The notes beneath the pieces are model-generated. The model was given only the letters and a program-made list of their open reading frames with translations. It did not search any database and had not been told where the DNA came from. DNA of 48,455 nucleotides from Actinomycetota bacterium (GTDB lineage Bacteria > Actinomycetota > Acidimicrobiia > Acidimicrobiales > Ilumatobacteraceae). The translations under genes were made by a program, and so were the position numbers. Positions 1-48,455 of the stretch are shown here, in pieces. The stretch spans positions 1-48,455 of the forward strand of contig JAUXQB010000140.1 in NCBI GenBank assembly GCA_030685215.1, in the 5' to 3' direction. Each line of letters opens with the position of its first letter. The first letter of the stretch is position 1.

Positions 1-1032
1 GTCGACGTGCTCGATGCCCACGCTCATGCGGATGAGTCCGGGTGGCACGTGCGCGTCGCCCGCGTACTTCTGGCGGCGCTCCATCGTCGACTCGACACCA
101 CCGAGGCTGGTGGCCGGCACCACCACTCGCACCGCACGGCAGGCACGATCGGCCGCCGCGGCGCCGGCGACCGCGTCGCCGGCCATCACGACCGACACCC
201 TCGCACCGAAGCCCGGGTACCGCACCTCGGCCACGGCCGGGTGCTCGCGCAGCCGCGCGACGATGACCGCCGCGTTCGACTGCATCCGTTCCATGCGCAG
301 CGGCAACGTGCGCACGCCGCGCAACGCGAGGAAGGCTTCGAGTGCACCCGGGGTGCTGCCGTTGACGAGGCGCGTGTGATGCAGCCGCTCGACGACGGCG
401 GGATCCGACGCCACGCACAGACCGATGAGCAGGTCGCTGTGGCCCCCGATGAACTTGGTGCCGCTGTGCAGCACGATGGTGGCGCCATCGACCAGTGGTT
501 GCGCGCAGATGGGCGTGGCGAACGTGCTGTCGACCACCACCTGCGCACCGTGCGCCGCAGCGGCCGCGCAGATGGCGGGCACGTCGGCCACGTGGAGCGT
601 GGGGTTGGTGGGCGTCTCCACCCACACCACATCGGCGTCTGGCATCGCGGCGAGCACGTCGGCCGTGTCGGCGATGTCGACGAAGCGCACCTCCAGGTGC
701 CCCTGGCGCACGTGGTCGTCGACCAGTGCGCGCACGCCCAGGTACGAATACGTGGGCAGCACCAGCACCTTCGGAGCGAGTGCGAACAGCGCAGCTGCGG
801 CCGCCGCCATGCCCGACGAGAAGGCCACCGCGTGGCCACCCTCGAGTGCACCCACCGCATCCTCCAGGCCGACCCACCCCGGTGTGCCGTGCGTGCGCGT
901 GTACTCGCCGGCCTCGCCCCGATAGTTGCTCGCGAGCACGATCGGGTGGTTGAGCGGGTCGCCGATCTCGGTCGGCCGACCGGCGGTGACAGCGATCGTC
1001 TCCGGGTGTCGACCTGCGGGTGGAGTGGTCAT
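1..1032 (-). CDS. Cystathionine gamma-synthase/lyase-type PLP enzyme (3' end cut off by the window)
   Basis: This is a Cys/Met-metabolism PLP enzyme (fold type I) of the trans-sulfuration family, acting in the cytoplasm on cysteine, homocysteine or homoserine esters. The frame is open for 344 codons and runs off the window start, so the last 30-50 residues are missing; the visible end (GLIRMSVGIEHVD) is the usual family motif just before the C-terminus. A PLP lysine lies in HSGTK (Lys193), after VVDSTFATP, and the family SGMAA motif is present. The NPT element near residue 55 reads HGTPGW, which differs from textbook MetB. The ATG overlaps the pirin stop as ATGA, so translation is probably coupled. 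Whether it is a gamma-synthase, gamma-lyase or sulfhydrylase cannot be told from sequence alone. A paralogue lies at 22418-23593. Confidence 0.9.
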   Translation of the reverse strand, partial: MTTPPAGRHPETIAVTAGRPTEIGDPLNHPIVLASNYRGEAGEYTRTHGTPGWVGLEDAVGALEGGHAVAFSSGMAAAAAALFALAPKVLVLPTYSYLGVRALVDDHVRQGHLEVRFVDIADTADVLAAMPDADVVWVETPTNPTLHVADVPAICAAAAAHGAQVVVDSTFATPICAQPLVDGATIVLHSGTKFIGGHSDLLIGLCVASDPAVVERLHHTRLVNGSTPGALEAFLALRGVRTLPLRMERMQSNAAVIVARLREHPAVAEVRYPGFGARVSVVMAGDAVAGAAAADRACRAVRVVVPATSLGGVESTMERRQKYAGDAHVPPGLIRMSVGIEHVD

Positions 1033-2078
1033 CCCTGTGCCGTCACCGAGACACCTGGGTGCTCCTCGCGCCCGTCGGCGTGGCGAGCGAACCGAGCGCT
1101 GCCCGGGCCGTGCACCGGGTCGGGGTTCGGCCACGGCCAGCCACCGAAACCGGTGCGCCGGTAGTCGGAGAACGCCTGCTGGATCTCGGCCTCGGTGTTC
1201 ATCACGAACGGCCCGTACTGCGCCACCGGTTCGCCGATGGGGCGAGCCTGCATCATCAGGATCTCGGCGCCGTCCGGCCCTGCGACGAGCGGCAGTGCCG
1301 CGGTCGGGTCGACCACGGCGCCGGTGGACGTGCCCACCTCGGCGCCGTCGACGCCGGCCGACCCTTCGAACACGTACAGCACGCGCACGGCGTCGGGGTT
1401 GACCGCCGCGGGGAGCGCCAGCGCGGCACCGGGCTGCAGCACGAGGTGCAGGATCGACACATCGGCCTCCGCACGCGATGCCCACGAGGCCGGCGGCGGC
1501 GCGGGCGGAGTGAGCGTTGCACCGTCGATGTGGAACTCGCCGGCGATGACGGTGACCACGCTCTCGCGGCCATCGGCGTCGACGTGCGTGTGACGCGGGA
1601 TCTGCTCGCTCCACAGCATCGTGAAGTACGGCGGCACCATCTTGTCGCTGGCCGGCAGGTTCATCCAGATCTGGAACAGCTCGACGGTGTTGGGGCCCTG
1701 CTCGTCGAGCAGGGGGAACATCTCGCTGTGCACCACGCCACTGCCGGCGGTCATCCACTGCACGTCGCCGCGGCCGAAACGCGCCGCCGCACCGAGCGAG
1801 TCGCTGTGGTCGATGAAGCCCTGACGCGCGAACGTGATGGTCTCGAAGCCTCGGTGTGGGTGTTCCGGGAAACCGGGCACCGTGCTGCCGTGGTACATGC
1901 GCCAACCGTCGCGCGGCTCGAAGTCGTTGCCGATGGAACGCCCGGCCAACGAACCCTGCGGGCCGAACTGGCCGTTGCCCGCCGGGTAGTGGTCGAGGTG
2001 GTGCACGCAGAACAGGAACGGGTCGGCGGTCTGCCACTGGAAGCCCAGCGGCACCGTCTGCAGTACGAGGTCGCTCAT
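1029..2078 (-). CDS. Pirin family protein
   Basis: A 349-residue bicupin of the pirin family. The N-terminal domain keeps the metal ligands: His73 and His75 in HPHRGFET, and His117 and Glu119 in GSGVVHSE. Some family members act as quercetin 2,3-dioxygenases and others as metal-dependent regulators, so the role here is open. The open frame continues upstream, but the ATG at 2078 is chosen because the protein then begins like other pirins (MSDLVLQTVPLGFQW) and because it overlaps the uppP stop as TGATG. Its own stop overlaps the following gamma-synthase start as ATGA. The three genes therefore look like one coupled unit, although their functions have no obvious link. Confidence 0.9.
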   Translation of the reverse strand: MSDLVLQTVPLGFQWQTADPFLFCVHHLDHYPAGNGQFGPQGSLAGRSIGNDFEPRDGWRMYHGSTVPGFPEHPHRGFETITFARQGFIDHSDSLGAAARFGRGDVQWMTAGSGVVHSEMFPLLDEQGPNTVELFQIWMNLPASDKMVPPYFTMLWSEQIPRHTHVDADGRESVVTVIAGEFHIDGATLTPPAPPPASWASRAEADVSILHLVLQPGAALALPAAVNPDAVRVLYVFEGSAGVDGAEVGTSTGAVVDPTAALPLVAGPDGAEILMMQARPIGEPVAQYGPFVMNTEAEIQQAFSDYRRTGFGGWPWPNPDPVHGPGSARFARHADGREEHPGVSVTAQG

Positions 2079-2917
2079 CAGGCTGAGCGTACGCCCGTCG
2101 CGACGAGCAGCAACACCAGCACCCCCAGTGCGATGCGGTAGACCACGAACGGCATGAACGAGCGCGTGCGGATGAGCTTGAGCGTGCCCCACACGGCCAG
2201 CCAGCCGGAGATGCCGGAGGTGATGATGCCCACGATCATCGGCAGGCCGAAGCCCGGCGGGATGCCGTCGCTGAGCAGCTTCACCATCTTGTAGGCGACC
2301 GCACCGACGGTGACCGGAATGGCCATCAGGAAGCTGGCGCGGGCGGCTGCGTCGCGGCTGAACCCGATGTAGCGGGCGGCGGTCATGGTGATGCCGCTGC
2401 GCGAGGTGCCGGGGTTGAGTGCCAGCACCTGCGCAGCGCCGATCTTCAGCGCGTCGCCGCCGATGTACTCCCCCATCGACCGCTCTCCACCCTGACGGTC
2501 GGCCCATGCCAGCAGCAGACCGAACACGATCAGCGACACCGCGATGAGCACGGGCGTGCCCAGCTTCGAGTCGATGTACTCCTCGCCGAGCGCACCGACT
2601 GCGGCGGCGGGCACCGACGACAGCACCAGCAGCCACGCCAGACGGCCGTCGGCGTTGATCGGCTTCTCACGCCGCCAGAGCAGCCGGGTGCCCTCGCGGA
2701 TGTACACGACGAGGTCCTTCCAGAAGTAAGCGATGACCGCCACCACGGTGCCCAGGTGGAGCGCCACGTCGAACGCCTTCTCCAGTTCGGGATGGCTGGC
2801 GAAGTCGTCCCAGCCGAACAGCCACGGCACCAGCAGCAGGTGACCGCTGGACGAGATCGGGAGGAACTCGGCGAGTCCCTGCACGAGGCCGAGCACGATG
2901 GCATGGATGATGGGCAC
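2078..2917 (-). CDS. uppP: Undecaprenyl-diphosphatase UppP (BacA family)
   Basis: A 279-residue integral membrane enzyme that removes a phosphate from undecaprenyl diphosphate, recycling the lipid carrier for peptidoglycan and other envelope polymers; extra copies give bacitracin resistance in other bacteria. Both family signatures are present: Q13xxxE17 followed by FLPISSSGHL near the N-terminus, and NPGTSRSGITMT near residues 166-177 with the conserved Arg. Length matches the family (about 270-280 residues). The start is GTG, 12 bases after the PHP gene stop, so the two are probably co-transcribed. The stop overlaps the pirin start as TGATG. Confidence 0.96.
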   Translation of the reverse strand: MPIIHAIVLGLVQGLAEFLPISSSGHLLLVPWLFGWDDFASHPELEKAFDVALHLGTVVAVIAYFWKDLVVYIREGTRLLWRREKPINADGRLAWLLVLSSVPAAAVGALGEEYIDSKLGTPVLIAVSLIVFGLLLAWADRQGGERSMGEYIGGDALKIGAAQVLALNPGTSRSGITMTAARYIGFSRDAAARASFLMAIPVTVGAVAYKMVKLLSDGIPPGFGLPMIVGIITSGISGWLAVWGTLKLIRTRSFMPFVVYRIALGVLVLLLVATGVRSA

Positions 2918-2929
2918 GAAGGTCCAGTT

Positions 2930-3643
2930 CTAGTCGTTGGGGAGGCTGGGCAGCACTCGCGGCTTCCACGGTCGGTGCTCGTCCCAATGATGCCCGACCA
3001 CACGGCCGTCGCGCAGCTTGGCGAGGAAGTCGGTGGGGCCGTCGAAGTCGGGCATCTCCACGAACGCCGCGCCGATCGCCAGCGGCACGTGAGCGTCGCT
3101 GCCCGCGCCGGCAGCCAGGGCGAACTCGCCGGCGAAGTGCGCGGCGCGCTCGTTGAGGCTGCGCAAGCTGGTCTTCGCGTTGAGCACCTCCACGGCGTCG
3201 ACGAGGCCGGCCTCTGCCAACTCGCGGAGCGCGGGCTCCGCCAGGTTGCGGCGCATCGGGTCGAACGGGTGCGGGATGTACACGACACCGCCCTGCCCGC
3301 GGATGGCCTCGGCCGACGCGGTCGGGCTGAGGCCGTGCGGGATGCGTTCGGTGAGGAACAGCCCGATGATCTCTCCGGCGTGCGTGCGCATCTCCTCGCC
3401 GACGATCACGCGGCACGGCAGCGTGGCCGCGAGTTCGGTGGCGCCTCGGATGGCGTGGTGGTCGGTGATGCACAGCACGTCGAGCCCCGCCTCGGTGACC
3501 GCCTCGTGCACCTCCTCGGGTGTGGTGGTGCTGTCGCCACTCCACATCGTGTGGCTGTGCAGATCGACGCGCACCCACCCCGCAGGCAACGGCTGCGCCA
3601 GGTGCGGATGGCGAGCGAGGGCGGCGGGGTGCGGAGACGGCAC
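2930..3643 (-). CDS. PHP-domain metal-dependent phosphoesterase
   Basis: A 237-residue protein of the PHP fold, which binds a cluster of divalent metals and hydrolyses phosphoesters. Visible metal-site motifs are DLHSHT (His29, His31), ITDHHAI (Asp61, His62), GEEMRTHAGEIIGLF, IPHPFDP and GSDAH near the C-terminus. The substrate is unknown; relatives include nucleoside 3',5'-bisphosphate phosphatases and TrpH/YciV-type nucleases, but this short form may be something else. The GTG start at 3643 lies 8 nt after a TACCGT box, so the mRNA may be leaderless. It is the first gene of the probable PHP-uppP-pirin-gamma-synthase unit. Confidence 0.88.
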   Translation of the reverse strand: MPSPHPAALARHPHLAQPLPAGWVRVDLHSHTMWSGDSTTTPEEVHEAVTEAGLDVLCITDHHAIRGATELAATLPCRVIVGEEMRTHAGEIIGLFLTERIPHGLSPTASAEAIRGQGGVVYIPHPFDPMRRNLAEPALRELAEAGLVDAVEVLNAKTSLRSLNERAAHFAGEFALAAGAGSDAHVPLAIGAAFVEMPDFDGPTDFLAKLRDGRVVGHHWDEHRPWKPRVLPSLPND

Positions 3644-3651
3644 GAGTGGTC

Positions 3652-3661
3652 ACGGTACCGT
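3652..3661. promoter_or_regulatory. Palindromic shared -10 element for two divergent genes
   Basis: ACGGTACCGT is a perfect 10-bp palindrome that reads TACCGT on both strands. The minus-strand copy (3657-3652) ends 8 nt before the GTG at 3643; the plus-strand copy (3656-3661) ends 6 nt before the ATG at 3668. Both distances suit leaderless transcripts. The promoter assignment is an inference from spacing. Confidence 0.55.
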
Positions 3662-3667
3662 CGGCGC

Positions 3668-4480
3668 ATGCGATGGACGCGACCCGGCCACCGGCTGATG
3701 ATGATCACCGGGGCCACCGGCTTCCTCGGCTCGCACCTCGTCGACGCCAGCGATGCTGGCCGATGGGAACTGCTCGCCGAGTCGTCCGGCTCGCTCGACA
3801 TCCGTCGGCGCGATGCCGTGATCGACCGCATCCACACGTGGAAGCCGAACGTGGTGGTGCACCTCGCATATCGCCGCGGCGATCGCCAGGTCATCGTCGA
3901 TGGCACTCGCAACGTCGCCGAGGGCGCTGCCGCGGCCGGCGCCCGGCTCATCCACATGTCGACCGATGTCGTGTTCGCGGGACGCCCGCAGCCGTACACC
4001 GAGCACGACCGGCCCGACGCGGTCATCGACTACGGCCGGTGGAAGGCGGAGGCCGAAGCAGCGGCGTACGCGGTGAACCCGACCTCGCTGGCGGTGCGCA
4101 CCTCGTTGCTCTACGGCACCGAGCGCCAAGCCGTCTGTCAGACCGACGTGGCCGACGCGCTCGACGGCCGATCACGCATGCAGTTCTTCACCGACGAGTA
4201 CCGCTGCCCCGCACACGCCGCCGATGTCGCGGCCGCGCTGGTCGCGTTGGCCGATCGCCCCGACGTCACCGGCGTGTTGCACGTGGCCGGCCCGCAGGCG
4301 GTCAGCCGCGCGCAGCTCGCGCAGACGTTCGCCGTGTGGATGGGCCGCGATCCGGGTGCCGTGCCCACCGCATCACTGGCCGACGCCGGCGTCGATCGTC
4401 CGGGCATCGTCGTGCTCGACACGTCGGCCGCCACCGCGCTCGGCTTGGGGTGCCGCTCGCTCGCCGACGCGCTGCGCTGA
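3668..4480 (+). CDS. NAD(P)-dependent epimerase/reductase, RmlD-like extended SDR
   Basis: A 270-residue extended short-chain dehydrogenase similar to dTDP-4-dehydrorhamnose reductase (RmlD). The nucleotide-binding GATGFLG is at residues 15-21, a STDVVF motif carries the catalytic Ser/Thr, and the active-site pair is Tyr122/Lys126 (YGRWK). A C-terminal VAGPQAVSRAQLA segment is typical of the family. No rml sugar-nucleotide genes are nearby, so the true substrate is unknown. The ATG at 3668 is chosen because a TACCGT box sits 6 nt before it; an in-frame ATG at 3698 would also leave the Rossmann motif intact. It is divergent from the PHP gene and convergent with tldE, separated from it by 15 bases. 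Confidence 0.85.
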   Translation: MRWTRPGHRLMMITGATGFLGSHLVDASDAGRWELLAESSGSLDIRRRDAVIDRIHTWKPNVVVHLAYRRGDRQVIVDGTRNVAEGAAAAGARLIHMSTDVVFAGRPQPYTEHDRPDAVIDYGRWKAEAEAAAYAVNPTSLAVRTSLLYGTERQAVCQTDVADALDGRSRMQFFTDEYRCPAHAADVAAALVALADRPDVTGVLHVAGPQAVSRAQLAQTFAVWMGRDPGAVPTASLADAGVDRPGIVVLDTSAATALGLGCRSLADALR

Positions 4481-4495
4481 CCCTGTTGGCCCGAG

Positions 4496-5839
4496 TCACG
4501 CACCCGACAGCGTGATGTCGCGGATGACGAGGCTGACTCCCGCCGCACGCATGGGCAACCAGTCGACGTCGCCACCGATCTCGACCACGTCGAGCAGCAT
4601 GCGCTGCAAGGTTGACGCGATGGTGAATTCGCGGATGGGTGCACCCACCTGGCCGTTCGTGATGACGAGACCCGAGGCGCCGACGGAGAAGTCGCCGCTG
4701 ATGGGATTGACGCCGCTGTGCAGGCCCTGCACCGACTGCACCAGCACGCCATCGGCGACGTCGGCCACCAGCGCGGCCTGATCGCGCGTGCCGGGCAGCA
4801 GCTGCAGCGCCAGGCAGCCGACCCCGGGCGTGCCCTTGAACCCGCCGCGCACGGCGTTGCCCGTGCTCTGCGCGCCCACGCGGCGGGCGCTGTAGCTGTT
4901 GTGCACGAAGCCCTGCAGCACGCCGCGGTCGATGAGCACGTTGCGACGAGCCGCGAGGCCCTCACCGTCGAGATCGGTGGCGGTGTAGGCCAGTGTGTTG
5001 GTGGGGTCGTCGACGAGGGTGACGATCGGGTTGGCCACTGCATCGCCGAGGCGATCCTTGAACAGGCTGCGACCCTTCGAGACGGCCTCGCCGTTGAGCG
5101 TGCTGGAGATGACGCCCAGGAACATGGCCGTCACGTACGGGTCGAGCACCACGGTGACCCGCTTCGACGCCGGCTTGGTGGCACCGAGCAGGCGGGTGGC
5201 GCGGTCGGCTGCCTCCTTCGCCGCCTTGGCGAGGTCGAACTGGTCGGGCGACCGACCGACGCTGAAACCGAAGCCGGTCTGCGTCTCGTCGCCGTCGTCG
5301 GCGAGGGTGCTGATGGACACGTAGCACCCGTTCTCGCGACCGTTGCGGCGGATGCCGGTGGTGGTGGCCACGGCGGTCTCGACCGCAACGTCGGCGTAGT
5401 TCGAGTCGTCGACACGCACGCGCGAGTCGATGCCCAACGTGAGCCGCTCGAGCTCTTTCGCGAGCTCGATCTTGTGATCGGTGCCGTACGCGGCGAGCGC
5501 GTCGTTCCACAGTTCCTGCTCCACCACGTCGACACCGTCCGGCTCAGCGAGGCCGGCCCACTCGTCGTGCGTGCCGAACTCGACGTTGTCGCGCGCTTCC
5601 GCCAGCACCTCGGCGATGGCCGCAGGGTCGAGCGTGCCCGCGTACGCGAACCCGGTGCGACCGTCGCGGATGATGCGGATGCCGATGCCCTCGCTCTGCG
5701 CGCTGACGAAGTGCTCGACCGCGCCTTCGTAGACACGGATGTCAGTCTCGCTGTCGCGCGACACGAACGCCTCCACCTGCTCGCCCGGGCGAGCCTGCGC
5801 GACTACGCGGTCGGCGATCTCCTGCAACTGCTCGCTCAT
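4496..5839 (-). CDS. tldE: TldE/PmbA family protein (metalloprotease partner subunit)
   Basis: A 447-residue member of the TldD/PmbA (PF01523) family, of the TldE type: it has the family C-terminal region (GNAVRGGFKGTPGVGCLALQLLPG and GDFSVGASGLVITNGQ) but no HExxxH metal motif. In E. coli TldE pairs with TldD to form a heterodimeric zinc protease that matures microcin B17 and degrades CcdA. The ATG at 5839 overlaps the tldD stop as ATGA, which fits a 1:1 complex. The open frame runs far upstream, but this start gives a normal-length protein. No peptide-substrate gene is evident next to the pair. Confidence 0.92.
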   Translation of the reverse strand: MSEQLQEIADRVVAQARPGEQVEAFVSRDSETDIRVYEGAVEHFVSAQSEGIGIRIIRDGRTGFAYAGTLDPAAIAEVLAEARDNVEFGTHDEWAGLAEPDGVDVVEQELWNDALAAYGTDHKIELAKELERLTLGIDSRVRVDDSNYADVAVETAVATTTGIRRNGRENGCYVSISTLADDGDETQTGFGFSVGRSPDQFDLAKAAKEAADRATRLLGATKPASKRVTVVLDPYVTAMFLGVISSTLNGEAVSKGRSLFKDRLGDAVANPIVTLVDDPTNTLAYTATDLDGEGLAARRNVLIDRGVLQGFVHNSYSARRVGAQSTGNAVRGGFKGTPGVGCLALQLLPGTRDQAALVADVADGVLVQSVQGLHSGVNPISGDFSVGASGLVITNGQVGAPIREFTIASTLQRMLLDVVEIGGDVDWLPMRAAGVSLVIRDITLSGA

Positions 5840-7227
5840 GCCGCGGTGCCGCCGATGGTCATCGACTTTACGCGCAGGGTGGGCTGGCCGTCGCCGACCG
5901 GCACGCCCTGGCCGTCCTTGCCGCACGTTCCCGGGTTGCCCATCGCGAAGTCGTTGCCGAGCAGGTCGATGTCGCTGAGCACCTGCGGGCCGTTGCCGAT
6001 GAGGTTGCCGTCGCGCAGCGGTTCGGTGATCTCGCCGTTCTCGATGAGGTAGGCCTCGGTCATGCCGAACACGAAGTCGCCGGTGGCGGTGTTGACGCTG
6101 CCGCCGCCGAGCTTCGCCACGTACACGCCGTACTCCGTGGCGCGCACGATGTCGTCGGGTTCGTCGGTGCCGTTGAGCACGTAGGTGTTGGTCATGCGCA
6201 CCATCGGCAGGTGCTGGTAGCTCTGCCGGCGGCCGTTGCCGCTCTGCCGGCGGCCCTCCTTGCGTGCCCGCAGGTAGTCCCACATGTAGTCGGTGAGCAC
6301 GCCGTTCTCGATGAGCACGTTGTACTGGCTGGGGTGGCCTTCGTCGTCGTACGCGATGGCACCCCACTCGCCGGTCATCGTGCCGTCGTCGACCAGCGTG
6401 ACGAGCGGGGAGGCGACGAGCTCGCCCTGCTTGCCGCGGTAGACGCTGCCACCCTTGGCCACGAGGTCGGCCTCGAGGCCGTGGCCGCAGGCTTCGTGGA
6501 ACAGCACACCGCCACTGCCCTGCTTGATGACGACCGGGAGCGCGCCGCTGGGCGCCGGCCGCGCGTGGAGCTTGGTGAGCGCGATGCGAGCCGCGTCGCG
6601 CGCCAGGTCGTCGACGTCGATGTGGTCGAACAGCTCGAAGCCCATCGTGTGGCCCGCGCTCTGCGAGCCGGTCTGCATGCCGCCGTCGCCGTTGGCCACG
6701 GCGGTGACGCGCACCAGCGTGCGCACCTGGCGGTCGGTGACGAACACGCCGTCGGTGTTCGCGATGAGCACGTGCTTGCTGCTGTCGCCATAGCCGGCGG
6801 ACACCTGCACGATGCCGGCGCCTGCGCCGCGAGCAGCCTCGTCGATGCGCTGCAGCACGGCCACCTTGTCGGTCTTGCGCACGTCGTCGGGGAACTGGCC
6901 GATGGGGCTCACCGTGCGCTCGGCGCCACGGGTGAGCGCGATGGTGCGTTCGCCGCCGCCACCCTGGCTGGCAGCAGCGGCAGCTGCTTCGGCCGCGGCG
7001 CGAAGGCCCGTCTCGCTGAGGTCGGCGGTGTGCGCGAAGCCGGTGGTGTCGCCCTTCACCACGCGGATGCCGGCACCGCGGTCGCGACCGCTGGTGACCT
7101 GCTCCACGCGGCCGTCGTCGAGCGCCACCGACGTGGATCGCTTGTCCTCTGCGTACACCTCGGCGAACTCGGCCCCGGTGCGAACCGCCGTTGCCAGTAC
7201 TCGTTCCAACACGTCTTGGTCGATCAC
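5836..7227 (-). CDS. tldD: TldD zinc metalloprotease
   Basis: A 463-residue catalytic subunit of the TldD/TldE protease, acting in the cytoplasm on small or unfolded peptides. The zinc motif HEACGH is at residues 244-249, followed by the conserved GLEAD. Later segments (LVDDGTMTGEWG, LPMVRMTNTYV, GDFVFGMTEAYLIENG, GTCGKDGQGVPVG) are typical of TldD. The GTG at 7227 is chosen because a TAGGGT box ends 7 nt upstream; the same AGGG could also serve as a Shine-Dalgarno. An alternative GTG lies at 7236. It is divergent from the thioesterase gene at 7283. Confidence 0.94.
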   Translation of the reverse strand: MIDQDVLERVLATAVRTGAEFAEVYAEDKRSTSVALDDGRVEQVTSGRDRGAGIRVVKGDTTGFAHTADLSETGLRAAAEAAAAAASQGGGGERTIALTRGAERTVSPIGQFPDDVRKTDKVAVLQRIDEAARGAGAGIVQVSAGYGDSSKHVLIANTDGVFVTDRQVRTLVRVTAVANGDGGMQTGSQSAGHTMGFELFDHIDVDDLARDAARIALTKLHARPAPSGALPVVIKQGSGGVLFHEACGHGLEADLVAKGGSVYRGKQGELVASPLVTLVDDGTMTGEWGAIAYDDEGHPSQYNVLIENGVLTDYMWDYLRARKEGRRQSGNGRRQSYQHLPMVRMTNTYVLNGTDEPDDIVRATEYGVYVAKLGGGSVNTATGDFVFGMTEAYLIENGEITEPLRDGNLIGNGPQVLSDIDLLGNDFAMGNPGTCGKDGQGVPVGDGQPTLRVKSMTIGGTAA

Positions 7228-7234
7228 CCGGCTC

Positions 7235-7240
7235 ACCCTA
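7235..7240 (-). promoter_or_regulatory. Putative -10 box (TAGGGT) of tldD
   Basis: The TAnnnT hexamer lies 7 nt before the GTG at 7227, the spacing expected for a leaderless mRNA. No clear -35 element is visible. The AGGG inside it could alternatively act as a ribosome-binding site. Confidence 0.45.
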
Positions 7241-7268
7241 CCGAGCCATCGCCGCCGAGGAGAGGCGG

Positions 7269-7274
7269 TAGCGT
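7269..7274 (+). promoter_or_regulatory. Putative -10 box (TAGCGT) of the thioesterase gene
   Basis: The TAnnnT hexamer lies 8 nt before the GTG at 7283. No Shine-Dalgarno is seen, which fits leaderless expression. Confidence 0.5.
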
Positions 7275-7282
7275 GGCGACTC

Positions 7283-7660
7283 GTGAGTGCAACAGTCGGC
7301 CTCAAGGGCACAGCGAGCATGGTGGTCACCGAGGCCGACACAGCCGTGGCCATGGGCTCGGGCTCGGTGCTGGTGCTGGCCACCCCGCGGGTGGTCGCGC
7401 TGTGCGAACAGGCCACATGCGCTGCCCTCGCCGGCCAGCTCGCCGAGGGTTCCACCACGGTGGGCATGCGAGTGCAACTCGACCATCTGCAGCCCACCCC
7501 GGTGGGTGGCCAGGTGGAGGCCGAAGCGGTCCTCGAGAAAATCGAGGGACGAAGGCTCACGTTCATGGTTTCGGCGTCCGATACCAAAGGGCTGGTGGCT
7601 GCAGGAAAGGTCACCCGCGTTCTGGTGGAGGTCGACCGATTCATGGACAAGACACAGTGA
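7283..7660 (+). CDS. FlK-like hotdog-fold acyl-CoA thioesterase
   Basis: A 125-residue single hotdog-domain protein resembling fluoroacetyl-CoA thioesterase FlK. The FlK triad is Thr42/Glu50/His76; here Thr34 (ATP), Glu42 (LCE) and His68 (LDH) have the same spacing, 8 then 26 residues, so hydrolysis of an acyl-CoA is likely. The natural substrate is unknown, since most FlK relatives are not fluoroacetate-specific. The start is a GTG preceded by a TAGCGT box at 7269. Its stop overlaps the next gene start as GTGA, so the two are translationally coupled, an odd pairing of a cytoplasmic thioesterase with a lipoprotein. Confidence 0.87.
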   Translation: MSATVGLKGTASMVVTEADTAVAMGSGSVLVLATPRVVALCEQATCAALAGQLAEGSTTVGMRVQLDHLQPTPVGGQVEAEAVLEKIEGRRLTFMVSASDTKGLVAAGKVTRVLVEVDRFMDKTQ

Positions 7661-7950
7661 AGCCACTCATCACCACGCTCCTCGCCGCCGCTGCTGCGTT
7701 CGCGTTGTCGGGCTGCCCCGCGAAGGACGCCAAGGACGGCGCGGCCAACATCCAGCGCTCCACCGGCGTGAACTGCACCACCGAACGGCGGATGCTGCAG
7801 ACGGCCATCGAGTCGTACAGCATCCTCGAGAACAAGACGCCCGTCACCGAAGCGGAGATGGTGCCCGACTACCTCCACGCCGACTCGCCGTACTTCGACA
7901 TCGACGCCACCGGCCAGATCGTCCCCTCCCCCGGCAGCACCTGCAACTGA
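7657..7950 (+). CDS. Small lipoprotein with a type IV pilin-like C-terminal region
   Basis: A 97-residue exported protein. Residues 1-20 form a lipoprotein signal with lipobox LSGC (Cys20 lipidated). The mature part has two more cysteines, Cys40 and Cys96, bracketing a segment of the form CxxERRxLxTAIExY...TPVTEAEMVPDYL...YFDID..GQIVP. This looks like the pseudopilin head domains of actinobacterial type II secretion/type IV pili, but the N-terminal pilin helix is replaced by a lipoprotein signal. Pilin similarity is by eye only. The start is GTG overlapping the thioesterase stop. No pilus assembly genes are in the window. Confidence 0.78.
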   Translation: MKPLITTLLAAAAAFALSGCPAKDAKDGAANIQRSTGVNCTTERRMLQTAIESYSILENKTPVTEAEMVPDYLHADSPYFDIDATGQIVPSPGSTCN

Positions 7951-7976
7951 CCCTGTCGGCCCACCGATCGCGGGTC

Positions 7977-8025
7977 GAGCTTTGGCGTTCAGGCGCCCGA
8001 TGCGGGCCTCTCAGCGCCAATGCTG
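7977..8025. repeat. Structured repeat, copy 1 (overlaps the 3' end of the AbiEi/DUF559-type gene)
   Basis: This 49-bp element matches copy 2 (9024-9072) at about 39 positions by eye, in the same orientation. It contains an inner hairpin GCCCG-ATG-CGGGC (7995-8007) and an outer stem TTGGCG/CGCCAA (7982-7987 with 8015-8020). The gene stop codon (7989-7991) lies inside it. It lies between two convergent genes and might help end transcription, but no T-run follows. Confidence 0.7.
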
Positions 8026-8942
8026 CGACGCCAGAGGCGATAGAGGGCTGCGAGTTCGTTCACCACCTCGGCCAGGTCGGTTGCGATCGCGTCGTCCGTC
8101 ACCCGTTCCACGGCAGCACCGGTGAGCCGGACCTTCCGGTCCCGCGCTTTGTCGTAGGCGACGGATGCAGCGCTCGAGTGCCATGTGTGGTGGTCGACCT
8201 CGATGTAGAACCGAGCCACAGGGTCTCCCAAGTCGGGATGCACGACTCCGCCGTCGAGCAGACGAACTGGTGGCTGACGAACGAAGGCGTCCATGCCGTG
8301 GCGGTGCAGTGCGTGCAGAAGCCTGACCTCGTCATCGGAGTCGGCCGCGGGTCCATTGCCCCGCGCCCCCATGACTCTCTGGGCCCGGGCGCCACCAGGG
8401 CGGCCCGGCACGGCCAGGCGAGCAACCGTGGCGCGCAGCTCGTCGGCAGTCGCCAGCTTCAGGTCCAGGATCTGCTCGCCGAGCGAGATGAGCGTCAGGT
8501 CATCGACATGGCGGGCCTGATCGAAGAACGTGCGTTGCGGAGTGGTGACGCGTATGCCGTCGTTTCGAACGACGATGTCCGCGGGGACGAGCGAATCTGT
8601 GCGGTGCACGATGACGCCGCGGCCGAGCGGTTTGGTCACCCGGCCTGTCGTGACGTGGATGCGCGGCGAGTTGCACTTCCGCAGTCCCGTCAGCTTTCCG
8701 GCGCTGTAGCACGAGATGGCCAGCGAGAGATCCGCCGCACAGACCGCGGCACACCGTGCCTCGAAGTCGAGGGGCGAGGACACCAAGTGGTACACACCCT
8801 CGAAGAGCTCCTCGAGCACTCCTGCGCTCAGCAACATCCGACGGTGCTTCTCTGACAGGCCGAGTGCGCGAAGCTCACTCGAGGCGGCAATTCCGTGGTG
8901 GTCTCGGAACCAGCGGGCGATGAGCTGCGTGAATGCAGGCAT
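7989..8942 (-). CDS. AbiEi antitoxin-like/DUF559-type protein
   Basis: A 317-residue protein. Residues 1-60 resemble the AbiEi-type winged-helix domain often found alone in Actinobacteria (RWFRDHHGIAASSELRALGLSEKHRRMLLSAGVLEELFEGVYHL). The C-terminal part has the DUF559/Vsr-like endonuclease-fold pattern: YIEVDHHTWH near residue 248, then YDKARDRKVRLTGAAVERVTDD. The family is often annotated as an orphan type IV antitoxin; a nuclease role is inferred from fold similarity only. The ATG at 8942 has a GGGGGAG ribosome-binding site 4 nt upstream. The gene looks less GC-rich than its neighbours and is flanked by two similar structured repeats, hinting at transfer as a unit. No AbiEii toxin gene is adjacent. 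Confidence 0.8.
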   Translation of the reverse strand: MPAFTQLIARWFRDHHGIAASSELRALGLSEKHRRMLLSAGVLEELFEGVYHLVSSPLDFEARCAAVCAADLSLAISCYSAGKLTGLRKCNSPRIHVTTGRVTKPLGRGVIVHRTDSLVPADIVVRNDGIRVTTPQRTFFDQARHVDDLTLISLGEQILDLKLATADELRATVARLAVPGRPGGARAQRVMGARGNGPAADSDDEVRLLHALHRHGMDAFVRQPPVRLLDGGVVHPDLGDPVARFYIEVDHHTWHSSAASVAYDKARDRKVRLTGAAVERVTDDAIATDLAEVVNELAALYRLWRRSIGAERPASGA

Positions 8943-9021
8943 GGGACTCCCCCAGAGGACAACAGGCTGTTGGGGGAAGTCACCGGCAACATACCGCCGG
9001 CCCGCGCTGAGCAACCCAATT

Positions 9022-9074
9022 GCGAGCTTTGGGTGTGGGGCGCCCAATGTGGGCCTCCCAGCGCCAAAGCTCGC
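9022..9074. repeat. Structured repeat, copy 2 (between the IlvG-like gene and the AbiEi/DUF559-type gene)
   Basis: This copy has a perfect 11-bp outer inverted repeat (GCGAGCTTTGG at 9022-9032 with CCAAAGCTCGC at 9064-9074) and an inner hairpin GCCCA-ATG-TGGGC (9042-9054). Compared with copy 1, the closing inner base pair changes from G-C to A-T on both sides, a compensatory change that supports real base pairing. It lies 14 bases past the IlvG-like stop codon and could act as its 3' hairpin. Confidence 0.75.
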
Positions 9075-9088
9075 CGAGAGGTGCCGGG

Positions 9089-10714
9089 TCAGCCGAGGTT
9101 GCTGGTTCTGGGGTAGACGTCGGAGGGGTCGGTGAGGACGTTCACCAGGTAGGGAACGCCGCTGGCGAAGGCGCGGTCGAGCGCGGGGCCGATGTCGGCG
9201 GGCGAGGCGACGGTCTCGCCGGCGCCGCCGAGTGCCTTCACCACCTGGTCGTACTGCAGACCGGGCTGCAGGTCGCAGGCCATGTCCCAGCCGTAGATGG
9301 CCTGCATCGGGTGCTTCTCCAGCCCCCACATGCCGTTGTTGCCGACCACCATCACCACCGGCAGGTCGTGGCGCACCATCGTGTCGACGTCCATCATGCT
9401 GAAGCCGGCGGCACCGTCGCCGAGCAGCAGCACGATCTGGCTGCTCGGGCGAACCGTGCGAGCGGCGATGGCATACCCAGGCCCGTTGCCGAGGCACCCG
9501 TACGGGCCGGTGTCGAGCCAGCACCCGGGTTCGAACACCTCGACGAACTTGCCGGCGTAGCTGGCGAAGTCGCCACCGTCGCAGATGACCACCGCGTCGC
9601 GGGCCATCCGGCGGCCGAGCTCGCCGTAGATGCGACTGGGCTTGATCGGCGAACTGTCGTCGGCGAGCAGCTCCTCGTCGGCGGCGCGTCCCCGCTCCTC
9701 CGCGGCACGCAGCTCCGCGACCCACTCGTCGTGATCGACACGAGGCCCGCTGTGATCGGCCAGCGCGCGGAGCACGAAGTTGCTGTCGCCGGCGACCGTC
9801 GGCACGTCGATGTGCTGCGCGCGCTGCTCTTCGCTGTCGACCACGTGGGCCACCTGCGCGTTGCCGAACTGACCGAAACCGAGGCGGAAGTCGAGCGGCG
9901 TGCCGAGCACGACGACGAGATCGGCTCGGGCCTTCAGCAGCCCACGCGTGCGCAGGAACGCGAGCTCGTGGTCGGCGGGCAGCGTGCCGCGACCCAACCC
10001 GTTGAAGAAGCACGGCACCCGCAGGTGCTCGGCTGCCGCGCGCAACGCATCCCAGGCGCCGTCCCAGTAGACGTCGCTACCGACGATGAACGCGGGCCGC
10101 TCGGCGTTCGCGACGAGGTCGGCCAGCCGAGCGACGGCGTCGGGATCCGGGTCGGCACCGCGGACGCCATCCGCGTCGACGGTGGGGAACTCGCCCGCGG
10201 AGGCGGCGAAGAACACGTCGAGCGGCACGTCGAGGAACGTGGGGCCGCGGTGCGGTGTGAGCGCGAGCTGCGCGGCCGCGTGCACCATCGCGCCGGCCTG
10301 CGACGAGTCCTTCACCGTGGCGGCGCTCTTCGTGATGGACTGCATCACGGGCACGTGGTCGAACTCCTGCAGCGAGCCACTACCCCACCGCGCTTCCGGC
10401 GCACGACCCCCGAGCACCACCACCGGCGACCCGTTGAAGAACGCCGACGTGGTGGCCGACACGCCGTTGGTGATGCCGGGGCCTGCGGTCAACGCGGCGA
10501 ACCCGGGCTTGCGGGTGAGCTTGGCGTAGGCCTCCGCGGCGAAGGTGGCGGTCTGCTCGTGGCGGGTGTCGACGACCTTCATCCCCTGGTCGCGGGCTGC
10601 GTCGTACAGCGGCCAGATGTGCCCACCGTTGAGGGTGAACATGGTGTCGGTGCCGAACGCCATCAGCGCTGCCACTGCTTGCTGTCCTGCATGGCCTTCG
10701 ATGCGAGTGATCAT
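9089..10714 (-). CDS. Thiamine-diphosphate-dependent enzyme, IlvG-like (acetolactate synthase family)
   Basis: A 541-residue enzyme with the three domains of the acetolactate synthase/2-hydroxyacyl-CoA lyase family. The ThDP-activating glutamate is Glu53 (DTRHEQTA). The ThDP/Mg motif, GDGAAGF running to VVGNN, lies near residues 431-459. From memory the sequence closely follows M. tuberculosis IlvG (Rv1820), including GGHIWPLYD-like, LTAGPGITNG and GLEKHPM stretches and a YPRTSNL ending. That protein is annotated as an acetolactate synthase, but a carboligase or lyase acting on acyl-CoA is equally possible. It follows an SDR gene by 22 bases on the same strand and is probably in its operon. 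Confidence 0.88.
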   Translation of the reverse strand: MITRIEGHAGQQAVAALMAFGTDTMFTLNGGHIWPLYDAARDQGMKVVDTRHEQTATFAAEAYAKLTRKPGFAALTAGPGITNGVSATTSAFFNGSPVVVLGGRAPEARWGSGSLQEFDHVPVMQSITKSAATVKDSSQAGAMVHAAAQLALTPHRGPTFLDVPLDVFFAASAGEFPTVDADGVRGADPDPDAVARLADLVANAERPAFIVGSDVYWDGAWDALRAAAEHLRVPCFFNGLGRGTLPADHELAFLRTRGLLKARADLVVVLGTPLDFRLGFGQFGNAQVAHVVDSEEQRAQHIDVPTVAGDSNFVLRALADHSGPRVDHDEWVAELRAAEERGRAADEELLADDSSPIKPSRIYGELGRRMARDAVVICDGGDFASYAGKFVEVFEPGCWLDTGPYGCLGNGPGYAIAARTVRPSSQIVLLLGDGAAGFSMMDVDTMVRHDLPVVMVVGNNGMWGLEKHPMQAIYGWDMACDLQPGLQYDQVVKALGGAGETVASPADIGPALDRAFASGVPYLVNVLTDPSDVYPRTSNLG

Positions 10715-10736
10715 GCGGTCAGCTTCGCGCAGCGGA

Positions 10737-11507
10737 TCAGAACGAGTGGTAGCCGCCGTCGATGGTGATGACGTCGCCGGTGTGGTAGCTGCTCGCGCCG
10801 CTGGCGAGGTACACGGCGAGGCCGGCGAAGTCCTCGGGCTTGCCCCATCGACGCATCGGCACTCTCGGCAACACGTTGGCGACGAACTTGTCCCAGCTGA
10901 GTGCGCCGGCGGTCATGTCGCTCTCGATCCAGCCCGGCAGGATGGCGTTGCAGCGGATGCCGTGGCGTGCGTGCTCGACGGCGATGCCCTTCATCATCGA
11001 GATGAGCGCACCCTTCGACCCGCCGTAGTGCTGCCCGCGCTGCTGCCCGTACATCGCGGAGCCCGACGTGGTGAACACCACCGAGCCGCCCTGGGGGTCC
11101 TGCGCGACCATCTGCTTCACGGCTTCCTGCGCGGTGAAGAACGCACCGTCGAGGTTCACGCGCATCACCCGGTTCCACTCGTCCTCGCTCATGCCGACGA
11201 AGCTCGGCGCCTGGCCGCCGACGCCGGCGTTCACGAAGCACGAGTCGATGCGGCCGAACGCAGCCACCGTCGCCGCCATGCTGTCGATCACGGCCTGGTG
11301 GTCGCCGACGTCGCACACCAGATCCAGCACCGGGTTCCCCAGCGCCCGCAGTCGCTCGGCAGCGGCGGCGTTCTTGGTGGGGTTCGTTCCCCAGATGGCC
11401 ACGCTGGCTCCCTGGCCGGCGAGTGCCTCGGCCATGCCCAGGCCGATGCCGCTGTTGCCACCGGTGACGAGGGCCACGTGGCCGGAGAGGTCGAAGAGTG
11501 CGGTCAT
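10737..11507 (-). CDS. Short-chain dehydrogenase/reductase (FabG-type)
   Basis: A 256-residue classical SDR. The cofactor motif TGGNSGIG is at residues 15-22, the NAG motif is present, and the catalytic Tyr161/Lys165 lie in YGGSK. The C-terminal GDVITIDGGYHSF is typical. The ATG at 11507 has an AAAGG ribosome-binding site 7 nt upstream. It sits between another SDR (27-base gap) and the IlvG-like enzyme (22-base gap), so the three probably work in one pathway on a keto or hydroxy acid. The substrate cannot be read from the sequence. Confidence 0.9.
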   Translation of the reverse strand: MTALFDLSGHVALVTGGNSGIGLGMAEALAGQGASVAIWGTNPTKNAAAAERLRALGNPVLDLVCDVGDHQAVIDSMAATVAAFGRIDSCFVNAGVGGQAPSFVGMSEDEWNRVMRVNLDGAFFTAQEAVKQMVAQDPQGGSVVFTTSGSAMYGQQRGQHYGGSKGALISMMKGIAVEHARHGIRCNAILPGWIESDMTAGALSWDKFVANVLPRVPMRRWGKPEDFAGLAVYLASGASSYHTGDVITIDGGYHSF

Positions 11508-11534
11508 GGCAGTGCCTTTCGGACGGAGGACGGG

Positions 11535-12359
11535 TCAGTGAGGGTGTGCATCGGCGCCGAGGACCATCTCCATCAGCGGCGTCAGGTTGGGGCCGCGACG
11601 GAGGTGGTGGCCACCATCGGTGCTGATGCACTGCCCGGTGATCCAGCTGCTCTCCTCGCCGAGCAGGAACCGCACTGCGTTGGAGATGTCGTCGACGGTG
11701 CCGAGTCGAGCGAGCGGCATCTGATCGAGGTAGTCGGCGACGATGTCGGGGCTGCCGGTGAGGCCGACGGAGATGTCGGTGGGCACCAGGCTGGGGCGGA
11801 CCGCGTTCGCCCGGATGCCGACCGAGCCGAGCTCGTCGGCGGCCTGCTGCACGAGCATCTCGAGCCCGGCCTTGCTGACGCAGTAGGGCGTCATGTAGCG
11901 GTGCGTGCGCGGCGCGGCGATGGACGAGATGGCGACGATCGCGCCGCCACCCGCGCGTGCGAGGTGCACCGCCGAGTGCTTGATGGTGAGGAACGCGCCG
12001 GTGAGGTTGGTGGCCATCACGCTGTTCCAGTCGTCGAGGGTGGTGAGGTGCAGCGGGGCCGCGGACCCGGAGCCCGCGTTCGCGACCACCATCGTGAACC
12101 GCCCGAACGCGGCGGCCTGGTCGCACGCGGCCTGCACCTGCGATTCGTCGGTGACGTCGCAGGTCACGGTGTGCACGTCGGCTCCGGCATTGCGCAGCCC
12201 GCTCGCAGCGGCTGCCAGCTTCTCGGCGGTGCGGCCGGCGATCACGACGGTGGCGCCGTCGCGAGCCAGGCGGGTGGCGCACGCGAGCCCGATGCCGCTG
12301 CCACCACCGGTGATGAGTGCGCTCTGTCCCCGCAACGAGGGAGTGGGCAAGGTGTCCAT
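11535..12359 (-). CDS. Short-chain dehydrogenase/reductase
   Basis: A 274-residue classical SDR with TGGGSGIG at residues 17-24, NAGSGSA, SSIAAP and the catalytic Tyr159/Lys163 in YCVSK. The C-terminal tail (about 20 residues beyond the GQCISTDGGH motif) is longer than in the downstream SDR. The ATG at 12359 has an AGGA ribosome-binding site 7 nt upstream. It is the first gene of the SDR-SDR-IlvG-like minus-strand unit and is divergent from dxs. The sequence resembles mycobacterial SDRs assigned to steroid or lipid metabolism, but this is only a hint. Confidence 0.9.
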   Translation of the reverse strand: MDTLPTPSLRGQSALITGGGSGIGLACATRLARDGATVVIAGRTAEKLAAAASGLRNAGADVHTVTCDVTDESQVQAACDQAAAFGRFTMVVANAGSGSAAPLHLTTLDDWNSVMATNLTGAFLTIKHSAVHLARAGGGAIVAISSIAAPRTHRYMTPYCVSKAGLEMLVQQAADELGSVGIRANAVRPSLVPTDISVGLTGSPDIVADYLDQMPLARLGTVDDISNAVRFLLGEESSWITGQCISTDGGHHLRRGPNLTPLMEMVLGADAHPH

Positions 12360-12435
12360 GTGCGATTCCTAGCGCGCCGGGCGCTGCCGACCCGCACCCG
12401 GGCCGAGTGATACCTGGCCACACCTTCGGCACAGG

Positions 12436-12441
12436 TATCGT
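12436..12441 (+). promoter_or_regulatory. Putative -10 box (TATCGT) of dxs
   Basis: The TAnnnT hexamer ends 10 nt before the dxs ATG at 12452, which would give a transcript with no or a few leader bases. Confidence 0.45.
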
Positions 12442-12451
12442 GAGCGGCGCC

Positions 12452-14395
12452 ATGGCCCTCCACGACATCCGGCAACCGTCCGACCTTCGAGAACTCAGCT
12501 ACGCCGAGTTGTCCGACCTCGCCGGCGAGGTGCGCGACTTCATCGTGCAGGCCGTCGCCGAGAACGCCGGCCACCTCGGCAGCAACCTGGGAGCGGTCGA
12601 GCTCACACTCGCGCTGCACCGCGTGTTCGACTCGCCCACCGATGCCATCCTCTGGGACACCGGCCACCAGGCCTACGTGCACAAGATGGTCACCGGGCGC
12701 CAGGCCTCGTTCGAGAGCCTGCGGCAGGCGGGCGGCCTCTCCGGTTACCCGAACCGCGAGGAGAGCCCGCACGACTACATCGAGAACAGTCATGCGTCCA
12801 CGGTGCTCTCCTACGCATACGGCCTCGCCGTCGCACGCGACGCCGGCACCGATTCGCACCGGCACATCGTGGCCGTCATCGGCGACGGCAGCATGACCGG
12901 CGGCATGGCCTACGAGGCGCTCAACAACATCGGCCACAGCAACCAGCGCGTCATCATCGTGCTCAACGACAACGGCCGCAGCTACGCACCCACCATCAGC
13001 AACCTCACGGCCGGGCCCACCATCCGCGAAGAGGCCATCGCCGACCACCCCAGCCTGCCCGACCGCATCACCGAGAAGCTGTCGCACAGCCTCACCAACA
13101 TTCGCCTCAACCCCGTGTACGTGCGTCGCCAGCGCCGCCTCGAGCAGTTCCTGCGCGACCTGCCCTACGTCGGGCCGCAGGCCGAGAAGGGCGTCGAGGC
13201 GTTCAAGGCCGCGGTGCGCGAGTTCCTGCAACCACCGTCGTTCTTCGAGGCCCTCGGCGTTCGCTACGTGGGTCCTGTCGACGGTCACGACGTGGAAGCC
13301 CTGGAGCACTCACTGCGCAACGCCATCGAGCTCTCCGCCGAAGGCCCCATCGTCGTGCACGTGCTCACCCAGAAGGGCCGCGGCTACTCGCCGGCGGAGG
13401 ACGACGACGAGAAGCACCTGCACGATGCGCCCGTGTTCGACCCGATGGTCGGCCCGCCGCCGGCCGTGGTCACCGGCTACACGCAGGCGTTCGCCGAAGG
13501 CATCATCAAGGAAGCCGAGGCCGACCCACGCGTGGTCGCCATCACGGCCGCGATGGCCGGACCCACCGGGTTGCTGCCGTTCCAGGCCCGCTTCCCCGAC
13601 CGCTTCTTCGATGTCGGCATCGCCGAGCAACACGCCGTCACCGGCGCCGCCGGTATGGCGATGGGTGGTCTGCGCCCGGTCGTCGCCATCTACTCCACCT
13701 TCCTGAACCGTGCGTGGGACCAAGTGGTCTACGACGTCGCGATGCACCGCCTGCCCGTGGTCTTCTGCCTCGACCGTGCCGGCATCACCGGCCCCGACGG
13801 CGCCAGCCACCACGGCATGTACGACATGGCGCTGCTGGCGAAGGTGCCCGGCATGCGAGTGCTCGCGCCGTCGAGCGCCGAGGAACTGCAGGCCATGCTG
13901 CACGAGTCCATCGCGCTGGCCGACGAAGGCCCGGTGGCCATCCGCTGGCCCCGCGGTGCCGCCGTGCACGTGAGCGAACACGAGGTGGGCACCGGGCTGC
14001 TCGCGCGCCGCACTCGCGAAGGCGACGGCACCGTGGCGCTGCTCGCCGTCGGCAAGATGCTCGCCGACGCACAGAAGGCCGCCGAACTGCTCGCGGCCTC
14101 TGGCATCGATGCCACCGTGTGGGACGTCCGCTCGTGCGCTCCGCTCGACCCGGCGATGATCACCGACGCGGCGCGCCACGGCGGCGTCGTCACCATCGAG
14201 GACGGCATTCGTGACGGTGGAATCGGCATGACCATCGCCGACCAGGTCCGTGCCGTGTCGGCAGCCGTGCCGGTGAAGGTGCTCGGCCTCCCCGCCCGCT
14301 TCATCCCGCAGGGCTCGGCCGACCGCATCCTCTCCCAACTCGGCCTCGACGCGCCGGGCATCGCCACCGCCGCCCGCGACCTGCTCGCGCGCTGA
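12452..14395 (+). CDS. dxs: 1-Deoxy-D-xylulose-5-phosphate synthase
   Basis: A 647-residue ThDP enzyme that condenses pyruvate and glyceraldehyde 3-phosphate, the first step of the MEP isoprenoid pathway. The key histidine is His41 (NAGHLGSNLG), the ThDP/Mg motif starts GDGSMTGG at residue 144, and the C-terminal half carries DVGIAEQHAVTGAAG with the catalytic glutamate and DRAGITGPDGASHHG. Length and order match the family. The ATG at 12452 is preferred; an in-frame GTG at 12440 overlaps the proposed -10 box and is less likely. With uppP upstream it supports a polyprenyl-lipid supply, but the two are not in one operon. Confidence 0.97.
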   Translation: MALHDIRQPSDLRELSYAELSDLAGEVRDFIVQAVAENAGHLGSNLGAVELTLALHRVFDSPTDAILWDTGHQAYVHKMVTGRQASFESLRQAGGLSGYPNREESPHDYIENSHASTVLSYAYGLAVARDAGTDSHRHIVAVIGDGSMTGGMAYEALNNIGHSNQRVIIVLNDNGRSYAPTISNLTAGPTIREEAIADHPSLPDRITEKLSHSLTNIRLNPVYVRRQRRLEQFLRDLPYVGPQAEKGVEAFKAAVREFLQPPSFFEALGVRYVGPVDGHDVEALEHSLRNAIELSAEGPIVVHVLTQKGRGYSPAEDDDEKHLHDAPVFDPMVGPPPAVVTGYTQAFAEGIIKEAEADPRVVAITAAMAGPTGLLPFQARFPDRFFDVGIAEQHAVTGAAGMAMGGLRPVVAIYSTFLNRAWDQVVYDVAMHRLPVVFCLDRAGITGPDGASHHGMYDMALLAKVPGMRVLAPSSAEELQAMLHESIALADEGPVAIRWPRGAAVHVSEHEVGTGLLARRTREGDGTVALLAVGKMLADAQKAAELLAASGIDATVWDVRSCAPLDPAMITDAARHGGVVTIEDGIRDGGIGMTIADQVRAVSAAVPVKVLGLPARFIPQGSADRILSQLGLDAPGIATAARDLLAR

Positions 14396-14404
14396 CCGTT
14401 CCTC

Positions 14405-14418
14405 CCGCGACACCGCGG
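14405..14418 (+). terminator. Small GC hairpin after dxs (weak terminator candidate)
   Basis: A 5-bp stem CCGCG/CGCGG with a 4-nt loop lies 10 bases after the dxs stop. It has no T-run, so intrinsic termination is uncertain. Confidence 0.3.
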
Positions 14419-14442
14419 CGGAGCTGTGTCCGTCGCTCCCTG

Positions 14443-14493
14443 CGTCTGGTCGCATCACAGCCACAGTGGATGTGGGATTCGTAGGACCAGACG
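14443..14493. repeat. Intergenic nested inverted repeat between dxs and the phosphatase gene
   Basis: CGTCTGGTC (14443-14451) pairs perfectly with GACCAGACG (14485-14493). Inside it CCACA (14461-14465) pairs with TGTGG (14471-14475). The structure sits about 50 bases upstream of the next gene's -10 box and could be a dxs 3' hairpin or an operator. Confidence 0.5.
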
Positions 14494-14542
14494 TCGGAGG
14501 TGCGGCGCTGGGTCGACCACGACGGACCCGGACGCGACGGCC

Positions 14543-14548
14543 TAACCT
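14543..14548 (+). promoter_or_regulatory. Putative -10 box (TAACCT) of the phosphatase gene
   Basis: The TAnnnT hexamer lies 7 nt before the GTG at 14556; no ribosome-binding site is seen. Confidence 0.5.
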
Positions 14549-14555
14549 CGCTCCC

Positions 14556-15341
14556 GTGACCATCCCCGACTTCGACGCCGCCGCGGAGCTGCAGTTCGCG
14601 CTGCACCTCGCCGACCTCGCGTCCGCCATCTCGATGCCGCACTACGTGAACCGGTCGTTCAACCTCGACTGGAAGGCGAACCGCACCGAGGTCACGGAAG
14701 CCGACCGTGAAGCCGAGCTGGCCATCAGCCGTCACGTCATCGCCGAGCGCCCGCACCACGGACTGTTCGGCGAGGAGCACGGGCTGGTCGGCGACGTCGA
14801 CAGCCCATGGCGCTGGATCATCGACCCGATCGACGGCACCAGCAACTTCGTGCGCGGCATCCCGGTGTGGGCCTCGCTGGTCGCGCTCACCCACGTCGAC
14901 CACGGTGCCCTGGTCGGTGTGGTGTCCGCGCCGGCAATGGGGCGAAAGTGGTGGGCCGCGAAGGGTCTGGGCGCGTACGCCGACGGCATGCAGTGCAAGG
15001 TGTCGTCGGTGGCAGCCATCGACGAGGCGCAGGTGTCAGTCACGTTCTCCTCCGGTTGGGACGACCTCGGCCTCACCGACGCGTTGGTGCAACTGCAACA
15101 ACAGGCGTACCGAGCGCGGGGCTTCGGCGACTTCTGGCAGCACATGCTCGTCGCCGAAGGCGCGGTCGACCTCGCCATCGACGCAGTGGGGCTGCAGCCG
15201 TACGACCTCGCCGCGGTGATGGTGATCGTGGAAGAGGCCGGCGGCACGTTCACCGACCGTCACGGCGCGCGCACGTTCACCAGCGACACCGCCGTCTCCT
15301 CGAACGGGCTGCTGCACCACTGCGCGAAGATGTTGGCGTGA
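14556..15341 (+). CDS. Inositol monophosphatase family phosphatase (possible histidinol-phosphatase)
   Basis: A 261-residue Mg-dependent phosphatase of the inositol monophosphatase fold. Metal ligands are visible in GEEHG near residue 71, DPIDGTSNF (Asp90, Asp93) and the C-terminal PYDLAAVMVIVEEAGG. In Actinobacteria proteins of this size are often HisN, which removes phosphate from histidinol phosphate; inositol, fructose-bisphosphate and PAP phosphatases share the same motifs, so the substrate is unsettled. The open frame extends upstream to 14466, but the GTG at 14556 gives the usual N-terminus and is 7 nt after a TAACCT box. The stop overlaps the deacylase start as GTGA. Confidence 0.88.
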   Translation: MTIPDFDAAAELQFALHLADLASAISMPHYVNRSFNLDWKANRTEVTEADREAELAISRHVIAERPHHGLFGEEHGLVGDVDSPWRWIIDPIDGTSNFVRGIPVWASLVALTHVDHGALVGVVSAPAMGRKWWAAKGLGAYADGMQCKVSSVAAIDEAQVSVTFSSGWDDLGLTDALVQLQQQAYRARGFGDFWQHMLVAEGAVDLAIDAVGLQPYDLAAVMVIVEEAGGTFTDRHGARTFTSDTAVSSNGLLHHCAKMLA

Positions 15342-17053
15342 CCCACGACCTCGTCATCCGCAACGCACATCTCGTCGACGGCAGCGGTGAGCCGGGCCGG
15401 CCCGCCGACATCGCGGTCGATGGTGCCCACATCTCCGCCGTCGAGCCGGCCGGCAGCATCGCCGGCGGCACGCGAACCATCGACGCCGACGGATTGCTGC
15501 TCACGCCCGGCTTCGTCGACGTGCACACTCACTACGACGCGCAGGTCACATGGGACCCGTTCGTCACACCGTCGGGTTGGCACGGCGTCACCACCACCGT
15601 GATGGGCAACTGCGGCGTCGGGTTCGCACCGGCCGCGCCCGATCGGCACGACTGGCTCATCCAGTTGATGGAGGGCGTGGAAGACATCCCCGGCAGCGCG
15701 CTCACCGAAGGCATCAAGTGGGGATGGGAGACCTACCCCGAGTACCTCGACGTGCTGGAACAACTGCCGCGGGTGATGGACATCGGATCGCAGATCGGCC
15801 ACGGTCCACTGCGCGCGTACGTGATGCGCGACCGCGCCAACGACGAGACCGCCACCGACGCCGACATCGCCGAGATGTCGCGCCTCGTGGAGGAAGCACT
15901 GCGGGCCGGAGCGTTCGGGTTCAGCACCAGCCGAACGCCCATCCACAAGGCCAAGGACGGGGAACTGGTGCCCGGCACGCATGCCGACGAGCGCGAACTG
16001 CTCGGCATCGCCGACGCCATCGCCCGCGTGGGTCGTGGCCTCTTCCAGTTCGCGCCCGATCATGCGCTGGTGCCGGTGCAGGAGTGGCCGTGGATGCGCA
16101 AGGTGGCCGCCCTCACCGGGCAACCGGTGAGCGTGAACCTCAACCAGAGCGATCGTGCCAGCGAGGTGTGGCGCGACGTGCTCCGCCTGCTCGACGAGGC
16201 GCACGCCGACGGCCTTCCGATCGTGGCCCAGGTGGCGGGTCGCAGCATCGGCATCCTCTACTGCATCCAGGGTTCGATCCATCCGCTGCTGTTCCATCCC
16301 GCGTACCAGGAGGTCGCCGACCTCCCCCTGCAGGAACGTCTGGCCGCCCTCGCGGAACCGGAGCGCCGGCGCCGCATCATCCACGACATCCCCGACGACG
16401 GCGGCTTCTTCCAGAAGGCGGTGCTCGACGGGCTCGGTCGAATCTGGTGCGTCGACGGCGCCGACATCGACTACGAACCCGACGCGGTCGACAGCATCGC
16501 TGCGGTGGCCGGCCGCACCGGCGTGCCACCGATGGAACTGGTGCTCGACCAACTGCTGGCGCGCGAGGGCAACGGCATGATCTACGCGCCGTTCTTCAAC
16601 TACAGCTACGGCGACCTGTCGTTCACGGAGGCCGTCACCCGCCACCCGCACACACGCATGGGTCTCTCCGACGGCGGCGCTCACTGCGGCGCCATCTGCG
16701 ACGGAGGCATGCCCACGTTCATGCTCACGCACTGGACCCGCGACCGCACTCGCGGGCCGAAGCTGCCGCTCGAGCACATCGTGCATCGACAGACCTCGCA
16801 GACTGCGGCGCTGTACGGCATCGCCGACCGCGGTGTGGTGGCGCCCGGCATGCGCGCCGACCTGAACCTGATCGACTACGACCGGCTGTCGTTCGAGGTG
16901 CCGCGCATGGCGTACGACCTCCCCGCCGGCGGCCGGCGACTGGTGCAGAAGGCTCGCGGGTACGTGGGCACGTGGCTGGCAGGAGTGCAGACGGTCGATC
17001 ACGACGAGTTCACCGGCGCCACACCTGGCCGCGTCCTGCGCGCCGGCCGCTGA
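15338..17053 (+). CDS. N-acyl-D-amino-acid deacylase family amidohydrolase
   Basis: A 571-residue metal-dependent amidohydrolase of the D-aminoacylase group. The HxH metal motif is His63/His65 (DVHTHYDAQ), the family cysteine ligand is Cys92 (MGNCGVGF), and the catalytic aspartate is Asp445 (SDGGAHC). The C-terminal small beta domain follows ([17 protein letters not shown]). It would cleave N-acyl groups from D-amino acids or related amides, possibly in recycling or degradation of D-amino-acid-containing material. It is about 80-90 residues longer than Alcaligenes D-aminoacylase, as is common in actinobacterial relatives. The GTG start overlaps the phosphatase stop (GTGA). Confidence 0.9.
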
Positions 17054-17103
17054 CCCACCGCCGCTGGCCAGGCGGCATCAGCAGCCGCGCGAGACCCCAG
17101 CGC

Positions 17104-17109
17104 TACGAT
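17104..17109 (+). promoter_or_regulatory. Putative -10 box (TACGAT) of the GT-C-like membrane protein gene
   Basis: The TAnnnT hexamer lies 6 nt before the GTG at 17116, suiting a leaderless mRNA. Confidence 0.55.
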
Positions 17110-17115
17110 TCGCCG

Positions 17116-18648
17116 GTGCTCGCACTCCTCAAGAACGCATGGGCGCGCACGCCCAAGTACGCGGTGGCGGCCGCGGTGCTGGTCGTGCTGTGCGCCGCGG
17201 CGGCCATCGCGACGCACTCGCTCAACGTCGGCTTCGGCGACGACTACGCGCTGTACGTGCGCCAGGCGCGCTCGCTGCTCGACGGCGATGTGCCGCGCGT
17301 GGTCGGCGACAACGCCTTCCTCGTCAGTGCCAAGGGTGCCGAGACCCCCGAGTTCACGCCGACCGTGTACCCCTGGGTCACCTCACTGCTGATGGTGCCG
17401 TTCGTGCGCCTGTTCGGGCACACCGCGTTCGGCAGGCTGCGGCTGGCCGAGGTGTTCTTCCTGTGCGTGTGGGTCATCGCGTTCCTGCGCCTGCTGCGCA
17501 CCCGGGTGCCGTCGGCCGCTGCGCTCGTCATCACGGCCATCGTCGCCCTCAACACCCAGTACCTCGTGCACACCAACTCGGTGCTCTCCGAGATCCCTTA
17601 CCTGATGCTCGCGACGCTGCTGCTGGTGCTCTTCGATCGAGTGGGCGCGCGACACGACCCGCTGCAGTTGCCGTGGTCGGCGGCGTGGCAGTTGGGCGCG
17701 ATGGGGAGCATCGTCTTCAACACCCGCCGCGAGGGCATGGCCATCATCCCCGCGCTGCTCGCATGGCAGGCACTCTCGTGGTGGCGCAACGGCCAGCAGC
17801 CCACCGCGCGACCGCGGCCCACCTGGGCCGCGGCCCGCCCGTACGCGACGTTCGTGGCCAGTTGCTTCGTGTTCCAGGTGGTGCTGCCCAGCACGCTGTT
17901 CCCCGGCTACGAAGGGTCCGGACTGTCGAACTCGTTCGATCACCTCATCAACGGGTATCGCGAGGTCGTCGGCGAGATCCTCGGACTCGATGCGTTCCCC
18001 TCGGTCGTGCTGTTCCTGTTCATCTCGCTCGCCGTCGTCGGCGCCATCGATCGCCTGCGCAACGGGCACGACGCCGCGCTCATCGCGTTCGTGGCGTGCT
18101 CGTCCATCCTCTCCGCCAGCCACCGCATCGTGATCACCCGCTACATGATGTTGACGGTGCCGTTCCTGGTGTACCTGATGTACCAGGGCGTGGTGTACCT
18201 GCTCGGCCGGCGCACCACACGGCAGGTGTTCCTGCTCACCCCGGTGGTGGCGCTGCTCGTCGTCACACTCGTCAACACCGCCGTCGAGATCGACGAAGTA
18301 CAGGACCGGCGAGCGAACAACACGTACAAGCTGGGCCCCGGCGCGCCCGGCGAGGACGACGGGTTCGAGGCGGTGCGGGTGTACACCGCCGCTGGCGACG
18401 TGGTGGCCTTCTTCAAAGGCCGGCTGATGAGCCTGCTCACCGATCGCCGCTCGGTGCAGACCATGCAACCGGAGGTCATCCTCGCCGAGGCCGACTACTA
18501 CCTGCAGCGCCACGCGATGTTCGAGCCACCCGACGGCGGCTTCTCACCGTTCCTCGGCGTGCCGCAGTTCACGCCCGAGCAGGCAGCCGAGCAAGGCCTG
18601 GTCGAGGTGTGGCGCAACGACCGCTGGGTGCTCTGGCGCATCCCGTAG
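17116..18648 (+). CDS. Multi-pass membrane protein, GT-C glycosyltransferase-like
   Basis: A 510-residue protein with about nine or ten hydrophobic segments in residues 15-400 and a soluble C-terminal part of about 110 residues. After the first membrane segment comes GFGDDYALYVRQARSLLDGD, which matches the acidic first-loop motif (DD/DE) of GT-C enzymes that use polyprenyl-linked sugars, such as the ArnT/PMT-like families. It probably transfers a sugar outside the membrane, but the acceptor is unknown and no sugar-lipid genes adjoin it. The GTG start is 6 nt after a TACGAT box. It lies between the deacylase and the DMFase-like gene with its own promoter. Confidence 0.72.
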   Translation: MLALLKNAWARTPKYAVAAAVLVVLCAAAAIATHSLNVGFGDDYALYVRQARSLLDGDVPRVVGDNAFLVSAKGAETPEFTPTVYPWVTSLLMVPFVRLFGHTAFGRLRLAEVFFLCVWVIAFLRLLRTRVPSAAALVITAIVALNTQYLVHTNSVLSEIPYLMLATLLLVLFDRVGARHDPLQLPWSAAWQLGAMGSIVFNTRREGMAIIPALLAWQALSWWRNGQQPTARPRPTWAAARPYATFVASCFVFQVVLPSTLFPGYEGSGLSNSFDHLINGYREVVGEILGLDAFPSVVLFLFISLAVVGAIDRLRNGHDAALIAFVACSSILSASHRIVITRYMMLTVPFLVYLMYQGVVYLLGRRTTRQVFLLTPVVALLVVTLVNTAVEIDEVQDRRANNTYKLGPGAPGEDDGFEAVRVYTAAGDVVAFFKGRLMSLLTDRRSVQTMQPEVILAEADYYLQRHAMFEPPDGGFSPFLGVPQFTPEQAAEQGLVEVWRNDRWVLWRIP

Positions 18649-18665
18649 TCGCGCCCGCGAGTGGC

Positions 18666-18671
18666 TACCGT
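18666..18671 (+). promoter_or_regulatory. Putative -10 box (TACCGT) of the DMFase-like gene
   Basis: The TAnnnT hexamer lies 6 nt before the ATG at 18678. A GCGGGG stretch between them is too close to serve as a ribosome-binding site. Confidence 0.5.
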
Positions 18672-18677
18672 GCGGGG

Positions 18678-20216
18678 ATGGCCGACGATGTCACCCACTA
18701 CGACGCGGTCGAGGCGTACACCGACCGACTGAGCTACCTGCCCGGCGAGGCAGCCGACCTGCACGTGTGGTGCGCCACCGAGCGCTACGACGTCGACGTG
18801 CGACGGTGGGGCGGCGAGGTGTGCTGGCAGGCCACCGACCTGCCGGGCACGGCGCACCCGACTCCGGACGACGCCGACGCTCGCGGGTGCGGATGGCCGG
18901 CTGGCGTGCAGGTGCCCATCAGCAGCACGTGGACCAGTGGTGTGTACCTCGTGACGCTGCACGCGCATGGCGCGGCACACGACCGCGCCATCGGCCATGC
19001 GATGTTCGTGGTGCGCGCCAAGCCCACCGGCGCGGTCCGTGGTTCGGGCAACCCGCTGCTCGTGCTCGCCACCAACACGTACAACGCGTACAACAACTGG
19101 GGTGGCCGCAGCCTCTACACCGGCGGTCACCAGGTGAGCTTCGACCGACCGTTCGGCCGCGGCATGCTGCTGCGCCCGCACACGGAACGCGACGACCGCA
19201 AGAGCCGGCCGACACTGCCCGGCGAGGAGCCCGACACCGACGGCACCGTCTACCAGCAGTACCGGTTCCAACACGGGTATCCGGGCTACATGAGCTCGGC
19301 CGGTTGGTTCACCTACGAGCGCCGGTTCGTCGAGTGGGCCGAGCGCAACGACATCACGCTCGACTACGCGGTGTCGAGCGACCTGGAGCACACGCCGTCG
19401 GTCGTCGCCGAGTCGCAACTGGTGCTCGGCGTCGGGCACGACGAGTACTGGTCCGCGGCGCAGCGCGACACGATCGAGGCACACGTGGCCGCGGGCGGCA
19501 ACTACGCCAGCATGTCGGGCAACACCATGTTCTGGCAGGTGCGCCTCGGCGAACACGGCCGAACGATGACCGCCCACAAGTACTCGGCGCACCGCAACGA
19601 CCCGGTGCTCGGCACCGCCGACGAGCACACGATGAGCGGCATGTGGTGCGACCCGCTGGTCGGTCGACCGGAGTGGCGCTTCCTCGGCGCAGGCTCGGCC
19701 TTCGGGCTCTACAGCCGGTTCGGGCAGGCGACCCCTCGGGCCTCGGGCGGGTTCACGGTGTACCGCAACGATCACTGGATGTTCGACGGCACCGGCTTGC
19801 GGTACGGCGACCAGCTCGGCGCAGCACACGGCGCCGTCGGCTACGAGACCGTCGGCTGCCGCCTCGGCTTCGACGCCTACGGTCTGCCGATCAGCATGAA
19901 CGTCGATGCCCCGCCGCACACCGAGATCGTGGCCTTCGCTCCCGCCTCGAACCTCGGTGAGGGCGACTATCCCGCGTCGGTGGCGGCGAGCAGCGACCAG
20001 TGCGACCTCGAGTTCGTGGCCGAACGCCTCTACGGCGACACCTCGCCCGACTCGCTCGCACGCGTCAGGTACGGCAACGCGACCATGCTCACCTGCCGAC
20101 CGGCGGGCGACGCCGGCGGCACGGTGGCCACCATCGGTTCCACCGACTGGGTGTACGGCCTCGACGACCCGATGGTGAGCCAGGTCACCGCCAACGTGGT
20201 GCGCCGCCTGCGTTGA
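18678..20216 (+). CDS. N,N-dimethylformamidase large-subunit-like protein
   Basis: A 512-residue protein resembling the C-terminal part of the N,N-dimethylformamidase beta subunit. An N-terminal beta-sandwich-like region (about 1-125) is followed by the catalytic-type domain with LVLATNTYNAYNNWGG near residue 130 and VGHDEYWS at residue 253 onward, a family hallmark, then GGNYASMSGNTMFWQVR. Known DMFase uses a mononuclear iron held by Tyr/Tyr/Glu; Tyr and Glu residues are plentiful here, but I could not assign the ligands. Known DMFase large subunits are near 760 residues, so this is a short form, and no small-subunit gene is adjacent. The substrate may be another amide. Confidence 0.75.
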   Translation: MADDVTHYDAVEAYTDRLSYLPGEAADLHVWCATERYDVDVRRWGGEVCWQATDLPGTAHPTPDDADARGCGWPAGVQVPISSTWTSGVYLVTLHAHGAAHDRAIGHAMFVVRAKPTGAVRGSGNPLLVLATNTYNAYNNWGGRSLYTGGHQVSFDRPFGRGMLLRPHTERDDRKSRPTLPGEEPDTDGTVYQQYRFQHGYPGYMSSAGWFTYERRFVEWAERNDITLDYAVSSDLEHTPSVVAESQLVLGVGHDEYWSAAQRDTIEAHVAAGGNYASMSGNTMFWQVRLGEHGRTMTAHKYSAHRNDPVLGTADEHTMSGMWCDPLVGRPEWRFLGAGSAFGLYSRFGQATPRASGGFTVYRNDHWMFDGTGLRYGDQLGAAHGAVGYETVGCRLGFDAYGLPISMNVDAPPHTEIVAFAPASNLGEGDYPASVAASSDQCDLEFVAERLYGDTSPDSLARVRYGNATMLTCRPAGDAGGTVATIGSTDWVYGLDDPMVSQVTANVVRRLR

Positions 20217-20225
20217 CCGCTCGCG

Positions 20226-21344
20226 TCAGTACTGCACCGAGTCGCCGAAGTTGATGGCCAGATCGCGTGCGGTGAGCATCGTGTCGCAGTCGAGCGGCAC
20301 CTTCTTCTGGCGAGCGGTGATCTCGTTGAGCGGCACGAAGTTCACGTTCGGCGGATCGAGCGCCACCATCACACCGTCGAGGTCGGCTTCGAGCGCCCGC
20401 ACGGCCGCCGCGCCGAAACGCAGGCCGAGCAAGCGGTCGAACGACGTGGGCGTGCCGCCACGCAACAGGTGGCCGAGCACCACCGTGCGCGCCTCCTTGC
20501 CGGTGAGCCGCTGCAACTCGGCGGCCACCTTCTCGCCGATACCGCCCAGGCGTTCTGCCTGCCCGACCGACTTGCCGAGCAGCGACACCGAGCCGCCCTT
20601 GGGCGTGGCCCCTTCGGCGACGACGACGATGGAGAACTTCGCGCCACGGAGCTCGCGTTCCATGATGGTGGCCGCGACCGGCTCGAGGCTGAACGGGATC
20701 TCGGGGATGAGGATGGCGTGCGCGTTGCCGGCGACACCGGCGTGCAGCGCGATCCAGCCCGCGTAGCGGCCCATCACCTCGACCACGATGACGCGGCCGT
20801 GCGACGTGGCCGTGGAGAACAGCCGGTCGATGCACTCGGTGGCGAACTCGACCGCGGTGGAGAATCCGAAGGTGGTGGACGTGCGCTCGAGGTCGTTGTC
20901 GATGGTCTTGGGCACACCGATGACCCGCAGTCCGGCCTCGTAGAGATGGTTGGCGATGGTGAGTGAGCCGTCGCCGCCGATGGTGATGAGCGCATCGATG
21001 CCCGCCTGCTCGAACTTCTCCAGCAGCTCGGGAGTCCTGTCGACCTCGACCCAGCTGCCGTCGGGCTGCTCGACGGGGAACGCCGTCGGGTTGCCGCGGT
21101 TGGTGGTGCCGATGATGGTGCCGCCGAGGTGGGCGATGCCGCGCACGTGCTCGCGTGTGAGCTCGATGATGCCGCCGTCGGGATACTCCTCGGGCGTGAG
21201 CAGACCGGTGAACCCATCGCGGATGCCCACGACGTCCCAGCCTCGGTTGCGGGCCGCGAGCGTCGCCGCACGGATGACGGCATTCAGCCCGGGTGCATCG
21301 CCGCCGCCGGTGGACAGTGCGATGCGTCGGATCGGTCGGGCCAT
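20226..21344 (-). CDS. pfkA: 6-Phosphofructokinase (ATP or PPi dependent)
   Basis: A 372-residue group A phosphofructokinase that phosphorylates fructose 6-phosphate in glycolysis. It opens with ALSTGGGDAPGLN, and carries GGDGS (residues 123-127) and PKTIDND (Lys146). In the family, Gly after GGD goes with ATP use, while Lys in PKTIDND is typical of PPi-using or mixed-type enzymes, so the phosphoryl donor is ambiguous. The substrate motif MGRYAGWIA is present. The ATG at 21344 lies 7 nt after a TAAGGT box. It is convergent with the DMFase-like gene, 9 bases apart. Confidence 0.95.
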   Translation of the reverse strand: MARPIRRIALSTGGGDAPGLNAVIRAATLAARNRGWDVVGIRDGFTGLLTPEEYPDGGIIELTREHVRGIAHLGGTIIGTTNRGNPTAFPVEQPDGSWVEVDRTPELLEKFEQAGIDALITIGGDGSLTIANHLYEAGLRVIGVPKTIDNDLERTSTTFGFSTAVEFATECIDRLFSTATSHGRVIVVEVMGRYAGWIALHAGVAGNAHAILIPEIPFSLEPVAATIMERELRGAKFSIVVVAEGATPKGGSVSLLGKSVGQAERLGGIGEKVAAELQRLTGKEARTVVLGHLLRGGTPTSFDRLLGLRFGAAAVRALEADLDGVMVALDPPNVNFVPLNEITARQKKVPLDCDTMLTARDLAINFGDSVQY

Positions 21345-21351
21345 GACGACG

Positions 21352-21357
21352 ACCTTA
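21352..21357 (-). promoter_or_regulatory. Putative -10 box (TAAGGT) of pfkA
   Basis: The TAnnnT hexamer lies 7 nt before the pfkA ATG. AAGG within it could alternatively be a ribosome-binding site. Confidence 0.45.
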
Positions 21358-21392
21358 CTGTCGACACCGCTGGGCGGAAGAAGGCCCTGCTC

Positions 21393-21755
21393 CTAGGCGG
21401 TGATGGCGGTAGGACCGTTGATGAGGCAGAACTCGTTGCCCTCGGGGTCGGCCATCACCTGGAAGCCACCGAGCTCGTCGTACACGGGTGCACCGATGAC
21501 GGTGGCCCCCGCCGCGACGGTGGCCGCGATGGCCTCCAGCAGATCGCCGACGTCGATGTCGAGGTGCACGCGGTTCTTGCCGTGCTTGTGCTCGGGCACC
21601 AGCTGGAAGGAGACGGTGATGCCGGTGGGCGGCTCGAGCGCCACCCACTCGTGGCTCTGGCGCACGATGTAGCCGCCGAGCACGCGCTGCCAGAACTCGG
21701 CCAGCAGGATCGGGTCGTGGCAGTCGACGACGACCTCGTCGAGCCGACCGATCAC
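21393..21755 (-). CDS. Glyoxalase-like (VOC superfamily) protein
   Basis: A 120-residue vicinal-oxygen-chelate protein of the Glyoxalase_6 type. Two beta-alpha-beta units are seen, with DEVVVDCHDPILLAEFWQRVLGG at the start and VMADPEGNEFCLIN near the end. Such proteins include metal-dependent lyases, dioxygenases and antibiotic-binding proteins; the specific role is unknown. The GTG start at 21755 overlaps the stop of the upstream maleylpyruvate-isomerase-like gene as GTGA, so the two are coupled. Confidence 0.85.
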   Translation of the reverse strand: MIGRLDEVVVDCHDPILLAEFWQRVLGGYIVRQSHEWVALEPPTGITVSFQLVPEHKHGKNRVHLDIDVGDLLEAIAATVAAGATVIGAPVYDELGGFQVMADPEGNEFCLINGPTAITA

Positions 21756-22381
21756 GGCCGCTCGCCCAGCGACTGCTCCGCACGTCCGAAGATGAAGAAC
21801 GCGTCGAGGTACGGCCCGGGCTCCGCGGACCAGTCGAACCCACGCACCTCCGCTTCCGTGCGACGACCCAACCGACCACGGAACCACTCGACGTCGGGCG
21901 CCGTCACCTGCACCGGCGGCAGGCCCGCGGCTGCGACCGCGTCGGCGAACCCGTCGCGCAAGGCTGCTCCAGCCCACTCGAGGAAGTCGTCGGGCACCTC
22001 CAATGGCACGCCCAGCGCGTGGCGGAGGTCGGCTTCGTGCGTGTGGATGTCCATCACCGCCGCCGACGCGTTGACGCCGGCCGGCGACGACAGGAAGCCC
22101 TCCATCAGCTGTCCGGTGCGCTCCCACTCCTCCAGCAGCTCCGCGATCGAACGGTTGGCGCTGCGCTGCACCTGCGCGGCCGTCCACTCCTCGCCCGGTG
22201 CACCGGCCATGTTGCCGCTGGTGCCGTCGGCCGCGACGCCCGACACGTGCGCGACCACGTCGTGCACGGTCCAGCGCGGTGTGGCCGGCACGGGCAGGTC
22301 GGGGTCGGTGGTGGGGCGCGACACCAGCTCGCCGATGCGCACACGCGCCGCGCGGTAGAGAACACCCAGGTCGATACTCAT
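21752..22381 (-). CDS. Maleylpyruvate isomerase family protein (mycothiol-dependent type)
   Basis: A 209-residue protein with the MDMPI/DinB-like four-helix N-terminal domain (TPRWTVHDVVAHVSGVAADG, with the metal histidine region) and a helix carrying MDIHTHEADLRHALG. Characterised members use mycothiol as cofactor, but most actinobacterial copies are uncharacterised thiol- or metal-dependent enzymes. The ATG at 22381 lies 6 nt after a TACGCT box. It is coupled to the downstream glyoxalase-like gene and divergent from the gamma-synthase-type gene. A second family member is at 47159-47803. Confidence 0.85.
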   Translation of the reverse strand: MSIDLGVLYRAARVRIGELVSRPTTDPDLPVPATPRWTVHDVVAHVSGVAADGTSGNMAGAPGEEWTAAQVQRSANRSIAELLEEWERTGQLMEGFLSSPAGVNASAAVMDIHTHEADLRHALGVPLEVPDDFLEWAGAALRDGFADAVAAAGLPPVQVTAPDVEWFRGRLGRRTEAEVRGFDWSAEPGPYLDAFFIFGRAEQSLGERP

Positions 22382-22387
22382 GCTCGC

Positions 22388-22393
22388 AGCGTA
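22388..22393 (-). promoter_or_regulatory. Putative -10 box (TACGCT) of the maleylpyruvate-isomerase-like gene
   Basis: The TAnnnT hexamer lies 6 nt before the ATG at 22381. It faces the divergent TAGCCT box at 22405, only 11 bases away. Confidence 0.55.
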
Positions 22394-22404
22394 GAGCGAG
22401 GCCG

Positions 22405-22410
22405 TAGCCT
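22405..22410 (+). promoter_or_regulatory. Putative -10 box (TAGCCT) of the gamma-synthase-type gene
   Basis: The TAnnnT hexamer lies 7 nt before the ATG at 22418, back to back with the divergent box at 22388-22393. Confidence 0.55.
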
Positions 22411-22417
22411 TGACGAG

Positions 22418-23593
22418 ATGCCGGACCCTTCCGCCCAGCACCCTGCCACCACCGCCATCACCGCTGGTCGCGGCCACAGTGGCAGTTCGCTCGCTCCGGC
22501 GCTGTGGGCCAGCAGCGTATGGCAGTCCACCGACATGGACGACGCTCGCCGGCGCGCCACCGGCGTGCGCTCCGGAGAGTTCTACGGTCGCTACGCCAAC
22601 CCCACCGTTGCGTCGTTCGAAGACGCGGTCGCGGCGCTCGAGGGTGCGGAAGCATCCCTCGCGTTCGCCAGCGGCATGGGCGCCATCAGCAGCGTCGTGC
22701 TCGCGCTGTGCGGGAACGGCTCGCACATCGTCGCCCAACGGCAGCTCTACTCGGCCACGCTCGCCTTCCTGCAGGGGCCGTGCGCGCGGTTCGGCATCGA
22801 GGTCACGTTCGTCGACGGCACCGAGCCGGGCGCGTTCGCGGCCGCGGTGCAGCCGGGCCGCACCATGCTCGCCATCGCCGAGACGCCGTCGAACCCGTTG
22901 CTCGAACTGGTCGACCTCGCCGAGTTCGGTGCCCTGCGCGGCCCCATCACACTCGTCGACTCCACCTTTGCCACTCCGCTCGGTCAGCAGCCGCTGTCGT
23001 TCGGCGTACACCTCTCGTTGCACTCGGCCACCAAGGGCATCGCCGGCCACAACGACGCCACGCTCGGTGTGGTCAGCGGCGAGCGCGAACTGCTCGACGA
23101 GATCTGGGCGTACAGCGTGTTGCACGGGGCGACGCCGTCGCCGTTCGATGCGCTCAACGCGCTCAGGGGCATGCGCACCCTGGCCGTGCGCACCACGCAC
23201 CAGAACGCCACCGCGCTCCGCCTCGCGCAGGAGCTGCAGTCGCACCCTGCAGTCGCCGCCGTGCACTACCCGGGTCTCGAGTCGCACCCACAGCACGCGC
23301 TCGCCGTGCGCCAGATGCGCGGCTTCGGCACCGTGTTCGCCATCGACCTCGCCGGTGGTGCGCCCGCCGTCGAGCGGCTGCTGGGCAGCGTGCGCCTGCT
23401 GCGCGTGGCCACGTCGTTGGGCGGCCCGGAGACGCTCGTGTGCCACCCGCGCACCACCACCCACGCCAGCCTCACCGACCGCGAGGCCTCCGAGCAGGGC
23501 GTGAGCGGCGGCCTGCTGCGCATCTCGGTCGGCCTCGAGGATTCCGGCGACCTGCTGGCCGACCTGCTGCACGCGCTCTCCACCGCGGGCTGA
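22418..23593 (+). CDS. Cystathionine gamma-synthase-type PLP enzyme (trans-sulfuration family)
   Basis: A complete 391-residue Cys/Met-metabolism PLP enzyme. Family motifs are FYGRYANPT (phosphate-binding Tyr/Arg), FASGMGAISS, AETPSNPLLELVD, VDSTFATPL and LSLHSATKGIAGHND with PLP Lys206, then SLGGPETLVCHP and GLLRISVGLED. It probably acts on cysteine plus an activated homoserine, or cleaves cystathionine or methionine; these activities cannot be separated by motif. It differs clearly from the partial paralogue at 1-1032, which has HSGTKFIGGHSD at the lysine. A 6-base gap separates it from the alpha/beta hydrolase. Confidence 0.93.
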   Translation: MPDPSAQHPATTAITAGRGHSGSSLAPALWASSVWQSTDMDDARRRATGVRSGEFYGRYANPTVASFEDAVAALEGAEASLAFASGMGAISSVVLALCGNGSHIVAQRQLYSATLAFLQGPCARFGIEVTFVDGTEPGAFAAAVQPGRTMLAIAETPSNPLLELVDLAEFGALRGPITLVDSTFATPLGQQPLSFGVHLSLHSATKGIAGHNDATLGVVSGERELLDEIWAYSVLHGATPSPFDALNALRGMRTLAVRTTHQNATALRLAQELQSHPAVAAVHYPGLESHPQHALAVRQMRGFGTVFAIDLAGGAPAVERLLGSVRLLRVATSLGGPETLVCHPRTTTHASLTDREASEQGVSGGLLRISVGLEDSGDLLADLLHALSTAG

Positions 23594-23599
23594 TCACCT

Positions 23600-24244
23600 G
23601 TGGCTCGCATCCTGTGCCTCCACGGACTCGGCGGCACGGCCGCCACCATGACGCCGATGGTCGACGCGCTGGTCGCAGCCGGGCACGACGCGTTCTCGCT
23701 CACCCTTCCCGGTCACGATGCTGAGCCGGAGGCGCTGCACGCCGTTGGGTGGGCCGAGTGGCTCGCGGCGGCGCTGGTCGAGACCGTCGACGTGGTGGTC
23801 GGGCAGTCGATGGGCGGCTCACTGGCGCTCGCGGTTGCCGCCCGCGGCGGCTGCCGGGGGGTGGTCGCCATCAACGTCCCGGCCCCCGACCCCGATGCGC
23901 TCGACGGGCTCGAGTGGCAGCGGTCGCGCGGGCTCGAGTGGGTCGACGGCCCACCGCTCGCCGACGGCGAGGTGGGCTACACGCGGTTGCCGGTGGTCGC
24001 GCTGCTGCAGATGGTCGAAGGCTCGCTGGCCACGGATCTCGCCGCCGTCACGGTGCCGGTGCTGCTGGTCACCAGCGCGCTCGACGAGGTGGTCGATCCG
24101 TTCAGCGCCGAACTCGTCGCCTCGTCGCTCGGCGGTCCCGTCGAGCGGGTGACGCTGCACGGCAGTGGCCACGTCGCCACGCTCGGCCCCGAGCGCGACC
24201 TCCTCACCGCGGTCATCGCTCGGTTCGTCGCCGGCCTTCCCTGA
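23600..24244 (+). CDS. Alpha/beta hydrolase
   Basis: A 214-residue alpha/beta-hydrolase-fold protein. The oxyanion region LHGLGG is at residues 7-12, the nucleophile is Ser70 in GQSMGG, an acid is likely in TSALDEVVDP, and the catalytic histidine lies in GSGHVATLGPE. The compact cap and short length resemble carboxylesterases or monoacylglycerol lipases. The start is GTG, 6 bases after the preceding PLP enzyme gene, so the two are probably co-transcribed. The substrate is unknown. Confidence 0.88.
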   Translation: MARILCLHGLGGTAATMTPMVDALVAAGHDAFSLTLPGHDAEPEALHAVGWAEWLAAALVETVDVVVGQSMGGSLALAVAARGGCRGVVAINVPAPDPDALDGLEWQRSRGLEWVDGPPLADGEVGYTRLPVVALLQMVEGSLATDLAAVTVPVLLVTSALDEVVDPFSAELVASSLGGPVERVTLHGSGHVATLGPERDLLTAVIARFVAGLP

Positions 24245-24254
24245 CCCAGCGACC

Positions 24255-24342
24255 ACCATCCGAGTGTCAGCGGCCCACCGGGGTGCACGCCGGCACTCGG
24301 ACGGTCGTGTGGCACTCGGATGGTCGTGTGGCACTCGGATGG
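24255..24342. repeat. Tandem 19-bp repeats plus an inverted copy upstream of the penicillin-acylase gene
   Basis: Units start at 24292, 24311 and 24330 (consensus GGCACTCGGATGGTCGTGT; the third is cut after 13 bases; the first differs by one base). An inverted copy at 24255-24266 (ACCATCCGAGTG) pairs perfectly with 24313-24324. The array ends about 30 bases upstream of the proposed -10 box and may be a set of regulator-binding sites. Confidence 0.7.
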
Positions 24343-24371
24343 GATCAGCGGCGGCCTCGGTGGGGCAGGGC

Positions 24372-24377
24372 TACTGT
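24372..24377 (+). promoter_or_regulatory. Putative -10 box (TACTGT) of the penicillin-acylase gene
   Basis: The TAnnnT hexamer lies 7 nt before the ATG at 24385. Repeats with a 19-bp period lie immediately upstream of its expected -35 region. Confidence 0.55.
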
Positions 24378-24384
24378 TCGCGGC

Positions 24385-26850
24385 ATGCGCAACCGATTCG
24401 GGGTTGGTCTTGTCGCCCTTCTGATCGTCGCGGCCTGCAGCGACGACGGCACGTCCAGCGACACCACCGACGCCGGCGGTGCCGACAGCACCCTGCCGGC
24501 GGCGGCGACCACCACCACCGAGGCCGTGCCCGGCTACTCCGCGCAGATCACGCGCACCGAGTTCGGCATCCCCCACATCGTCGCCGACGACTGGGGCAGC
24601 CTCGGCTTCGGCCAGGGCTACGCGTTCTCGCAGGACCGCGCCTGCACCTTGCTGGATCAGATCATCAAGGTGCGCGGCGAACGTGCGAAGTGGTTCGGCC
24701 CCGGCGACGGCGACGCCAACATCGACAGCGACTTCGCCTACCGCCACCTCGGGCTGTGGGCCGATGCCGACGAGAAGTTCGGCGACCAGTCCGAGCGGGT
24801 CACCGAGATGGTCACCGGCTACGTGGCCGGGTTCAACGCCGCGCTCGAGGCCGATGGCGCGAGCGGGTGGTGCGCCGGCGAACCGTGGGTGCAGCCGATC
24901 ACCACCACCGACCTCTACGCGAACCTCAACGACATCACGCTGTTCGCCAGCTCGGGCGTGCTCATCGACCCCATCGCCACCGCCCAGCCACCGGCGGCGA
25001 CTCCCGCACCGGAGACGTCCGCGCCTGCGACCGAGACCACGGCTGCGGGCACGAGCGCCGACACGACCACCACACTCGGCAGCAACGGATGGGCCATCGG
25101 CGCCACCGGCAGCACCAGTGGCGGCGGCATGCTCATCGCCAACCCGCACTTCCCGTGGGAAGGCGAGAAGCGGCTGTGGGAGAGCCAGCTGACGCTCACC
25201 ACGGGCGAGTTGAACGTGTACGGCGTCGGACTCACCGGCGTGCCCGGCGTGCTGATCGGCTTCAACGACAGCGTCGCGTGGACCCACACCGTGTCGGCCG
25301 GCCACCGCATGACCCTCTACGAACTGGCCCTCGCTCCCGGCGACCCGACCAGCTACCGGTACGGCGACGAGACCCGGCCGATGACCACCACCGACATCGA
25401 CATCGACGTGCTGCAGTCCGACGGCACCGTCACCACCGAGTCGCGCACGCTCTACGCCAGCCACTACGGCCCGATGTTGAACCTGCCGTTCGGCTGGACG
25501 ACGGAGAAGGGCTACACGGTGCGCGATGCCAACATCGACAACACCGACATCCTCGAACAGTTCTTCGGGATGAACACCGCCACGAACATGGACGAGTTCA
25601 TCGACGCGCACCGCACCGCCAACGGCATCCCGTGGGTGAACACCATCGCCACCTCGGCCGACGGCCGGGCGTGGTACGCCGACACCGCCGCCACACCGAA
25701 CCTGTCGCCGGCGGCGATCACCGAGTGGCAGGCCAACGTCGCCGCGGGCGCGCTCGCCGCAGTGGTGCTCGACAACGGCGCCATCCTGCTCGACGGCAGC
25801 AACCCCGCCAACGAGTGGGTCGACGACCCGGCCGCCACCCGCCCCGGCATCCTGCCGTTCGACGCGCAGCCGCAGCTGGAACGCGACGACTACGTGTTCA
25901 ACGCCAACGACTCGCACTGGTTGGCCAACCCGGCGCAGTTGCTCACCGGCTTCTCCCCGCTCACCGGCCCCGAGGCCGTGCCCCAGTCGGCACGCACACG
26001 CGAGAACGTCATCCTGCTCACCGACCCGTCGCTGCGAGGCGACGACGGCACGTTCGACCTGGCCGAACTGAAGGCCGCCTGGTTCTCGAACCGCGGCCTG
26101 CACGCCGACCTGCTGCGCGACCAGGTGGTGAAGACCTGCGACGAGCAGGGCGTGGTGCTGGTGGAAGGCGTGCCGTTCGACATCACGCCCGCGTGCGACG
26201 TGCTGCGCGCGTGGGACGGCCGGCTGAACACCGACTCACGCGGTGCCGTGCTGTGGCGCGAGTTCCTCGCCTCGTTCAGCGGCGCCGATCGCAGCAACGC
26301 GGGCGATCTCTACGCGGTGCCGTTCGATCCGGCCGACCCGGTGGGCACGCCCCACACGCTGGCGGAGAACACCACCGTGGTGAACAACATTGCCGTGGCG
26401 ATGATGGCGGTGCAGGGCCAGGGCTGGGCGCTCGACGTGGCGCTCGGCGATGTGCAGTACGACGGTCGAGCGAACGACGAGCGCATCGCGATCCCGGGCG
26501 GCACCAACCTGGAGGGGGCCATCTCGATCGTCGACTGCTGCAGCGGGTCGAACACGTTCGCACCGCAGGGAGACCCCGGCGAGTTCGTCGAGGGCCGTGC
26601 GTTCAGCACGCTCGGCTATCCGGTCACGTACGGCAACAGCTTCGTGATGACCATCGCGTTCACCGCCGACGGGCCGATCGCAGAGGCCGTCCTCACCTAC
26701 GGGCAACCCGACGATCCCGCCGACCCGAACTTCACCGCGCAGACCAAGGTGTACTCGGGTCACGACCTGCGGCCGGTGCTGTTCACCGCCGACGACGTGG
26801 CAGGGGGCGCGGTGGGCGACACGATCACCGTCGCCGGCGAACGGGTGTGA
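24385..26850 (+). CDS. Penicillin acylase family Ntn-hydrolase lipoprotein
   Basis: An 821-residue exported amidase. Residues 1-18 form a lipoprotein signal (lipobox VAAC, Cys18). The alpha-chain region begins ITRTEFGIPHIVADDWGSLGFGQGYAFSQDRA. A Pro/Ala/Thr-rich spacer (about 207-230) precedes the autoproteolysis site, where Ser233 (GSNGWAIG) would become the N-terminal nucleophile of the beta chain. Beta-chain motifs NPHFPWEG and GVGLTGVPGVLIGFNDSVAWTHT follow. Substrates could be N-acyl-homoserine lactones, acylated amino acids or beta-lactams; this cannot be told from sequence. The low-complexity spacer and surface lipidation are notable. It is convergent with the NfuA-like gene, 9 bases apart. 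Confidence 0.93.
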   Translation: MRNRFGVGLVALLIVAACSDDGTSSDTTDAGGADSTLPAAATTTTEAVPGYSAQITRTEFGIPHIVADDWGSLGFGQGYAFSQDRACTLLDQIIKVRGERAKWFGPGDGDANIDSDFAYRHLGLWADADEKFGDQSERVTEMVTGYVAGFNAALEADGASGWCAGEPWVQPITTTDLYANLNDITLFASSGVLIDPIATAQPPAATPAPETSAPATETTAAGTSADTTTTLGSNGWAIGATGSTSGGGMLIANPHFPWEGEKRLWESQLTLTTGELNVYGVGLTGVPGVLIGFNDSVAWTHTVSAGHRMTLYELALAPGDPTSYRYGDETRPMTTTDIDIDVLQSDGTVTTESRTLYASHYGPMLNLPFGWTTEKGYTVRDANIDNTDILEQFFGMNTATNMDEFIDAHRTANGIPWVNTIATSADGRAWYADTAATPNLSPAAITEWQANVAAGALAAVVLDNGAILLDGSNPANEWVDDPAATRPGILPFDAQPQLERDDYVFNANDSHWLANPAQLLTGFSPLTGPEAVPQSARTRENVILLTDPSLRGDDGTFDLAELKAAWFSNRGLHADLLRDQVVKTCDEQGVVLVEGVPFDITPACDVLRAWDGRLNTDSRGAVLWREFLASFSGADRSNAGDLYAVPFDPADPVGTPHTLAENTTVVNNIAVAMMAVQGQGWALDVALGDVQYDGRANDERIAIPGGTNLEGAISIVDCCSGSNTFAPQGDPGEFVEGRAFSTLGYPVTYGNSFVMTIAFTADGPIAEAVLTYGQPDDPADPNFTAQTKVYSGHDLRPVLFTADDVAGGAVGDTITVAGERV

Positions 26851-26859
26851 CCGAACGCC

Positions 26860-27528
26860 TCAGTGGTAGTACGGGTTCTCGCCGGAGGTGTGGTCGGTGA
26901 GGTCGCGCACGCGCTCGATGGCGGGCAGTGCTTCCACGATCATCGTCTGCACGCCTTCGAGCATGGTCATGCGGCTCATCGAGCAGCCGTGGCAGCCGCC
27001 GCCCATGGTGAGGTAGGCGGTGCCCTCGGTGTCGTGACCCACGTAGGTGACGAACCCACCGTGCGCGGCGAGTGCCGGGTTCACCTCGGTGGCGACGATG
27101 GACTCGACCTCGGCGCTGAGCGGGTCGTCGTTGACGAGCCCTTCGACGACCGGCGCCTTCGGCTTGTTGGGATTGCGGATGACCAGGCCGGCGCCGGCGG
27201 TGTGATCGAGCGTGGCGCCCTCGAGCAGGTCGAGGCTGGCGGCCGGGATGATGACCTTCAGCGTGATGGTGTCGCCCGACTCGGTGGTGACGGTGTGCGT
27301 GCGCACCTCGTCGGTGAACGCGGCCTTGGTGACCACGTCGAAGCTGAGGTCGTACTTGAAGTCCTCGCCCGGCTGGCTGATGATCTCGAGCCGCAGCCCC
27401 AGACGATCCGCGTCGGGTTCCGTGTCGCGCAGCGCAGCCAGTTCGGTCATCGCCTCCGGCGTGACGGTGACGACGGAGCTGACGGAGTCGGCGGCCAGCG
27501 GACTGGCGGGAGGGCTGAGGGGGCTCAC
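26860..27528 (-). CDS. NfuA-like Fe-S cluster carrier protein
   Basis: A 222-residue protein with two parts, as in NfuA: an N-terminal A-type (HesB/IscA-like) domain without its cysteines (about 15-115), and a C-terminal NifU-type domain with the cluster-binding Cys179-x-x-Cys182 in MGGGCHGCSMSRMTM. It would assemble or deliver [4Fe-4S] clusters to apoproteins. The GTG at 27528 is chosen because a TAGCCT box ends 7 nt before it; an internal ATG (MTELAAL) is possible but would trim the first domain. The upstream flavoprotein on the same strand needs a [4Fe-4S] cluster, but the two genes appear to have separate promoters. Confidence 0.9.
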   Translation of the reverse strand: MSPLSPPASPLAADSVSSVVTVTPEAMTELAALRDTEPDADRLGLRLEIISQPGEDFKYDLSFDVVTKAAFTDEVRTHTVTTESGDTITLKVIIPAASLDLLEGATLDHTAGAGLVIRNPNKPKAPVVEGLVNDDPLSAEVESIVATEVNPALAAHGGFVTYVGHDTEGTAYLTMGGGCHGCSMSRMTMLEGVQTMIVEALPAIERVRDLTDHTSGENPYYH

Positions 27529-27535
27529 GCACCAG

Positions 27536-27541
27536 AGGCTA
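27536..27541 (-). promoter_or_regulatory. Putative -10 box (TAGCCT) of the NfuA-like gene
   Basis: The TAnnnT hexamer lies 7 nt before the GTG at 27528, within the 58-base gap after the flavoprotein gene. Confidence 0.5.
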
Positions 27542-27586
27542 CCGTCCGTTTCGACACGCAACCATGGCAGCGCGCGGCCGACGTGC

Positions 27587-29635
27587 TCAGGCCAGCTCGA
27601 TGACCTCGCGCCGGAAGGGCGTGTCGCCCGAATCGCGTGCCGGGGCGTGCAGCTCTTCGGCGAAGAGGCGACCACTGTGCACCGCCTCGGCGATGGTGCC
27701 CGGGCAGTGTGCGTCGCCGATCGCCTGCGCATGCACGAACCCGAGCGCGTGCAGGTCGTGCAGCAGCGCGTCGTCGGGCATGCGCAGCGTGACGGTGACG
27801 AGCGCGTCGCACGCGATGGACCGTTCCCGACCCGTGTAGGTGCACGCGAGCTGCACGGTGTCGCCGGCGTGCGACAGCACGGCGGTGTCTGTGACGACGG
27901 CGACGCCGGCCTCGACGAGTCGGAGGTGGATCTTGTGCTGCTCCATCGTGTTGACGGTCCACGCCGACACCTTCGACTCGGGCGTGACGATGGTGACCTC
28001 GAAGCCCTCGCGTGCGAGCAGCTCGGCCAGCACGCCGCCGAGGTAGAACAGCTCGTCGTCGAAGATCGTGACCCGCTTCCCCAGGGGGCGAACCCCGGTG
28101 AACAGATCGTCGGGGGTAAGTGCCTCGGCGAACACACCACGCGAGTGCCAGCGGCCGAGTCCGTCGGCCCGCCACGTGGCCCCGGTGGCCACGGCCACGT
28201 CGGTGAAGTCGTAGCTCGCGATCTCGATCGCGGTCATCGGGCTCTCCAGCGCGACCATCACGTTGGGCAGCTTGGCCAGCTGACCCACCCGGTGATCGGC
28301 GACGCGACCCCACTCGGCCAGCCCGGGCAGCCTCGCCTCGAGCGCGACCCGTCCGCCCAGCGTTCGTGTCGCCTCGGTGAGCACCACCTCGTACCCGCGG
28401 CGGCCCAACCACAGCGCAGCCTCGAGTCCGGCGGGGCCGGCGCCGACGACCAGCACCTTGCTGTCGGCCGGCGCGTTCGCCGGCTTCGGCGCGATGCGTT
28501 CGGGGTGCCAGCCGCGCCGCCACTCCTCCCCCATCGACGCGTTCTGCGTGCAGCGGATGGGCACGGCCATCCAGTCGCCGGCCACACAGATGTTGCAGCC
28601 GATGCACTCGCGGATGTCGTCGACGCGACCCTCCTCGATCTTGCGTGGCAGGAACGGGTCGGCGATGCTCGGCCGCGCGGCGCCGATGAAGTCGGTGACG
28701 CCCTGGCGTACCAGTCGCACCATCGTGTCGGGCGACGTGTAGCGGCCGACGATGACCACCGGCTTGGTGGTGAGCTGCTTGAAGCCGTGCACGAACGGTT
28801 CGCCATAGCCCTCCTGCTCGAAGCGCGAGGTGCTGCTGTCGAAGTCCCACTCGCCCACCATCAGGTCCCACAGGTCGGGCAGTTCGCCGATCATGCCGAA
28901 CACGTCCTCGATCTCCGAGCGGCCGAGGCCCGCGTCGCCGATCAGCTCGTCGACCACGATGCGGCACGCGACCGCGGCGCGACCCGCGCACAGCTCGGCC
29001 GTGTCGTCGAGCACCTCGCGCAGCAGCCGCACTCGGTTCTCCAGCGAACCGCCGTAGTGGTCGGTGCGGTCGTTGAACCGCGGCGAAAGGAACTGCTGGA
29101 ACACGGTGAGGCCGTGCGCGGCGTACACGTAGACCAGGTCGTAGCCCGCCTGCAACGACCGGCGCACGGCGGCACGGTGCCACGCGCGCAGGTCGGCGAT
29201 GTCGGTGAGGGTCATCGCTCGACCCTGGCCGGGGGTGCCGCTGGTGGTCGGCCGCACCGACGGGCCCATCGCCGGCACGCGTGGATAGCTGTTGGGCGAG
29301 TTGAGCCCGCTGTGCACCAACTCGATGCCGGCGAGGCCGCCGTGCTCGTGCACCTTCGCGACCGTGCGCGCGTGCGCGGGGATGTCGGCATCGCTCCACA
29401 GGCGACCCTCCACGGCCCCGTCGAGCGCGGAGGTGTGGTGGATCTCGACCTCTTCGGTGCACACCACCGCCCACCCGCCTTCGGCCTTCACGCCACGCAT
29501 CTCGGCCAGCGACGACGGGTGCCGATGGCCCATCCCGTTGCAGTGAGGCACCTGGAAGAAGCGATTTCTGGCAACTTTCGGACCGATGCGAACGGGCTCG
29601 AAAAGGATGTCGTAGCGGGGGTCACGCATCCTCAT
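27587..29635 (-). CDS. Trimethylamine dehydrogenase-family Fe-S flavoprotein
   Basis: A 682-residue protein with an old-yellow-enzyme-type FMN barrel (about 1-340), a [4Fe-4S] motif CIGCNICVAGDW...C (about 345-365) and a C-terminal ADP/FAD-binding-like domain (VLVVGAGPAGLEAA). It follows trimethylamine dehydrogenase (TMADH) nearly collinearly, including RNRFFQVPHC: Cys32 matches TMADH Cys30, which carries covalent 6-S-cysteinyl FMN. The catalytic Tyr/His pair (VYVYAAH) is kept. The substrate residue Tyr60 of TMADH is Glu62 here, so trimethylamine is unlikely; another amine or histamine-like substrate is possible. Electrons would go to a flavoprotein acceptor. The start may be ATG 29635 or 29629. 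Confidence 0.88.
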   Translation of the reverse strand: MRMRDPRYDILFEPVRIGPKVARNRFFQVPHCNGMGHRHPSSLAEMRGVKAEGGWAVVCTEEVEIHHTSALDGAVEGRLWSDADIPAHARTVAKVHEHGGLAGIELVHSGLNSPNSYPRVPAMGPSVRPTTSGTPGQGRAMTLTDIADLRAWHRAAVRRSLQAGYDLVYVYAAHGLTVFQQFLSPRFNDRTDHYGGSLENRVRLLREVLDDTAELCAGRAAVACRIVVDELIGDAGLGRSEIEDVFGMIGELPDLWDLMVGEWDFDSSTSRFEQEGYGEPFVHGFKQLTTKPVVIVGRYTSPDTMVRLVRQGVTDFIGAARPSIADPFLPRKIEEGRVDDIRECIGCNICVAGDWMAVPIRCTQNASMGEEWRRGWHPERIAPKPANAPADSKVLVVGAGPAGLEAALWLGRRGYEVVLTEATRTLGGRVALEARLPGLAEWGRVADHRVGQLAKLPNVMVALESPMTAIEIASYDFTDVAVATGATWRADGLGRWHSRGVFAEALTPDDLFTGVRPLGKRVTIFDDELFYLGGVLAELLAREGFEVTIVTPESKVSAWTVNTMEQHKIHLRLVEAGVAVVTDTAVLSHAGDTVQLACTYTGRERSIACDALVTVTLRMPDDALLHDLHALGFVHAQAIGDAHCPGTIAEAVHSGRLFAEELHAPARDSGDTPFRREVIELA

Positions 29636-29695
29636 TGACTACCAGAGTGACAAGTGCCTCCACGGAAGCGACCCCGTTCGCGCGGGCTCGGGTGT

Positions 29696-29701
29696 CACAA
29701 T
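29696..29701 (+). promoter_or_regulatory. Putative -10 box (CACAAT) of the DUF3048 lipoprotein gene
   Basis: A near-consensus -10 hexamer lies 6 nt before the ATG at 29708, matching the leaderless pattern of the window. Confidence 0.45.
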
Positions 29702-29707
29702 CGAGAG

Positions 29708-30790
29708 ATGCGTCCCCCTCGCCGACTCCCCCTCCTCGTTGCCGCGCTCGCGATCATCGCCGCGTGCAGCGGAGGCTCCGAAGCGGAACCCACCGCCACT
29801 TCCCCGGCCAGCGATCCTGCCACCACGGCGGTGCCATCGACCGCCGCTGCCACCGACCCCACGGAGCCCGCCACCACCGTCGCCGACACCACCACCACGG
29901 TGGCGCCCGACCCCGTCTACCCGCTCACCGGCCTGCCGATCCCCGAGGGCAACCCGCTCGCGGTGCTGCGCCCCGCCATCGTCGCCAAGGTGGGCAACTA
30001 CGACAGCCACCCGCAGTACGGCATGAACCAGGCCGACATCGTGTACGAGGAGATCATCAACGACAGCGTGTCGCGCTTCGCGATGGTGTTCCAGAGCCAG
30101 GGCGTCGACCTCGTCGGCCCGATGCGTTCCGGCCGCCTCCAGGACGTCGACCTGCTCGGCTCGCTGAACGCGCCCATCCTCGCCTGGTCGGGCGGCAATG
30201 GCACCGTGACGAACGAGATCAACAACAGCGACCTGGTCAACATGAGCCCCAACTACTGCGGCAGCGCCTGCTTCCGCGTCAGCTTCGACAAGGCGCCGTA
30301 CAACCTGTTCTTCAACATCAACGCCGCCTGGGAGCAATCGCCCCCTGGGTACGGCTCGCCGCCGCAGCAGTTCCAGTACCGCGCGGCCACCGACCCCGTG
30401 CAGGGCACCCCGTCGGCGGGCGTCGACGTGAAGATGGACAGCTACCGCGTCGGCTGGACCTGGAACGCGACCACCGGGCTGTACGAGCGTCAGCAGAACG
30501 GTCGCGCCGACAACGGCCCCAACGGCGACCTGGCTACCACCAACAACGTGGTGGTGCTGCACATGGTCTACAACGCAGGCATCAGTGGCAGCCCCGATGC
30601 GCAGAGTGTGGGCACCGGCGAGGCCTGGGTGTTCACCGGCGGCAACCTGGTGCACGGCACCTGGACCCGCGCCGACCGTCTCGACACCTTCACGCTCACC
30701 GCCGACGACGGCTCACCCATTCTGCTCACTCCTGGCCGCACGTTCATCGAGCTGCCGCGCTCCATCTTCGGCAACGTCGCGCCGCGCTAG
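29708..30790 (+). CDS. DUF3048 (YerB-like) lipoprotein
   Basis: A 360-residue exported lipoprotein. The lipobox is IAAC with Cys20, followed by a Thr/Pro/Ala-rich tether to about residue 70. The folded part has DUF3048 hallmarks: PLTGLPIP, RPAIVAKVGNYDSHPQYGMNQADIVYEEIINDSVSRFAMVFQS, VGPMRSGRLQDVDLL and a C-terminal GEAWVFTGGNLVHGTWTRAD. YerB of Bacillus is the named relative; its molecular function is not established. The segment resembling a modified active site (PMRSGR) is conserved in the family. It is divergent from the TMADH-like gene. Confidence 0.9.
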   Translation: MRPPRRLPLLVAALAIIAACSGGSEAEPTATSPASDPATTAVPSTAAATDPTEPATTVADTTTTVAPDPVYPLTGLPIPEGNPLAVLRPAIVAKVGNYDSHPQYGMNQADIVYEEIINDSVSRFAMVFQSQGVDLVGPMRSGRLQDVDLLGSLNAPILAWSGGNGTVTNEINNSDLVNMSPNYCGSACFRVSFDKAPYNLFFNINAAWEQSPPGYGSPPQQFQYRAATDPVQGTPSAGVDVKMDSYRVGWTWNATTGLYERQQNGRADNGPNGDLATTNNVVVLHMVYNAGISGSPDAQSVGTGEAWVFTGGNLVHGTWTRADRLDTFTLTADDGSPILLTPGRTFIELPRSIFGNVAPR

Positions 30791-30810
30791 CTTGTCGGCG
30801 GCGCGGCGGC

Positions 30811-31584
30811 TCAGCGAGTGCCGCCGCCGTCGACCTCGATGCGCTGACCGGTCACGTAGCCGGCGCCCTGGCTGCACAGCCAGAGCACCACGTTGGCGAT
30901 GTCGGCGGGCTGGCACACGCGACCGAACGGCGCTGCAGCATCCATGCTGCGCAGGTCTTCCATGTCGCGGTTGCCGCTGATCGCACGCGCCAGCCGCAGG
31001 CCCATGTCGGTCTCGACCAGCCCGGGCGCCACCACGTTCACGTGGATGCCGTAGCGGCGCTCCTCCTTCGCGAGACCGAACGCGAGTGCCTCCATCGCGG
31101 CCTTGCCCATGTTGTACGGCGCGCCGTTGGCCGACATGTGCGAGGTGGCGACCGACGAGATCATCACGATGTCGCCGCGACCGCGGGTGCGCATGCTGGG
31201 CAGTGCTTCGCGAGACAGGTGGTGCGGCCCGAACGCGTGCGTGGCGACCACGCGCATCATCTCCTCCGGGTCGGTGTCGGCCACGGCGCGACCGCGCGAT
31301 GCGATGCCCGCGTTGCACACCAGGATGTCGATGCCGCCGAAGTCGGCCACCACCGCGGCGACGAGTGCCGCACAGTCGGCCGTGTCGTCGACCGAGGCGG
31401 CGTACGCCTTGGCGCTGCCGCCGGCGGCCTCGATGGCGGCCACCGTCTCCACGGCTGCCTCCGCGTCCTTGCGGTAGTTCACTGCCACCGTTGCCCCGTG
31501 CGCGGCCAGCAGTTCGCTGATGCCACGCCCGATGCCGCGGCCGCCACCGGTGACGATGGCCACGCGTCCGTTCAGTTCAGTCAT
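30811..31584 (-). CDS. Short-chain dehydrogenase/reductase (FabG-like)
   Basis: A 257-residue classical SDR with VTGGGRGIG near residue 12, CNAGIA, ISSVATS and the active-site YNMGK. The C-terminal GYVTGQRIEVDGGGTR ends the protein as in FabG-type reductases. It probably reduces a 3-keto group or oxidises an alcohol with NAD(P); no pathway partner adjoins it. The ATG at 31584 lies 6 nt after GAGAAT, a weak -10 candidate. It is divergent from the CDF transporter across 76 bases holding a 12-bp palindrome. Confidence 0.9.
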   Translation of the reverse strand: MTELNGRVAIVTGGGRGIGRGISELLAAHGATVAVNYRKDAEAAVETVAAIEAAGGSAKAYAASVDDTADCAALVAAVVADFGGIDILVCNAGIASRGRAVADTDPEEMMRVVATHAFGPHHLSREALPSMRTRGRGDIVMISSVATSHMSANGAPYNMGKAAMEALAFGLAKEERRYGIHVNVVAPGLVETDMGLRLARAISGNRDMEDLRSMDAAAPFGRVCQPADIANVVLWLCSQGAGYVTGQRIEVDGGGTR

Positions 31585-31609
31585 GGTGTCATTCTCACCA
31601 CTGGGATCG

Positions 31610-31621
31610 CCGCAGCTGCGG
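31610..31621. promoter_or_regulatory. 12-bp perfect palindrome between the SDR and CDF transporter genes
   Basis: CCGCAGCTGCGG is perfectly self-complementary and lies 26 bases upstream of the CDF -10 box, close to its expected -35 region. It is a candidate operator, possibly for a metal-responsive regulator. A GC-rich palindrome of this length can also arise by chance. Confidence 0.35.
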
Positions 31622-31647
31622 TCGGAGGCCGTGGTGGAAGCCCTCGG

Positions 31648-31653
31648 TAGTGT
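31648..31653 (+). promoter_or_regulatory. Putative -10 box (TAGTGT) of the CDF transporter gene
   Basis: The TAnnnT hexamer lies 7 nt before the GTG at 31661. Confidence 0.5.
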
Positions 31654-31660
31654 GGCCGGA

Positions 31661-32578
31661 GTGCAAGACGGCAGCCGCAAGGCCATCATCGCCGCGTTCT
31701 TCGCGAACCTTGGCATCGCCATCGCGAAGTTCGTCGGCTTCCTCCTCACCCGTTCGGCCGGGCTCTTGGCCGAAGCCGGGCACAGCCTCGCCGACACCGG
31801 CAACCAGGGCCTCCTCATGTTCGGCGGTCGCCGCGCGAAGCGCCCGGCCGACCACGCGCACCCGTTCGGCTACGGCCCGGAGCGCTACTTCTGGTCGTTC
31901 GTGGTGGCGCTGGTGCTGTTCAGCATGGGCGGCCTGTTCGCGCTGTACGAAGGCATCCACAAGTTCAGCGACCCGCACGAGATCAAGAAGATCTGGGTCG
32001 CGTACGCCATCCTCGTCGTGTCCATCGCGCTCGAGACCTACTCGCTCACCACCGCCGCGAAGGAAGCCAACCGCGTGCGCGGCAAGCGCTCGTGGTGGAC
32101 GTTCATCCGCACCTCGAAGGCACCGGAGCTGCCGGTGGTGCTGCTGGAGGACATCGGCGCCGAGACCGGTCTGGTCGTGGCGCTGCTCGGCCTCACCATG
32201 GCCGACATCACCGGCGACGCCCGGTGGGACGCGGCCGGCTCCATCACCATCGGCGTGCTGCTCATCGTGATCGCCATCATCCTCGCGGTCGAGATGAAGG
32301 GGCTGCTCATCGGTGAAGCAGCGAGCGACGAGCAGCTCGACGCCATCAAGACCGCGCTCGCGAGCCACCCCGAGGTGCACGGCATCATCCACCTGAAGAC
32401 GATGCACCTCGGCCCCGACCAGCTGCTGGTGGCCGCCAAGCTCGACGTCGCGCCCGAGATCACCGCGGCGCAGCTCGCCGTCGTGATCGACGAGACGGAA
32501 GCGACGGTACGCGCCGCCATCCCGGTGGGCGCGATGGTGTACCTCGAACCTGACATCAAACGGTCTCCCGCGCAATGA
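31661..32578 (+). CDS. Cation diffusion facilitator (CDF) metal efflux transporter
   Basis: A 305-residue membrane transporter of the CDF family, exporting divalent metals such as zinc, iron, manganese or cobalt in exchange for protons. The metal-site histidine and aspartate are in AEAGHSLADTGNQ (His41, Asp45), with the second-site acidic pair in LLEDIGAETG (about Glu163/Asp164). About six transmembrane helices are followed by a cytoplasmic domain (residues 225-305). The usual DxxxD in helix 2 is HxxxD here, which may change metal choice. The GTG start follows a TAGTGT box. The stop overlaps the next gene as ATGA. Confidence 0.9.
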   Translation: MQDGSRKAIIAAFFANLGIAIAKFVGFLLTRSAGLLAEAGHSLADTGNQGLLMFGGRRAKRPADHAHPFGYGPERYFWSFVVALVLFSMGGLFALYEGIHKFSDPHEIKKIWVAYAILVVSIALETYSLTTAAKEANRVRGKRSWWTFIRTSKAPELPVVLLEDIGAETGLVVALLGLTMADITGDARWDAAGSITIGVLLIVIAIILAVEMKGLLIGEAASDEQLDAIKTALASHPEVHGIIHLKTMHLGPDQLLVAAKLDVAPEITAAQLAVVIDETEATVRAAIPVGAMVYLEPDIKRSPAQ

Positions 32579-33531
32579 CCTGTCCACCCGAACCCACCGC
32601 TGTCGATCTGCTGCCTCCCGTCGAGTCGACCCGGCGCGCCGACCTGATGGCCCGCATGCCCACCGGCACTGCGCTCGGCCTCACCGCGCTCGTCGCGGTC
32701 ATCGTGCTGTTCAGCCTCGGATCCACGCTGGTGAAGCTGGCCGAGACCCCGGGCATCACCGTCGCGTTCTGGCGGATGGTGCTGTGCTCGCTCATCTGGT
32801 GGGCAATCCTCTGGGTCACCGAACGGCGCTGGCTCAGCCGCGCCGACCTGCGCGCGTCGCTGGTTCCCGGCATCGCCTTCGGTCTCAACATCACCGCGTT
32901 CTTCACCGGCGTCACGCGCACCACCGTCGCCTCCGCCGAGTTCACCGGCGCGCTCACGCCACTCATCGTCGTGCCGCTGGGGGCCATCATCTTCAAGGAG
33001 CGGCTGCGGCTCGGCGCGCTCGCGTTCGGCCTCATCTCGCTCGTCGGCCTGGCCATCGTGCTGTTCAACGCGCCGCCCACCGGCGAGTTCTCGTGGAACG
33101 GCGTCGCGTGGGTGGGTGGCGCGCTGTGCCTGTGGGCCACGTACCTGCTCACCAGCCGCACGCTGCGTCAGGGCCGCTCGGTGGCCGTGGTGATGTCGCA
33201 CATCACGCCCATCGCGGCGGTGGTCACGCTGCCGCTGGGGCTGTTCCTGTTCCCGGGCACCCTGCTCGAGGTCACCTGGCGTTCGGTGGTGTTCATCGTC
33301 ATCCTCGCCGTCCTCACCGGCACCGCCGCACACGGGTTGATGGTGTTCGCGCAGAAGTCCGTCCCGATCGGCGTCATCGCGATGCTGCAGGTCTCGCAGC
33401 CGGCCCTGGCGGTGGTGTGGTCGGTGCTGTTCCTCGGCAGTTCGGTGGCGCCCATCCAGATCTTCGGCATGGCGCTGGTCATCCTCGGCCTCGTCGCGGT
33501 CACCATCCAGACGCAACGCAGCCGCGGGTAG
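32575..33531 (+). CDS. DMT superfamily (EamA-type) transporter
   Basis: A 318-residue protein with about ten transmembrane helices forming two EamA repeats (roughly residues 35-165 and 175-312), each with the Gly/Pro-rich helices typical of drug/metabolite exporters. The N-terminal 30 residues are hydrophilic. The substrate cannot be inferred. The ATG overlaps the CDF stop as ATGA, so the two transporters are translationally coupled, which suggests export of related compounds or a metal-metabolite link. Confidence 0.88.
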   Translation: MTCPPEPTAVDLLPPVESTRRADLMARMPTGTALGLTALVAVIVLFSLGSTLVKLAETPGITVAFWRMVLCSLIWWAILWVTERRWLSRADLRASLVPGIAFGLNITAFFTGVTRTTVASAEFTGALTPLIVVPLGAIIFKERLRLGALAFGLISLVGLAIVLFNAPPTGEFSWNGVAWVGGALCLWATYLLTSRTLRQGRSVAVVMSHITPIAAVVTLPLGLFLFPGTLLEVTWRSVVFIVILAVLTGTAAHGLMVFAQKSVPIGVIAMLQVSQPALAVVWSVLFLGSSVAPIQIFGMALVILGLVAVTIQTQRSRG

Positions 33532-33554
33532 CCGCCTCGCCCGAAACTCGCGTG

Positions 33555-33570
33555 GCCCTGCCGGCAGGGC
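33555..33570. promoter_or_regulatory. 16-bp perfect palindrome upstream of the STAND ATPase gene
   Basis: GCCCTGCCGGCAGGGC is perfectly self-complementary and ends 18 bases before the ATG at 33589, just upstream of a possible -10 (CAAGCT, 33574-33579). It follows the DMT transporter stop by 23 bases. It could be an operator or a factor-independent terminator stem, but no T-run follows. Confidence 0.5.
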
Positions 33571-33588
33571 TGACAAGCTGTGCACGTG

Positions 33589-36273
33589 ATGCGCACACGC
33601 TTCATCGGACGCGAGACCGAGCAGGCCGAACTGGTCGCGGCGCTCTCGCGGGGCGGCCTCGTCACCGTCGTCGGCACCGGCGGGGTGGGCAAGACCCGAC
33701 TGGTGAGGGAAGTCGCGCCCGCGCTCGCGGAACAACTCGACGCGGATCTCGTCCAGGGCTGGCTGGCCGACCTCCCGGCAGGTGCCGGCGCCGACGCCGT
33801 GGCGGGGGCTCTCGGCTTCGAGTCCGCCGGCGCTGCCGCGTTGGCCATCGCCGAAGCCGGTCCGCTGCTGGTGCTCGACAACTGCGAACACGTCGTCGAC
33901 GGTGTGCGCGATCTGCTCACTGCGGTGTTCGGCGCGTCGAACGCGGCGACGGTGGTGGCCACCAGTCGCGAGCCCATCGACGTGCTGGGTGAACGGGTGC
34001 TGTCACTGCAGCCGCTCGGGCTTCCCGGACCGGGAGGCTCCGACGCCGAACGCTCACCGGCGGTGGACCTGTTCCTCGACCGCGCGCTGGCCGCGGGTGC
34101 GGCGTTGGTTCGCGATGGTCGCACGCTCACTGCGGTGGCCGAGCTGTGCCGACGACTCGATGGCGTGCCGCTGGCGATCGAGCTCGCCGCGGCGCGCACG
34201 CGCTCGATGAGCCCATCCGACCTGCTGGGCGTGATGGACCAGCGGCTCGACCTGCTGCGGCGGGCCAACGCCGGCGCCTCGCGGCACGGCAGCATGCGCG
34301 CTGCGATCGACGTGTCGGTGGCGATGCTCTCTCCCGCTGAGCGCATTTTCTTCCGGCGGCTCGGAGGGTTCAACGGGCCGTTCGACGTCGGGCTCGCGCA
34401 CGCCGTGGCGGGCAACGGCGACGGCGACCGGCTCCGCTCGCTGGAGCTGCTCACCAGGCTGGTCGAGCGCAGCCTGGTGGTGGCCGAGACCACCGGGCCG
34501 TCCACGCGCTATCGGTTGCTCGAACTGCTGCGCACGACGGCGGAAGAGATGCTGGTGGCCGGCGGAGAGCTGGCCGAGGTGCAGGCCCGGTTCGTCGACG
34601 CGATGGCTGCGACGGCGGAGCGCATCATCGTGGCCGGCCTGCAGCGTTGGAGCAGCGAGGTGCTGTCGGCGGCGAGCTCGCAGTTCGCGAACCTGATCGC
34701 GGCCTGCAACTGGTGCTGCGTGCACGACCCGACACCCGACCGCGCGTTCCGCCTGTTGGTCCCGATGTTCGCCGCGGTGCACGAAGGCAAGCCGGCTGAG
34801 GTGCTGGCGGCGGCGCGGCGCGTGACCGACCGGTGGCCGACCACGCCCGGCCCGTGGCGCGCAGAGGCGCTGGCCGTGGCCGCCACCGCCGCGGCGCTGG
34901 CCGGGTACCGCAGTGAGGTGCGCACCACCGCCGACGCAGTGTTGAGCGACCCGACGCGCTCGCTCATCGCGGAGGCCCTCGTGGAGCGCGCATCGGGCCT
35001 GATGGCGCGCGGGCACGACGAAGCTGCCGCGCACGCCCACTTCGAACGTGCTCGAACGGCCGCCGCCGAAGTGGGCTTCCCCGCGCTCGAGCGCGAGATG
35101 ACCGCGCTGTCGGCTGCCCAGCTCGACATCATGGGCGATGCGGACGGCGCGATCGAAGCACTCGCCGCCGCGGTGGCGCGAGCCCGCGCCGACGGCGACC
35201 CGTTCATGGAGTCGCTGGCCCGCTTGCTCCTGTCCCGCACGCTGCTGCGCCGCGGCGACGTGGAAGGTGCGCAGCGCGAGCTCGACGGCGCCGAGGCCGC
35301 GTCGAATGCCACAGGTATGCCGTGGTGGACGGCCGCACTCCTGCGCACGAGGTCGGCGGTCGTGGCGAGCTCACCCGCCGGTTGGGCGGCCGCCGCTCCC
35401 GTCGTTCGCCGCTCGGTCGACTTCGCGGCACGGCAAGGAGCGATGGGCGAGCTGTCGCTGACGTTGCGCGGCGCAGCACTCCTCGCGCAGCGCGCCGGTC
35501 ACACCTCCTTGGCCGCGATGCTGGCGTCGGCCGCACCGTCCTCCACGGCTATCAGCGTCATCCCCGAGTTGTTCCCGGGCGACGCGGTCGCGCTCGACGA
35601 GGGCGACACTCCGCCGCCTCTGGCCGACGTCGTGGAGGTGTTGCGGCGAGCACGCACCGCGCTCGATCGGGTGATCCTCGACGCAGCGAAGCCCTTCGAG
35701 GGCAACCAGCCGGCACCGCCCGACCGGGGCGCCGTGCTGCGACGGGAGCAAGACGCCTGGGCCGTCACGTTCACCGGCACCATGGTGCGCGCCGCTCACC
35801 TGAAGGGCTTCGGCGACCTGGCCGTGCTGCTGTCTCGCCCGCGTGCGGAAGTGCACTGCCTGGAGCTGATGGGCGGCAGCGACGTCGCCGGCGATGCGGG
35901 CCCGCGCCTCGATACCCGAGCACGGCGCGAGTACCAGCAGCGCATCCTCGAGTTGCAGTCCGAGATCGACGAAGCACGCGACCACCACGACAGCCGACGC
36001 GCCGAGCGCGCCGAACTCGAGCTCGACGCGCTGGTCGAACAGCTCGCGGGAGCGTTCGGCATTCACGGCGCGTCTCGACGCACCGGCAGCAGCGCCGAGA
36101 AGGCGCGCACCGCGGTCACCTATCGCCTGCGTGCGGCGATGCGTCGACTGGCCGACCTGCACCCGGAGCTGGGGCGGCACCTCGCCAACTCGGTGCGCAC
36201 CGGCACCTTCTGCTCGTACCAGCCCGAGCGAGAGACCGTGTGGGAGGTGAGCGACAGCGCGCTCACATCGTGA
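33589..36273 (+). CDS. STAND-class ATPase with TPR-like and conserved C-terminal domains
   Basis: An 894-residue signalling ATPase. The NB-ARC-like ATPase has Walker A GTGGVGKT (residues 29-36), Walker B LLVLDNCEH (near 97) and the RLDGVPLAIELAA motif. A helical TPR-like region spans about 330-690. The last 170 residues carry a domain common at the end of actinobacterial ATPases (FTGTMVRAAHLKGFGDLAVLLSRP, then a coiled coil, then AVTYRLRAAMRRLADLHPELGRHL and RTGTFCSYQP). AfsR/SARP or LuxR DNA-binding domains are absent, so output must be through the C-terminal domain or protein contacts. Alternative in-frame starts are GTG 33580 and 33586. The TTC38-like gene follows after 74 bases. Confidence 0.85.
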   Translation: MRTRFIGRETEQAELVAALSRGGLVTVVGTGGVGKTRLVREVAPALAEQLDADLVQGWLADLPAGAGADAVAGALGFESAGAAALAIAEAGPLLVLDNCEHVVDGVRDLLTAVFGASNAATVVATSREPIDVLGERVLSLQPLGLPGPGGSDAERSPAVDLFLDRALAAGAALVRDGRTLTAVAELCRRLDGVPLAIELAAARTRSMSPSDLLGVMDQRLDLLRRANAGASRHGSMRAAIDVSVAMLSPAERIFFRRLGGFNGPFDVGLAHAVAGNGDGDRLRSLELLTRLVERSLVVAETTGPSTRYRLLELLRTTAEEMLVAGGELAEVQARFVDAMAATAERIIVAGLQRWSSEVLSAASSQFANLIAACNWCCVHDPTPDRAFRLLVPMFAAVHEGKPAEVLAAARRVTDRWPTTPGPWRAEALAVAATAAALAGYRSEVRTTADAVLSDPTRSLIAEALVERASGLMARGHDEAAAHAHFERARTAAAEVGFPALEREMTALSAAQLDIMGDADGAIEALAAAVARARADGDPFMESLARLLLSRTLLRRGDVEGAQRELDGAEAASNATGMPWWTAALLRTRSAVVASSPAGWAAAAPVVRRSVDFAARQGAMGELSLTLRGAALLAQRAGHTSLAAMLASAAPSSTAISVIPELFPGDAVALDEGDTPPPLADVVEVLRRARTALDRVILDAAKPFEGNQPAPPDRGAVLRREQDAWAVTFTGTMVRAAHLKGFGDLAVLLSRPRAEVHCLELMGGSDVAGDAGPRLDTRARREYQQRILELQSEIDEARDHHDSRRAERAELELDALVEQLAGAFGIHGASRRTGSSAEKARTAVTYRLRAAMRRLADLHPELGRHLANSVRTGTFCSYQPERETVWEVSDSALTS

Positions 36274-36347
36274 GGCTCCGACTCACGCAGTGACGGGAGA
36301 ACACCATCACACGGCCACCGAGGCCGCCATGAAAGGACCGGATCGCG

Positions 36348-37790
36348 ATGACGATCACCATGACCACCAACACGAGCAACGGCACGATCGACCAGCACGG
36401 CAACCGGATGACCGGCACCGCCGATGCGGTCGCACTGTACGACCAGACACTCGACCGCCTGCTGCGCTACGACGTCGCAGTGCTCGGCCTCGCCGAGCGC
36501 CTGATGACGGAAGCCGCGGACGCGCCGATGACCTCCGTGCTGCTCGCCTATCTGTCGTTGTCCAGCACCGACGCCGCCGACGTGGCGGTAGCCCGCGACT
36601 TCGTCGCCGCTCTGCAGACCATGCCCACCAACGAACGCGAGTCCATGCACACCACGGCGCTCGCCGCGTGGTGCGACGGCGACTGGGTGGGCGCGTCGAA
36701 GCGACTCGACGACCTGCTGCAGGTGTACCCCACCGACCTCTTGGCGCTGATGGTCGGGCATCAGCTCGACTTCTTCCTCGGCGACAACCTCAACCTCCGC
36801 GACCGCGTGGGTCGCACGCTGCCATCGATCGAGGCATCCCACCCTCACCGCGGCCTCGTGCTCGGCATGCAGGCGTTCGGGCTCGAGGAGGCCGGCAGCT
36901 ACCACCAGGCCGAGCAGGCGGGACTCGCTGCGCTCGCGGCCAACGCCGATGACGTCTGGGCTGTGCACGCCGTGGCACACGTGATGGAGATGCAGGGCCG
37001 CGTGGAGGACGGCATCCGCTTCATGACCGACCGCACGAGCGACTGGGGCAGCGGCAACCTGTTCAGCGTGCACAACTGGTGGCACCTCGGCATCTACTGC
37101 CTGGAGGCCGGCCGCCACGATGCCGCGCTCGGCATCTACGACCGCGAGATCCACCACTCGGGCTCCAGCTCCGTGCCACTCGAGATGCTCGACGCCAGCG
37201 CGATGCTGTGGCGCTTCCGACTCGACGGCGCCGAGACGGGCGGACGCTTCGATGCGCTCGCCGACTCATGGGCGACCAAGGTCGCCGATGAGCCGTGGTA
37301 CGCGTTCAACGACGTGCACGCCGCGATGGCGCTCGTCGGCGCCGGACGCCTCGCCGAGGCGCGGACGCTGGTCGCACGTCTCGACAGCTACCTCGACACG
37401 GCAGGCGGCACCAACGCGTCGATGACCGCCGAGGTCGGCCTCCCGGCCAGTCGCGCGATCCTGGCACACGGCGAGGGCCGCTGGGCCGACGTGGTCGCCG
37501 AGCTGGCACCCATCCGTCGCCGGCTGCACCACTTCGGTGGGTCGCACGCGCAACGCGACGCACTCCAGCGCACGCTGCTCGACGCGTCGATCCGCGTCGG
37601 CGATCTGCCACGCGCGCAGTCGCTGATCAACGAGCGGCTGGCGCTGCGGCCCACCAGCGTGTTCGGTTGGGTGCAGCAGGAACGGGTGCACACGGCCAAC
37701 GGCAACGGAGCAGCCGCTGCTGCCGCCCGCGCCACCGGCATGCTGCACCTCGACCGGTTCGCCACGGCTGCGAAGAAGGCGGCCCTGTGA
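36348..37790 (+). CDS. Tetratricopeptide-repeat protein, TTC38-like
   Basis: A 480-residue all-helical protein of the TTC38 family. Typical segments are VWAVHAVAHVMEMQGRVEDGIRFM, FSVHNWWHLGIYCLEAGRHDAALGIYD and DVHAAMALVGAGRLAEARTL. The family is widespread in bacteria and animals but has no established biochemical role; TPRs imply protein binding. The ATG at 36348 has an AAAGGA ribosome-binding site 10 nt upstream, so unlike many genes here it appears to be leadered. A second in-frame ATG lies 12 bases later. It follows the STAND ATPase gene on the same strand and may be co-transcribed with it. Confidence 0.83.
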   Translation: MTITMTTNTSNGTIDQHGNRMTGTADAVALYDQTLDRLLRYDVAVLGLAERLMTEAADAPMTSVLLAYLSLSSTDAADVAVARDFVAALQTMPTNERESMHTTALAAWCDGDWVGASKRLDDLLQVYPTDLLALMVGHQLDFFLGDNLNLRDRVGRTLPSIEASHPHRGLVLGMQAFGLEEAGSYHQAEQAGLAALAANADDVWAVHAVAHVMEMQGRVEDGIRFMTDRTSDWGSGNLFSVHNWWHLGIYCLEAGRHDAALGIYDREIHHSGSSSVPLEMLDASAMLWRFRLDGAETGGRFDALADSWATKVADEPWYAFNDVHAAMALVGAGRLAEARTLVARLDSYLDTAGGTNASMTAEVGLPASRAILAHGEGRWADVVAELAPIRRRLHHFGGSHAQRDALQRTLLDASIRVGDLPRAQSLINERLALRPTSVFGWVQQERVHTANGNGAAAAAARATGMLHLDRFATAAKKAAL

Positions 37791-37795
37791 GCGGG

Positions 37796-37801
37796 TACAC
37801 T
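37796..37801 (+). promoter_or_regulatory. Putative -10 box (TACACT) of the thiamine operon
   Basis: The hexamer lies just after the TTC38-like stop codon and about 8 nt upstream of the start of the TPP riboswitch, where transcription would be expected to begin. Confidence 0.6.
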
Positions 37802-37807
37802 CGCCGG

Positions 37808-37900
37808 TAACCGAAACGGGGAGCTCGCACGGATCGTGGGCTGAGAGGGTGGCCGCCGCCACCGACCCGAGAACCTGATCTGGGTAATGCCAGCGGAGGG
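37808..37900 (+). ncRNA. TPP riboswitch (THI box)
   Basis: A thiamine-diphosphate-sensing leader RNA. Conserved elements are ACGGGGAGC (37815 onward), GGGCTGAGAGGGT with the CUGAGA core at 37841-37846, a GTGG/CCAC arm, ACCTGATCTGG (37873-37883) and GTAATGCCAGCG (37884-37895). The 3' edge runs directly into GGAGGG (37895-37900), the ribosome-binding site of the first gene, so TPP binding probably hides that site and blocks translation. No terminator hairpin with a T-run is seen, which also favours translational control. Confidence 0.97.
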
Positions 37901-37906
37901 ATGCGA

Positions 37907-38557
37907 ATGAGCCAGGCAATCGTGGTCATCGGAGGCGGGGCGCTCGGCGCCCTCGCCCTCGATGCCGCGCGTGAGGGCGCCGTCGTCATCGCTGCCGACA
38001 GCGGACTCGACCACGCGGTCGCCGCCGGGCTGCGTCCGCACGTGCTGGTGGGCGACTTCGACAGCATCAGCGCCGCCGGTCGGATGTGGGCGTACGCACA
38101 CGAGCTCGAGATCCACGAGCACCCGTTCGACAAGGACCTCACCGACGCCGAGCTGGCCATCAGCCGCGCACTGACGGTGCCCGACGTGCGTCAACTGCTG
38201 GTGATCGGAGGGCTCGACGACCCCGACGATCCGCGCCTCGACCATCTGTTGGGCACGCTGCTCGCGCTGGGGCATCCGTCGCTGGGCGAACTGGCCTCCG
38301 TGCGCGCCGTGCTCGGCAACACTCGCTTCTCGGTGCTGCATCCCGGCCGGCAGGCGGTGCTCGACGTGGAGATCGGGCAGACGTTCTCGTTGCTCGCGCT
38401 GCACGGCCCGTGCTCGGGTGTGTCGGTGAGCGGCGCTCGCTGGCCGCTCGACAACGCCACGCTGCGCGGCACCGAGGCGCTCGGCGTCAGCAACGAAGCA
38501 ACCGAACGTACCGAGGTGCAGGTCACCTCGGGAGTCCTCACGGTGGTGATCCCATGA
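37907..38557 (+). CDS. thiN: Thiamine diphosphokinase
   Basis: A 216-residue thiamine pyrophosphokinase that converts imported thiamine to TPP with ATP. Motifs are AADSGLDHAVAAGLRPHVLVGDFDSI (Asp50 and Asp52 in GDFDS), KDLTDAELAI and GGLDDPDDPRLDHLLGTL; the C-terminal beta domain has WPLDNATLRGTEALGVSNE. The ATG at 37907 is chosen because GGAGGG lies 6 nt before it; an ATG at 37901 abuts that site and is too close. It is the first gene of the riboswitch-controlled salvage operon. Its stop overlaps thiB as ATGA. Confidence 0.95.
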   Translation: MSQAIVVIGGGALGALALDAAREGAVVIAADSGLDHAVAAGLRPHVLVGDFDSISAAGRMWAYAHELEIHEHPFDKDLTDAELAISRALTVPDVRQLLVIGGLDDPDDPRLDHLLGTLLALGHPSLGELASVRAVLGNTRFSVLHPGRQAVLDVEIGQTFSLLALHGPCSGVSVSGARWPLDNATLRGTEALGVSNEATERTEVQVTSGVLTVVIP

Positions 38558-39579
38558 AGTCCATGTTCCTCGGCGGCATCCTCGCCGCCTCCCTCGTCAT
38601 CGCCGCGTGCAGCGACGACTCGGCGAGCGACGACACGCTCGACGGCGGTGGCGAGCCGGGGGCGATCACCCTCGTCGCCTACGACTCGTTCCCCACGGCC
38701 GACACGGCACTCAATGCGGCGCTCGACCAGTTCAGCGACGACACGGGCATCGATGTCTCTGTCGTCATCGCCGGCGACACCGGCACCATGGTCACCAAGG
38801 CCGTGCTCACCGCCGGCAACCCGGAGGGCGACGTGATGTGGGGCGTCGACAACACGTGGCTCTCCGCTGCCGTCACCGGTGGCGTCTTCGAGGGCGAGCC
38901 GAGCAAGGTCGACTTCGGCGACGTGTGCGTGAACTACGACGTCGCCTGGTTCTCCGAGCGCCAGCTCGACCCGCCCGTGACCCTCGACGATCTGCTGCTC
39001 CCGCAGTACGCCGACCTGTTGGTGGTGCAGAACCCGGGCACCTCGTCGCCGGGTCTGGCCTTCCTGCTCGCCACCGTCGCGCACGCGGGCGAAGCCGGAT
39101 GGCAGCAGTACTGGACCGCGCTGCGCGCCAACGGCGTGGAAGTCGTCGACTCGTGGAGCGTGGCGTACTACGAACGGTTCAGCGGCGCGGCCGGCAGCGA
39201 GGGCGACAAGCCGCTCGTGGTCAGCTACGGCAGCAGCCCGCCGGCCGAGGTGGTGTTCGCCGACCCGCCGCGCACCGACGCGCCCACCGGTGTCAGCTCG
39301 GGAACCTGCTTCCGCCAGGAGGAGTACGCCGGCGTGCTGCGCGGCAGCGACCAGCCTGCCGAGGCCGCCCAGTTGGTCGAGTTCCTGCTCAGCCCTGCCT
39401 TCCAGCAGGAGCTGCCGCTCACGCTGTTCGTCTACCCGGCCAACCCGACGGTGCTGCTGCCCGACGTGTTCACCCAGTTCGCCGTGGTCCCCGCCGAGCC
39501 GCTCACGCTCGACCCGGCGCTCATCGCCGCCAACCGCGAGCAGTGGCAGGACCAGTGGACCGAGATCGTGCTGCGCTGA
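38554..39579 (+). CDS. thiB: Thiamine ABC transporter substrate-binding lipoprotein
   Basis: A 341-residue periplasmic-type binding protein that captures thiamine or its phosphates. Residues 1-19 form a lipoprotein signal (lipobox IAAC, Cys19). Family motifs are ITLVAYDSF, GVDNTWLSAA, DFGDVCVNYD, VVQNPGTSSPGLAFLLAT and PLVVSYGSSPPAEV. The loop between GVDNTWLS and GDVCVNYD appears about 20 residues shorter than in E. coli TbpA, so the cleft edge may differ. The ATG overlaps the thiN stop (ATGA), and the stop may overlap an unusual thiP start. Confidence 0.95.
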   Translation: MKSMFLGGILAASLVIAACSDDSASDDTLDGGGEPGAITLVAYDSFPTADTALNAALDQFSDDTGIDVSVVIAGDTGTMVTKAVLTAGNPEGDVMWGVDNTWLSAAVTGGVFEGEPSKVDFGDVCVNYDVAWFSERQLDPPVTLDDLLLPQYADLLVVQNPGTSSPGLAFLLATVAHAGEAGWQQYWTALRANGVEVVDSWSVAYYERFSGAAGSEGDKPLVVSYGSSPPAEVVFADPPRTDAPTGVSSGTCFRQEEYAGVLRGSDQPAEAAQLVEFLLSPAFQQELPLTLFVYPANPTVLLPDVFTQFAVVPAEPLTLDPALIAANREQWQDQWTEIVLR

Positions 39580-39599
39580 ACCGCGTTCCTCGATGGCTG

Positions 39600-41168
39600 G
39601 TGCCCGCGCTCGCCGCCGGTCCGGCCATCGGGCTGGCGCTGTTCTACCTGTGGCCGCTGGGCACGCTGCTGGCGCGCGTCGTGCAACCGGGTTCTGTGGC
39701 CGACGCGCTCGATGCACCCGGGCTCGGTCGCGTGCTGTGGTTCACGCTGTGGCAGGCACTGGCCAGCACCGTGCTCACCGTGGCGGTGGGGTTCGCACCC
39801 GCCTACCTGCTCGCCCGCTACCGGTTCCTCGGGCGCAGGGCGTTGCTGGCGCTGGTGACGGTGCCGTTCATGCTGCCGACGGTGGTGGTGGGTGCCGCGT
39901 TCCTGGCGCTGCTCCCGCAGTCGTGGCACGGCACCGCTCGCGCCGTGGTCGTGGCGCACGTGTTCTTCAACATCGCGGTCGTGGTGCGACTGGTGGGCGC
40001 GATGTGGGCCGTGCTACCCACCGACCTCACCGCCGCGGCCCGCACCCTGGGCGCCTCGCCCGCCCAGGTGCTGCGCCACGTGGTGCTGCCGCTGCTGCGG
40101 CCGGCGCTCGCCGCCGCCGCCACGGTGGTGTTCCTGTTCACGTTCACCTCCTTCGGTGCGGTGAAGCTGCTCGGCGGCGCGGCCAACCCGACGCTCGAGG
40201 TGGAGATCGCCCGGCGCGCGACGCAGCTCGGCGATGTCGACGGCGCCGCCGTGCTGTCGTTGCTGCAACTGGTGGTGCTCGCCGTGCTGGTGTGGTGGTC
40301 GGCGCGTTGGCAACGACGCGCCGCTCATCCGTTCACCGGCGCCTCCGGCGCACGGCGTCCACGGTCGATTCGCGAGCGGCGCATGGTGCTGGGCGGCGCG
40401 GTGCTCACTGCGCTCGTGATGGTCACCCCGCTGATCGTGCTGGTGTCGCGATCGTTCCGGCTCGGCGGTCGATGGTCGTTTCATGCCTGGCGCACGCTCG
40501 GCTCGGCGGAGGTGCGCCCGGGGGTCAGCCTCGGTGTCGACCCGCTCGCGTCGCTCGTCACCTCGCTGCGCTTCGCCGTGGTCGCGTCGGCGATCAGCGT
40601 GTGCATCGGCGGGGTCGCCGCGCTGGCCATCGCCACTGCTCGCCGGCGAGGTCGCTGGCTCGACGTCGGGTTGATGCTGCCGCTGGGCACATCGGCGGTC
40701 ACCATCGGTCTCGGCATGCTCATCACCTTCGACACCCCGCCGTTCGACTGGCGCGCGAGCTGGTGGCTCATCCCGCTCGGCCACGCGCTGGTGGCCACGC
40801 CGTTCGTGGTGCGGGCGCTGTTGCCGCTGCTGCGATCCATCCCGCCCGAGCAACGCGACGCGGCGGCGACGCTCGGTGCGTCGCCGTTGCGGGCATGGGT
40901 GGCCATCGACCTCCGTCGCATCGCGCTGCCACTGCTCGCGTCGTCGGGGTTGGCCGCCGCCATCTCGCTCGGCGAGTTCGGCGCCACCACGTTCCTCACG
41001 CGCGCCGGGCGCGACACGATGCCCATCGCCATCGCCCGATTGCTCGGTCGCGCCGGCGAGGTGCCGCGGGCGCAGGGTTTCGCACTGGCCAGCATCCTGC
41101 TGGTGGCCACGGCGGTCATCATCGGCGTGGCCGAGCGGCAGGGGGTGCTCGATGCTCGCGGTTCGTGA
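39600..41168 (+). CDS. thiP: Thiamine ABC transporter permease
   Basis: A 522-residue fused permease (two BPD_transp_1 halves, about 12 membrane helices), like E. coli ThiP (536 residues). Both halves carry the ATPase-contact loop: TAARTLGASPAQVLRHVVLPLL and DAAATLGASPLRAWVAIDLRRIALPLL. The start is uncertain. GTG at 39600 is the first standard start in frame, 20 bases after the thiB stop. A CTG at 39576 would overlap the thiB stop as CTGA, copying the overlap style of its neighbours and adding eight residues. The 3' end overlaps thiQ by 17 bases. Confidence 0.93.
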   Translation: MPALAAGPAIGLALFYLWPLGTLLARVVQPGSVADALDAPGLGRVLWFTLWQALASTVLTVAVGFAPAYLLARYRFLGRRALLALVTVPFMLPTVVVGAAFLALLPQSWHGTARAVVVAHVFFNIAVVVRLVGAMWAVLPTDLTAAARTLGASPAQVLRHVVLPLLRPALAAAATVVFLFTFTSFGAVKLLGGAANPTLEVEIARRATQLGDVDGAAVLSLLQLVVLAVLVWWSARWQRRAAHPFTGASGARRPRSIRERRMVLGGAVLTALVMVTPLIVLVSRSFRLGGRWSFHAWRTLGSAEVRPGVSLGVDPLASLVTSLRFAVVASAISVCIGGVAALAIATARRRGRWLDVGLMLPLGTSAVTIGLGMLITFDTPPFDWRASWWLIPLGHALVATPFVVRALLPLLRSIPPEQRDAAATLGASPLRAWVAIDLRRIALPLLASSGLAAAISLGEFGATTFLTRAGRDTMPIAIARLLGRAGEVPRAQGFALASILLVATAVIIGVAERQGVLDARGS

Positions 41169-41769
41169 CATCACCGTGCGCTTCGGCGAGCGCACCGTGC
41201 TCGATCGGCTGTCGCTGGAGGTCGCCACTGGCGAGGTGGTGGCACTGCTCGGGCCGAGCGGGGTGGGCAAGAGCACGCTGCTGCGCGTGATCGCGGGGCT
41301 GCTCGCCGCCGACGGCGGCAGCGTCTGGCTCGACGACCGCGACATCACCGCGCTGCCCGCACATCGGCGCAACATCGGACTCGTGTTCCAGGACGAGCAG
41401 CTGTTCCCGCACCTCACCGTCGGCCAGAACGTCGGCTTCGGCCTGCGCATGCAGGGAGTCGGCCGCGCCGAGTCCGCCGCCCGGGTCGGCGAGCTGCTCG
41501 ACCTGGTCGGTCTCGGCTCCTTCACGAACCTCCACGTGACGAAGTTGAGTGGGGGCGAGGCGAAGCGGGTGGCGCTCGCCCGATCGTTGGCGCCGCGGCC
41601 GGCGGTGCTGCTGCTCGACGAGCCGCTCACCGGGCTCGACCGCGAGCTCCACGATCGGCTGGCCGGCGAGCTCGCGACCCTCCTGCGCGTCACCGGCACC
41701 ACTGCGCTGCTGGTCACCCACGACCACGACGAAGCCGCCGCCATCGCCGACCGCATCCACACCCTCTGA
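41152..41769 (+). CDS. thiQ: Thiamine ABC transporter ATP-binding protein
   Basis: A 205-residue ABC ATPase that drives thiamine import with ThiB and ThiP. Walker A is GPSGVGKST (residues 34-42), the Q-loop is in VFQDEQLFPHLTV, the signature is LSGGE (132-136, with Glu for the usual Gln), and Walker B is LLLDEP (Asp156, Glu157), followed by the D-loop and HDHDEA with the switch histidine. The ATG lies inside the thiP 3' end, with a G-rich ribosome-binding site (CAGGGGG) upstream. It is the last gene of the thiamine operon; a large palindromic element follows. Confidence 0.95.
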   Translation: MLAVRDITVRFGERTVLDRLSLEVATGEVVALLGPSGVGKSTLLRVIAGLLAADGGSVWLDDRDITALPAHRRNIGLVFQDEQLFPHLTVGQNVGFGLRMQGVGRAESAARVGELLDLVGLGSFTNLHVTKLSGGEAKRVALARSLAPRPAVLLLDEPLTGLDRELHDRLAGELATLLRVTGTTALLVTHDHDEAAAIADRIHTL

Positions 41770-41775
41770 CCCGTT

Positions 41776-41865
41776 CACGAACGCACGTGTCGCGGCCCCA
41801 CCTGGGTGTGACCAGGTGCAGGCGCGACACGAGCGGGCGACTGGGCCGCGTGGGGTCCGTTCGTG
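41776..41865. repeat. Nested multi-arm inverted repeat after the thiamine operon
   Basis: Three nested perfect stems are visible: CACGAACG/CGTTCGTG (41776-41783, 41858-41865), CGTGTCGCG/CGCGACACG (41786-41794, 41823-41831) and CACCTGG/CCAGGTG (41799-41805, 41812-41818). A competing stem CGCGGCCC/GGGCCGCG (41791-41798, 41843-41850) shares bases with the second. The element fills most of the 115-base gap between thiQ and the next gene and might end the thi transcript or regulate the downstream gene. Confidence 0.7.
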
Positions 41866-41884
41866 TCTGGCATGCTGGCCGGCG

Positions 41885-42928
41885 ATGAGCGCGCAGCACA
41901 CCGACGCAGCACCGGTCCGAATCGGCTTCCTGGGAGCGGGGTTGATCGCCACCTACCACTCGAAGAGCCTGAAGCGCAGCGGCGCTCCCGTCGCGCGCGG
42001 CGGCGTGTACGACCCGCACACCGAGCGCGCCGTCGCCTTCGCCGCGGCCAGCGGGCACACCGTGCACGACAGCGAGGACCAGGTGATCGCCGACAGCGAT
42101 GCCGTCTACATCTGCACGTGGACCAACGAGCACTCGCGTCTGCTGGCGAAGGTGGTCGCTGCCGGCAAGCACGTGTTCTGCGAGAAGCCGCTCGCGTTCA
42201 CCACCGGCGAGGCGCTGCAGATGGCCGAGGCCGCGCGCGCCGCGGGCATCACCCACCAGGTGGGGCTGGTGCTGCGCCGCTCCCCCGCATACCTGTGGGC
42301 CAAGCACCTCGTCGACGACCCGACGGCCGGCCGGGTGATGACCGTGGTGTTCCGCGACGACCAGTTCATCCCCATCCAGGGTCACTACGCCAGCACGTGG
42401 CGCGCCGACAAGACGTTGGTCGGCGCGGGCACGTTGTTGGAGCACAGCATCCACGACGTCGACATGCTGCGCTACCTGGTCGGCGACGTGCGCCGGCTGA
42501 GCGCGCACACCGCCAACTTCCACGGCCACGACGGCATCGAAGACGTGGCCACCAGTTCGTTGCGCTTCGCCGACGGGGCCACCGGCACGCTGACCAGCGT
42601 GTGGCACGACAACCTCGCCCGCCCGAGCCTGCGGCGGGTGGAGATCTTCTGCGAGCGCCGCCACATCGTGATCGAGGGCGACGACTGGTACGGCCCGGTC
42701 AGCTGGACCGACCACGACGGCGCCACCGGATCGATCTCCGGCGACGAACTGACCACCGCGGTCGACCCGATGCGCGACGGCAACGAGAACCCCGACGGCG
42801 AGTTCGTGCGCGCGATCGTGGAAGGCCGCGGTGCCACTCCCGATCTGTTCACCGCCGTCGAGGCGCACCGCATCGTCGACGCGATGTACGCGTCCGCGGC
42901 GGCCGACGGCGCGGCCGTCGACGTGTGA
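41885..42928 (+). CDS. Gfo/Idh/MocA family oxidoreductase
   Basis: A 347-residue NAD(P)-dependent sugar-type dehydrogenase. The Rossmann motif is GFLGAGLIA (residues 14-22), the catalytic lysine is Lys101 in CEKPLAF, and a His-containing GTLLEHSIHDVDMLRYLVG segment follows. Substrates in this family include inositols, sugars and their derivatives. The ATG at 41885 is preceded by CATGCT, a weak -10-like hexamer, and by a large palindrome. The stop overlaps the GNAT gene as TGATG. The specific substrate is unknown. Confidence 0.92.
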   Translation: MSAQHTDAAPVRIGFLGAGLIATYHSKSLKRSGAPVARGGVYDPHTERAVAFAAASGHTVHDSEDQVIADSDAVYICTWTNEHSRLLAKVVAAGKHVFCEKPLAFTTGEALQMAEAARAAGITHQVGLVLRRSPAYLWAKHLVDDPTAGRVMTVVFRDDQFIPIQGHYASTWRADKTLVGAGTLLEHSIHDVDMLRYLVGDVRRLSAHTANFHGHDGIEDVATSSLRFADGATGTLTSVWHDNLARPSLRRVEIFCERRHIVIEGDDWYGPVSWTDHDGATGSISGDELTTAVDPMRDGNENPDGEFVRAIVEGRGATPDLFTAVEAHRIVDAMYASAAADGAAVDV

Positions 42929-43386
42929 TGACCACCCCCGAGGTCGTCGAGCTGACACCGGACGAGACGCACCCGCTGCGCCTCGCCGTGTTGCGCTTCG
43001 ACACCCCGACGAAGGAGGTGGTGTTCCCGGAGGACACCTGGCCGGGCGCGGTGCACCTGGGTCTGCGCCTCGACGGCGAGCTGGTCGCCACCTCCAGCTG
43101 GGTGCCGCGCCCGGCACCGACGAGCGGCGCCGACGAGGAGGGGCCGGCGGTGCAGTTGCGCGGGATGGCCACCGCCCGCCACCTGCAGGGTGGTGGATGG
43201 GGTGGCGTGCTGCTCGAGGCCGGCTGCGCACGACACGCCGCCGACGGACGAGCGCTCGTGTGGGCACGCGCTCGCGACAATGCGCTCGCGTTCTACCTCC
43301 GCCACGGGTTCCAGGTGGAGGGCGACGGCTTCGTCGACGAGCACACGCAGCTGCCGCATCACCTGATCGTGCGGCGCCTCACCTGA
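42928..43386 (+). CDS. GNAT family N-acetyltransferase
   Basis: A 152-residue acetyltransferase of the GNAT fold. An acetyl-CoA-binding region of the form LRGMATARHLQGGGWGGVLLEAG (about 77-99) is followed by VWARARDNALAFYLRHGFQVEGDGF, the typical last strand and helix. It probably acetylates a small amine. It is coupled to the oxidoreductase by a TGATG overlap, suggesting they modify the same or related compounds. It ends 51 bases before the WXG100-like gene. Confidence 0.87.
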   Translation: MTTPEVVELTPDETHPLRLAVLRFDTPTKEVVFPEDTWPGAVHLGLRLDGELVATSSWVPRPAPTSGADEEGPAVQLRGMATARHLQGGGWGGVLLEAGCARHAADGRALVWARARDNALAFYLRHGFQVEGDGFVDEHTQLPHHLIVRRLT

Positions 43387-43440
43387 CGGTCGGGCGACGA
43401 AGTTGCCGGTTCGGCGTGTTCGCCGTGCCCAGTAGAGGTG

Positions 43441-43716
43441 ATGCCACCGACACCCGCCGACCGCCTGCGCCTGCGAGCCGCCGCGCTGCTCGTGCTGGCC
43501 GACCACCTGCGCGAACTGAGCGCGCGCACCACCACGGTCGACGCCGGGTCGGACACCTGGGTGGGCCCGTCGCCGCAGTCGTGCAGCGACGACCTACGCG
43601 CCCGCGGCCGCGGACTCGCCACCCACTCCGACGGACTCGCCCGCGAGGCGCGGCGCCTGCAGCGACTGGCCGACGACCTCGACGCGCAGGCCGCGCTGCC
43701 GCCGAGCGTGCGTTGA
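43441..43716 (+). CDS. Small helix-WxG-helix protein (WXG100-like)
   Basis: A 91-residue protein predicted as two helices around a turn holding Trp40-Val-Gly42-Pro, followed by Ala/Leu/Arg heptad-like residues. Size, helix-turn-helix layout and the WxGP turn resemble ESX/WXG100 secretion substrates and chaperone-like subunits, but the identity is by eye. The start may be GTG 43438 or ATG 43441; neither has a clear ribosome-binding site at normal distance. The stop overlaps the next gene as TGATG, implying the two proteins are made together. No type VII secretion ATPase or membrane genes are in the window. Confidence 0.68.
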   Translation: MPPTPADRLRLRAAALLVLADHLRELSARTTTVDAGSDTWVGPSPQSCSDDLRARGRGLATHSDGLAREARRLQRLADDLDAQAALPPSVR

Positions 43717-45509
43717 TGGGACTGCTCGCCTACGACCCGGTTCGCGTGGCCCGACTGCAGCGCGCGCTCGACGAGCTGCTCGCGGCGCTGCGCGCCACGC
43801 GCTGCGCCGACCCTTCGGCAACGGCGGCGATGCAGGCCGTGCGCGTGCTCGCCGCGCACATCGAGGAACAGTGGCTACCACTCACCTCGCGCGTGCTGTC
43901 CGCCGACCCGCTCACCTCCCGTCAGCGACGCGACGCGCAGGTCGACCGCCTCGACCAGTCGCTCGTCAAGGTGATGGCCGACGGCTACGGCTGGTCGGTG
44001 CTGCACGATCCGCTCTCGGCTGCGAGCACGGTGACACCGGCCGATGCGCGGGCGCTCGGCGCGCGACTGAACGACGACAGCACGGTGTTCGTCGACGACC
44101 CCGAGCAGATGCGGTGGCTGGCCCGCCAGCTGGCGATCATCGGCAACGACAGCGCGCTGAGTCGCGAGTTCCTCGCCAACTTCCACGACTGGGCCGAGCT
44201 GTGCGACCGCCTCGCCGGGCATCGCGCGCTGCTGCTGAGCGGCGAACCGTTCGCCACGTCCACCACGGTCGCCGCGCTCGACGACGTGTTCGCCGGGCTC
44301 GGCCTCGTGGCAGGCCACGACCTCCCCTCCGGTGCGTGCCCGATGCCCGACGCCGTGCTGCCCGAGATGGACCTGATGCACCCGTACAGCGCGGCGCTGG
44401 TGGTGCGGCACCTGGGCCTGAGCGGCGACCTGCTCGGGCAGCTCAGCGAGCACCTGCTGTCGCGCTGGCTCGACGTGCCGCGCCAGCACCACCTCGACCG
44501 GCCGCCCACCGACGTGCACCTCGACGGTCCCAACACCGCGGACCTGCTGCTGCCGCTCGTGTCCACGGACCCGGTGGCCGCACGATGGCTCGTCACCGCG
44601 GCAGTACAGCAGCCTGACCTGCTGTTCGCGACCGCCGACGATCCCGAGCTCGCCCATCGGCTCGTCCTCTCGGCGACCGACCCTGCGCACATGTCGGCGG
44701 CCGACGCTGCCGCGGTGATCGTGCCGATCATCGAGCACTTCGCCGACGGCGCCTACCCGCTCGGTGCCGCTGCCGACGGGTACGACGGGTCGTGGGAGCT
44801 GTTCCTGGTCGACCTGGTCGCGCCGTGGACACTCCAGTTCGCGCCGCTCAACCGCGAGTTCGGCCTCGACCCCGAGCGCCAGGCGCGTCTGCTCGGCTTC
44901 GTGATCGACGACGCCGACGCGCTCGACCGCCTCGTCGCCGACGCGGCGATCGTGGAGGCCGGAGTGCTCAGGTCGCTGGGCAACGGCAGCGCTCGCGCGC
45001 TCGACGAGTTCGCGTCGTACATCGGGCTGCTGGGCGGGCTGGTGGTGCGCGAACGCGTCGACGACGAGGAACGAGCGGCGGCCGCGTTCGAGATGGTGAT
45101 CCGTGTGGCAGGGCTCGCCACCGCGCTCGTTCCCGGCGTCCCGATCGTCGCAGGTGTCGCGATGGGCGCTGGGCTGGAGGCGACGAGCGCGTTCGCTCCC
45201 TTCGACCCCGTGCGTGTCGCTCGCGACGCGCAGTACGCGCACGAGTACAGCCTCACCGTCACCGCAGCCGCGGTGGCCACGACCGTGTCGGGGATGTTGT
45301 CGAACGCCGGTGCACTGCCGCGCGGGCTGCCCGATCCGCCGCTGCCGGACCCACACACCGATCACCCTGCCGTCGACTACCTGCTGTCACTCGACCGGTG
45401 GCTGGAAACGCTGCCCGGTGGGTTCGACGGCACCGCGGCGCAGGAGATCCGGCTGCACACCTCCATGGTGCTCAACCACGAGCGAGCCGCCGAGTTCTTG
45501 GCGGACTGA
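43716..45509 (+). CDS. Large protein of unknown function paired with the WXG100-like protein
   Basis: A 597-residue protein I do not recognise. The first 65 residues are mostly helical and Leu/Ala-rich (RVARLQRALDELLAALRATRC), like a WXG-type partner. The middle (about 70-455) has aspartate-rich helical segments with no known motif. A Gly/Ala/Val-rich segment at about 463-495 (LATALVPGVPIVAGVAMGAG) could cross or insert into a membrane. The heptapeptide DPVRVAR occurs twice, at 7-13 and 497-503, with different codons. There is no signal peptide. The TGATG overlap with the small gene suggests a complex. It may be a large type VII-linked effector or scaffold; that is inference. Confidence 0.75.
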   Translation: MGLLAYDPVRVARLQRALDELLAALRATRCADPSATAAMQAVRVLAAHIEEQWLPLTSRVLSADPLTSRQRRDAQVDRLDQSLVKVMADGYGWSVLHDPLSAASTVTPADARALGARLNDDSTVFVDDPEQMRWLARQLAIIGNDSALSREFLANFHDWAELCDRLAGHRALLLSGEPFATSTTVAALDDVFAGLGLVAGHDLPSGACPMPDAVLPEMDLMHPYSAALVVRHLGLSGDLLGQLSEHLLSRWLDVPRQHHLDRPPTDVHLDGPNTADLLLPLVSTDPVAARWLVTAAVQQPDLLFATADDPELAHRLVLSATDPAHMSAADAAAVIVPIIEHFADGAYPLGAAADGYDGSWELFLVDLVAPWTLQFAPLNREFGLDPERQARLLGFVIDDADALDRLVADAAIVEAGVLRSLGNGSARALDEFASYIGLLGGLVVRERVDDEERAAAAFEMVIRVAGLATALVPGVPIVAGVAMGAGLEATSAFAPFDPVRVARDAQYAHEYSLTVTAAAVATTVSGMLSNAGALPRGLPDPPLPDPHTDHPAVDYLLSLDRWLETLPGGFDGTAAQEIRLHTSMVLNHERAAEFLAD

Positions 45510-45524
45510 CCGACCGCTGCGGGC

Positions 45525-47159
45525 TCAGGGGATCGGCACCGTCGTCTTCAGCAGGATGATGTCGGACTCGGTGACCTGGATGACCAGCTCGAACGACCAC
45601 TCGCCGGCGCGTGGGAACGTGACGGGGCCTGTGTAGTGGTTCGGCCCGTCGCGCACGAGTTCGACCGGCGCCGGTGGCAGTTCCTGCGACACCGGTACCA
45701 CGCGAGCCGTGGCCGACAGCACCGGGGTGATGGAGCCGCCGGGCGGTGTCATCGTGATGTGCACTTCGTTGGAACCGACGCGACCGGGGCCGATCGACAC
45801 GATCGCGATGAGGCCGTCGGACGACAGCTCGACCGCGAACGGCTGCGACGCCGGCGGCGCGGTGGGGGGCAGGCCCACCATGCCGGCAGCGAGACCGATC
45901 ACCACCACGCCGAGCACCGCTTCGGCCACCACCGTGCGGCGGATGGACGCAGCCCCGTCGTGACGCAGCAGCCAGCGCGATACGCCGGCGATGGCCAACA
46001 GCGTGACCACGACCGTGACCTTCACCAGCAGCAGTCGACCCCAGTCGGTGTCGGTGAGCTCGTCGATGCCGCTCGACAACTTCAGCGTCTGCGCGACACC
46101 GGTGGCCACGATGACGGGAACGGTGATGGTGGCGGCCGTCGAGAACCGCTTCGCCAGTTGCTCGCCCTCGCCGGTCTCCAGCACCGCGCGACCGGCAGCG
46201 GCGATTGCGACGAGCCCACCGATCCACACGGTGATGGCGACGAGGTGGGCGAGGTCGACGGCAATCCAGAGCGCCGACGGTTCGAGCGCATTGGCATGTC
46301 CCCCGGCGGGGAAGGTGTAGAGCGTGAGGAGCGCAGCGGTGAAGCCGGCCGGGCGCCACCACCCCGCTGCTCGGTGCGCCCGGAGTGCGAGCAGCGCACC
46401 GAGCACGATCGCGATGGTGAGCCGGAGCAGCAGCATGCGCCCTGTGTGCGTGGTGGCGATGTCGCCCCACACCGATGGCGACACGGCATCGCCGATCGTG
46501 CCCGCGACTGCCTCCGCACCGAACAGGCCGAACGCGGCGGCCGAGCCGACGACCAGCGACAGCCACGCGACGCGTACCACGACCCGCAGGCCGCGGCGAC
46601 CGGCGAACGCAACGGGAGCCGACAGCCACCATCTGCATGCGCCGATGAGGACGATGGCGCCGGCCGACGACAGCAACCTGGCGACGGCGTACCACCAGCG
46701 CACAGCGGACTCGGCGCGGGCGTCGCCGCTCACCTGGTCGATGAGCGCCTGGCCGTCGCCCTCGGCGGCGGTGCCCACCTGGAAGCTGAACGCGCCGTCG
46801 ACCACATGACCGTCGGCCGACGTGACGCGCCACACCACCGCGTACAGGCCGTCGTCGAGCGCGGGCACCGAGACGCCGACGATGGTGTCGTCGGCACCGT
46901 CGATCGGGTCACCGACGTCGATCGGTCGGCTCTCGCCGTCGAACAGCGAGATGCTGGTGAGCGACGACTCGATGGCCTCGTCGAAGTCGAGAACGATCTC
47001 CGGCGGCCCCTCTTCGAGCACGCTGTTGGCGGCGGGCGTGCTGGTGACGAGCTCGGCGTGCGCGAAGGCCGGGCGCGACGACCCGCCGACGAGCGCCGCG
47101 ACGGCGAGCACGCAGATCAGTGCGCCACATGCGGCGCGAGCTCCGAAACGCTGCACCAT
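45525..47159 (-). CDS. CopC-CopD fusion, copper resistance/uptake protein
   Basis: A 544-residue membrane protein. A signal peptide ends at AFA before His34, which would become the N-terminal copper-binding histidine of a CopC domain (about 34-135, with the second site in SADGHVVDGAF). A CopD domain of about eight membrane helices follows (about 150-420), then a C-terminal extracytoplasmic beta domain (about 430-544), similar to YcnJ-type proteins. It would bind copper outside the cell and move it across the membrane. The ATG overlaps the upstream gene stop as TGATG. It converges on the unknown 597-residue protein gene, 15 bases away. Confidence 0.92.
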   Translation of the reverse strand: MVQRFGARAACGALICVLAVAALVGGSSRPAFAHAELVTSTPAANSVLEEGPPEIVLDFDEAIESSLTSISLFDGESRPIDVGDPIDGADDTIVGVSVPALDDGLYAVVWRVTSADGHVVDGAFSFQVGTAAEGDGQALIDQVSGDARAESAVRWWYAVARLLSSAGAIVLIGACRWWLSAPVAFAGRRGLRVVVRVAWLSLVVGSAAAFGLFGAEAVAGTIGDAVSPSVWGDIATTHTGRMLLLRLTIAIVLGALLALRAHRAAGWWRPAGFTAALLTLYTFPAGGHANALEPSALWIAVDLAHLVAITVWIGGLVAIAAAGRAVLETGEGEQLAKRFSTAATITVPVIVATGVAQTLKLSSGIDELTDTDWGRLLLVKVTVVVTLLAIAGVSRWLLRHDGAASIRRTVVAEAVLGVVVIGLAAGMVGLPPTAPPASQPFAVELSSDGLIAIVSIGPGRVGSNEVHITMTPPGGSITPVLSATARVVPVSQELPPAPVELVRDGPNHYTGPVTFPRAGEWSFELVIQVTESDIILLKTTVPIP

Positions 47160-47803
47160 CAGAAGATGCCTGCGGGTTCCAGGCCGGCGACCTCGGTGCG
47201 CCCCATCAGCCAGGCGAGCCGCTCGTGGTCTTGCAGCGCGACCGCGATCGCCGGCAGCGTGGTGAGGCCCATCGGCTTGCGGCTCGACCACAGCATCGCC
47301 ATCCGGCTCAGCTCCAGCCGCACGTACTCCGTGGGCCAGTCGCGCCATGTGGAGGAGAGCCCGAGGTCGGCCAGGTGCACGACGGACTCGCGCCAGCGGC
47401 GGAACGGCAGGTCGTCGATGGGTACCGCACCGAACACCGACAACCCCTCGCCGCGCCACCCGTCGGGGGTGGTGCCGGCCCACGCAGCCTGCAGCCGGAG
47501 GTGTGCCGCCGCAAGATCGGCGCGCTGCTCGTCGGCAGGGCGAGCGGCGCCGGCCTCGATGTCGGCGATGCGCTGCTCCGCTCCTCCGGGGTACTGCGCG
47601 CCGACCTCGCCGCGGTTCGCCGCCTCGAACATGAGCACGTGGCTGTCGGCGTTGCGGGCGAGGTGGGCGACGATGTGGCCGATGGTCCAGCCGGGCAGCA
47701 GCGACGGTTGCGTCACCTGCTCGTCGGTGAGGTGGGCGAGCTCGGCCTCGAGGCGAGCGTGTGCCGCAGTGGCACCGGCGATGTCGCGGTCAACGGAGTT
47801 CAT
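47159..47803 (-). CDS. Maleylpyruvate isomerase family protein
   Basis: A 214-residue protein of the mycothiol-dependent maleylpyruvate isomerase family. The N-terminal helical bundle has QPSLLPGWTIGHIVAHLARNADSH with the metal histidine region, and RWRESVVHLADLGL provides the conserved helix with Arg and His. The overall layout matches known members of about 215-240 residues. The real substrate is unknown. The ATG at 47803 lies 9 nt after a TACGGT box. It is coupled to the CopC-CopD gene, an unusual partner that may reflect thiol-copper chemistry, though this is speculative. Confidence 0.88.
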   Translation of the reverse strand: MNSVDRDIAGATAAHARLEAELAHLTDEQVTQPSLLPGWTIGHIVAHLARNADSHVLMFEAANRGEVGAQYPGGAEQRIADIEAGAARPADEQRADLAAAHLRLQAAWAGTTPDGWRGEGLSVFGAVPIDDLPFRRWRESVVHLADLGLSSTWRDWPTEYVRLELSRMAMLWSSRKPMGLTTLPAIAVALQDHERLAWLMGRTEVAGLEPAGIF

Positions 47804-47812
47804 CGGCTACGA

Positions 47813-47818
47813 ACCGTA
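47813..47818 (-). promoter_or_regulatory. Putative -10 box (TACGGT) of the maleylpyruvate isomerase/CopCD unit
   Basis: The TAnnnT hexamer lies 9 nt before the ATG at 47803 and is divergent from the box at 47837. Confidence 0.4.
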
Positions 47819-47836
47819 ACCGGCGGGGAAGCTGGC

Positions 47837-47842
47837 TACCTT
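47837..47842 (+). promoter_or_regulatory. Putative -10 box (TACCTT) of the 6-phosphogluconate dehydrogenase gene
   Basis: The TAnnnT hexamer lies 6 nt before the ATG at 47849, suiting leaderless expression. Confidence 0.5.
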
Positions 47843-47848
47843 GTGCAC

Positions 47849-48455
47849 ATGCAGATCGCAATGGTCGGGTTGGGCCGAATGGGCGCCAACATGGTTCGTC
47901 GGTTGCAGCTCGCCGGCCACGAGTGCGTCGCCTACGACGTGAACGACGCGGCGGTGGTCGCGATGGAGGCCGAGGGTGTGCGCGGGGCGCGGTCGCCGCA
48001 GGAGGTGGTCGATGCGCTCGCTGCGCCGCGCCACATCTGGCTGATGGTGCCGGCCGCCTACGTGGCCGCCACCATCGCTCGCTTCGAACCGCTGCTCTCC
48101 CCCGGCGACACCATCATCGACGGCGGCAACTCGTGGTACCGCGACGACGTCGATCGCGCCGCGCCACTCGCGGCCAAGCGCATCCACTACGTCGACGTCG
48201 GCACCAGCGGCGGCGTGTTCGGACTCGAGCGCGGCTACTGCCTGATGGTCGGCGGACCCACCGAGTCGATCGCACAGCTCACTCCGGTGTTCGATGCGTT
48301 GGCGCCGGGCATCGCCACCGCAGCCCGCACCGAGGGCCGCAGCGGCGAACCGTCGTCGGCCGAACAGGGCTGGCTGCACTGCGGCCCGAGCGGAGCCGGC
48401 CACTTCGTGAAGATGGTGCACAACGGCATCGAGTACGGGATGATGGCCGCCTACG
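47849..48455 (+). CDS. gnd: 6-Phosphogluconate dehydrogenase, decarboxylating (3' end cut off by the window)
   Basis: The first 202 residues of an enzyme that converts 6-phosphogluconate to ribulose 5-phosphate and CO2. The Rossmann motif is GLGRMGANM (residues 7-15), followed by DGGNSWYRDD, DVGTSGGVFGLERGYCLMVGG and the family signature GPSGAGHFVKMVHNGIEYGMM with the catalytic lysine and His-Asn pair. The spacing resembles the shorter GntZ/YqeC-type enzymes of about 300-330 residues, which often use NAD, but the C-terminal part is not in view. The ATG at 47849 lies 6 nt after a TACCTT box. Confidence 0.94.
   Translation, partial: MQIAMVGLGRMGANMVRRLQLAGHECVAYDVNDAAVVAMEAEGVRGARSPQEVVDALAAPRHIWLMVPAAYVAATIARFEPLLSPGDTIIDGGNSWYRDDVDRAAPLAAKRIHYVDVGTSGGVFGLERGYCLMVGGPTESIAQLTPVFDALAPGIATAARTEGRSGEPSSAEQGWLHCGPSGAGHFVKMVHNGIEYGMMAAY

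Follow-up and report, generated by a model that had tools for sequence, protein, structure and literature searches.

A stand-alone AbiEi-Vsr gene and its dispersed palindrome suggest that a class of gene-plus-repeat elements in actinobacteria has been overlooked

An AbiEi-Vsr gene that stands alone in the window (the whole 48,455-nt stretch of Ilumatobacteraceae DNA analysed here) lies between two copies of a palindromic repeat, and its gene clade and that repeat go together in related genomes. Gene and repeat are coupled, palindromes are specific to gene clades, copies are dispersed between genes with two-sided changes in their arms, and relatives lack the unit at the corresponding junction. 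We put at roughly 60% the probability that the locus is a single-gene element, selfish or domesticated, whose AbiEi-Vsr protein is paired with a dispersed palindrome of its own, much as RAYT proteins are with REP/REPIN sequences; the protein itself is unrelated to RAYTs.

Results

A gene whose stop codon lies inside a repeat

The locus comprises the following features.

7977..9074, no strand assigned: whole repeat-gene-repeat unit, absent at the same junction in related genomes
7978..8024, minus strand: palindromic repeat, copy at the gene 3' end, holding the stop and last codons (R1 42.5 bits, E 7e-12)
9025..9071, minus strand: palindromic repeat, copy upstream of the gene, ending 83 nt before the start codon (R1 35.6 bits, E 3e-9)
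7989..8942, minus strand: AbiEi-Vsr fusion gene, standing alone, 317 aa (open reading frame, PADLOC AbiEi profile, AlphaFold model, fold matches)
8358..8942, minus strand: AbiEi-type part, residues 1-195, winged helix and C-terminal domain (VIA-align to 6y8q and 1zel)
8019..8348, minus strand: Vsr/EDxHD-type nuclease domain, residues 199-308 (fold matches; invariant residues in 21 homologues)
7657..7950, plus strand: left neighbour, small putative lipoprotein, a host gene (codon-model open reading frame; no Pfam match; conserved neighbour in relatives)
9089..10714, minus strand: right neighbour, thiamine-pyrophosphate (TPP) enzyme, a host gene (Pfam TPP_enzyme N/M/C; orthologues 80-87% identical in the genus)

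Inspection of the two 47-nt copies reveals agreement at 41 of 49 aligned positions (84%), close to the figure of about 80 percent given in a first-pass annotation of this DNA, which had also described hairpins that covary inside an outer stem. These are present: the inner hairpin reads GCCCG-ATG-CGGGC in one copy and GCCCA-ATG-TGGGC in the other, a compensatory change from G-C to A-T, and the folding of both copies beats that of shuffled sequences (z of -3.0, and of -5.7 for the upstream copy at 9025-9071). The same annotation had the copies bracketing one gene. A single gene of 317 aa does lie between them, but the left copy overlaps it by 36 nt, such that the stop and final codons fall inside the repeat. 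The gene was rightly described as less GC-rich than its surroundings: its GC content is 66.6%, whereas stretches of equal length from the window average 70.3% (sd 1.7) and fall below the gene's value in only 0.8% of cases. No Rfam family matches the palindromic repeat.

An AbiEi fold joined to a Vsr-type nuclease

The AlphaFold model of the 317-aa protein is confident (mean pLDDT 91.8), and AbiEi and Vsr-type domains together cover the whole of it. Residues 1-195 align in VIA-align with the S. agalactiae AbiEi antitoxin (6y8q, Z 13.8) and with Rv2827c (1zel, Z 9.6), while residues 199-308 take a Vsr-type fold with Z of 10-13 to 3r3p, 3hrl, 1cw0 and 1vsr (13.1 for the homing endonuclease I-Bth0305I, 3r3p; 12.2 for 3hrl; 11.2 for Vsr, 1cw0). 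Across 21 homologues E205, D237, E248, D250, H255 and RDR267-269 are invariant, and the acidic and histidine residues among them are candidates for the E, D, ExD and H residues of catalytic type in Vsr/EDxHD nucleases. On the predicted structure, the window gene is an AbiEi-antitoxin fold joined to a Vsr/EDxHD-type nuclease.

Profile searches are in keeping with one half of the AbiEi/DUF559 label that the gene had first been given. The AbiEi profile of PADLOC matches at 8e-18, in agreement with the fold, whereas the Pfam DUF559 profile is only sub-threshold (E 0.22). Among nuclease profiles the closest, PF18741 MTES_1575, likewise stays sub-threshold at E 0.015; an MTES_1575-type profile is present in 21 of 21 family members scanned and DUF559 in 13. 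A Pfam scan of the partner proteins recovered AbiEi and a Vsr-type nuclease and found no Y1/HUH (IS200-like) transposase domain, and Pfam searches of both neighbours found no AbiEii (DUF1814 nucleotidyltransferase) toxin gene beside the AbiEi-Vsr gene. With no such toxin gene adjacent, the name of the AbiEi profile is all that speaks for the "defence-type" character initially proposed. The PF18741 profile also occurs in very long open frames (L144-L154, most of them about 1350-1850 aa), which have a separate architecture and presumably correspond to the helicase-type proteins of PMC3710099.

A dispersed, structured repeat family

A covariance model, R1, was built from 38 copies of 45-47 nt. 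It places about 11 sites in the genome of the window (G000), two of them in the window and nearly all intergenic, where a near-exact or exact search with the consensus finds only four; in the relatives, too, covariance-model searching brought further copies to light, as the first-pass annotation had anticipated. In the draft assemblies of the one genus from which all counts of R1, and of the R2 repeat described below, derive, the exact R1 pattern has 2, 6, 8, 22, 25 and 39 sites in the six genomes where the gene clade of the window is present, compared with one site in G014 and none in eight further genomes without that clade. The reversed pattern, used as a control, has zero sites in the same genus genomes. 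Among the R1 matches listed, which include both strands and so number about twice the sites, the six gene-bearing genomes have 22, 53, 72, 88, 113 and at least 149, and the nine other genomes of the genus have 44 (G005), 22 (G014) and 0-2 (the rest). Copy numbers are highest in G007 and G010.

By a home-made gene finder, on which the intergenic assignment rests, 42 of 46 copies are intergenic; of the remaining four, three overlap a partner gene at its end. Convergent gaps hold copies in 12 of 23 independent cases, against 18% of gaps expected, and 0 of the 23 independent gaps is divergent. For the single repeat at C262, the only close orthologue is in G002 and has a different neighbour gene there. 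Contig C21 ends in or just past a copy (L004 1501-1535, G000:C21:9216-9250), and the palindromes may therefore break metagenome assemblies.

Pairing in the R1 alignment extends to 78.6% of cells, compared with 71.0% (sd 1.0) after shuffling, and none of 500 shuffles reaches as high. When the arms are slid against each other, pairing in R1 is at most 42%, and at most 44% over the slid structures of R1 and R2. Two-sided changes occur at 13 of 22 R1 pairs; the outer pairs are nearly fixed, and the inner pairs are freely variable yet largely complementary. Inner arms that vary while remaining paired point, from sequence comparison, to a structural constraint on the palindrome. Hairpin-templated mutation, as opposed to selection, could be what restores its symmetry.

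Each gene clade has its own palindrome

R1 flags both sides of all six window-clade genes (6/6), which are 52-60% identical to the window gene. The first-pass annotation had named conservation of the gene at this locus without the repeats as a case that would speak against it, and no window-clade gene lacking the repeats was found. At about 80 other AbiEi/DUF559 loci, same-genome paralogues included, R1 gives only weak matches, in L063 and L085; a contig scan with a narrower alignment of homologues yielded 15 loci. A second clade (L095, L096, L102 and L088), with proteins 66-75% identical to one another, is bracketed instead by R2, a 43-nt palindrome GTTTGAAG...CTTCAAAC or a close variant of it, unrelated to R1. 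The R2 covariance model matches both sides of these four genes only. Exact R2 sites number 20 in G003 (home of L096), 7 in G010 (L095), 2 in G014 (L102) and 14 in G009, with none in eleven others, and the only two exact copies in G014 are those bracketing L102. The R2 alignment has 88.1% of cells paired, compared with 80.8% (sd 1.0) for shuffles, none of 500 being as high. At L088, whose protein is diverged, the arms read GTTTGGAC...GTCCAAAC and are altered on both sides.

Paralogues within one genome carry different palindromes; that is to say, repeat type tracks gene clade and not genome. A repeat family tied to DUF559 genes, one of the possibilities first raised for this locus, is thus well supported, in a broader form than proposed, each gene subfamily having its own palindrome. 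Over all gene pairs, which are not independent, similarity of repeats and similarity of proteins are positively but modestly correlated (Spearman 0.32), because the repeats diverge fast. R1 is present without a detected partner gene in G005 (74% complete) and G014 (98% complete), and G009 holds R2 repeats without a detected R2-clade partner; persistence of the repeats may therefore not need the gene. These gene-less repeats are possibly relics, or the gene may be missing from the assembly.

A further candidate pattern, GGGCGCGA...TCGCGCCC, was dropped, since its counts of 0-6 separate gene-bearing genomes poorly and include likely chance matches in G+C-rich sequence. The flanks of L054, L057, L060, L061 and L063 hold tandem arrays of a short unit, for example CCATCCGAGTCCCA, beside a longer palindrome; these arrays surround another gene clade of the family and differ in repeat architecture.

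Empty junctions in relatives

The gap between the TPP-enzyme and lipoprotein genes measures 1138 nt in the window, compared with 16 nt in G012, 4 in G007, 11 in G002 and 40 in G001, and neither gene nor repeat is present at this junction in those four genomes. The single leftover repeat predicted for such empty sites is thus found in none of them. In G007 the window-clade gene lies about 4.6 kb from the TPP gene, between its repeats, and in G012 it lies on another contig, again between its repeats. These closed junctions and displaced genes fit the mobile or exchangeable cassette first suggested for this locus; movement itself we infer from them. In G003, G009 and G010 the window-clade gene is near the TPP gene, with other sequence intervening. 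The gene thus keeps the same neighbourhood in four of six genomes (G000, G003, G009 and G010) and is therefore often inherited vertically, such that both vertical inheritance and relocation seem, from gene order, to belong to the history of the clade. Because the junction sequences have diverged, no target-site duplication of the kind that accompanies insertion sequences or MITEs is definable at the empty junctions. Just past the TPP gene in G005 (L138), where the junction is otherwise empty, a short stretch of AAGTTGGTGGGGTGAGGGCTACTTG looks like a reduced repeat copy and is too degenerate to count.

Flanking repeats and stop codons across the wider family

AbiEi/DUF559 proteins occur in 46 of 61 relatives, often several per genome. 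Upstream and downstream flanks match above the 99th percentile of 75 control open reading frames in 67 of 88 related genes, and above the 99th percentile of mismatched flank pairs in 61 of 88; about 1% of controls have such matching flank repeats. The matches are both direct and inverted, each copy being itself palindromic and its orientation ill-defined. Phylum-wide, 14 of 40 genes exceed the 99th percentile of mismatched pairs, a count used in preference to the 19 of 40 from a looser test because the matches at L175, L176, L182 and L184 resemble coding-sequence composition. About 30% of the related genes and 65% of the phylum-wide genes have no clear flanking pair. Four genomes of one genus with 5-6 Mb (G097, G132, G153 and G205) hold 2-8 family genes each (L174-L181), several with flanking repeats of their own, for example L178 and L181.

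A strong palindrome lies near the stop codon in 59 of 130 genes (45%), compared with 25 of 327 controls (8%), and the stop codon falls inside the palindrome in 18 of 130 genes compared with 2 of 327 controls (p 7e-9). In the window clade this holds for all six genes, in identical register for five of them: the stop ends 10-11 nt short of the repeat's distal end, and in the sixth gene it is shifted by 12 nt, which keeps the frame. All four genes of the R2 clade likewise end within the downstream repeat, the stop being the TGA of GTTTGAAG in L095 and L102, at the equivalent place in L096 and inside the repeat in L088. With its stop codon fixed inside the downstream repeat, the gene has a repeat that is part of the gene unit and not a mere neighbour. 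An upstream copy accompanies each of the ten genes of the two clades examined closely.

Discussion

Likeness to known systems

The REP/REPIN-RAYT systems (PMC3116915) share several traits with the arrangement described here: dispersed extragenic palindromes that form hairpins and also lie beside the partner gene, a separate palindrome for each partner gene, and indications that gene and repeat have long evolved together. REP-type features found here are multi-copy extragenic palindromes that flank their partner and co-occur with it, the exceptions being G005, G014 and G009. In contrast, the partner is an AbiEi-Vsr fusion in which no Y1/HUH transposase domain was found, and the partner's stop codon lies in fixed register within the downstream repeat. 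The GTAG/CGTC end tag of REP sequences (PMC3733652) is also absent, the arms beginning AAGTYGGCG, AGCTTTGGCG or GTTTGAAG. Because the partner is not a Y1 transposase, the elements fall outside what defines REP/REPIN-RAYT.

AbiE type IV toxin-antitoxin systems (6y8q, 1zel; PMC7319586) provide the second comparison, since the window protein contains the whole AbiEi fold. The S. agalactiae AbiEi antitoxin binds a pair of 23-bp inverted repeats with 3 bp between them (PMC7319586), and known AbiEi proteins bind paired inverted repeats of similar size beside the gene, with which the palindrome geometry here appears compatible. Here, in contrast to AbiE, there is no adjacent toxin gene, there is an extra nuclease domain, and repeats lie on both sides and at many other sites. 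The third comparison is with Vsr/EDxHD nucleases of the same fold, such as I-Bth0305I, which forms a dimer on a nearly 60-bp target (PMC3943268), and VsrA, a DUF559 Vsr-like nuclease (PMC12907096); these contrast with the window protein, whose nuclease is fused to an AbiEi module and bracketed by dispersed palindromes. The window gene is not in an intron, and we do not attribute homing to it.

Alternative explanations

The main rival is that the palindromes are operators, bound by the AbiEi winged helix for autoregulation, with the other copies serving as regulon sites or decoys and nothing moving. The promoters of AbiEi and Rv2827c do contain paired 23-bp inverted repeats to which these proteins bind (PMC7319586), the geometry here is similar (arms of 20-22, centre of 3), and the upstream copies are where an operator would lie. 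This reading struggles with a second copy at the gene 3' end that supplies the stop codon, with a preference for convergent gaps, where promoters are unexpected, to the exclusion of divergent ones among the 23 independent gaps, and with tens of copies per genome whose inner arms vary freely while staying largely paired. Taken together, these three features make operators alone unlikely. Rather less probable is that the repeats are REP-like palindromes spread by an unlinked enzyme, RAYT or another transposase, with the gene as cargo exchanged by recombination. Direct repeats around a gene would allow its excision and exchange, and some genomes do have repeats and no detected gene; yet the palindrome follows gene clade and not genome, same-genome paralogues differ in their palindromes, and other genes are not bracketed in this way.

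Very improbable, in our judgement, is that stable hairpins enriched between convergent genes act simply as bidirectional transcription terminators or mRNA-stability elements that surround these genes by chance. Both the hairpins and their placement would suit such a role, but the outer arms are specific to gene clades and nearly absent from most genomes without the clade, and the excess of strong palindromes near the stop codon (45% versus 8% of 327 controls) is not what chance placement predicts.

A proposed mechanism

For the single-gene element that we favour, the site geometry of AbiEi and the dimer of I-Bth0305I resemble what is seen here, and for this reason we propose a dimer that reads and cuts the palindrome. 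The protein dimer would read the conserved outer arms through its AbiEi winged helices, its predicted target being a pair of half-sites, each about 20-22 bp long, with a 3-nt centre between them. The Vsr/EDxHD-type domain might then nick or cut the palindrome, perhaps extruded as a hairpin or cruciform. Repair of the break would copy the palindrome, and on occasion the entire repeat-gene-repeat unit, to other places between genes.

Significance

It seems to us an evenly balanced proposition that stand-alone AbiEi-Vsr genes across actinobacteria, which currently carry the label of orphan type IV antitoxins, constitute a separate class of gene-palindrome element, in which a nuclease derived from a toxin-antitoxin antitoxin propagates a private palindrome without a transposase, in dozens of co-diverged pairs. 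The class is possibly new, if the protein acts on its repeats: no description of AbiEi/DUF559 genes tied to palindromic repeats was found in open-access full text, a body of literature that lies apart from most preprints and subscription papers. As a rule, AbiEi/DUF559 proteins are annotated as orphan antitoxins or as nucleases whose function is unknown, and a palindrome belonging to each protein would give the whole family a testable substrate. A name alone does not justify counting these genes among defence or toxin-antitoxin systems. The pairing of gene and palindrome would further offer a second, independent origin of REP-like repeats, and many natural protein-site pairs in which to study how recognition changes.
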